Source: Rhizobacter sp. (GTDB lineage: Bacteria > Pseudomonadota > Gammaproteobacteria > Burkholderiales > Burkholderiaceae_C). From it: 34,631 bases of DNA. Each line of letters opens with the position of its first letter. Positions within the stretch are counted from its first letter, which is position 1. The translations under genes and the position numbers were made by a program. Shown one piece after another: positions 1-34,631 of the stretch. The stretch covers positions 1 through 34,631 of the forward strand of contig JADGRJ010000014.1 in NCBI GenBank assembly GCA_017881025.1. Direction: 5' to 3'. Below the pieces are notes generated by a model. The model was not told the origin of the DNA. It ran no database searches and saw nothing but the letters and a program-made list of their open reading frames with translations.

Positions 1-219
1 GTGGCCGGCGTTGACACACCACAGGCCCGCGACGGCGTCGAGCACCTGGCGGCCCTCCGGCGTCCAGTAGTGCATGTCCTTGGCCTTGGCGAGCAGTCGC
101 GGTGCGGTCTTGAACTGGCGGCTGGCCGTGAACGGCATCCAGTAGGCGTCGAGCTTGGCTGGCGGCGCGGTCGACGGCGTGGCGGCCGGCGCCGCGGCGG
201 GGTTGAGGTCCTTGTGCAT
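1..219 (-). CDS. Omega-amino acid:pyruvate aminotransferase, N-terminal 73 residues (cut by window edge)
   Basis: Reverse-complement translation from the ATG at 219 is open to the window edge, which is why the ORF track (showing only an opposite-strand shadow) misses it. After an Ala/Pro-rich leader the protein reads LDAYWMPFTASRQFK, then DMHYWTPEGRQVLDAVAGLW and CVNAGH. This is the characteristic N-terminus of class III PLP-dependent omega-amino acid (beta-alanine):pyruvate transaminases, which move an amino group from beta-alanine or similar omega-amines to pyruvate. The PLP lysine lies outside the window. A GGGAG Shine-Dalgarno sits 6 nt before the ATG. The gene is divergent from aceA across about 310 bp. 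The family is clear; the exact amine substrate cannot be read from this fragment. Confidence 0.88.
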   Translation of the reverse strand, partial: MHKDLNPAAAPAATPSTAPPAKLDAYWMPFTASRQFKTAPRLLAKAKDMHYWTPEGRQVLDAVAGLWCVNAGH

Positions 220-528
220 GTGCGTCTCCCGCGCTTGCTGGCCGGTGCGGACAGCGGAGGAAAACAGAGAGTCTAGAAGAACTGCGACGCCGCCGTCCTT
301 TCACATCGGAAAACGCGGATCTCGTCATGTGAGATGATTCCGTGCTGCAGTGCCGCAAAATTTCTCATGGTGGAGGATGTTCTCCTGCAATGTGAAACAC
401 TCTCACTAAGTCATTGTCAGTATTGATATTTCTCGTCGCTCATTCATTGCCGCAACCCTGATGAATCGCGCCGGCGATTGATTACGCTGCCGGTCAACGA
501 TTCGCCTTTTTCCCTTCAGGAGGACTTC
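220..528. promoter_or_regulatory. Divergent intergenic region between the aminotransferase and aceA
   Basis: This 309-bp non-coding stretch is visibly more AT-rich than the genes beside it and must carry both divergent promoters. A TTGTCA hexamer at 414-419 could be a -35 for aceA, but I see no convincing -10 at the right distance. Weak inverted repeats, GGAG-N6-CTCC (372-385) and GTGA-N7-TCAC (392-406), lie upstream and could be regulator sites. Short arms like these also arise by chance. The aceA Shine-Dalgarno, AGGAGG, ends 5-6 nt before the ATG at 529. Confidence 0.4.
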
Positions 529-1827
<1,299 letters not shown>

Positions 1828-1845
1828 TCGCAGTCACGCGGCTCG

Positions 1846-1867
1846 GCCCCGAGGGGGCAGGCCCCTC
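1846..1867. repeat. Copy 1 of a GCCCC-GAG-GGGGC intergenic hairpin element
   Basis: GCCCCGAGGGGGCAGGCCCC follows the aceA stop and forms a 5-bp stem. A closely similar string (GCCCCCCGAGGGGGC followed by GCAGGCCTCCC) occurs at 14878-14906 before the ABC ATPase gene. I recall such elements as widespread between genes in Burkholderiales. Only these two copies are visible here. Confidence 0.45.
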
Positions 1868-1875
1868 TCTTGCTT

Positions 1876-1907
1876 CGCCCGACGGTTCCGTCGGGCGATT
1901 TTCTTTT
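1876..1907 (+). terminator. Intrinsic terminator of aceA
   Basis: A perfect 9-bp stem, CGCCCGACG / CGTCGGGCG, closed by a GTTC tetraloop, is followed by ATTTTCTTTT. It begins 48 nt after the aceA stop. This is a textbook rho-independent terminator and isolates aceA from opgG. Confidence 0.9.
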
Positions 1908-2016
1908 GGGACCTGTCGATGGGCTGGAATTCGGCCAATCGCCCCCACATGCACGGGTTGTGTCGGCGCGGCGGCGACCGGCGCGTTTCTCCGGCCGGTC
2001 CGGGCACCCAGAAAAA

Positions 2017-3549
2017 ATGACCGCTTTCTCCGATCGATTCTTCCGCTCGCTCCTGGCCGCGCTGATCCTCCTCGCCAGCGCATCGCTGGCCCAGGCGTTC
2101 GGCCTGGACGACGTCGGCGCGCGTGCCAGCAGCCTCGCCTCCCGGCCGTACAAGGCGCCGGCCGTGACCCTGCCGACGCAGTTGCGCGAGCTCGACTACG
2201 ACGCCTACCGCGACATCCGCTTCCGCCCCGAGAAGGCCCTCTGGCGCGCCGAGAAGCTGCCATTCGAGCTGATGTTCTTCCACCAGGGGCGCGCTGTCCC
2301 CGAGCCGGTGCGGATCAACATTGTCGAGCCGGCCGGCGAGCGGGTCGTCGCCTTCGACCCGGCCCTGTTCGACTACGGCAAGAACAAGTTCGAACCGCAG
2401 ACCTTGAGCGGCCTCGGATTCAACGGCCTTCGAGTCCACCACGCGATCAACAAGCCCGGCTATAAGGACGAGGTCGTCGTCTTCCAGGGCGCGAGCTACT
2501 TTCGCGCGCTCGGCAAGGGGCAGTCTTACGGCCTCTCGGCGCGCGGGCTCGCGGTCGACACCGCCGCTCCGGAAGGCGAGGAGTTCCCGCGCTTCGTCGA
2601 GTTCTGGATCGAACGGCCGCGCGCCAATGCCACCTCGCTGACGATCTATGCGCTGCTCGACTCGCGCCGCGTCGCCGGCGCCTACCGCTTCGTCCTGACG
2701 CCCGGGGTGGAGACGACGATGCAGGTGACGGCGCGGCTCTATCTGCGCGACAAGATCGGCAAGCTCGGCATCGCGCCGCTGACGAGCATGTTCAGCTTCG
2801 GCGAGAACCAGCCCGGCCGCGACGACTACCGCCCCGAGGTTCACGATTCCGACGGCCTGTCGATCCAGCTCGGCGACGGCGAATGGATCTGGCGCCCGCT
2901 CGTCAATCCGCGCCGACTCCTCGTGACTTCGTTCGGGACGAGCAACCCACGCGGCTTCGGCCTGATGCAGCGCGACCGCTCGCCGGCGAGCTACGAGGAC
3001 CCCGAGGCGCTCTACGAACGGCGACCGAGCGCATGGATCGAGCCGGTCGGCCACTGGGGTGCCGGCCGCATCGAGCTGGTGCAGATCCCGACACCCGACG
3101 AGACCAACGACAACATCGTCGCCTTCTGGGTGCCGCAGTCGCTGCCGTCACCCGGCAAGCCGCTCGACATCGCGTACAGGATCCACTGGCAGAGCGCGGG
3201 CACGACCCCCGCCGGCAAGGGCTGGGTCGTGCAGACGCGGCGCGGCCGCGGCTTCGGCAAGAAGGTCGATGGCGAGATCAACTACGTCGTCGACTTCGAC
3301 GGCCCGGCGCTGCGCTCGCTCGCGGCGTCGGCCGACGTCGAGCCGGTGATCTGGGTCGATGCCAACGCCGAGGTGCGCGAGCGCAACCTCTTCAAGAACC
3401 CGGTCAGCGGCGCCTGGCGCATGACCGTTCGCATCAAGCGCAACGACGCGGCCAAGCCGGTCGAGCTGCGCGGCTACCTGAAGCAACAGCAATCGACACT
3501 GACCGAGACATGGAGCTACATCCTTCCCGCCGAGGCCGACAGGCCATGA
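2017..3549 (+). CDS. opgG: Periplasmic glucan biosynthesis protein OpgG (MdoG)
   Basis: OpgG acts in the periplasm on the beta-glucan backbone made by OpgH to produce osmoregulated periplasmic glucans. The 510-residue product matches the family length of about 510. It opens with a cleavable signal peptide (hydrophobic LLAALILLASASLAQA, then FGLDDV) and continues with typical OpgG segments such as SSLASRPYKAP, LRELDYDAYRDIRFRPE, GASYFRALGKGQSYGLSARGLA and FGENQPGRDDYRPEVHDSDG. The start is ATG 2017; the longer track start has no signal peptide at its front and runs through the aceA terminator. The stop overlaps the opgH start in an ATGA, indicating a translationally coupled opgGH operon. Assignment is firm. 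Confidence 0.96.
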   Translation: MTAFSDRFFRSLLAALILLASASLAQAFGLDDVGARASSLASRPYKAPAVTLPTQLRELDYDAYRDIRFRPEKALWRAEKLPFELMFFHQGRAVPEPVRINIVEPAGERVVAFDPALFDYGKNKFEPQTLSGLGFNGLRVHHAINKPGYKDEVVVFQGASYFRALGKGQSYGLSARGLAVDTAAPEGEEFPRFVEFWIERPRANATSLTIYALLDSRRVAGAYRFVLTPGVETTMQVTARLYLRDKIGKLGIAPLTSMFSFGENQPGRDDYRPEVHDSDGLSIQLGDGEWIWRPLVNPRRLLVTSFGTSNPRGFGLMQRDRSPASYEDPEALYERRPSAWIEPVGHWGAGRIELVQIPTPDETNDNIVAFWVPQSLPSPGKPLDIAYRIHWQSAGTTPAGKGWVVQTRRGRGFGKKVDGEINYVVDFDGPALRSLAASADVEPVIWVDANAEVRERNLFKNPVSGAWRMTVRIKRNDAAKPVELRGYLKQQQSTLTETWSYILPAEADRP

Positions 3550-5783
3550 CGATGCCGGTGGCGCACCCGCCGCTCCAGCGCAGCTCGATGCCGGCCGTGC
3601 CGTGGGCCGGCTCGCCGCTCGGCCGGCCACTGCGCCGCCTGCTCGGCCGTGGGCCGCGAGTTCCGAAACGGCGCGCCAGCGATGCGCGCCCGCTCATGCT
3701 GCGCAGGCTCGTGTTGCTCGTCCTCGTCCTCCTCGGCGCGTACGTCGGCACGCAGGCGATGGCCGAGGTGCTGCCCGAGCGCGGCGCGGCGCTGGCCGAG
3801 CGTGGCCTGCTCGTCCTCTTCGGCATCCTCTTCGCCTGGATCTCGGCCGGCTTCTGGACCGGCGTGATGGGCGCGGGCGTGCTTCTCTTCGGCCGCGGTG
3901 GCAGCCCGCTCATGCGCGGCCTCGCCAGCGAGCCGCTGCGGCCGCTCGATCCGGCGGCGCGAACGGCGATCGTGATGCCGATCTGCAACGAGCACGTTCC
4001 GACGGTCTTCGGCGGCCTCGCGGCGACGATCGACTCGCTGGTCGCGACCGGCGAATCGGAGAACTTCGACGTCTACGTGCTGAGCGACACGTCCGACACC
4101 GACATCCGCGCCGCCGAGCACGCGGCCTGGAGCGAGCTCGCCGGCCGCATCGCCGCCGACAGCTCCGGCGAGAGCCCGGCGTTGCAGGTCCACTACCGCT
4201 GGCGCCAGCAGCGCGTCAAGAGGAAGGCCGGCAACGTCGCCGACTTCTGCCGCCGCTGGGGTGACGCCTACCGCTACCTCGTCGTCCTCGACGCCGACAG
4301 CGTCATGACCGGCGAGTGCCTGACGACACTGGTGCGGATGATGGAAGCGCACCGCGACGCCGGCATCATCCAGACCGCGCCGCGCGCGGTCGGCCACGAG
4401 ACGCTGCACGGCCGCGTCCAGCAGTTCTCGGCGCGCGCCTACGGGCCGCTCTTCACCGCCGGCATGCGCTTCTGGCAGCTCGGCGAATCGCACTACTGGG
4501 GCCACAACGCGATCCTGCGCATGGCGCCGTTCATGGCCCACTGCGCGCTCGCGCCGCTGCCGGGCGACGGGCCGCTCTCGGGCGAGGTGATGTCGCACGA
4601 CTTCGTCGAGGCGGCGCTGATGCGCCGCGCCGGCTGGAAGGTCTGGGTCGCCGACGAGCTCGACGGCAGCTACGAGCAGGTGCCGCCGAACCTCCTCGCC
4701 GAGCTGCAGCGCGATCGCCGCTGGTGCCACGGCAACCTGCAGAACTCGCGACTGATGTTCGAGCCGCGCCTGCACGCGGTCCATCGCACGGCGTTCCTGA
4801 CCGGCGTCCTCGCCTATGCGTCGTCGCCGCTCTGGCTCGCGTTCCTCCTGCTGTCGACGCTGCTGTTCGCGCAGAACGCCGGCAACGATCCGACCTATTT
4901 CCCCGAGCCGTATCAGCTGTTCCCGGTCTGGCCGACCGCCAACGTCGCCCTGATGCTGACGCTGTTCGGCCTCACCGCCGTGCTGCTGCTCGCGCCGAAG
5001 GTGCTCGCGCTCGTCGCGTTGATCGAGTTTGTCCATTCGCTCCTGCTCGCGCCGGTGCGGATGCTCTTCCACAGCCAGTTCGTGCTCGCCGCGCTCACCG
5101 GCTGGCGCCTCGACTGGAAGTCGCCGCCGCGCGATGACGCCTCGACGTCATGGCGCGAAGCGGCCGCGCGCCACGGCGTCCACACCATCCTCGCGGTCGC
5201 CTGGATCACGGCGATCGTCGTCACCAGCGAGGCGTTCCCGTGGTGGCTGTCGCCGATCCTCGCCGGCCTGCTGTCGGCGATCCCGCTCTCGGTGTTGACG
5301 AGCCGGGTCAAGATCGGCCGCGCGCTGCGCCGCCGCGGCCTGATGCTGACACCGGAAGAGAGCCGCGAGCCGCGCGTCCTGCAGGAAGCACGCCGCGCCG
5401 GCGCGGCGGTCGCCGCCCGCCTCGCGACGCTGCGCGCCGCGGTCGCCGATCGCAGCGTCCAGCGGCGCGTCGTCGCCGCGCTGCCGGCGCGCCAGCCGCC
5501 GCGCGCCGCCAAGGCCGACGCCGAAGCGGGACGCATCGAGCGGGCGCTGCGCGACGGACCCGAGGCGCTCGTTGGCGACGACGGCTTGCGCCTTCTCTCG
5601 AGTCGTTCCGCGCTCGCCGTCCTGCACCGTGAAGTCATCGCCCGTCGAGCCCATCCCGATTGGTGGCGCGGGCAGGAGGACGTGGTGGCCGACCACGCGC
5701 CGACCTTGCCGATGGCGCAGTGGCCCGACGAGTCCGACGCCGCGAGCGGCTTGAATCGCGAGCCCGCAACCGAGCCGCTTTGA
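3546..5783 (+). CDS. opgH: Glucans biosynthesis glucosyltransferase OpgH (MdoH)
   Basis: This inner-membrane family-2 glycosyltransferase polymerises glucose from UDP-glucose into the OPG backbone and exports it. The 745-residue product has two N-terminal membrane segments (around residues 54-70 and 85-115) and a cytosolic GT2 domain starting TAIVMPICNEH. The nucleotide/metal site LVVLDADS is near residues 245-252 and the QRDRRW processivity motif at 388-393. Several further membrane helices follow, then an Arg/Ala-rich cytosolic tail. It is somewhat shorter than the E. coli protein (about 850 residues), mainly at the N-terminus. The start ATG lies inside the opgG stop (ATGA). The track's 966-residue version only extends the frame backwards through opgG. 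Confidence 0.95.
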   Translation: MTMPVAHPPLQRSSMPAVPWAGSPLGRPLRRLLGRGPRVPKRRASDARPLMLRRLVLLVLVLLGAYVGTQAMAEVLPERGAALAERGLLVLFGILFAWISAGFWTGVMGAGVLLFGRGGSPLMRGLASEPLRPLDPAARTAIVMPICNEHVPTVFGGLAATIDSLVATGESENFDVYVLSDTSDTDIRAAEHAAWSELAGRIAADSSGESPALQVHYRWRQQRVKRKAGNVADFCRRWGDAYRYLVVLDADSVMTGECLTTLVRMMEAHRDAGIIQTAPRAVGHETLHGRVQQFSARAYGPLFTAGMRFWQLGESHYWGHNAILRMAPFMAHCALAPLPGDGPLSGEVMSHDFVEAALMRRAGWKVWVADELDGSYEQVPPNLLAELQRDRRWCHGNLQNSRLMFEPRLHAVHRTAFLTGVLAYASSPLWLAFLLLSTLLFAQNAGNDPTYFPEPYQLFPVWPTANVALMLTLFGLTAVLLLAPKVLALVALIEFVHSLLLAPVRMLFHSQFVLAALTGWRLDWKSPPRDDASTSWREAAARHGVHTILAVAWITAIVVTSEAFPWWLSPILAGLLSAIPLSVLTSRVKIGRALRRRGLMLTPEESREPRVLQEARRAGAAVAARLATLRAAVADRSVQRRVVAALPARQPPRAAKADAEAGRIERALRDGPEALVGDDGLRLLSSRSALAVLHREVIARRAHPDWWRGQEDVVADHAPTLPMAQWPDESDAASGLNREPATEPL

Positions 5784-5819
5784 CCCGTCGATCGCCTTTC
5801 GGGTAAGGTCGGCGCGCCG

Positions 5820-5839
5820 GGCGACGCGAGCGCGTCGCC
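5820..5839. other. Hairpin between opgH and the CoA-binding gene
   Basis: GGCGACGC-GAGC-GCGTCGCC is a perfect 8-bp stem with a tetraloop in the 66-bp gap after opgH, ending 10 nt before the next ATG. It lacks a T-run, so it may be a weak terminator, a transcript stabiliser or an element affecting the next start. The sequence alone does not decide. Confidence 0.4.
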
Positions 5840-5849
5840 GCTGCGCTGC

Positions 5850-6311
5850 ATGGCCGACGACATCGCGACCCTTCGCCGCATCCTGCGCACGAGCCGGACG
5901 ATCGCCGTCGTCGGTCTGTCGGCCGAATGGCACCGGCCGAGCTACTTCGCCGCCAAGTACATGCAGGAGCACGGCTACCGGATCATCCCGGTCAACCCGC
6001 GCTACACCGAGGTCCTCGGCGAGCGCTGCCACGCGTCGCTGGCGACGATCGACGTGCCGGTCGACATCGTCGACGTCTTCCGCCGCACCGAGGACGTGCT
6101 GCCGATCGCCGAGCAGGCGATCGCGATCGGCGCGAAGTGCCTGTGGCAGCAGATCGGCGTCAAGAACGAGGCGGCGGCCGCGCTCGCCGCCGGCGCCGGG
6201 CTCGACGTCGTCATGGACCGCTGCGTCAAGATCGAGCACGCGCGCCTGTTCGGCGGCCTCAACTGGGCCGGCGTCAACACCGGCGTGATCTCGGCGCGCC
6301 GACCCGTCTGA
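5850..6311 (+). CDS. CoA-binding (YccU/COG1832-type) domain protein
   Basis: A 153-residue single-domain Rossmann-fold protein of the CoA_binding family. The N-terminal nucleotide-binding strand and loop reads IAVVGLSAEWHRPSY, followed by GYRIIPVNPRY. Further family segments are VDIVDVFRRTEDVLPI, CLWQQIGVKNEAA and the C-terminal VMDRCVKIEHARL. Members bind CoA or a related nucleotide and are often linked to acyl or redox metabolism; no enzymatic reaction can be assigned. It starts with ATG 5850 and has no strong Shine-Dalgarno. It lies 33 bp upstream of metY on the same strand and is probably co-transcribed with it. Confidence 0.85.
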   Translation: MADDIATLRRILRTSRTIAVVGLSAEWHRPSYFAAKYMQEHGYRIIPVNPRYTEVLGERCHASLATIDVPVDIVDVFRRTEDVLPIAEQAIAIGAKCLWQQIGVKNEAAAALAAGAGLDVVMDRCVKIEHARLFGGLNWAGVNTGVISARRPV

Positions 6312-6344
6312 ACGACGGCACTCACCGACCGAACGAAGCTCGTC

Positions 6345-7646
6345 ATGCCCGACCACCGCTTCCAGCCCGAGACGCTCGCGATCCACGCCGGCCAGATCCC
6401 CGACGCCGCGACCGGAGCGCGCGCGTTGCCGATCTACCAGACGACGAGCTTCGTCTTCGACAGCGCCGACCACGCCGCGAGCCTGTTCAACCTGCAGACC
6501 TTCGGCAACGTCTACTCGCGCCTGTCCAACCCGACCGTCGCCGTCCTCGAGGAGCGCGTCGCCGCGCTCGAGGGCGGCCGCGCCGCGCTGGCGTCAGCGA
6601 GCGGCATGGCGGCCGAGGCGATGGCGCTCTTGACGCTGCTGCAGCAGGGCGACCACGTCGTCGCGGCCGGCGCGCTCTACGGCGGCAGCGTCAGCATGCT
6701 CGCCGTCAATCTGGCCAGGCTCGGCATCGAGACGACCTTCGTCGACGCGAGGTCGATCGACGCCTTCGCCGCGGCGATGCGGCCGACGACGCGCGCCGTC
6801 TTCGCCGAAAGCCTCGGCAACCCGAGCCTGCAGGTGCTCGACATTGCCGCCGTCGCCGCAGTCGCGCACGGGCACGGGGTGCCGCTCGTCGTCGACAACA
6901 CGGTGCCGTCGCCGTTCCTGTGCAACCCGATCCGTTTCGGCGCCGACATCGTCGTCCATTCGGCGACCAAGTACCTCGGCGGCCACGGCACGACGCTCGC
7001 CGGCGTGATGGTCGAAAGCGGCCGCTTCCCGTGGGACAACGGCAAGTTCCCGGGGATGACCGAGCCGTCGAAGGGCTACCACGGCGTCAGGTTCTTCGAG
7101 ACCTTCGGCGACTTCGGCTTCACGATGCGCGCGCGCATGGAGACGCTGCGCGTCTACGGTGCCGCCCTCGCGCCGACGAGCGCCTGGCAGATCTTGCAAG
7201 GCATCGAGACGCTGCCGCTGCGCATGGAGCGCCATTGCGCCAACGCCCTCGCGGTCGCGCGCTTCCTCGAGGCGCATCCGCGCGTCGGCTGGGTCAACTA
7301 CCCGGGCCTGCGCGAGCATGCGGATCACGCGCTCGTCGCCAGGCAGATGCGAACGGTGGGCGAGACGCCGGGCGCATCGGGCCTGCTCGCGTTCGGCGTC
7401 AAGGGCGGCCTCGCCGCCGGCGTCCGCTTCATCGAGGCGGCGCAGCTCATGAGCCACCTCGCCAACATCGGCGACACGCGAACCCTCGTCATCCATCCGG
7501 CGTCGACGACGCATCGCCAGCTCGACGAGGCGCAACAGCTCGCGGCCGGCGTGGCGCAGGACATGGTGCGGATCTCGGTCGGCCTCGAGCACGTCGACGA
7601 CATCCTCTGGGACATCGACCAGGCGCTCGCCGCCGTGGCTGCCTAG
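6345..7646 (+). CDS. metY: O-acetylhomoserine sulfhydrylase (O-acetylhomoserine aminocarboxypropyltransferase)
   Basis: A PLP enzyme of the Cys/Met metabolism family that forms homocysteine from O-acetylhomoserine and sulfide (direct sulfhydrylation). The 433-residue length fits MetY better than the shorter (roughly 380-400 residue) cystathionine enzymes. Diagnostic segments are the N-terminal ETLAIHAGQ, YQTTSFVF, YSRLSNPT, LVVDNTVPSPFLCNPI and the Schiff-base lysine in HSATKYLGGHG (K209). The C-terminus has the family LVIHPASTTH followed by VRISVGLEHVDDI. MetY-type length and the FPGMTEPSKGYHG insert argue against cystathionine gamma-synthase. It follows the CoA-binding gene closely and precedes the TM2 protein by 18 bp. 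Confidence 0.94.
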   Translation: MPDHRFQPETLAIHAGQIPDAATGARALPIYQTTSFVFDSADHAASLFNLQTFGNVYSRLSNPTVAVLEERVAALEGGRAALASASGMAAEAMALLTLLQQGDHVVAAGALYGGSVSMLAVNLARLGIETTFVDARSIDAFAAAMRPTTRAVFAESLGNPSLQVLDIAAVAAVAHGHGVPLVVDNTVPSPFLCNPIRFGADIVVHSATKYLGGHGTTLAGVMVESGRFPWDNGKFPGMTEPSKGYHGVRFFETFGDFGFTMRARMETLRVYGAALAPTSAWQILQGIETLPLRMERHCANALAVARFLEAHPRVGWVNYPGLREHADHALVARQMRTVGETPGASGLLAFGVKGGLAAGVRFIEAAQLMSHLANIGDTRTLVIHPASTTHRQLDEAQQLAAGVAQDMVRISVGLEHVDDILWDIDQALAAVAA

Positions 7647-7664
7647 CTTCTCCGCAGCGAACCG

Positions 7665-9080
7665 ATGTCGCCCCCACCGAGCTCCGTTCCGGCGCCGGTG
7701 GCGATCGCGCCGCAGCGCGAGGACAGGCGCCTCAAGGCGCTCGGTCTCGTCCTGCTCGCCGCCGGCGGTGCCTGCCTGGCCTGGCTCTCGAACCATCTGA
7801 GCGTTGAGTGGCCGGTCTCGCCGGCGCGTTTCGCCGTGTTCGCGGCGATCTGCGTGATGGCGGCGAACCTGCTCGCGGTCGGCCTCCTCGTCCTTGCCGC
7901 CGGTTGCGGCAAGACCCACTCGGCGAGCGCGCCGGGCCGCCGTCGCGCTGCCGTACTGCTGCGCATCGTCCTCGCCAACGTGCTCGCGCCCGCTGTGCTG
8001 TTCACGATCATCAGCCAGGATCCCGAGCTCGCTGCCGAGGCCGAGCGGCAAGGCTGGGACGCGTGGGTGGCGGGCATTTCGGCCGCACTGCTCGTGATCG
8101 GGTGGCGCCTGTGGCGGCGCAGCCGGCAGTACGGCGCGCTCGGCGCCGACGAGGCGATGGCGCGCGACCGGCGCGCGCCTGTGCTCTATCTGCGCTCTTT
8201 CGTCGACGATGGCGAGGCGGTCATCGACGGCAGCGTCTCGGCGCTGGTCCGGCGCGGCACGAAGATCTTCGCTCCCGTCACTCCCGAGCAGGAGATGGCG
8301 GAGATCCTCGCCCACGTCGGCCCCGTGGTGGCGATCGGCAAGCCCGGCGAGCCGTTGCCCGAGCTCGGCGCGGCGCGGCTCTACGTCTCCGACGACCAAT
8401 GGCAAGCCAAGGTCATCGAGCTGATGGACAAGGCCGCGCTGGTCGTGATCCGGCTCGGCGCTTCGCCCGGGCTGCTCTGGGAAATCGAGCAGTCGCTCGA
8501 AAGGCTGCCGCGGCGGCGGATCATCTTCGCCGTCCTCGGCAGCGCGGCGCTCGCGCCCGCGCTCGCGGCACGCCTGGCCGCCGTTCTCGGCCCGACGTTC
8601 GAGCTCGTGCTGCCGCAGCCGGCCCCGGTCGGCTGGCTGGCCGCGCTGTACCGGGACCCGCGTCGTCGCATCGGCGGCTTCGTCTGCTTCGCCGCCGACG
8701 CCACCGCATGCGCCGTTCCGGTTCAACTCTGGCCCATGCACTGGCAGGACGTGCCTTATCTGGTGATGGCGCGACCTTCGGCCGCGCCGCTGCGTCGCGC
8801 CTTGCGCGAGGTCTTCGCCCGGCTCGAGCTGCCCGGCTCCGACAGCGCCGGCCGCTCCCGCGCGGTCGCCGCGCTTCTGGCGGTCTTCTTCGGCTGGTCC
8901 GGGGCGCACTGGTTCTATCTCGGCCGGCGCCGCCTGGGCGTGATCTACATCCTGACGATCCCGCTCCTGTTCGCGCCGCTCTTCCTCGGTTTCTGGGACG
9001 CCTTTCGTTTCATCTGGATCGATCGCGCCGAGTTCGACTCGCGTTTCTCCGCCCTCGGCAGCACCTCGCCCGGCGCGTAA
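7665..9080 (+). CDS. Multi-pass membrane protein with an RSFxDD cytosolic domain and a C-terminal TM2 domain
   Basis: I do not know a named function. The 471 residues begin with four predicted membrane helices (about 24-42, 55-80, 94-116, 133-150). A soluble alpha/beta region follows, starting APVLYLRSFVDDGEAV and containing ARLYVSDDQWQAKVIELM and then VVIRLGASPGLLWEIEQSL. That order of motifs resembles TIR/SEFIR-like or nucleotide-binding folds, but this is my inference. The C-terminus (about 400-455) is a TM2 domain: two hydrophobic helices around the signature GWSGAHWFYLGRRRLG and a following WDAFRFIWID. It starts 18 bp after metY and ends 27 bp before the acyl-CoA ligase, so it may be part of a longer transcript. 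No enzymatic residue can be assigned with certainty. Confidence 0.75.
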   Translation: MSPPPSSVPAPVAIAPQREDRRLKALGLVLLAAGGACLAWLSNHLSVEWPVSPARFAVFAAICVMAANLLAVGLLVLAAGCGKTHSASAPGRRRAAVLLRIVLANVLAPAVLFTIISQDPELAAEAERQGWDAWVAGISAALLVIGWRLWRRSRQYGALGADEAMARDRRAPVLYLRSFVDDGEAVIDGSVSALVRRGTKIFAPVTPEQEMAEILAHVGPVVAIGKPGEPLPELGAARLYVSDDQWQAKVIELMDKAALVVIRLGASPGLLWEIEQSLERLPRRRIIFAVLGSAALAPALAARLAAVLGPTFELVLPQPAPVGWLAALYRDPRRRIGGFVCFAADATACAVPVQLWPMHWQDVPYLVMARPSAAPLRRALREVFARLELPGSDSAGRSRAVAALLAVFFGWSGAHWFYLGRRRLGVIYILTIPLLFAPLFLGFWDAFRFIWIDRAEFDSRFSALGSTSPGA

Positions 9081-9107
9081 CATGGCCGCGAGGCAGGACG
9101 GACGGTC

Positions 9108-10754
9108 ATGAATCCATACGAGCAGGGGCTGGGCAAGACCGGCGCGAACTTCGTGGCGCTGTCGCCGACCAGCTTCGTCGAGCGCAGCGCCGAGGTGTTC
9201 GGCGACCTCGAGGCGGTAGTCCATGGCCGGCGCCGCTACACCTGGCGCGAGACGCGCGACCGCGCGGCGCGGCTCGCCGCCGCCTTGCGCTCGTTCGGCG
9301 TCGGTCGTGGCACGACCGTGAGCGCGATGCTCCACAACACGCCCGAGATGGTCGAGGCGCACTACGCGGTGCCGGCGTTGAACGCCGTTCTCAACACGCT
9401 CAACACGCGCCTCGACGCGGCGCTCATCGCCTGGCAGCTCGACCACTGCGAGTGCGCGGTGCTGATCACCGACCGCGAGCTCGTGCCGACCGTCGGCCCG
9501 GCGCTGCGCATCCTGGCCGAGACGCATGGCCGAAGGCCTGTCGTCATCGACGTCTGCGACAGCGAATACGCCGGCGCCGGCGATCGTCTCGGCGCGCACG
9601 AGTACGAGGCGCTGCTCGCGGCGAGCGATCCGCTGCCGGCGCTCGGGGGTCCGGCCGACGAGTGGGACGCGATCGCGGTCTCGTACACGTCGGGAACGAC
9701 GGGCGACCCGAAGGGCGTCGTCACCCACCACCGGGGCGCCTACCTGAACGCGGTGTGCAACGCGGCGACCTGGACCATGCCGCACTTCCCGCGCTATCTC
9801 TGGACGCTGCCGATGTTCCACTGCAACGGCTGGTGCTTCCCGTGGACGGTGGCGCTGCTCGGCGGCACGCACATCTGCCTGCGCCGGGTCGACGCGGCGT
9901 CGATCCTGGCGGCGATGCGCGATGAGCGCGTCGACCACTACTGCGCCGCGCCGATCGTCCACAGTCTGTTGATCGGCGCGCCGGAGGCGTCGCGCGCTGG
10001 CATCACGCAGAAGGTGAGGGCGATGGTCGCGGGCGCGGCGCCGCCGGCGTCGATGATCGAGGGCATGGCGCGGATCGGCTTCGACATCACCCATGTCTAC
10101 GGTCTGACCGAGGTCTATGGCCCGGCGGCGGTGGCGGTGAAGCGGCAGTCGTGGCAGGACGAGGCGCTCTCCGAGCAGACCCGGCTGAACGGCCGCCAGG
10201 GCGTTCGCTATGTGCTCCAGGAGGCGATGACGGTGCGCGACCCGGTGACGCTCGCCGAGGTGCCTGCCGACGGCCAGACGATGGGCGAGATCATGTTCCG
10301 CGGCAACATCGTCATGAAGGGCTACCTGAAGAACGCGAAGGCGACCGCCGAGTCGTTCGCGGGCGGCTGGTTCCACACCGGCGACCTTGCCGTGCTCGAG
10401 GCCGACCGCTACGTCAAGATCAAGGACCGCAGCAAGGACGTCATTATCTCGGGCGGCGAGAACATCAGCTCGATCGAGGTCGAGGACGCGCTCTACCGCC
10501 ACCCCGACGTCCTGGCCTGCGCGGTGGTCGCCCGGCCCGATGCGAAGTGGGGCGAGACGCCGCTCGCCTTCGTCGAGCTGAAGGAAGGCGCCGGCGTCAC
10601 CGCGGCCGAGCTGGTCGCGCACTGCCGCCAGCTCCTCGCCGGCTACAAGGTGCCGCGCGAGATCCGCTTCGAGCCGATCCCGAAGACGTCGACCGGCAAG
10701 ATCCAGAAGTTCCAGCTGCGCCAGCGTGCCCGCTCGGCGGCGGCGTTCGAATAG
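9108..10754 (+). CDS. Acyl-CoA synthetase (AMP-forming)
   Basis: An ANL-superfamily ligase that activates a carboxylic acid with ATP and joins it to CoA. The 548-residue protein has the phosphate-binding loop SYTSGTTGDPKG, the A5 segment HVYGLTEVYG, and the GGWFHTGDLA, RSKDVIISGGENISSIEVE and PKTSTGKIQK blocks with the C-terminal catalytic lysine. The sequence resembles the medium-chain fatty acid / 3-methylmercaptopropionate (DmdB-like) ligase group. The substrate is not determined by what I can see; acetate is unlikely because the protein is far shorter than acetyl-CoA synthetase. It is followed after 20 bp by a crotonase-family gene, consistent with an acyl-CoA pathway. Confidence 0.92.
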   Translation: MNPYEQGLGKTGANFVALSPTSFVERSAEVFGDLEAVVHGRRRYTWRETRDRAARLAAALRSFGVGRGTTVSAMLHNTPEMVEAHYAVPALNAVLNTLNTRLDAALIAWQLDHCECAVLITDRELVPTVGPALRILAETHGRRPVVIDVCDSEYAGAGDRLGAHEYEALLAASDPLPALGGPADEWDAIAVSYTSGTTGDPKGVVTHHRGAYLNAVCNAATWTMPHFPRYLWTLPMFHCNGWCFPWTVALLGGTHICLRRVDAASILAAMRDERVDHYCAAPIVHSLLIGAPEASRAGITQKVRAMVAGAAPPASMIEGMARIGFDITHVYGLTEVYGPAAVAVKRQSWQDEALSEQTRLNGRQGVRYVLQEAMTVRDPVTLAEVPADGQTMGEIMFRGNIVMKGYLKNAKATAESFAGGWFHTGDLAVLEADRYVKIKDRSKDVIISGGENISSIEVEDALYRHPDVLACAVVARPDAKWGETPLAFVELKEGAGVTAAELVAHCRQLLAGYKVPREIRFEPIPKTSTGKIQKFQLRQRARSAAAFE

Positions 10755-10774
10755 ACGATGTACGGGGGTCTGCC

Positions 10775-11575
10775 ATGAACGACCGGGTCGCGACCGAGCT
10801 CACTCCCTTCGTCCGGCGCGGCGTCGACAAGCGCGGCGTCGTCACCCTCACCCTCGACCGGCCGCAGTCGTTCAACGCCCTCAGCGAAGGCATGCTCGCC
10901 GCGCTGCAGGCCGAGCTCGACGCGGTCGCGACCGACGAGACCGCCCGCGTCGTCGTCATCGCCGCCGAAGGCAAGGCGTTCTGCGCCGGCCACGACCTGA
11001 AGGAGATGCGAGCGGCGCCGTCGCTCGCGTACTACGAAGACCTGTTCGCGAAGTGCGCACGCGTGATGCTGACGATCCAGCGCCTGCCGGTGCCTGTGAT
11101 CGCGCGCGTGCAGGGGATCGCCACCGCGGCCGGCTGCCAGCTCGTCGCCGCCTGCGACCTCGCCGTCGCCGCCGACGTTGCGCGCTTCGCCGTGAGCGGG
11201 GTCAACCTCGGCCTCTTCTGCTCGTCGCCGAGCGTCGCGCTCGCGCGCAACCTCGCCAGGAAGCCGGCCTTCGAGATGCTCGTCACCGGCGAGTTCATCT
11301 CCGCCGAGGAAGCGCGCGCCAGGGGCCTCGTCAACCGGGTCGCCGCCGCCGAGGCGCTCGCCGGCGCGGTCGAGTCGCTGGTCGCGACGATCGTCGCCAA
11401 GCCGCGCGCGGCGATCGCGCTGGGCAAGGCGCTCTTCTATCGCCAGGTCGAAAGCGGCATCGAAGCGGCATACGAGGACGCGGGACGGACCATGGCCTGC
11501 AACATGATGGAAGCCGATACCCTCGAGGGTGTCCAGGCGTTCATCGACAAGCGCAAGCCCGCCTGGCCGAGCTAG
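10775..11575 (+). CDS. Enoyl-CoA hydratase/isomerase family protein, ECHDC3-like, lacking both canonical glutamates
   Basis: A 266-residue crotonase-fold protein. It has the CoA-binding DRPQSFNALSEGM strand and the oxyanion-hole segment AFCAGHDLKEM. Where active hydratases have two catalytic Glu residues, this one reads AAGCQLVAACDLA (Q122 in place of the first) and FAVSGVNLGLFCS (Gly in place of the second). It also has the tail EGVQAFIDKRKPAWPS. This pattern is that of the ECHDC3 group. Classical hydratase activity is therefore doubtful. The start is ATG 10775; the track's longer version runs back into the ligase gene. It probably shares a transcript with the upstream ligase, 20 bp away. 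Confidence 0.9.
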   Translation: MNDRVATELTPFVRRGVDKRGVVTLTLDRPQSFNALSEGMLAALQAELDAVATDETARVVVIAAEGKAFCAGHDLKEMRAAPSLAYYEDLFAKCARVMLTIQRLPVPVIARVQGIATAAGCQLVAACDLAVAADVARFAVSGVNLGLFCSSPSVALARNLARKPAFEMLVTGEFISAEEARARGLVNRVAAAEALAGAVESLVATIVAKPRAAIALGKALFYRQVESGIEAAYEDAGRTMACNMMEADTLEGVQAFIDKRKPAWPS

Positions 11576-11611
11576 CGCACCGGGGAAGGGCGCGCGCCGC
11601 GGGTCTCGCGC

Positions 11612-11671
11612 GGTTGTCCGGACAACCCTCGCCAATCCCGGATTGAGAACCGGTTCGGCTTCGGTTATGTT
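11612..11671 (+). promoter_or_regulatory. Promoter with palindromic operator candidates for the ABC importer operon
   Basis: TTGAGA (11643-11648), 17 nt, then TATGTT (11666-11671) makes a good sigma-70-type promoter about 50 nt before the binding-protein gene. A perfect 16-bp palindrome GGTTGTCCGGACAACC (11612-11627) lies just upstream of the -35. A second perfect palindrome, GAACCGGTTC (11647-11656), overlaps the -35 and spacer. The core TTGTCCGGACAA resembles the TNGT...ACNA pattern of GntR-family operators. No regulator gene is present next to it, so the protein is unknown. Confidence 0.6.
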
Positions 11672-11677
11672 TTCCAG

Positions 11678-11696
11678 GGGCGGCCCCGGGCCGCCC
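11678..11696 (+). other. 5' UTR hairpin of the ABC importer mRNA
   Basis: GGGCGGC / GCCGCCC arms separated by 5 nt form a strong 7-bp stem a few bases after the predicted -10. It would lie at the 5' end of the transcript, upstream of the AAGGAG Shine-Dalgarno. A 5' stabilising stem is one possibility; it has no T-run and so is not a terminator for the crotonase gene. Confidence 0.4.
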
Positions 11697-11719
11697 GAGA
11701 CAGAACCCAAGGAGACTCC

Positions 11720-13087
11720 ATGAGAAAGACGATTGCCGGCGTCATCGCCGTCTGCGCGCTCGCCTTCGGCGGCCACGCGCTGGCGCAGGAAAAGCTCACC
11801 GTCTGGTGGGTCAAGGGCTTCTACAAGTCCGAGGACGACGCCCTGTTCGAGGCGATCAAGAAGTTCGAGGCCAAGAGCGGCGTCAAGGTCGAGCTCTCGC
11901 AGTACCCGATCCAGGACATGATCCCGAAGACGGTCGCCGCGCTCGACGCCGGCTCGCCGCCGGACGTCGCCTACGCCGATGTCTACGACTTCCAGGTCAC
12001 CGGCAAGTGGGCCTTCGACGGCAAGCTCGAGGACATCAGCGACATCCTCACGCCGATGAAGGCGCGCTTCCTCAAGAACACGCTCGAGACGACCTGGCTC
12101 TACGACGATAAGGCGAAGAAGCGCGCCTACTACGCGTTCCCGCTCAAGCAGCAGACGATGCACGTCGAGATCTGGCTCGACATGCTGCAGGCGGCGGGCT
12201 TCAAGGAAGCCGACATCCCGACCAAGTGGAGCGACTACTGGTCGTTCTGGTGCGACAAGGTGCAGCCGGCCTATCGCCAGAAGACCGGCTCGCGCGTCTT
12301 CGCCATCGGCCAGCCGATGGGCGTCGACTCGAGCGACTCGTTCTATTCGTTCCTGACCTTCATGGACGCCTACAACGTCAAGCTCGTCGATGACAACGGC
12401 AAGCTGCTGGTCGACGATCCCAAGGTCAAGGCCGGACTGGTGAGCGCCCTCAAGGACTACACCGACGTCGCCGTCAAGGGCTGCACGCCGCCGTCGTCGA
12501 CGAGCTGGAAGGATCCCGACAACAACGTCGCCTTCTTCAACAAGACGACGCTGATGACGCACAACGCGACGATCTCGATCGCCGCCAAGTGGCTCGACGA
12601 CGCCAACAACGAAGCCCTCAACGCCGAGCAGCGCGCGACCGCCAAGAAGAACTACGACGAGCTGATCCGCACCGCGGGCTTCCCGAACAAGCCGGACGGC
12701 TCGAAGATGGTGTATCGCGCCGCCGTCAAGACCGGCGTCGTCTTCTCGGCCGCGAAGAACAAGGCGCGCGCCAAGGAGTTCGTCGCCTTCCTGCTCCAGG
12801 ACGAGAACCTGACGCCCTACGTCGAAGGCTCGCTCGGCCGCTGGTTCCCGGTCGTGACGACGGCGACGCAACGGCCGTTCTGGCAGGCCGACCCGCACCG
12901 CAGGTCGGTGTTCAACCAGTTCGGCGCCGGCACGGTGAACTTCGAATTCACCAAGAACTACAAGTTCACGATCGTCAACAACGAGAACGTGTGGGCCAAG
13001 GCGATGAACCGCGTCGTCAACGACAAGGTCTCGGTCGACCAGGCGGTGACCGAGATGATCGCCCGCATCAAGGCGCTCGCCGGCTGA
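11720..13087 (+). CDS. ABC sugar transporter periplasmic substrate-binding protein
   Basis: A family-1 solute-binding protein that captures a sugar or polyol in the periplasm and hands it to the permeases encoded downstream. The 455-residue product starts with a clear signal peptide (hydrophobic IAGVIAVCALAFGGHALA, cleavage before QEKLTVWW). It then has the typical beginning of this family, KLTVWWVKGFYKSEDDALFE, and AALDAGSPPDVAYADVYDF in the first lobe. A strong AAGGAGA precedes the ATG. The ligand cannot be read from the sequence; membership next to MalF/MalG-type permeases and a MalK/UgpC-type ATPase indicates a carbohydrate or polyol. It is the first gene of a four-gene importer operon. 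Confidence 0.93.
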   Translation: MRKTIAGVIAVCALAFGGHALAQEKLTVWWVKGFYKSEDDALFEAIKKFEAKSGVKVELSQYPIQDMIPKTVAALDAGSPPDVAYADVYDFQVTGKWAFDGKLEDISDILTPMKARFLKNTLETTWLYDDKAKKRAYYAFPLKQQTMHVEIWLDMLQAAGFKEADIPTKWSDYWSFWCDKVQPAYRQKTGSRVFAIGQPMGVDSSDSFYSFLTFMDAYNVKLVDDNGKLLVDDPKVKAGLVSALKDYTDVAVKGCTPPSSTSWKDPDNNVAFFNKTTLMTHNATISIAAKWLDDANNEALNAEQRATAKKNYDELIRTAGFPNKPDGSKMVYRAAVKTGVVFSAAKNKARAKEFVAFLLQDENLTPYVEGSLGRWFPVVTTATQRPFWQADPHRRSVFNQFGAGTVNFEFTKNYKFTIVNNENVWAKAMNRVVNDKVSVDQAVTEMIARIKALAG

Positions 13088-13102
13088 CCTGACGGCCCGC
13101 AC

Positions 13103-13993
13103 GTGTCGACGCTCGCGCTCGACGGCGCCGGGCAGCCGAAGCGCCAGTCGGCGCCGGTCGGCCCCACCAGGAAGCGCCTCACGCCGTGGCAGGCGTGGGG
13201 CATGGTCCTGGTCGCGCCTTATGTGCTGATCTTCGCGGTCTTCGTCCTCTATCCGATCGGCTACGGCCTCTGGCTGGCGCGTCATCCGGCGAGCTACGTC
13301 AAGCTGTTCGACGATCCGGTGTTCGCGCGCACGGTCGTCAACACGCTGATCTTCCTGATCGTCGGCATCAACCTGAAGATGCTGCTGGCGCTCTTCCTGT
13401 CGGGATTCTTCGTCCGCACGCGGCCGTGGATCAAGTGGCTGTCGCTGCTCTTCATCCTGCCCTGGGCGGTGCCGTCGATCCCGACCATCCTGTCGCTGCG
13501 CTTCATGCTCAACCCGGAGTGGGGGATCATCAACTCGACGATCTTTCGCCTCACCGGGGCCGACGGGCCGAACTGGCTCAACAACCCGCAGATCGCGCTG
13601 GCGTTGTCGATCCTCGTCCACATCTGGAAGTCGTTGCCGTTCTGGACGCTGATCCTGATCGCCGGGCGGCTCGCCATTCCGGCGGAGATGTACGAAGCCG
13701 CCTCGGTCGACGGCGCGACGAGCTGGCAGAAGTTCAAGTTCATCACCTGGCCGTCGCTGCAGACGCTCTATCTCACTTCGAGCATCCTGTCGATGATCTG
13801 GACGCTCGGCGACTTCAACAGCGTCTACCTGCTGACCGGCGGCCAGCCCGCCGACCAGACCCACGTGCTGGCGACGCTCGGCCTGCGATACCTGCGCCTC
13901 GATCAGGTCGACATGTCGCTCGCGACGGTGGTCTGCGCGATGCCGCTGGTGCTGCCGCTTGTCTACTTCATGATGAAGCGGCTGTCGCGATGA
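13103..13993 (+). CDS. ABC sugar transporter permease 1 (MalF/UgpA type)
   Basis: An inner-membrane permease subunit of the carbohydrate importer. The 296-residue protein has a hydrophilic N-terminus and then about six membrane helices. The EAA loop that docks onto the ATPase is visible as [20 protein letters not shown]. It starts with GTG at 13103, 15 bp after the binding-protein stop. An alternative internal Met near WGMVL would remove the cytosolic lead. Its stop overlaps the start of permease 2 (ATGA). Confidence 0.92.
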
Positions 13994-14841
13994 AGGCATC
14001 GACGCTGAAGAAGGCCTCGGCCGAGGCGCGGCTGCTGCTGATCGGCATCCCGCTCGCGATCTGGACGCTGCTGCCGATCTATCACATGGTGCTGTTCGCC
14101 CTGTCGCCGAAGGAGCAGGCGGTCTCGGGCAAGCTCTGGCCCGAGCACCCGACGCTGCACAACTTCTCGATGGTCTTTCACCAGCAGCACCACTACCTCA
14201 GCCACTTCTGGCTGCAGATGTGGAACTCGGTGCTGATCGCCGTCGCCGTCGGCGCGATCACGCTCTTCATCGCCACCGCGGCGGCGTTCGCGATCAGCCG
14301 CCTGCGCGTCAAGGGCGGCCGCACGATCATGAACCTGGCGCTCTTCACCTACTTCATCCCGGCGGCTTTCCTCGCCGTGCCCATGTACAAGACGATGGGC
14401 AACTACGGCCTCCTCAACAGCCAGTGGGCACTGATCCTGGCGATGGTGACGATCGCGACGCCGTACTCGATCTGGGTCCTGAAGCAGGCGTCCGACAAGC
14501 TGCCGCTCGAGCTCGACGAGGCGGCGCGAATCGACGGCGCGACGCCGCTGCAGCTGTTCCGCCTCGTCTACCTGCCGCTGATGATGCCGTCGCTGGTTGC
14601 CGTCGGCACCTATGCGCTGCTGCTGGCGTGGAACGAATATCTCTATGCATTCCTCCTTCTGTCCGACGACAAGAGCACGACGCTCGGCGTCGCCCTCGGC
14701 AGCTTCCTCTCGGCCGACGACTCGCCGTGGGAGCTGCTGATGACGACCGGCCTCATCTATGCCTTGCCGCCGGCAGCGATCTACTACGTCTTCAAGCGCT
14801 ACATGGTCGGCGGCCTCACGGCCGGCGCCGTCAAGAGCTGA
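13990..14841 (+). CDS. ABC sugar transporter permease 2 (MalG/UgpE type)
   Basis: The second membrane subunit, 283 residues with six predicted helices. The first helix ([19 protein letters not shown]) is followed by the usual periplasmic loop, and the EAA motif reads [20 protein letters not shown]. The terminal helix runs into [16 protein letters not shown], the standard ending of MalG-like permeases ([13 protein letters not shown]). The ATG overlaps the stop of permease 1, indicating coupled translation. The track's longer frame is an upstream read-through of permease 1 in another frame. Confidence 0.93.
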
Positions 14842-14877
14842 GCAGTCATGATGCGCCCACGCTCGCTCGCGCTCGAT

Positions 14878-14928
14878 GCCCCCCGAGGGGGCGCAGGCCT
14901 CCCTTGGGGCGGCCCGGCGGGAGGCCTG
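14878..14928. repeat. Copy 2 of the GCCCC-GAG-GGGGC element plus a 10-bp inverted repeat covering the ATPase Shine-Dalgarno
   Basis: The 92-bp gap between permease 2 and the ATPase gene holds two stem-loops. The first is GCCCCC-CGA-GGGGGC (14878-14892). The second is CAGGCCTCCC ... GGGAGGCCTG (14894-14903 / 14919-14928), a perfect 10-bp stem with a 15-nt loop. The GGGAGG that would serve as Shine-Dalgarno for ATG 14934 lies in the 3' arm of the second stem. The first stem resembles the element after aceA. Confidence 0.6.
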
Positions 14929-14933
14929 GCCTG

Positions 14934-16016
14934 ATGGCCTCGGTGTCGTTTCGCAACGTCGAGAAGAGCTTCGGCTCGACCAGGATCATCCACGGCATCG
15001 GCTTCGACATCGCCGACGGCGAGTTCACCGTCCTGGTCGGGCCGTCGGGTTGCGGCAAGTCGACCCTGCTGCGAATGCTCGCCGGCTTGGAGGAGATCAG
15101 CGGCGGGACGATCGCCATCGACGACCACGTCGTCAACGACATCGAGTCGAAGGACCGCGACATCGCCATGGTGTTCCAGAGCTACGCGCTCTATCCGCAC
15201 ATGACGGTCGGCGACAACATGGGCTTCAGCCTGAGGCTGAGGAAGGCCGATCCGGCGCTGACCAGGGCGCGGGTCGCCAACGCCGCCAGGATCCTCAACC
15301 TCGGCCCCTACCTCGAGCGCTATCCGCGCGAGCTCTCGGGCGGGCAGCGCCAGCGCGTCGCGATGGGCCGCGCGATCGTCCGCGATCCCAAGGTCTTCCT
15401 GTTCGACGAGCCGCTCTCCAACCTCGACGCCAAGCTGCGCGTGGCGATGCGCGCCGAGATCAAGGCGCTGCACCAGCGGCTGAAGACGACGACGGTCTAC
15501 GTCACCCACGACCAGGTCGAGGCGATGACGATGGCAGACCGCATCGTCGTCATGCAGGAAGGGCGCATCGAGCAGATCGGCACGCCGCTCGAGCTCTACG
15601 ACCATCCGGCCAACCTGTTCGTCGCCCAGTTCATCGGCTCGCCGGCGATGAACGTCGTCAGCGGCGTCGTTCGTCGTGGCCAGGGGCAGGCGTGGGTCGA
15701 GGCCGAAGGCGGCGTTCGCTGGCCGATCGCGCCGGCGAGTCCCGGCCAGGACGGTCAGCCCGTCGCCTACGGCGTGCGCCCGGGCGACCTCGGCGTCGGC
15801 GGCGGTGCCGATTCGCGCTCGGTGCCGGCCGAAGTCATCGTCGTCGAGCCGACGGGCGCGGAGACCGAGCTGCTGGTCCGCGTCGGCGCATCGCAGTTCG
15901 TCGTCGTCATCCATGGCCGCACGCAGGCCCAGCCCGGCGAAACGATCCATCTGTCGATCGACACCGGCGCCGTCCATCTCTTCGATCCGACGAGCGGTAT
16001 CGCGCTCACCGCCTGA
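14934..16016 (+). CDS. ABC sugar transporter ATP-binding protein (UgpC/MalK type)
   Basis: The ATPase that powers the importer, 360 residues. It has Walker [10 protein letters not shown] (36-44), Q-loop [14 protein letters not shown], signature [14 protein letters not shown], Walker [17 protein letters not shown] and H-loop [12 protein letters not shown]-terminal OB/TOBE regulatory region follows from about residue 240 ([12 protein letters not shown] onward, with [10 protein letters not shown]). The MalK-type C-terminus agrees with a carbohydrate substrate. It starts at ATG 14934 after a gap containing two hairpins, one of which covers the Shine-Dalgarno. Multi-sugar UgpC-like ATPases can serve more than one permease pair, so it may be shared. 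Confidence 0.95.
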
Positions 16017-16201
16017 GACAAATCCCGTTACGGCTGACACCGTGACGGACACCACGCTCGGTTGCGGCCACCGGTCGGCCGGTAGGACGGTTCCGACACG
16101 GCGACAAGGCGATCTCCTACGCTGAGCCCCATCGGCTGATTGCGCCATGACGGTGGCGAAGCCGCTCGGTTCTGCGGTGTCGAAGCCGCGCGGAGATCGT
16201 C

Positions 16202-16657
16202 ATGAAGCGTCTTCACCTCGCCGCCGGCGCACTGCTGTTAGCGGCTCACCTGGGAACCGGAGCGACCGAGGTCGCCTACCTCACCGAGCCACTGCATCAC
16301 TCCATGCAGAAGGTCTCGGCCGCCGGCGATGCGCGCTCGTACCGGATGGACGCGGCACGCCACATCTACGCCGCGTACGCGCCGCGCATCTTCAAGGGCC
16401 GGCTGCCGCCGTTGATTCACGCCGTCGTCGTCGTCGAGACGACGGTCGACGCCAGCGGCCAACCGCGCAGCATCAAGGTCGTTCGCGGTCCCTCGCATGC
16501 GCCGGACGTCACCCAGGCGGTCGTCGAGATGATCAAGCGCGCCGGCCCGCTGCCGGCACCGACGCGTTTCGCGGGCCCGGTCAGCTTCACCGAGATCTGG
16601 CTCGTCCACAAGGACGGTCGCTTCCAGCTCGACGCCCTGACCGAAGGGCAGAACTGA
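16202..16657 (+). CDS. Exported TonB C-terminal-domain-like protein
   Basis: A 151-residue protein with an N-terminal signal sequence (LAAGALLLAAHLGTGATE) and one small domain. The segment LIHAVVVVETTVDASGQPRSIKVVRG followed by TQAVVEMIKRAGPLPAPTRF matches the beta-strand/helix pattern of the TonB C-terminal domain family. There is no proline-rich linker and no N-terminal anchor typical of true TonB, so it is more likely a free periplasmic or lipid-independent relative than an energy transducer. The 185-bp gap before it shows no terminator with a T-run. No partner is suggested by context, and function is unknown. Confidence 0.7.
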   Translation: MKRLHLAAGALLLAAHLGTGATEVAYLTEPLHHSMQKVSAAGDARSYRMDAARHIYAAYAPRIFKGRLPPLIHAVVVVETTVDASGQPRSIKVVRGPSHAPDVTQAVVEMIKRAGPLPAPTRFAGPVSFTEIWLVHKDGRFQLDALTEGQN

Positions 16658-16675
16658 GGATCGCCGCCGCCGGCC

Positions 16676-17449
16676 TCACATCCCGGCGGTGAAGCCGCCG
16701 TCGACGTAGAGGACCTGGCCGGTGACGAAGCGCGCCGCCGGCGAGGCGAGGAAGACCGCAGCGCCGGCGAGCTCGTGCGGCTCGGCCCAGCGGCCGGCCG
16801 GCGTGCGCCGCTCGACCCAGGCCGTGAACTCGGCGTTGGCGGTGAGCGCCGCGTTCAGCTCGGTGCGAAAGAATCCCGGTGCGATCGCGTTGACCTGGAT
16901 GTCGTGCGGCGCGAGCTCGACCGCGAGGCCGCGCGTCAGCATCGCGATGCCGCCCTTGCTCGTCTGGTACGGCACCGTCGTCGGCCGCGCCAGGCTCGAC
17001 ATCAGCGAGGCGATGTTGATGATCTTGCCGGCCCGCTTGGCCTGCATCGCCGGGATGACGGCGCGCGCCATGTAGAACGGCGCGTCGAGGTTGGTCGCCA
17101 TCAGGCGGCGCCAGTCGGCGTCGCTGAAATCGACGATCGGCGCGCGGTGCTGGATGCCGGCGTTGTTGACGAGGATGTCGACCGGCCCGAACGACGCCTG
17201 CACCGCGGCGACGCCGCTGCGCACCGCGTCGGGATCGGCGACGTCGAACGCTGCCGCCTCGGCGGCGAGGCCCTCGCCGCGCAACGACGACACGGCGGCC
17301 TCGAGCTTGTCGCGATTGCGGCCGTTGAGGACGACGCGCGCGCCCGCGCCGGCAAGGCCGCGCGCGATCGCCAGACCGAGGCCCGAGCCGCCGCCGGTGA
17401 CGAGGGCGAGCTTGCCCGAGAGATCGAAGCCCGGCGTCGCGGCGCTCAA
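16676..17449 (-). CDS. SDR-family oxidoreductase, gluconate 5-dehydrogenase-like
   Basis: A classical short-chain dehydrogenase of 257 residues. It has cofactor motif TGGGSGLG (18-25), NNAG (95-98), catalytic Tyr/Lys in YQTSK (Y161, K165) and the segment VNAIAPGFFRTELN. Together with QVLYVDGGFTAGM at the end, this resembles gluconate 5-dehydrogenase / 3-oxoacyl-ACP reductase-like SDRs. Arg in LNGRN after the second strand favours NADP(H). The start is TTG at 17449, supported by GGAGG 7 nt upstream; no ATG is available near the motif. It lies 55 bp downstream of a D-2-hydroxyacid dehydrogenase gene, and the pair could act on keto-sugar acids, which is inference. Confidence 0.88.
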   Translation of the reverse strand: MSAATPGFDLSGKLALVTGGGSGLGLAIARGLAGAGARVVLNGRNRDKLEAAVSSLRGEGLAAEAAAFDVADPDAVRSGVAAVQASFGPVDILVNNAGIQHRAPIVDFSDADWRRLMATNLDAPFYMARAVIPAMQAKRAGKIINIASLMSSLARPTTVPYQTSKGGIAMLTRGLAVELAPHDIQVNAIAPGFFRTELNAALTANAEFTAWVERRTPAGRWAEPHELAGAAVFLASPAARFVTGQVLYVDGGFTAGM

Positions 17450-17504
17450 TTGGGTACCTCCGCGCTGCGCGCTGCGGTATTCGACTTGGGAGCGGCCCGG
17501 CGGC

Positions 17505-18458
17505 TCATGGCACCGGCGAGAGCAGCGGCTTGCCGGCGAAGTGCGCCTCGAGGTTGCCGAAGGCGAGGTCGGCCATCGCCTGGCGCGTCTGCCAGGTCGC
17601 GCTGCCGATGTGCGGCGTGAGGACGACGTTGTCGAGGGCGAGCAGCTCGCTCGGCACGCTCGGCTCGTTCTCGAACACGTCGAGGGCGGCGCCGGCGATC
17701 GTGCCGTCGCGCAGCGCGCTCACCAGCGCCTGCTCGTCGACGACCGAGCCGCGCGCGACGTTGACGAGGAAGCCCTTCTTGCCGAGCGCCGCAAGGACCT
17801 TGGCGTCGATGAGCTTTCTCGTTCCGGCGCCGCCGGGAGTGATGACGACCAGGAAATCGACCTCGCGCGCCAACGCCTCGGCGCTCGCGAAGTAAGGGTA
17901 GGGCGCTTCGGCCTTGGCGTTGCGCGAGGTGTAGGCGATCGACATGCCGAACGCCTCGGCGCGCCTGGCGATCGCCATGCCGATGCGGCCGAGACCGACG
18001 ATGCCCAGGCGCGCGCCGCTCACCTTGCGCGCGAGCGGCATCGGCCCGTTCGCCGCCCAGGCGCCGCTCCGCACGTAGCGGTCGGCTTCGATGAGGCGCC
18101 GCGAGACGGCGAGGACGAGAGCGATCGCCAGGTCGGCGACCTCGTCGTTGAGGACGTTCGGCGTGTGCGTGACGGCGATGCCGCGCTCGCGCGCCGCGGC
18201 GACGTCGACGCCGTCGTAGCCGACGCCGAACACCGAGACGATCTCGAGCTTCGGCAGCTGCGCGATCAGCTCGCGCGGCACCTTCGATTCGCCGCTCGCC
18301 GCGATCGCGCGGATGCGCGGCGCCGCGGCGGCGAAGGCGGTGCCGTCATCGCTCTGGTGCGTCCGGTCGTGTACCTTGAACGCGCCGCGCAGCGATTCCA
18401 TCATCGGCGGCCAGAGCTTGGCCGCCGTCAGCACCTCGATCCGATCGGTCTCAGCCAT
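17505..18458 (-). CDS. D-2-hydroxyacid dehydrogenase (NAD(P)-dependent; GhrB-like)
   Basis: It reduces 2-oxoacids such as glyoxylate, hydroxypyruvate or 2-ketogluconate to D-2-hydroxyacids, or the reverse. The 317-residue product has the Rossmann motif GIVGLGRIG (about 152-160) and the catalytic triad of the family: Arg in NVARGSVVDE (R236), Glu in FENEP (E265) and His in TPHIGSAT (H283). The sequence YTSRN after the second strand suggests NADP(H) preference. I chose the ATG at 18458 (MAETDRIEV) rather than the longer track start inside ETF-QO. It begins 11 bp after the ETF-QO stop on the same strand, so the two are likely co-transcribed. Confidence 0.92.
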   Translation of the reverse strand: MAETDRIEVLTAAKLWPPMMESLRGAFKVHDRTHQSDDGTAFAAAAPRIRAIAASGESKVPRELIAQLPKLEIVSVFGVGYDGVDVAAARERGIAVTHTPNVLNDEVADLAIALVLAVSRRLIEADRYVRSGAWAANGPMPLARKVSGARLGIVGLGRIGMAIARRAEAFGMSIAYTSRNAKAEAPYPYFASAEALAREVDFLVVITPGGAGTRKLIDAKVLAALGKKGFLVNVARGSVVDEQALVSALRDGTIAGAALDVFENEPSVPSELLALDNVVLTPHIGSATWQTRQAMADLAFGNLEAHFAGKPLLSPVP

Positions 18459-18469
18459 CGCGCCTTCCC

Positions 18470-20152
18470 TCACATGCCGACGTAGTTGGGACCGCCGCCG
18501 CCTTCGGGCGTGACCCAGACGATGTTCTGGGTCGGGTCCTTGATGTCGCAGGTCTTGCAGTGGACGCAGTTCTGCGCGTTGATCTGCAGCCGCTCGGTGC
18601 CCTTGTCGTCGACGAACTCGTAGACGCCGGCGGGGCAGTATCGGCTTTCCGGGCCCGCGTACTTCGCGAGGTTGACCTGGACCGGAACGCTGTTGTCCTT
18701 CAGCGTCAGGTGCGCCGGCTGGTCCTCGGCGTGGTTGGTGTTGCTGACGAAGACGCTCGACAGGCGATCGAAGGTGATCACGTTGTCGGGCTTCGGGTAG
18801 GCGATCGGCTTGCACTCGGCCGCCGGGCGCAGGTAGAGGTGGTCGGGTTTCGGCCGGTGGATCGTCCAGGGCGGCGCGTGGATTCCCAGGCGCGGCAGCA
18901 GCCACTGCTCGATGGCGGTCATCACCGAGGCGACCAGGAAACCCTTCTTGAACCACTGCTTGAAGTTGCGCGACTTGTCGAGCTCGGCGCGCAGCCAGCT
19001 CTTCTCGAACGCTGCGGGATAGGCGGCGAGCTCGTCGTGCCGGCGCCCGGCGACGAGGGCGTCGAACGCGGCCTCTGCGGCGAGCATTCCCGACTTGAGC
19101 GCGGCGTGGCTGCCCTTGATCCGGCTCGAGTTGAGATAGCCCGCCTCGCAGCCGACGAACGCGCCGCCGGGGAACACGGTCTTCGGCAGGCTGAGGATGC
19201 CGCCCGCGGTGATCGAGCGGGCGCCGTAGCCCAGGCGCTTGCCGCCTTCGAGCGTCTTCCTGATCTCGGGATGCGACTTCCAGCGCTGGAACTCCTCGAA
19301 CGGGCTCATGTACGGGTTCTCGTAGTCGAGGCCGACGACGAAGCCGAGCTCGACCTGGTTGCCGTCGAGGTGGTAGAGAAAGGATCCGCCGTACGTGTCA
19401 GCGTCGAGCGGCCAGCCGCCGGTGTGCAGGGTCAGCCCGGGCTGCGCCTGCTCCGGGCGAACCTCCCACAGCTCCTTCAGGCCGATGGCGTAGCTTTGCG
19501 GATCTCGCCCCTCGTCGAGCTTGTAGCGCGCGATCAGCTGGCGACCGAGGCTGCCCCTGGACCCTTCGGCGAAGATCGTGTACCTGGCATGCAGCTCCAT
19601 GCCAAGCTGGAAGTTCGCGGTCGGCTCGCCATCCTTGCCGATGCCGAGGTTGCCGGTGGCGACGCCGCGCACCGCGCCGTTCTCGTCGTACAGCACTTCG
19701 GCGGCGGGAAAGCCCGGGAAGATCTCGACGCCGAGCGCCTCGGCCTGCGTCGCCAGCCAGCGCACGACGTTGCCGAGGCTGACGACGTAGTTGCCGTCGT
19801 TGCGAAAGCAGTCGGGCAGGAGCGCGTGTGGGGTCGCCGTCGCGCCGGTCTCGGTGAAGAAGAGAAACTTGTCGCCGGTGACGGGCTGGTTGAGCGGCGC
19901 GCCCTTTTCCTTCCAGTCGGGAATCAGCTCGGTAATCGCACGCGGATCCATGATCGCGCCCGAGATGATGTGGGCGCCCGGCTCGGAGCCCTTCTCGAGG
20001 ACGACGACCGAGATCTCGTGCGAGCGTTCGGCGGCGAGCTGCTTGAGGCGGATCGCGGTGGCCAGCCCTGACGGCCCGGCGCCGACGATCGCGACGTCGT
20101 ACTCCATCGCCTCACGCGGCCCGTGTCGGGCAAGGATCTCGTCAGGGGTCAT
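18470..20152 (-). CDS. Electron transfer flavoprotein-ubiquinone oxidoreductase
   Basis: It passes electrons from reduced ETF (fed by acyl-CoA and other flavin dehydrogenases) to ubiquinone at the inner membrane. The 560-residue product has the usual length. The N-terminal FAD motif is VAIVGAGPSGLATAIRL, followed by EKGSEPGAHIISGAI. The C-terminal 4Fe-4S domain shows CVHCKTCDIKDPTQNIVW and ends PEGGGGPNYVGM, both strongly conserved in ETF-QO. I take ATG 20152 (MTPDEILARHG); a start at MEYDVAI is possible. The 79-bp divergent gap separates it from an SDR gene. A D-hydroxyacid dehydrogenase gene follows directly. Confidence 0.96.
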   Translation of the reverse strand: MTPDEILARHGPREAMEYDVAIVGAGPSGLATAIRLKQLAAERSHEISVVVLEKGSEPGAHIISGAIMDPRAITELIPDWKEKGAPLNQPVTGDKFLFFTETGATATPHALLPDCFRNDGNYVVSLGNVVRWLATQAEALGVEIFPGFPAAEVLYDENGAVRGVATGNLGIGKDGEPTANFQLGMELHARYTIFAEGSRGSLGRQLIARYKLDEGRDPQSYAIGLKELWEVRPEQAQPGLTLHTGGWPLDADTYGGSFLYHLDGNQVELGFVVGLDYENPYMSPFEEFQRWKSHPEIRKTLEGGKRLGYGARSITAGGILSLPKTVFPGGAFVGCEAGYLNSSRIKGSHAALKSGMLAAEAAFDALVAGRRHDELAAYPAAFEKSWLRAELDKSRNFKQWFKKGFLVASVMTAIEQWLLPRLGIHAPPWTIHRPKPDHLYLRPAAECKPIAYPKPDNVITFDRLSSVFVSNTNHAEDQPAHLTLKDNSVPVQVNLAKYAGPESRYCPAGVYEFVDDKGTERLQINAQNCVHCKTCDIKDPTQNIVWVTPEGGGGPNYVGM

Positions 20153-20231
20153 GCTGTCTCGCTTTTGTTGTCGGCCCGGGCACGCGTCTAAACTGGCGGT
20201 CGATTCTACGGAGCGCAGTCGCTGCACGTTC

Positions 20232-21014
20232 ATGAGCTATCAGATCGATCTGTCGGGCCGCGTCGCCCTCGTCACCGGCGCCTCGGGCGGCCTCGGCGCG
20301 CAGTTCGCGCGCGTTCTCGCCAAGGCCGGCGCCGGCGTCGCCCTCGCCGGCCGGCGCGTCGAGCGGCTGAAGAGCCTGCGTGCCGAGATCGAGGCCGAGG
20401 GCGGCGACGCGCACGTCGTCGCGCTCGACGTCACCGACCACGCCAGCATCCGCTCGGCGGTCGCCCACACCGAGACGGAGATGGGAACGATCGACATCCT
20501 CGTCAACAACTCGGGCGTGGCGACGACGCAGGCGCTGGTCGACGTCGAGCCCGACGACTACGACTACGTCTTCGACGTCAACACGCGCGGCGCGTTCTTC
20601 GTCGCCCAGGAAGTCGGCAAGCGGATGATCGCCCGAGCGAAGGGCGCGGCGCCCGGCACCTTCACCGGCGGGCGCATCGTCAACATCGCGTCGATGGCCG
20701 GCCTCAAGGTGATGCCGAAGATCGGCGTCTACTGCATGAGCAAGGCGGCGGTCGTCCAGATGACCAAGGCGATGGCGCTCGAGTGGGGCCGCTTCGGCAT
20801 CAACGTCAACGCGATCTGCCCCGGCTACATCGACACCGAGATGAACCACATGCAGTGGTCGACCGATCAGGGCAAGAAGCTGATCGCCATGCTGCCGCGC
20901 CGGCGCGTCGGCAGCGCGGCCGACCTCGACGTCGTGCTGATGATGCTGTGCGCCAACGAGAGCCACTTCATCAACGGCGCCGTGATCCAGGCCGACGACG
21001 GCTTCGCGCTGTAG
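20232..21014 (+). CDS. SDR-family oxidoreductase
   Basis: A 260-residue short-chain dehydrogenase with cofactor motif TGASGGLG (15-22), NNSG where most have NNAG, catalytic Ser154 in NIASMAG and Tyr167/Lys171 in YCMSK. The RR pair in LAGRRVERL suggests NADP(H). The usual PGYIDTEMN follows. Its closest look is to 3-ketoacyl/3-hydroxyacyl-type SDRs. The substrate is unknown; divergence from ETF-QO suggests acyl metabolism, which is inference. The start ATG 20232 gives the standard N-terminus MSYQIDLSGRVALVTG; the long track version reads back through the ETF-QO antisense. Confidence 0.9.
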   Translation: MSYQIDLSGRVALVTGASGGLGAQFARVLAKAGAGVALAGRRVERLKSLRAEIEAEGGDAHVVALDVTDHASIRSAVAHTETEMGTIDILVNNSGVATTQALVDVEPDDYDYVFDVNTRGAFFVAQEVGKRMIARAKGAAPGTFTGGRIVNIASMAGLKVMPKIGVYCMSKAAVVQMTKAMALEWGRFGINVNAICPGYIDTEMNHMQWSTDQGKKLIAMLPRRRVGSAADLDVVLMMLCANESHFINGAVIQADDGFAL

Positions 21015-21029
21015 GCGGTCGTCGCGTCG

Positions 21030-21695
21030 ATGTCGATGCGGCCGCTCTCGCTGCTCGAGGCGCGCGTCCTCGGCGTGCTCGTCGAAAAGTCGCTGACGGT
21101 TCCGGACAGCTATCCGCTGTCGCTGAATTCGCTCACGCTCGGCTGCAACCAGAAGACGGCGCGCGATCCGGTGCTGGCGGCGAGCGAGGCCGAGGTGCAG
21201 GGCGCGGTCGACGCGCTGAAGACGCTGTCGCTCGCGTTCGAGTCGAGCGGATCGCGGGTCTCGCGCTACGAGCACAACATGGGCCGCGCGCTCGCCCTGC
21301 CTTCGCAATCGGTCGCGCTGCTGGCGACCTTGATGCTGCGCGGCCCGCAGACCGCGTCGGAGCTGCGCACCGCGACCGAGCGGCTGCACCGCTTCGCCGA
21401 CATCTCGGCGGTGGAAGGCTTTCTCGACGAGCTGGCGGCGCGCCCGGACGAGAAGGGCGGCGCGCTCGCCGTCAAGCTGCCGCGCGCGCCGGGCGCCCGC
21501 GAGCAGCGCTGGGCGCATCAGCTGAGCGGTGCGGTCGATCCGAGCGCGTTTCCCGCCGCGAGCGACGGCGAGACGATCGTTCCGGTCAGCGAGTTGGCGG
21601 CGCTGAAGTCGCGGGTCTCGATGGCCGAAGCCGAGCTGGACCGACTGCGTGGCCTGGTCGACAGGCTCTACACCGAGCTCGGCGTCCAACGCTGA
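21030..21695 (+). CDS. YceH/DUF480 family protein
   Basis: A 221-residue protein of the DUF480 (YceH) family, whose members fold as two winged-helix domains. The family-defining beginning is visible: EARVLGVLVEKSLTVPDSYPLS followed by LNSLTLGCNQKTARDPV. A second winged-helix segment includes VALLATLMLRGPQTASELRTAT. The function is not established. A coiled-coil-like C-terminus (LKSRVSMAEAELDRLRGLVDRL) may support dimers. It lies 15 bp after the SDR and 14 bp before the thioesterase, consistent with one transcript. Confidence 0.93.
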   Translation: MSMRPLSLLEARVLGVLVEKSLTVPDSYPLSLNSLTLGCNQKTARDPVLAASEAEVQGAVDALKTLSLAFESSGSRVSRYEHNMGRALALPSQSVALLATLMLRGPQTASELRTATERLHRFADISAVEGFLDELAARPDEKGGALAVKLPRAPGAREQRWAHQLSGAVDPSAFPAASDGETIVPVSELAALKSRVSMAEAELDRLRGLVDRLYTELGVQR

Positions 21696-21709
21696 TCATT
21701 GGCGGCGAC

Positions 21710-22129
21710 ATGCGATTCGAGCTGCCGGAAGCCAAGAAGCTCACGCTGGAGATGGTGATCCCGATCCGCTGGGGCGACATGGACGCGATGGGCCATGTCA
21801 ACAACACGATCTACTTCCGCTACCTCGAAATCGTTCGAATCGAGTGGCTGCACCAGGTCGCGGGGGCGCCGGATCCGGCGGGGGAGGGGCCGGTGATCGT
21901 CAACACCTTCTGCAACTTCCTGCGGCAGCTGAAGTATCCGGGGGACGTGTTGGCGAAGCACTACGTCGCGAACCCAGGGCGGAGCAGCTTCGAGGCGTAC
22001 GTCATCCTCGAGCGCACTGACGAGAAGGGGGTGCTGTACGCGAGCGGAGGGGCGAAGACGGTGTGGGTGAATTATCGCGAGGGCAAGGCGGTCCCGCTGC
22101 CAGAGACGCTGAGGGCTCTCATCGCCTGA
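21710..22129 (+). CDS. Hotdog acyl-CoA thioesterase (4HBT/YbgC-like)
   Basis: A 139-residue single hotdog-domain protein. The catalytic region reads RWGDMDAMGHVNNTIYFRYLEIVRIEW, in which the Asp and the surrounding GHVNN are conserved in 4-hydroxybenzoyl-CoA-type thioesterases. It likely hydrolyses acyl-CoA esters; chain preference is unknown. It is the last gene of the SDR-yceH-thioesterase cluster. Its stop marks the point where the low-GC island starts, and a truncated kinase/receiver frame on the other strand overlaps the last 58 nt. The start ATG 21710 has only a weak Shine-Dalgarno. Confidence 0.88.
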   Translation: MRFELPEAKKLTLEMVIPIRWGDMDAMGHVNNTIYFRYLEIVRIEWLHQVAGAPDPAGEGPVIVNTFCNFLRQLKYPGDVLAKHYVANPGRSSFEAYVILERTDEKGVLYASGGAKTVWVNYREGKAVPLPETLRALIA

Positions 22130-22653
22130 GAAGTGGAACGCACCCAATGCTGTAGCTTAGGTCTGAGATCGCTTAGGGAGTATGGCTTCGCGAGGAAGTC
22201 GTCCATCCCCGCAGCAAGGCATTTTTCGCGATCTCCTGCCAGCGTGTTAACGGTGACAGCGATGATGGGGGTTCGCCGCTTGGACCTCCGCCCCTCTGAT
22301 CGTCTAGTGGCGCGAGTCGCGTCATATCCGTCCATCACCGGCATCTGGCAATCCATCAGGATGACGTCGAACTCTTGTCGTTCGAGGGTCTCGACCGCGA
22401 TAGCCCCGTTTTCGGCGGTGACGACTTCGAATCCGATCGCCGCCCCAAGCGAGATATGCACAGGCATTTCGCCGCCAAGTGTGTGGACGAGCTGCTTGAC
22501 GATCGACAAACCGAGCCCTGTGCCACGCGACGCAGCATCTCCATCATGGCGCCGCTGACATAAGGGAAGGAAGACCTTCTCTAGCTCGACCTCGCCGATC
22601 CCGCAACCAGAGTCACTGACGCGGATGTCGAGACTTGCGCACGGCAGACATAG
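22072..22653 (-). pseudogene. Remnant of a hybrid histidine kinase: HATPase piece fused to a receiver lacking its first strand
   Basis: One open frame with no proper start codon. It begins LDIRVSDSGCGIGEVELEKVF, then RGTGLGLSIVKQLVHTLGG: these are the G1 and G2 boxes of a histidine-kinase ATPase domain, but the N box and everything before are gone. After GGEMPVHISLG it jumps directly to GFEVVTAENGAIAVETL and EFDVILMDCQMPVMDGYDATR, a receiver domain with its phospho-Asp, yet lacking the first strand and its acidic pair. The receiver ends near KPYSLSDLRPKLQHWV. The frame then runs into antisense of the thioesterase gene, so the native end was lost. It differs from the intact kinase at 23988, so it is not a recent duplicate. 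Confidence 0.8.
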
Positions 22654-23186
22654 TCAAAATCGAATCCGCTCTTTTGGGGTCGCTCGGAATCGGACGTCGA
22701 CCCGAGGGTGGCTAGCCCGAGGTCGTGCGCAAGCTTCAGCATCGAATCAACGATGCAAGAAAGTCGAAGATCCGTGGACGCCCTCTGCACAAAATCTTCC
22801 TCGAAGCGGAGGGCCTCTACGGGCTCGGCACTGATCGCGCTAAGGGGAGTACTGGCATCAACTTGGTCGAGCAGGACACCGAATTTCTCATTTCTAAGGA
22901 TCGCTGGGTCCAAGGCCAACAGAGTCTTGTAGTCAAGTGCTAGGCACACGTGTGCACACGAAGAGAAATCGCGAGACTGAGAGATCGCCTTGGCTAGGTC
23001 GCGGGGCAAGGAGGAGGCAAAGCCGGCGATGACGAACGCCGGTTGAGATCCCTTGAGCCTTCCGAGGGCCCGGTCGAGTTCGGCCTCCAGTCGACCTTCC
23101 CCGAACTCCAGACCGCAGACCTCGATACCGCACCGGGATGAGTCGGCCGTGGATTCCCAGCGGACGATGCGCGTCGTCTTCTTCAT
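22581..23186 (-). CDS. Degenerate EAL-like domain protein, C-terminus probably truncated
   Basis: A 201-residue protein with no Walker motif or other catalytic signature. The segment FGVLLDQVDASTPLSAIS, then VEALRFEEDFVQRAS and SIVDSMLKLAHDLGLATLG-like text, follow the order of the C-terminal half of an EAL (cyclic-di-GMP phosphodiesterase) domain. The metal-binding DD pair is DQ here, the catalytic Lys position reads Arg-Phe-Glu, and the late Glu is replaced, so phosphodiesterase activity is unlikely. A sensing or scaffold role is a guess. The last about 15 residues are read out of frame from the kinase remnant, so the end may be lost. I chose ATG 23186; TTG 23198 is possible. It starts 36 bp after the synthase stop on the same strand, likely one operon. 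Confidence 0.55.
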   Translation of the reverse strand: MKKTTRIVRWESTADSSRCGIEVCGLEFGEGRLEAELDRALGRLKGSQPAFVIAGFASSLPRDLAKAISQSRDFSSCAHVCLALDYKTLLALDPAILRNEKFGVLLDQVDASTPLSAISAEPVEALRFEEDFVQRASTDLRLSCIVDSMLKLAHDLGLATLGSTSDSERPQKSGFDFDYVCRAQVSTSASVTLVAGSARSS

Positions 23187-23222
23187 GGCCCAGCGCAATC
23201 CTGAGCCGATGAGACGTTTCGA

Positions 23223-23927
23223 CTACGTCCAGTCGAAGACTGAAAGTACGTAGTCCCAATCGATTTCGATGTCGGGATGCTCGGTCTTGGACATGAAGTC
23301 GTAATACCAATGCTGCGCTGCTCGAAGTCGCGCCTCGAACTCGCGAACGGGCATGACGAAAATCCAATGCGGAATGTCGTTCCCGAACGATATCGGAAAG
23401 GGACCGCCCTCCAGCTCGTCGTACTGGAGAGCCCGAAAGAATTGGACCATCGAGCGGCGGCCGCCGGTGATGTTGAAGTCCGCAGCGGTGGTGTAGCAGA
23501 TTTCGTAAGTGGCCTTGACCAAGGCGGCGGTGACCATCTTGCTGGTTCCTCCGAGGTCCACGCCGAGACGGGTACTTTCGATAAGACGATTGCCGGTGAA
23601 GGATGCCAAGAGTGGCGCCTCGCCTTCCAGCCGAAGTGGTCGGATGACGTTCGACTGAAGCCGAAGCGTACCGAGCGGCTGCGCGTCGAGCTTTCTTTCG
23701 GCAAGTAGGACAAGCACATCTGACTTCAGATCCTCAGCTTCGGGCGTCCGCAATATCTGCCCCAAGGAGGGCATGTGGCGTGCGTACGCGGAGGACCTGA
23801 CTTCGACCGCTTTGGCCAGATCTTGAGGAGTAGTGACGACACGGACCGTGAACGGCAGGCGCTCAACCCGATCCGGTGCAACCGAATAGGCTTTGGAAGA
23901 AGGTCGGGAAACGCTTAGCTGATTCAA
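23223..23927 (-). CDS. FeeM-like N-acyl amino acid synthase (GNAT/autoinducer-synthase fold)
   Basis: A 234-residue acyltransferase-like protein. FeeM-type enzymes take a fatty acyl chain from acyl-ACP and attach it to an amino acid. The family pattern is visible: R-x-x-AYARHMPSLGQ (near 44-56), VLLAERKLDAQPLGTLRLQ (73-91), the conserved ESTRLGV (117-123, E117/R120), the long helix LVKATYEICYTTAAD and the terminal HWYYDFMSKTEHPDI. A LuxI-type signature is absent. The start is TTG at 23927 with no clear Shine-Dalgarno; it is the only start codon in frame before an upstream stop, and overlaps the end of a 21-codon frame (ATTGA). It is divergent from the hybrid kinase by 60 bp. The acyl donor and amino acid are unknown. 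Confidence 0.72.
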   Translation of the reverse strand: MNQLSVSRPSSKAYSVAPDRVERLPFTVRVVTTPQDLAKAVEVRSSAYARHMPSLGQILRTPEAEDLKSDVLVLLAERKLDAQPLGTLRLQSNVIRPLRLEGEAPLLASFTGNRLIESTRLGVDLGGTSKMVTAALVKATYEICYTTAADFNITGGRRSMVQFFRALQYDELEGGPFPISFGNDIPHWIFVMPVREFEARLRAAQHWYYDFMSKTEHPDIEIDWDYVLSVFDWT

Positions 23928-23989
23928 TTTGCGGAGAGAGTGCCGATATAGACGTACTCGTCAAGCAGGCCTTCGACGACAGAATGCAT
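23924..23989 (-). CDS. Possible 21-residue leader peptide coupled to the FeeM-like gene
   Basis: ATG at 23989 opens a short frame ([21 protein letters not shown]) ending in a TGA that overlaps the TTG start of the synthase (ATTGA). The start lies in an ATGCAT palindrome shared with the kinase ATG on the other strand. Coupling of this peptide with the synthase is possible. It may also be chance, or the original N-terminus displaced by a frameshift. Confidence 0.3.
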
Positions 23990-25892
23990 GTCGATCAATC
24001 GAATCCTTCACAGCTGGCGACGTTTCGGCGTTCGCCCTTTCCGCGATCGTGAACTAGAGCACGAATTTCGCCACGTCTTCCGATCGGCCGGGGTGCGCTC
24101 GTTGGAAGTGGCGACAGGTGTCGGCGGCCTGGCATTTCTTGGCTTCTTTCTAATCTACGCGCTGGCGGGGAAGACTGCCGCTTTCGCGCAACCCCAGCCC
24201 ATTCGCTTGGCGATGGTCGTAGCGCTCTTGTCCGGCGCTGCGCTAATTCGCTTTAGGCGTCATTTCGTTGCTAGGCACTATGAGTGGATATGCAGTTCGA
24301 TTGCTGTCGTCTGCATCATTTGTACCTCAGTCATCGGCAGCCTGAACCAAGTGGATGAGTCACCGTACTCTCGGTACTGGGCGATCTTCTCCGCCGCAGT
24401 TTTCATTACCGGAATCATATATGGCTTCACGAGACTGTCGCCCCTCACGACTATCCTGCTCGCGCTCCTCAACGCAGGGCTAGCTATCTGGTTCGCACTA
24501 CGCCATGGCGGAGATGCGGCGGTGATGCAGCGGCTAGTCGTGCATTTAGGCGGCATCAATTTCATGTGCTACGCCTTGTACCGCGTCATCAGCATCAGAG
24601 AGCGGAAGCTCTTCCTGAAGGTAAAACGTCAGCGCAGCATCAACGAACTCAAACGCGCCAGAGACCGCGCGGAGGAGGCGAGTCGGGCAAAGTCCGCCTT
24701 TCTGGCCAATATGAGCCACGAGATTCGTACGCCCATGAACGGGATCATCGGCTCGCTGGCCCTTCTCGAATGCACGGATTCCGAGGCTCGACGTCGAACA
24801 CTTACCGCTGTGGCGCGCCAGGCCGCTGATGGCCTCCTGCAGACTTTGAATGAGATCCTGGACTACGCGAAGTTAGATGCGAAGGGCGGTTCGTTGCACT
24901 TGGCCCCGCTTGATATCCGCCGCGTGTGCCAGGTTGCCGTGCAGACGTTTCAAGCCAATGCGATCGCTAAGGGAATCGCGCTCAAATTCGATCCATTCCA
25001 CTTGCCTTCAGACGTGGCGATAGTCCAAGGTGACGAAGAGAAGCTTCGCCGCATCATCATGAACTTGGTAAGCAATGCCATCAAGTTCACGGCCGTCGGT
25101 GGCGTCACCGTCCGTCTGCGCGGAGCGCGAACTACACAGGGGGTCCGCCTAATCGTCCGGATTGCCGACACCGGCATAGGCATTGCCGCCGACAAGATTC
25201 CGCTCCTGTTCGACCCGTTCTTCCAAGTTGAGTCAGGGATGTCGCGGAGTTACGGCGGCACCGGGCTGGGCTTGGCGATCTCGCGTCAGCTGGCCCATGT
25301 GATGGGAGGCACGGTGCGAGTGCGCAGCACCCTCGGTCGGGGCAGTGTCTTCACTGTGCGCCTCTTGCTACCGGAAAGTGTCGAGAACTGGGTGCCCGCG
25401 CCGCTCGACGTGCCGCTGCCCCACCGTGCGCTTGCTGCCGCGCGCGGCAAGACGGTCTTGCTTGTCGAAGACAACGCGGTGAATGCTTTCATCTCGGCTG
25501 CGTCTCTGGAAACGATGGGTGTTGCGTCGGTCCACGCAAGCAACGGTAAAGAGGCCGTGGATCTGTTCCAAGAGCGGCGCTTCGACGCCGTACTGATGGA
25601 TTGCGAAATGCCAGTCATGGACGGATTCGCGGCGACCAGACTCATTCGCGATCATGAGGCGCTCACTGAGGCTCCTCGGACGCCGATCATTGCGCTTACG
25701 GCCAACGCCCTCAGTGGTGATCGCGAGCATTGCTTGCGCCAAGGGATGGACGACTACCTCAGCAAGCCCATCGAGTTGCGCCAGCTGAGCTTGCTTGTTG
25801 CCAAGTGGCTCGGCAACCAGCGCGCAGCGGCCAACGCGGAAAGTTCCGAGCCGAAAGCGCAAGACGCCGTGGCTGCAGCTCGAGCAGCCTAA
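23988..25892 (+). CDS. Hybrid sensor histidine kinase/response regulator with a six-helix membrane sensor
   Basis: A 634-residue inner-membrane kinase. Six predicted helices (about 44-62, 73-88, 101-117, 130-147, 153-170, 182-200) form a compact sensor with almost no periplasmic domain, as in CqsS- and LqsS-type receptors. A charged helix (204-238) leads to HisKA with His244 in [11 protein letters not shown]. The ATPase domain has N box ([12 protein letters not shown]), DTGIGI and GGTGLGLA. A receiver follows from about 487: acidic E494/D495 in LLVEDNAVN, phospho-acceptor D538 in [10 protein letters not shown], and K593 in LSKP. There is no Hpt or output domain, so a separate partner is needed. 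ATG 23988 has no good Shine-Dalgarno. The divergent FeeM-like synthase suggests it may sense its product; that is inference. Confidence 0.93.
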
Positions 25893-25910
25893 GTCATTCG
25901 GGGCGAGCCC

Positions 25911-26318
25911 CTACAGCAAAGCGTACGTCGTCGTCGCGTGCGCCACCAGCTTCCCGCCCGCCGTCCGGAACTCGACATCACCGTAAGACAAGCTCTTCCC
26001 GTGACGCAAAACGCGGGCCACGATGGCGACGCTGGCTGCGTCCTTCGGCACCGGCCGCACGAAGCTCGTCTGCAGCTGCACCGTCGTCATCGGCCTGAAC
26101 TCGCCGAGCTGCGCGATCATCGCCACCAGCATCGCCGTGTCGGCGGCGGCCATGATCGCCTGGCCGCAGACGACGCCGCCGGCGTGGACGATCTCGGCCG
26201 AAACCGGCAGGCTCAGCGTCACCTGGCCCGGCTCGACCGACTCGACGCGAAGCCCCAGTCGATCGACGTAGTCGGCGGCGAGCCTGTCCAGCGTCGCCTG
26301 CAAAGCGGCTGCATCCAT
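25911..26318 (-). CDS. PaaI-type hotdog thioesterase
   Basis: A 135-residue single hotdog-domain protein with the PaaI pattern: [20 protein letters not shown] in the central helix (conserved H-x-G-G ... G ... D), [16 protein letters not shown], and the terminal [20 protein letters not shown]. It probably hydrolyses acyl- or aryl-CoA thioesters. I prefer ATG 26318 (MDAAALQAT), which has GGGAG about 10 nt upstream, over the track's 26342, which has none. Its stop lies 18 bp from the end of the kinase gene on the opposite strand, at the right edge of the island. It is divergent from scoA. Small stem GGGG-CGAG-CCCC lies in the gap. Confidence 0.87.
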
Positions 26319-26397
26319 CGTCCGTGATCTCCCTGCGGCCATTCTAGGCAGCGCCCGCGCTGATAATCTCGTCGATTCGACTCAAGGGATTCGGCGA

Positions 26398-27189
26398 ATG
26401 AACAAGATCTTTCCGAGCGCTGCAGCCGCCCTGGCCGGCGTCGTTCGCGACGGCCAGCTGATGGCCGTCGGCGGCTTCGGCCTGTGCGGCATTCCGGAGG
26501 CGCTCATCGAGGCGCTGCGCGATTCACGCGTCAAGGACCTGACGGTCATCTCCAACAACGCCGGCGTCGACGGCTTCGGTCTCGGCAAGCTGCTCGAGAC
26601 GCGCCAGATCAGAAAGATGATCTCGAGCTACGTCGGCGAGAACAAGGAGTTCGAGCGCCAGTACCTCGCCGGCGAGCTCGAGCTCGAGTTCACGCCGCAA
26701 GGGACGCTCGCCGAGAAGCTCCGCGCCGGCGGCGCCGGGATCCCGGCGTTCTTCACGCGCACCGGCGTCGGCACGCTGGTCGCCGAGGGCAAGGAGTCGC
26801 GCGAGTTCGACGGCCACACCTACATCATGGAGCGCGCCTTGCTGCCCGAGGTCTCGCTGGTGAAGGCGCAGCGCGCCGACAAGTCCGGCAACCTCGTCTT
26901 TCGCCGCACCGCGCGCAACTTCAACCCGGCGGTGGCGATGGCCGGCAAGGTCACGATCGTCGAGGTCGAGGAAATCGTCGAGACCGGCGCGATCGACCCC
27001 GACGCCGTGCACCTGCCCGGGATCTACGTGCACCGCATCGTCCTCAACGCTCACCCCGAGAAGCGGATCGAGAAGCGCACCCTGCGCGCGGCCGCCAGCC
27101 TCGCGACGCCGGCCGGAACGCCCGCCGCCACGGCCGCCCAGGAAGCGGTCGACGCCATCGCCAAGGCGGCAGAAAAGACAGGAGCCTGA
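26398..27189 (+). CDS. scoA: Succinyl-CoA:3-ketoacid CoA-transferase subunit A
   Basis: The alpha subunit of SCOT, which moves CoA from succinyl-CoA to acetoacetate. The 263-residue product is slightly longer than the usual roughly 230-240, by an Ala-rich tail. It contains the conserved opening [22 protein letters not shown], then [41 protein letters not shown] and [20 protein letters not shown] lies upstream of ATG 26398, and a TGATAATC string 30 nt further upstream could be a -10 without an obvious -35. The subunit B gene starts 1 nt after its stop, so the two are coupled. Confidence 0.95.
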
Positions 27190-27190
27190 C

Positions 27191-27832
27191 ATGGCCTGGA
27201 CGCACGACCAGATGGCGGCCCGCGCCGCCCAGGAGCTGAAGGACGGCTTCTACGTCAACCTCGGCATCGGCTTGCCGACGCTCGTCGCCAACTACGTGCC
27301 GGCCGGTATCGAGGTCTGGCTGCAGAGCGAGAACGGCATGCTCGGCATCGGCCCGTTCCCGACCGAGGACGAGGTCGACGCCGATCTCATCAACGCCGGC
27401 AAGCAGACCGTGACGACGCTACCCGGCTCGTCGATCTTCGGCTCGCACGATTCGTTCGCGATGATCCGCGGCGGCAAGATCAATCTTTCGATCCTCGGCG
27501 CGATGCAGGTCAGCGCCAAGGGCGACCTCGCCAACTGGATGATCCCGGGCAAGATGGTCAAGGGCATGGGCGGCGCGATGGATCTCGTCGCCGGCGTCGA
27601 GCGCGTGATCGTCCTGATGGAGCACGTCGCCCGCAAGAAGGACGGCACGATCGACCTGAAGATCCTGCCGGCGTGCACCTTGCCGCTCACCGGCGTCGGC
27701 GTCGTCAACCGCATCGTCACCGACCTGGCCGTGCTCGACGTCACCGATCGCGGGCTGGCGGTGCTCGCCATCGCCGACGGCGTCAGCCCCGACGAGCTCC
27801 AGTCGAAGACCGGCGTGCCGCTCCTCTTCTGA
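27191..27832 (+). CDS. scoB: Succinyl-CoA:3-ketoacid CoA-transferase subunit B
   Basis: The beta subunit, 213 residues, normal length. It holds the catalytic Glu in the segment [13 protein letters not shown], preceded by [17 protein letters not shown]. Further family blocks are [19 protein letters not shown] and [14 protein letters not shown]. Its ATG follows scoA after one spacer base (TGAcATG). With scoA it forms the enzyme for ketone-body or acetoacetate use. A GC-rich hairpin without a T-run separates it from the convergent exported-protein gene. Confidence 0.96.
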
Positions 27833-27833
27833 C

Positions 27834-27850
27834 CGGCGCGGGCCGCGCCG
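27834..27850. terminator. Hairpin between convergent scoB and the exported-protein gene
   Basis: CGGCGCGG-G-CCGCGCCG fills exactly the 18 bases between the two stop codons. It folds as a 6-bp GC stem with a 5-nt loop in both directions. There is no T-run on either strand, so termination would be weak or depend on other factors. Confidence 0.4.
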
Positions 27851-28735
27851 CTAGCCCTGCTGTTGGCGGCGCATCTCCTTCCTCTTCATCTCGAGGTACT
27901 CGTTCTGCTCCATCTCGTGGAGCTGCTCCGCGTAGCGCTCGGTGCTCGCATACCACTCGCGGATGCGCTTCTCGGCCTGCTCGGCCGCCGGCAATGCGTA
28001 GGCGGACAGGTAGGCGTCGATCGCCAGGTAGTAGCGCATGGTGTTGCGCTCGAGGAGGCCGAGCACGCCGCTCTGGTAGACCGGCTTGCCGTCTGGCTTG
28101 CGCTCGAGCACGGTGAAGCCGACCTTCTGGCTGCCGAGCGTCGACAAATAGGTCTGCATCGCGACGCGCGCGGCGAAGCCGTAGCCGTAGGCATACGACA
28201 TGTGGATGACGCTGCGCTTGGCGTCGATCGGCACCACCTCGACCTGGATGCGGTAGTTCTTCGTGCTGAGCGGGCCTTCGTCGGCGCTCAGCTGCACCTG
28301 CAGGTACTCGGGCGTTGCCGCGACGACGCTGTAGCTGAAGTTGAGCTGGTAGGCGTCTTCGATCGGCTGGTCGAACTTGCGGCCGACGTTCAGGTTCAGC
28401 ATCTTCGGCGTGCCGCCGCCGGCCCGGCAGCGCTTGACGTTCAGGTGCAGGATGAGGATGTCGCACCAGTGCTCGGGCGCTTGCAGCGCCTGCTGCACCA
28501 TCGCGAACGGGTGCTCGACGATCGCGTAGACGTCGCCCTTGAGGTCGCCCGAGGTCTGGGTCGACTCGAGCACCAGGGGCCGGCCGAACTGATTGCTGGC
28601 GAACTTGTCGTGCATCGCCGAGTGGCGCGCGCGCAGGGTGGCGGCGTCCTGCGCCGATGCAACCGCCGGGACGAGGGCGACCGCCAGTGCGAGACAGGCA
28701 GCACGCAGGAAGCGAGACGAGGGAAGGATGCTCAC
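27851..28735 (-). CDS. Exported protein of unknown function, co-encoded with a phospholipase D-like lipoprotein
   Basis: I do not recognise a named family. The 294-residue protein has a signal peptide (LRAACLALAVALVPAVASAQ, cleavage near ASA|QD). The rest is soluble: a region TQTSGDLKGDVYAIVEHPFAMVQQALQ could be the beginning of a START/SRPBCC-like lipid-binding fold, with an H-P-F-x-x-x-x-x-x-L pattern, but this is inference. A charged coiled tail (EYLEMKRKEMRRQQQG) closes it. The start is GTG at 28735, overlapping the stop of the phospholipase gene upstream (GTGA). This overlap shows that both proteins are made together, probably for the envelope. Confidence 0.72.
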   Translation of the reverse strand: MSILPSSRFLRAACLALAVALVPAVASAQDAATLRARHSAMHDKFASNQFGRPLVLESTQTSGDLKGDVYAIVEHPFAMVQQALQAPEHWCDILILHLNVKRCRAGGGTPKMLNLNVGRKFDQPIEDAYQLNFSYSVVAATPEYLQVQLSADEGPLSTKNYRIQVEVVPIDAKRSVIHMSYAYGYGFAARVAMQTYLSTLGSQKVGFTVLERKPDGKPVYQSGVLGLLERNTMRYYLAIDAYLSAYALPAAEQAEKRIREWYASTERYAEQLHEMEQNEYLEMKRKEMRRQQQG

Positions 28736-30147
28736 AGCCAGTACTCCCAGAGTCGAGCGAACATTTCCTTGGCGCGCGTCGTGAGCGGGCGCCGCTGCCA
28801 GGCCTCGAGCGTGATCGGTTCGGACGCGGCCAGGTCGCGCTCGAACGCTGCGCGCATCTTCGCGGCGAATTCTGCGCCGAGGACGACGGCGGTCAGCTCC
28901 TGGTTGTGCAGGAAGCTGCGCCAGTCCAGGTTGGTCGAGCCGACCGTCGCCCAGACGCCGTCGATGACGGCGGTCTTCGCGTGCAGCAGCGCCTCGCGGC
29001 GTTCATAGAGCTTGACGCCGCCGCGCAGCAGGGGCTCGTAGTGCGAGCGGCCGGCGTGGAAGACGAGCGAGGAGTCGCTCATGCTCGGGACGATCAGCTT
29101 GACGTCGACGCCGCGCGCGACGGCGCCGATCAGCGAGCGCATCAGCTGCGGGTCGGGGACGAAGTACGCGTTGGTGAGGAGGATCTCGCTTTCGGCGCTG
29201 TTGAGCGCCGAGATCAGCGTCACGTAGATCTGGCTGAACGGCTCGTCGGGCGAGCTGCCGATCGCGCGCACGACCTCCTGGCCTTGCGCCTTCAGGGCAG
29301 GGAAGTATTGGCGCTGCGCGAGCGGCTTGCCCTTCTGTCCCTCCCAGGTTTCCATGAAGAGCTTCTGCAGCGGCGCGACGACAGGCCCTTCGATCAGCAG
29401 GTCGGTGTCGCGCCAGGGCAGGCTCTTCTTGTCGCCGCCGCCCGAGCCGCCGCTCGTGCTGCCGCCCGAGCTGCCCTGGAGGCTGCTCGAATAGACGCTG
29501 CTGATGTTGATGCCGCCCATCACGGCGGTGCGCCCGTCGATGACCAGGAGCTTGCGATGGTCGCGGTTGTTGACCGTCCAGCCGGCCTTGGCGGCGAGCG
29601 GGTTGACCGGGTTGAACTCGAGGACGTTGATGCCGGCGTCGCTCAGGCGCTTGAAGTACTCCTTCTTCGTGGCGAGCGTGCCGACGCCGTCGTGGATCAG
29701 GTTGACTTGGACGCCTTGCGCCTGCTTGGCGATCAACGCGTCGGCCAGCTGCCGGCCGACTTCGTCGTCCTCGAGGATGTAGGTCTCCATGTTGATGCTG
29801 TCGCGCGCCGCGGCGATGGCGCTGAACATGGCGGCGTAGGTGTTCGGGCCGTTCTCGAGGATGACGACGCGGTTGCCGAGGACGAGCGGGCCGCCGGCGA
29901 CGGCTTGCTCGAGCGCGAGGTGACGCGCCAGGACGTCGTCGTGTTCGGCGCCGCCCAGCTTGTCGATCAGCTCCTTGCTGCGCTCGGTTGACAGGATGCG
30001 GCCATTGGCCGCCTGGAACTGCACGCTGGCGGGGTCGGGCCGCGTCAGGTCGGGCGTGATGACGGGCAGGGAGCTGCAGCCCGCCAGCGCGACCGCAGCG
30101 CTCGCCGCGCCGCGAGTCAGCCACTTCGATAACGAGGAACGGTTCAA
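28732..30147 (-). CDS. Phospholipase D-family lipoprotein (cardiolipin synthase-like)
   Basis: A 471-residue PLD-superfamily protein with two HKD motifs, DHRKLLVID (H197/K199) and LHAKTAVID (H389/K391), each followed by a GG/GS-N segment (GGINIS, GSTNLD). PLD proteins of this kind transfer phosphatidyl groups or cleave phospholipids; cardiolipin synthesis is the nearest known role. The N-terminus is a lipoprotein signal with lipobox LAGC (C24), unlike integral-membrane ClsA, so it acts on the periplasmic face of a membrane. A Gly/Ser-rich insert (about 226-238) lies after the first HKD. The start is TTG 30147, supported by GGAG 7 nt upstream. Exact reaction is not determined. Confidence 0.87.
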   Translation of the reverse strand: MNRSSLSKWLTRGAASAAVALAGCSSLPVITPDLTRPDPASVQFQAANGRILSTERSKELIDKLGGAEHDDVLARHLALEQAVAGGPLVLGNRVVILENGPNTYAAMFSAIAAARDSINMETYILEDDEVGRQLADALIAKQAQGVQVNLIHDGVGTLATKKEYFKRLSDAGINVLEFNPVNPLAAKAGWTVNNRDHRKLLVIDGRTAVMGGINISSVYSSSLQGSSGGSTSGGSGGGDKKSLPWRDTDLLIEGPVVAPLQKLFMETWEGQKGKPLAQRQYFPALKAQGQEVVRAIGSSPDEPFSQIYVTLISALNSAESEILLTNAYFVPDPQLMRSLIGAVARGVDVKLIVPSMSDSSLVFHAGRSHYEPLLRGGVKLYERREALLHAKTAVIDGVWATVGSTNLDWRSFLHNQELTAVVLGAEFAAKMRAAFERDLAASEPITLEAWQRRPLTTRAKEMFARLWEYWL

Positions 30148-30192
30148 GCTTGATCTCCGGTCAGGGTTCGTTCCGAGTGTGGTGCCTTTCGA

Positions 30193-31230
30193 TCAGGCGC
30201 CGGCGAGCGCGCGTGCCGATTCCGTCACCAGCGCCGGGCCTTTGTAGATGAAGCCGGTGTAGATCTGGACCAGATCTGCACCGGCCTCGCGTTTGGCGCG
30301 CGCGTCGGCGCCCGACATCACGCCGCCGACACCGATGATCGGAAAGCCCCGGCCCAGTGCGGCGCGCAGGCCGGCGATGACGACGTTCGAGCGTGCAGCA
30401 AGCGGCGCTCCCGACAGGCCGCCGCTCTCCTCGGCGTGGGCGAGGCCGGCGACGCCGTCCCGGGCGAGCGTCGTGTTGGTCGCGATCAGGCCGTCGACCC
30501 GATGGCGCGAGACGATGGCGGCGATCGCCTCGACTTGCGCGGCGTCGAGGTCGGGCGCGATCTTGAGGAACATCGGCACTCTTCTGCCGTGCTGCTCGGC
30601 GAGCTCGGCGCGCCGCGCGCCCAACGCGGCGAGCAAGGCATCGAGGGCGTCGTCGGACTGCAGCGTGCGCAGGTTCTTCGTGTTCGGGCTCGAGATGTTG
30701 ACGGTCACGTAGTCGGCGTGTGCGTAGACGCCCGCGAGCCCGAGCAGGTAGTCGTCGGCGGCGCGCTCGATCGGCGTCGCCGCGTTCTTGCCGATGTTGA
30801 GGCCGAGGATGCCGCCGCGCGCGCGAAAGCGCGCCTGCCTGACGTTGGCGACGAAAGCGGCGAGGCCGTCGTTGTTGAAGCCGAGCCGATTGATCAGCGC
30901 GCCCGCCTGCGGCAGGCGAAAGATGCGCGGCTTCGGATTGCCCGGCTGCGCCAGCGGCGTCACCGTGCCGACCTCGACGAAGCCGAAGCCCATCGCGCCG
31001 AAGGCGTCGATGCAGCGGCCGTTCTTGTCGAGCCCCGCGGCCAGGCCGATGCGGTTCGGGAACGTCAGCCCGGCGATCGTCACCGGGTCGCGAACGCGCG
31101 CCTGCTCGATGAGCGCGACGAGCGGCGTTCGCTGGATCGCCGCGAGCACCGCCAGCGTCAGGTCATGCGCGTGCTCCGGATCGAGCCCGAACAGAAAAGG
31201 TCGGGCGAGCGGGAAGGGAATGAGCGACAT
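30193..31230 (-). CDS. pyrD: Dihydroorotate dehydrogenase (quinone), class 2
   Basis: It oxidises dihydroorotate to orotate in pyrimidine synthesis and passes electrons to quinone. The 345-residue protein has the class 2 N-terminal membrane helix region ([18 protein letters not shown]). The FMN-binding core shows [39 protein letters not shown] and [11 protein letters not shown] with the catalytic Ser following class 2 usage, then KIAPDL and [12 protein letters not shown] start at ATG 31230 ([11 protein letters not shown]); ATG 31251 adds seven residues. It is divergent from fumC, with 53 bp between. Confidence 0.96.
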
Positions 31231-31283
31231 GACGGGCGCCGATTCTGGCATCGCCGTGCATACTTCGCGGCAGGAGCCCCGCC

Positions 31284-32681
31284 ATGGCCGAGCAGCGCAT
31301 CGAGAAAGACACCTTCGGCGACATCGCAGTCGCCGCCGATCGCCTGTGGGGCGCGCAGACCGAGCGGTCGCTCCATCATTTCGATATCTCGACCGAGAAG
31401 ATGCCGGCCGAGCTGATCCGCGCGCTCGCGTGGGTCAAGCGCAGCAGCGCCGTCGTCAACCGCGAGCTCGGCACCTTGCCGGCAGAGAAGGCCGACGCGA
31501 TCGTCGCCGCCGCCGACGAAGTCCTTGCCGGCCGTCATGCCGGCGAGTTTCCGCTCTCGATCTGGCAGACCGGCTCCGGGACGCAGAGCAACATGAACAT
31601 GAACGAGGTCCTCGCCAACCGCGCCTCGCAGCTGCTCGGCGGGCCGGTCGGCGAAGGCCGCCTCGTCCATCCCAACGACGACGTCAATCGCAGCCAGTCG
31701 TCGAATGACGTTTTCCCGACCGCGATGAACGTCGCCGCCGTCGAGTCGCTCGTCGGCCGGCTGCTGCCCCCGGTCGCGGCGCTGCGCGAAACGCTCGCGA
31801 AGAAAGCCGCCGAGTTCGCCTCGATCGTCAAGATTGGCCGCACCCACCTGCAGGACGCGACGCCGCTCACCCTTGGCCAGGAGATCTCGGGCTGGGTTGC
31901 GCAGCTCGATCACGGCATGGCGCACGTTCGCGACGCGCTGCCGCACCTGGGCGAGCTCGCCCTCGGCGGGACGGCGGTCGGCACCGGGCTGAACGCGCCG
32001 CCCGAGTTCGGCGCGCGCGTCGCCGCCGAGCTCGCGGCGCGCCTGAACCTGCCGTTCGTCACCGCGCCGAACAAGTTCGAGGCGCTCGCCGCGCACGACG
32101 CGATCGTCTTCGCGCACGGCGCCCTGAAGACGCTCGCCGCTTCGTTCATCAAGATCGCCAACGACGTTCGCTGGCTCGCCTCGGGGCCGCGCTCGGGGCT
32201 GGGTGAGATCCGCATTCCGGAGAACGAGCCGGGCAGCTCGATCATGCCGGGCAAGGTCAATCCGACCCAGTGCGAGGCGCTGACGATGCTCTCGGCGCAA
32301 GTGCTCGGCAATGACGTCGCGGTCAACATCGGCGGTGCGTCGGGCAATTTCGAGCTCAACGTCTACAAGCCGCTGATCATCCACAACTTCCTGCAGAGCG
32401 CGCGCCTCCTCGGCGACGGCGCACGCAGCTTCGAAGAGCACTGCGCGCGCGGCATCGAGCCCGACCGCGAGCGCATCGCCGAGCTGGTGCAGCGCTCGCT
32501 GATGCTCGTCACGGCGCTCAATCCGCACATCGGCTACGACAAGGCGGCCAAGATCGCGAAGGCGGCGCACAGCAGCGGCAGCACCTTGCGCGAAGCGGCG
32601 CTCGCGTCGGGCTGGGTCACGGCCGAGCAGTTCGACGCCTGGATCGTTCCCGAGCAGATGGTCGGTCACATCCAGAAATGA
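31284..32681 (+). CDS. fumC: Class II fumarate hydratase
   Basis: It interconverts fumarate and L-malate in the TCA cycle without an iron-sulfur cluster. The 465-residue protein has family length and carries the signature [15 protein letters not shown]. Other conserved segments are the N-terminal [21 protein letters not shown], the substrate-binding [34 protein letters not shown] and [16 protein letters not shown] and SIMPGK loops are characteristic of FumC rather than aspartase or argininosuccinate lyase. The ATG overlaps nothing upstream; its stop overlaps the rpiA start (ATGA), so they are coupled. Confidence 0.96.
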
Positions 32682-33343
32682 CCCAGGACGAGCTCAAGCG
32701 TCTGGTCGCCGAGGCGGCGCTCGCGTACGTGCCGCCCGGCACGGTGATCGGCGTCGGCTCCGGGTCGACCGTCAACCTCTTCATCGACGCGCTGGCCCGG
32801 CTCGAAGGCGAAAGCCGCATCGCCGGCGCGGTGTCGAGCAGCGCGGCGAGCACGGTGCGGCTGGTCGCGCGTGGCATCCCGGTCGTCGACGCCGGCGACA
32901 TCGAATCGCTGCCGGTCTGCGTCGATGGCGCCGACGAGATCGACGCGTCGGGCTGCATGATCAAGGGCGGCGGCGCGGCGTTGACGCGAGAGAAGATCGT
33001 CGCCGACCTGGCCGAGCGCTTCGTCTGCATCGCCGACGGCTCGAAGCTCGTCGCCCGGCTCGGCCGCTTCCCGCTGCCCGTCGAGGTGATTCCGATGGCG
33101 GCAGCGCAGGTGACGCGCCGGTTCGCGGCGATGGGTGGGCGGGCGCAGCGCCGCGAAGGCGTCGTTACCGACAACGGCGGCCTCATCCTCGATGTCCACG
33201 GCCTCGCGATCGACGATCCGGTCGCGCTCGAGACCGAGGTCAACCAGTGGCCGGGTGTGGTCTGCGTGGGCATCTTCGCGCGCCGCCGGGCGACCGTCTG
33301 TCTGCTCGGCACTGCCGAAGGTGTGCGCACCTTGACGTTCTGA
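32678..33343 (+). CDS. rpiA: Ribose-5-phosphate isomerase A
   Basis: It interconverts ribose 5-phosphate and ribulose 5-phosphate in the pentose phosphate pathway. The 221-residue product has the usual length and holds [16 protein letters not shown] (phosphate binding), VDGADEID and the active-site segment [30 protein letters not shown] follows. It begins inside the fumC stop (ATGA), indicating translational coupling. Assignment is firm. Confidence 0.96.
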
Positions 33344-33427
33344 CACTAGAGCGAAAAGTCGGGCTGCGAAAAACGCGTAACCTCCGCACCCGTGCACGCC
33401 CCGTGCAGCTCACAGGAAGGACGGCCC

Positions 33428-33619
33428 GTGGCCAAACCCAACTATTCATTTGAGAAACGACAACGCGAGCTCGCCAAGAAGAAGAAGAAGGAACAAAAGG
33501 AAAAGGACAAGGCCGGGCGCAAGCTCGGCAGCGCCGGCGACGGCGATGCGGCGCCCGAGACCGGCGCCGACCCCGCTCAGGCGCCCGCCGACCCGGCGAT
33601 GGGCCCCGCCGTGGGCTGA
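33428..33619 (+). CDS. Small lysine-rich protein of unknown function
   Basis: A 63-residue protein starting at GTG 33428 (VAKPNYSFEKRQRELAKKKKKE), with AGGAAGGA 6-7 nt upstream. The N-terminal half is very basic (a run of five Lys); the C-terminal half is Ala/Asp/Pro-rich and probably disordered. Such short KPNYSFEKRQRELAKK proteins recur in betaproteobacteria, as I recall, without an assigned function. Nucleic-acid or ribosome binding is possible from charge alone. Its last 43 nt overlap the 3' end of mnmC on the opposite strand. The 84-bp gap after rpiA holds a short inverted repeat, TGCAC-N5-GTGCA (33393-33407). Confidence 0.8.
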   Translation: MAKPNYSFEKRQRELAKKKKKEQKEKDKAGRKLGSAGDGDAAPETGADPAQAPADPAMGPAVG

Positions 33620-34631
33620 CCCGGACTCGCCGCGAGGCGCTGACGCGCCGCCTCGCCCTGGCGAAAGCGTCGACTCAGGAAGCGCGCCGGGTCGACCGCA
33701 TCGAGCAGATCGGCCTCGGCCGGCAACGGCGCCCCGGTGATCGCCGCCGCCAGCAACTCAGCGCCGAAGGCCGCCGACGCGATGCCGCGCGAGCCGAGCG
33801 CGCAACACACGAAGAGCCCCGGTGCCCGCGCGACGAAGCGCGGCTGATCGAAGCGGGTCGATCGCGCCCCGACGAATCCCGGGACGAGGCCCTCGGCGAC
33901 GCTCGCCGGCACCGCGCCGATGATCGGCAGGCGATCGTCGCTCGCCCAGCGGAATCCGACCCGGCCGCCGAGCCGACTGATGTCGGGCGGCGCGCGAAGG
34001 GCGAGCAGCGCCGCCAGGCGGTCGAGGTTGCGCTGCTGGTCTTCGGAGCGCAGTGCCGGGTCGTCGTCGTGCCATGCCGAGCTCGCGCCGAACCAGACGG
34101 TGTCGTCGAGCACCGGCAGCACGTAGCCGGCGCCGGCGATCGGCAGGCGTGGCAGCGCGTTCGACGCCAGGTCCGACGCCGCGATCGCGCTGAGCTGGCC
34201 CCGCTGGCGCCGGATCGGCCACGGCGTCGGTCCCGCCAGCACGCCGTCGCCGTTGCAAAGGACGACGACCGGCGCGGCCGCGAGGGTCGCGCCGTCCGCG
34301 TCGCGAACCTGCCAGGTGTCGTCGACGCGGCGCAGCGAATTCGCCGCGCAGCCCAGGCGCAGATCGACATCGGCGCCGGCGCCGACGAGCCAGGAACGCG
34401 CGAGGCCGCGCGGATCGACCCAGCCCGCGTCCGGGTAGTGCCAGGCCGGCGATGACAGCCACGCGCCGGCGAGGCGGCTCGCCGCGTCGGCGTCGAGCGC
34501 CTCGACGTAGTCGCCGGGAAGCCCTTGTGCATCGAGCAGCGCCTTCATCTCGGCGAGCCCGAGGCCCGTCTCGACGCGAAGCAAGCCCGCGACGCTGCCG
34601 CGCACGCCGTGGCGCTCGATCGCCGTTCTCA
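33577..34631 (-). CDS. mnmC: MnmC-like tRNA 5-methylaminomethyl-2-thiouridine synthesis FAD oxidoreductase, C-terminal part (cut by window edge)
   Basis: The frame is open to the right edge (in-frame RTAIERHG precedes the track's GTG start at 34605), so this is a partial gene. The visible about 350 residues are an FAD-dependent DAO-type oxidoreductase domain: GLLRVETGLGLAEMKALL, RRQRGQLSAI, GYVLPVLDDTVWFGASS, then GFRWASDDRLPIIGAVP and CALGSRGIASAAFGAELLA near the end. This order matches the C-terminal MnmC domain, which removes the carboxymethyl group from cmnm5U34 in tRNA. Whether the N-terminal methyltransferase domain is fused lies outside. The tail (QRLAASPGQPTAGPIAGSAGA) is encoded across the small basic gene on the other strand. 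Confidence 0.88.
   Translation of the reverse strand, partial: RTAIERHGVRGSVAGLLRVETGLGLAEMKALLDAQGLPGDYVEALDADAASRLAGAWLSSPAWHYPDAGWVDPRGLARSWLVGAGADVDLRLGCAANSLRRVDDTWQVRDADGATLAAAPVVVLCNGDGVLAGPTPWPIRRQRGQLSAIAASDLASNALPRLPIAGAGYVLPVLDDTVWFGASSAWHDDDPALRSEDQQRNLDRLAALLALRAPPDISRLGGRVGFRWASDDRLPIIGAVPASVAEGLVPGFVGARSTRFDQPRFVARAPGLFVCCALGSRGIASAAFGAELLAAAITGAPLPAEADLLDAVDPARFLSRRFRQGEAARQRLAASPGQPTAGPIAGSAGA

Follow-up and report, generated by a model that had tools for sequence, protein, structure and literature searches.

A membrane protein with a TIR/NDT-like domain and a C-terminal TM2 domain in Rhizobacter sp.

Within a 34,631-nucleotide stretch of Rhizobacter sp. DNA (hereafter, the window), one gene encodes a 471-aa membrane protein that joins a TIR/NDT-like Rossmannoid domain, covered by no curated model, to a TM2 domain. 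Relatives of its soluble domain occur in several phyla and lie next to TIR genes far more often than expected, while the window copy itself is an accessory gene standing alone. Our favoured explanation, to which we give slightly less than an even chance, is that this inner-membrane protein is accessory and of the conflict type, acting as a membrane-tethered nucleotide enzyme.

The gene is an intact ORF with an ATG start, and its GC3 of 0.89 is of the coding type and close to that of the neighbouring genes; full-length homologues of its product are 33-53% identical. An AlphaFold2 model based on a 57-row alignment shows four N-terminal helices (predicted at residues 17-47, 53-80, 90-118/120-128 and 131-156), followed by an alpha/beta domain whose pLDDT is mostly >90, then a beta hairpin and, at the C-terminus, two further helices. 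Pfam places TM2 (PF05154) at residues 396-436 with E=1e-10 and 42.1 bits, against a cut-off of 27.9. Model and Pfam match agree on the layout of four N-terminal helices, soluble region and TM2 domain that an earlier note on this DNA had proposed. On the DNA, the features are arranged as follows.

6345..7646, plus strand: upstream gene for a MetY-like PLP enzyme of Cys/Met metabolism, from Pfam; outside the system, flanks the insertion site
7665..9080, plus strand: whole gene, 4TM - TIR/NDT-like domain - beta hairpin - TM2, 471 aa
7713..8132, plus strand: N-terminal membrane region with four predicted TM helices, residues 17-156, from the model and the charge pattern
8157..8624, plus strand: TIR/NDT-like Rossmannoid domain, about residues 165-320, from conservation, model and profile comparison
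8478..8486, plus strand: W272-E273-I274, with E273 aligned to the TIR catalytic glutamate and invariant in 60/60 rows
8667..8726, plus strand: beta hairpin C-terminal to the domain, residues 335-342 and 348-354, from AlphaFold2
8850..8972, plus strand: TM2 domain PF05154, residues 396-436, from Pfam
9108..10754, plus strand: downstream neighbour, AMP-binding acyl-CoA ligase, from Pfam; outside the system, flanks the insertion site

The loops carry four K/R and no D/E (residues 81-97), one K/R and four D/E (118-130), and six K/R and three D/E (150-172), a charge bias from which we predict that the N-terminus and the soluble domain are cytoplasmic. The motifs singled out in the earlier note are all present, with RSFVDD at residues 177-182, RLYVSDDQWQ at 238-247 and LGASPGLLWEIE at 264-275. 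In a Pfam search of the protein to E=1, TM2 was the sole match, leaving the soluble part without any model; this domain is likewise unmatched in NCBIfam and PADLOC, which makes it unnameable in the sense of the note.

Modelled alone, because helices diluted the Foldseek search with the full-length model, the domain adopts a Rossmann-like fold (pLDDT 86, pTM 0.84). The top Foldseek probabilities against the PDB (0.94-0.99) belong to DNPH1/RCL 2'-deoxynucleotide N-hydrolases, with E-values of 0.016-0.05 and TM-scores of about 0.3/0.45; these scores are modest, and no PDB match to the domain model reached E<=0.001. A viral TIR/WD40 protein occupied rank 32, and many other Rossmann folds were returned, including YgdH (prob 0.57) and CinA. 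By structure, the likeliest neighbours are DNPH1/RCL enzymes and not TIRs.

Profile comparison with hhalign gives a weak similarity to TIR, suggestive rather than certain, provided that the alignment is trimmed to its core: the TIR signal depends on the alignment limits, giving P=4e-5 (probability 70%) for TIR_2 with the trimmed core and P=0.028, not above the control, with untrimmed flanks. The trimmed core also matched DUF4062 (P=3e-4), followed by NDT (P=0.006) and by two unrelated Rossmannoid controls, response regulator (0.016) and LOG (0.034), with reversed-profile decoys at P 0.16-0.49. Over 25 random subsamples, scores were 25-37 for TIR, 13-25 for response regulator, 13-22 for LOG and at most 18 for reversed TIR; the median P for LOG was 0.15. 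In the TIR alignment, E273 lies in register with the catalytic glutamate, where the helix that follows strand D begins. The reference pairs TIR-DUF4062 and TIR-NDT gave P=2e-9 and P=0.004, respectively, because of which the domain family appears, at the level of profiles, nearer to TIR than NDT is, less clearly than DUF4062.

No TIR family was among the 25 listed of the 33 Pfam families matched by 57 members (E<=0.1), and the soluble domain left the NDT model PF05014 unmatched. We speak of a TIR/NDT-like domain, not of a TIR domain. The earlier note had likened the region to a TIR/SEFIR-like or nucleotide-binding fold. Its TIR-like and nucleotide-processing part is sustained by the TIR_2 match, the register of E273 and the DNPH1/RCL similarity; for SEFIR there was no Pfam match at E<=1, and for the SLOG fold that it listed for comparison, the LOG profile (a SLOG-type control) was no better than controls. 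Two sets of matches were discarded: de novo TIM barrels in the PDB, which are short designed repeats hitting one loop of the domain profile by chance, and Orai and tetraspanin, which the full-length profile found through TM composition.

A collection scan, queried with a three-row alignment (the initial eight-row alignment was too diverse), located 71 genome loci encoding the soluble domain in Acidobacteriota, Pseudomonadota, Thermodesulfobacteriota, Actinomycetota, Bacteroidota and Planctomycetota. Its occurrence is sporadic, with 5 of 399 genomes in the order of Rhizobacter sp. and 18 of 199 in a Streptomyces-containing order. A few actinobacterial plasmids carry it, as does one viral contig; this being the only match of the viral scan, we rejected the idea that the domain is phage-borne as a rule. 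L176, R177, F179, W246, W272 and E273 are invariant across 60 diverse rows, D182, E208, G235, A236 and R238 are kept in 57-59 of them, the GxPGE loop (225-229) is strongly conserved, and Y240 and G265 are further invariant or near-invariant positions. Such conservation over diverse rows would befit an active site.

Most members have TM segments ahead of the domain, and many also have one behind it. TM2 is found in exactly 7 of the 57 members scanned, which form one clade (support 99/98); the fusion thus has a single origin, and the clade is labelled as three phyla, a spread possibly inflated by MAG binning. As side observations, the loci L053, L057, L084 and L092 each encode two domain-family proteins close together, and a divergent branch (L019, L020, L022) carries an LLLRVFG...WQATV...VVMDLRGF...CEFEL motif behind many TM helices. 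This branch, apparently a second membrane family related to the first, has one member in the Rhizobacter sp. genome itself, on contig C248; the same genome holds a further homologue of the window protein on C151 (E=2e-47), that on C248 being remote.

The earlier note had also asked whether homologues lie near defence or metabolic genes, and some lie near TIR genes. We detected TIR genes with a local profile seeded partly from the same homologue neighbours, and most were confirmed with Pfam TIR_2. For 34 loci, chosen with part of the context already known, the genome was scanned with TIR_2. A TIR gene was present in 11 of these loci, where the number of TIR genes in each genome predicted 0.5 (P about 6e-13). 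Because that choice followed a partial view of the context, the test was extended to all 71 loci, not all of them independent: 13 had a TIR gene where about 0.9 would be expected (P about 1e-11), and the excess persisted at a five-fold background density (P=6e-4). In the other 58 loci, the flanks examined (up to 6 kb) contained none. Close same-strand TIR pairs were seen in L024, L037, L048 and L066, from three phyla. In L024, a TIR-NB-ARC-WD40 gene and a TM2-type homologue are at most about 45 bp apart; in L030, the homologue is surrounded by three TIR genes, and L062 includes a SLATT_1 effector-type gene.

Several neighbours deserve mention in their own right. In genome G352, the convergent neighbour at L017:23-1237 is similar to 2TM effectors of the DUF4231/SLATT type, with a score under the Pfam cut-off. 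Three Bacteroidales loci have a 112-114 aa protein directly upstream (L066:3167-3502, L048:5379-5720, L068:5371-5706); these proteins are 37-46% identical, have no Pfam match and are candidates for a dedicated partner. In the small Bacteroidota genome of L048 (G446), all TIR_2 matches listed cluster in a single island that surrounds the homologue (contig C5, about 254-280 kb). Distant homologues in L027 and L031 have LOG-family-like genes directly downstream in convergent orientation (L027:6936-7739 and L031:6764-7798, both minus strand), possibly by chance.

The window copy has a different setting. It sits 18 bp from the MetY-like gene and 27 bp from the acyl-CoA ligase gene, and we detected no TIR gene in the window; the excess of TIR neighbours supports the signalling or defence link suggested in the earlier note for the family as a whole, not for this copy in particular. 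A metabolic link to MetY and the ligase was rejected because in three congeners the two genes are adjacent, with gaps of about 50-90 bp and without the gene between them. In a fourth congener (G002) the gene is broken, with a frameshift, a deletion spanning roughly residues 320-419 and a Cys in place of R238. The gene has therefore been recently gained or lost within the genus; as an accessory gene that was gained and is decaying, it stands outside the metabolic run.

In active TIR, DUF4062 and NDT/DNPH1 enzymes, a glutamate of this kind cleaves N-glycosidic bonds. Some TIRs resemble NDT and DNPH1 in their active sites (PMC11204291). Because the invariant charged cluster plus glutamate suggests a nucleotide pocket, and such a glutamate serves those enzymes in catalysis, we favour a membrane-tethered nucleotide enzyme in conflict systems. 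The four TM helices and the C-terminal TM2 hairpin would hold a cytoplasmic Rossmannoid domain, probably of the TIR/DUF4062/NDT assemblage, at the membrane. There R177, D182, GxPGE, R238 and E273 would form a putative nucleotide-binding pocket and, by analogy, the domain may cut NAD+ or some other nucleotide at its N-glycosidic bond. It would do so once its own membrane region or a partner, in many cases a TIR protein, is triggered, and the outcome would be nucleotide signalling or depletion. As its relatives so often neighbour TIR immune-type genes, the TM2-bearing protein may belong to a bacterial conflict or defence system as yet unrecognised. More tentatively, membrane-tethered TIR/NDT enzymes of multiple phyla could form defence modules with TIR-STAND, TIR-FGE and TIR-WD40 proteins, with the TM2 clade as a self-contained membrane effector version.

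The same layout of TM helices and a nucleotide fold would also suit a sensor that binds a TIR-made signal, whereupon the helices open or disrupt the membrane. For such logic there is the precedent of Thoeris, in which a TM-macro ThsA effector is paired with the TIR-domain protein ThsB (PMC11204291). The directly adjacent TIR genes of L024, L037, L048 and L066 fit it, and a conserved glutamate pocket may be retained for binding. Nevertheless, an invariant glutamate is easier to reconcile with catalysis than with a sensor pocket that drifts, the window copy and many homologues have no adjacent TIR gene, and the ThsA and ThsB models of PADLOC match neither the 471-aa protein nor the family, so that we regard a sensor as rather unlikely.

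A little less probable still is an ordinary regulatory or stress-related membrane protein without a part in defence, whose TIR neighbours would reflect common residence in variable regions. TM2 proteins are common, and mostly without known role. The 58 loci lacking a TIR neighbour agree with this, as does a window gene that is closely packed between metabolic genes and matches them in GC; against it stand the persistence of the TIR excess at the five-fold density, the close same-strand pairs in three phyla, and the absence of the gene from three congeners and its decay in a fourth, contrary to a core role. Finally, the domain might be of LOG/SLOG or generic Rossmann type with a convergent resemblance to TIR, as the YgdH and CinA folds in Foldseek and the LOG-like genes beside two homologues could suggest. 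With a LOG match no better than controls, weaker still over the subsamples, and the PGGxGT motif missing from the 471-aa protein, we consider this very improbable.

TIR-type domains are central to the immunity of bacteria, plants and animals. New branches are still emerging, and the DUF4062 family, in a 2026 preprint, illustrates that unrecognised TIR-like families can prove to be antiphage NADases (PMC13174449). If our favoured reading of a membrane-tethered enzyme is true, a conserved, membrane-bound, TIR-linked branch would be an effector type missed by current defence finders, and it is directly testable via one glutamate. In the body of papers searched, none joined 'TIR domain' with 'TM2 domain'; the 'Tir' of PMC11237479 is that of the CesT/Tir chaperone and unrelated.

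Among known systems, the TIR domains (PF13676/PF01582, STIR clan) are the best profile partner: they share the glutamate at the catalytic position and arrange the elements around the W...(G)xxxE region in the same order, and their genes are frequent neighbours of the family. Unlike the TIR_2 set, the family has a long conserved GxPGEPLPxLGAAR loop; it also differs in its strand 1 motif YLRSFxDD, in being membrane-embedded on both sides, in being without a match in Pfam down to E=1 and in the preference of Foldseek for DNPH1. The DUF4062 TIR-like NADases (Swarozyc, PMC13174449), second in the profile comparison, show that a TIR-like family with a conserved glutamate and a defence context can go unrecognised, but are another sequence family, and the main text of that report mentions no transmembrane part. 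NDT and DNPH1-RCL have the highest Foldseek probability and, in the NDT sequences compared, the same G-x-x-aromatic-E spacing at the catalytic helix; they are, however, soluble enzymes, with a profile P near controls and E-values of 0.02-0.05. Thoeris with TM-macro ThsA (PMC11204291) likewise combines a TIR gene with a TM nucleotide-domain protein, as in some homologue loci, yet its domain is different, PADLOC is blind to the family, and a TIR gene is missing from the window and most loci. With TM2 proteins (PF05154), the protein shares a bona fide C-terminal TM2 hairpin, whereas its fusion to a TIR/NDT-like domain is limited to one clade of seven sampled members.

Follow-up and report, generated by a model that had tools for sequence, protein, structure and literature searches.

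A FeeM-type synthase beside a membrane sensor kinase as a candidate signaling pair, one of several synthase-sensor pairings in the Burkholderiales

Within the window (the whole 34,631-nucleotide stretch of DNA analyzed here), a gene for a candidate N-acyl amino acid synthase lies back to back with a gene for a hybrid histidine kinase, which raises the question of whether the two proteins make and sense the same signal. We put the probability that the two form one signaling unit, the synthase making the signal and the kinase sensing it, at roughly 0.6. The locus comprises the following features.

23223 to 23927, minus strand: candidate signal synthase of 234 aa, a FeeM-type N-acyl amino acid synthase
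23928 to 23987, no strand: shared divergent intergenic region of 60 bp, between both start codons
23988 to 25892, plus strand: hybrid histidine kinase, candidate receptor, 634 aa, with a sensor of five to six transmembrane (TM) helices (about residues 1 to 225), HisKA, HATPase_c, and a receiver
23988 to 24660, plus strand: HK_I sensor domain of the kinase, a rare family (9 of 301 family genomes)
22581 to 23198, minus strand: degenerate EAL-domain protein (dEAL), 205 aa, in tandem with and downstream of the synthase
22072 to 22653, minus strand: remnant of a second hybrid kinase, with a HATPase end and a truncated receiver; sensor and HisKA lost

The distance of 60 bp given in the original prediction is that between the two start codons, with the synthase beginning at a TTG, no other start codon occurring in the upstream portion of its frame. 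Four of the five congeners examined (L028 to L031) have the pair in the same divergent layout, which is therefore not a chance arrangement of open reading frames. Scans for promoters and terminators yielded no candidates clearly above the chance level, with no sigma-70-like site within the intergenic region, and none of the genes beside the pair in the window was recognized as a response regulator with an output domain.

The synthase had been likened to FeeM-type acyltransferases through two segments, ESTRLGV and a second one, which are found at residues 117 to 123 and 208 to 220 (YYDFMSKTEHPDI), respectively. PF21926 (FeeM) was the recurrent Pfam family among its homologues, matching 15 of 18 with a best E value of 1.9e-12. 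The window synthase scored 19.4 bits against this family, under the cutoff of 27, and the homologue at L028 scored 38.2 bits; those at L036, L040, L041, L142, and L149 also exceeded the cutoff. A sequence search of the PDB with the single synthase query gave no match, and a PDB profile search returned spurious repeat-protein matches only, leaving the fold search to decide. A model built with AlphaFold2 from 76 aligned sequences (mean pLDDT, 90) was compared with the PDB using Foldseek, and the best six matches were FeeM chains of 2G0B (E value, 2.8e-10; TM-score normalized by target, 0.75), with about 16% identity in the structural alignment. The acyltransferase match sought from a structure-based search was thereby obtained, with FeeM ranking first. 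The CoA-dependent AHL synthase BjaI came after FeeM, and MesI, RpaI, TofI, and EsaI were among the matches further down. None of the 18 members matched an AHL synthase family in Pfam or NCBIfam at an E value of ≤0.01. Residues R44, Y48, D66, R89, and R120 were invariant across the 18 homologues and E117 was nearly so; this Glu lies in an ExxR motif, and it was at least 90% conserved among the 18 members and invariant among the 76 aligned sequences. Judged by the motif, E117 would correspond to the Glu shown to be essential in Nas354 (PMC4897644). The enzyme class and fold of the synthase are well supported.

In the kinase, HisKA, HATPase_c, and receiver domains were recognized, with His244 (HisKA) and Asp538 (receiver) as the expected phosphoacceptors; no Hpt or DNA-binding output domain was recognized, in agreement with the initial description. 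Of the compact six-helix sensor described there, the compactness held, and at the Kyte-Doolittle threshold five helices were counted in the window protein and six in that at L031. No large periplasmic domain had been expected, and the N-terminal 190 or so residues contain no large extracytoplasmic domain. The sensor region had no sequence match in Pfam, NCBIfam, or the PDB, and it therefore matches no family with a known ligand; membership in a family with a known unrelated ligand had been named as speaking against the pair. Its comparison to CqsS/LqsS-type receptors stands for the architecture, a multi-helix membrane sensor on a kinase. Nine of the 301 genomes have an HK_I sensor, and each of them carries a synthase; the two are adjacent in seven, and the sensor sits away from the synthase in G005 and G255.

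The surroundings of 94 synthases were scanned with profiles built for this analysis, in a survey centered on the window's synthase family; the family sample supplied 89 of these synthases, and additional congeners and relatives within the order the other 5. The synthase profile matched 82 of the 301 genomes of the window's GTDB family and, in a class-wide genome sample, the window's own genome only. With the window synthase alone as query, the first genome scan found no relative, and two alignments (A1 and A2) were unsuitable as scan queries owing to their divergence. A sensor protein adjoins 88 of the 94 synthases, so that the adjacency, for which a survey of homologues had been proposed, is far from rare. 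The neighbor is an approximately 1,000-aa 7TMR-DISM-PAS-GGDEF-EAL protein in 51 cases and a histidine kinase in 37 (9 HK_I, 25 HK_II, and 3 other). The remaining six synthases adjoin neither partner class, two of them near contig ends. Two closely related genomes (G061 and G267, at L093 and L097) have a synthase with no recognized neighboring sensor, and these are natural orphans. An independent pattern scan of named loci placed 79 of 81 synthases next to the GGDEF-EAL type, and on four Paraburkholderia replicons, including one of P. phymatum STM815 with its synthase at L272 (4830 to 5702), the synthase is likewise next to a GGDEF-EAL partner. In annotated Paraburkholderia records the synthase is entered as "hypothetical protein" and the partner as "EAL domain-containing protein" or "hypothetical protein."

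The pairing is kept across convergent, tandem, and divergent layouts, most pairs being convergent, and is thus not a shared-promoter effect. It also holds in the other direction. The sensor domain of the GGDEF-EAL type was found in 49 of 301 genomes, all 49 of which carry a synthase, adjacent in 48 and on another contig in the 49th. For the HK_II sensor, 22 of the best 24 matches adjoin a synthase, and lower-scoring relatives are spread among other kinases, with some HK_II-like sensors occurring in genomes that have no synthase. The window genome has 39 HisKA matches, so that, assuming about 4,000 genes, a kinase would neighbor a given gene by chance in about 2% of cases. As far as genomic sequence can indicate, the locus appears to present what is looked for in quorum sensing, a synthase genetically linked to a dedicated candidate receptor.

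The signaling-pair interpretation was borne out in part. None of the three adverse results foreseen for it (rare adjacency, a sensor family with an unrelated ligand, and a fold unlike acyltransferases) was encountered. The CqsS/LqsS likeness observed is architectural, and synthase plus kinase is too narrow a description of the circuit: the commonest partner is the 7TM GGDEF-EAL protein, and the kinase is one of three unrelated main partner types, which makes the system broader than a kinase circuit.

Common ancestry of the HK_I, HK_II, and 7TM sensors was tested and no sequence relationship was detected; the synthase has thus been paired with unrelated receptors. The synthase tree agrees with partner type, requiring 8 changes versus 38.7 in shuffles. 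Synthases with HK_I partners form one clade (support, 99), and those with HK_II partners fall together in another (support, 100) along with a few that have no partner or a kinase of another type. Synthases with GGDEF-EAL partners are scattered through the remainder of the tree, a distribution compatible with this partner type being ancestral, the root not being established. The membrane part of this partner matches Pfam 7TMR-DISM_7TM, and the model of its sensor (pLDDT, 88) matches the RetS periplasmic domain by fold. At L151 (9620 to 10801, minus strand) and in homologues, the same sensor, a predicted beta-sandwich plus 7TM domain, showed weak similarity to human WLS and TMEM87A. WLS is a human 7TM carrier of lipid-modified Wnt; the match of the modeled sensor to it, at TM-scores near 0.3, is only suggestive.

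Across 100 GGDEF-EAL pairs, synthase distance was correlated with sensor distance, once the contribution of the GGDEF and EAL domains in the same polypeptide was partialed out, at a partial r of 0.54 to 0.58 (permutation p, 0.001); the output domains, given the sensor, added less (0.04 to 0.25). In an independent set of 24 HK_II pairs, the partial r was 0.48 (p, 0.001) for the sensor versus 0.06 for the kinase core. The effects of unequal evolutionary rates are not fully removed from these correlations. Co-divergence specific to the sensor is what ligand-receptor matching predicts, and it supports such a relation. Both the conserved neighborhood and the co-divergence would also arise were the synthase under the control of the sensor or in physical contact with it.

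For the mechanism and ALTERNATIVES, N-acyl amino acid synthesis, detection by the adjacent membrane sensor, and a phosphorelay or c-di-GMP output are most likely. The synthase, with its FeeM fold and Glu117, would N-acylate an amino acid or a similar amine. Its lipid-like product, acting between cells, would be the ligand that the five- to six-helix domain of the kinase detects at or within the membrane, with information thus running from synthase to sensor. The sensor domain would then control phosphotransfer from His244 through Asp538 to an Hpt protein and a response regulator encoded elsewhere. In most relatives a 7TM-PAS-GGDEF-EAL receptor takes the place of the kinase, and the signal would there set c-di-GMP. 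Counted against a signaling unit are the HK_I sensors unlinked in two of nine genomes, the HK_II-like sensors of synthase-less genomes, and the window synthase itself, which is divergent and below the Pfam cutoff. We regard as evenly balanced the wider proposal of a widespread family of cell-to-cell signaling systems within the Burkholderiales, in which FeeM-type synthases would make N-acyl amino acid or similar amide signals for three unrelated kinds of receptor, acting mostly through c-di-GMP or else through phosphorelay, with receptor exchange and with the window's kinase as a variant that retains a GGDEF-EAL relic.

The main rival has the information flowing the other way, the sensor being an upstream regulator of the synthase. 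It would respond to a cue from the envelope or the environment and, by way of a phosphorelay or c-di-GMP, turn the making of N-acyl amino acids on or off, the compounds themselves serving as a surfactant, a matrix lipid, or an antibiotic. Surfactants and antibiotics are among the known products of the FeeM family (PMC4897644), synthases fused to PilZ give a precedent for regulation (PMC4897644), and conserved adjacency fits regulation as well as sensing. However, the association of three unrelated sensor kinds with one enzyme family is easier to understand if the ligand is the common element, and control mediated by the output domains predicts the reverse of the observed co-divergence, which is mainly with the sensor. 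Most pairs, being convergent, have no common promoter, which also counts against upstream regulation, and we consider this rival possible but unlikely. An AHL or another non-amino-acid amide could instead be what the pair makes and senses, in a circuit resembling those of AHLs but with its receptor in the membrane. In the fold search AHL synthases rank directly behind FeeM, and by motif comparison this synthase family and AHL synthases share the R...Y...D...R...ExxR pattern. Since FeeM ranks above them by fold, and the members match PF21926 in 15 of 18 cases and no AHL synthase family, such a circuit seems improbable.

Two further explanations would leave the kinase an incidental neighbor. An exosortase link has been published for some such synthases (Craig et al., 2011, as cited in PMC4897644 and PMC11072679), by which the window synthase would serve PEP-CTERM/exosortase-linked protein sorting or exopolysaccharide formation. 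Genomes with a synthase had an exosortase slightly more often than the remaining genomes (52 of 82 versus 109 of 219; Fisher p, 0.04), a weak association, yet exosortase occurred in only 26 of 49 genomes with the GGDEF-EAL type, and sensor linkage is far stronger. Exosortase (PF09721) had no match in the window genome (G000, 98.6% complete) or in the pair-carrying congeners G001 and G002; its absence from the matches in the window genome disfavors such a role, to which we assign very little weight. The genes could also be chance neighbors conserved merely through shared descent of the locus, and part of the surrounding gene order is indeed conserved within the window's genus. Against this, dozens of genera retain such partners, in differing orientations and on differing replicons, and with three unrelated receptors and near-perfect reciprocity the survey excludes chance pairing, leaving it a negligible probability.

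Compared with known systems, the candidate pair would be of a known kind, synthase-receptor signaling, with a pairing that is apparently undescribed and unusually broad. The quorum-sensing systems CqsA/CqsS, LqsA/LqsS, and PhcB/PhcS each join a synthase gene to one for a kinase whose membrane sensor is compact and made up of several helices. The window pair is like these in its synthase-kinase linkage, its compact sensor, and the lipid-like signal expected; in contrast, its synthase belongs to an unrelated enzyme class (GNAT-like acyltransferase), and its sensor has no match in Pfam, NCBIfam, or the PDB. The extracytoplasmic domain of the GGDEF-EAL partner is like that of RetS/7TMR-DISM proteins by fold, whereas we know of no signal synthase linked to RetS, and the partner's sensor domain was found, among the 301 genomes, only in those carrying a synthase. 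RpfR is a soluble PAS-type receptor, unlike the GGDEF-EAL partners with their extracytoplasmic beta-sandwich and 7TM domain, and the synthase here is FeeM-like rather than an RpfF-type enzyme. The likeness to RpfF/RpfR (BDSF) of Burkholderia cenocepacia lies in a fatty signal whose receptor, RpfR, acts on c-di-GMP turnover (PMC3703271), the output also expected for the commonest partner type here. With FeeM-type synthases themselves, the window's enzyme shares the predicted fold, the position of the ExxR catalytic Glu, and, for most family members, PF21926, and it differs in that its family nearly always has a neighboring sensor protein. A c-di-GMP link of FeeM-type enzymes is known through PilZ fusion (PMC4897644). 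No FeeM-type enzyme with a dedicated membrane receptor was found in the open-access literature, nor any account of such a synthase-sensor pair, and the original prediction likewise knew of no described circuit of this kind; a prior report elsewhere is possible.

What bacterial N-acyl amino acids do in nature has been called unclear (PMC4897644). Should the signaling reading be true, signaling would be one such role, with c-di-GMP as the usual output, and almost all synthases of the family would have a candidate receptor. The candidate circuits are present in genera that can be cultured (Paraburkholderia, Variovorax, Collimonas, Curvibacter, and Massilia), and one enzyme family with three unrelated sensors offers a natural experiment in the recruitment of receptors to a ligand.

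The dEAL gene and the decayed second kinase are part of the locus that was absent from the original listing of the pair. dEAL was found in six of the nine HK_I loci, and its homology to EAL was detected through the copy in G004, at 31.9 bits against a cutoff of 31.3. A dEAL profile scored 17 to 56 bits, mostly >35, on the EAL domains of synthase partners versus 11 to 23 bits on 18 other EAL domains of the genus. Inspection of the alignment found the EAL catalytic motifs absent, so that dEAL is at most an inactive EAL member; judging from these sequence comparisons, it is probably the relic of an ancestral GGDEF-EAL partner that was replaced by the kinase. In G004 (L031, 7276 to 8466), a GGDEF protein adjoins the degenerate EAL gene, and c-di-GMP genes thus persist there beside the kinase-type pair. 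In the second-kinase remnant the HATPase end is joined to a receiver without its first strand, the gene having been broken by a deletion in the window. At the place of the remnant, L029 and L030 carry longer kinases with a related sensor, split over two frames, and the gene therefore seems to be decaying in several congeners.

The window genome contains a second synthase-kinase pair, of the HK_II type and convergent, on another contig (L034; G000:C107, 8917 to 11523), the sensor of which is unrelated to that of the window kinase. In congener G005, an HK_II pair (L033; G005:C19, 5347 to 10222) is flanked by CoA-transferase and hotdog thioesterase genes that also flank the window's HK_I pair, and these common flanking genes suggest that HK_I and HK_II pairs have both occupied a single chromosomal site. 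At two other loci (L160, 5739 to 7687, and L078, 4933 to 6881), two tandem, diverged synthase genes lie beside one GGDEF-EAL receptor, an arrangement that might provide two signals for a single receptor.
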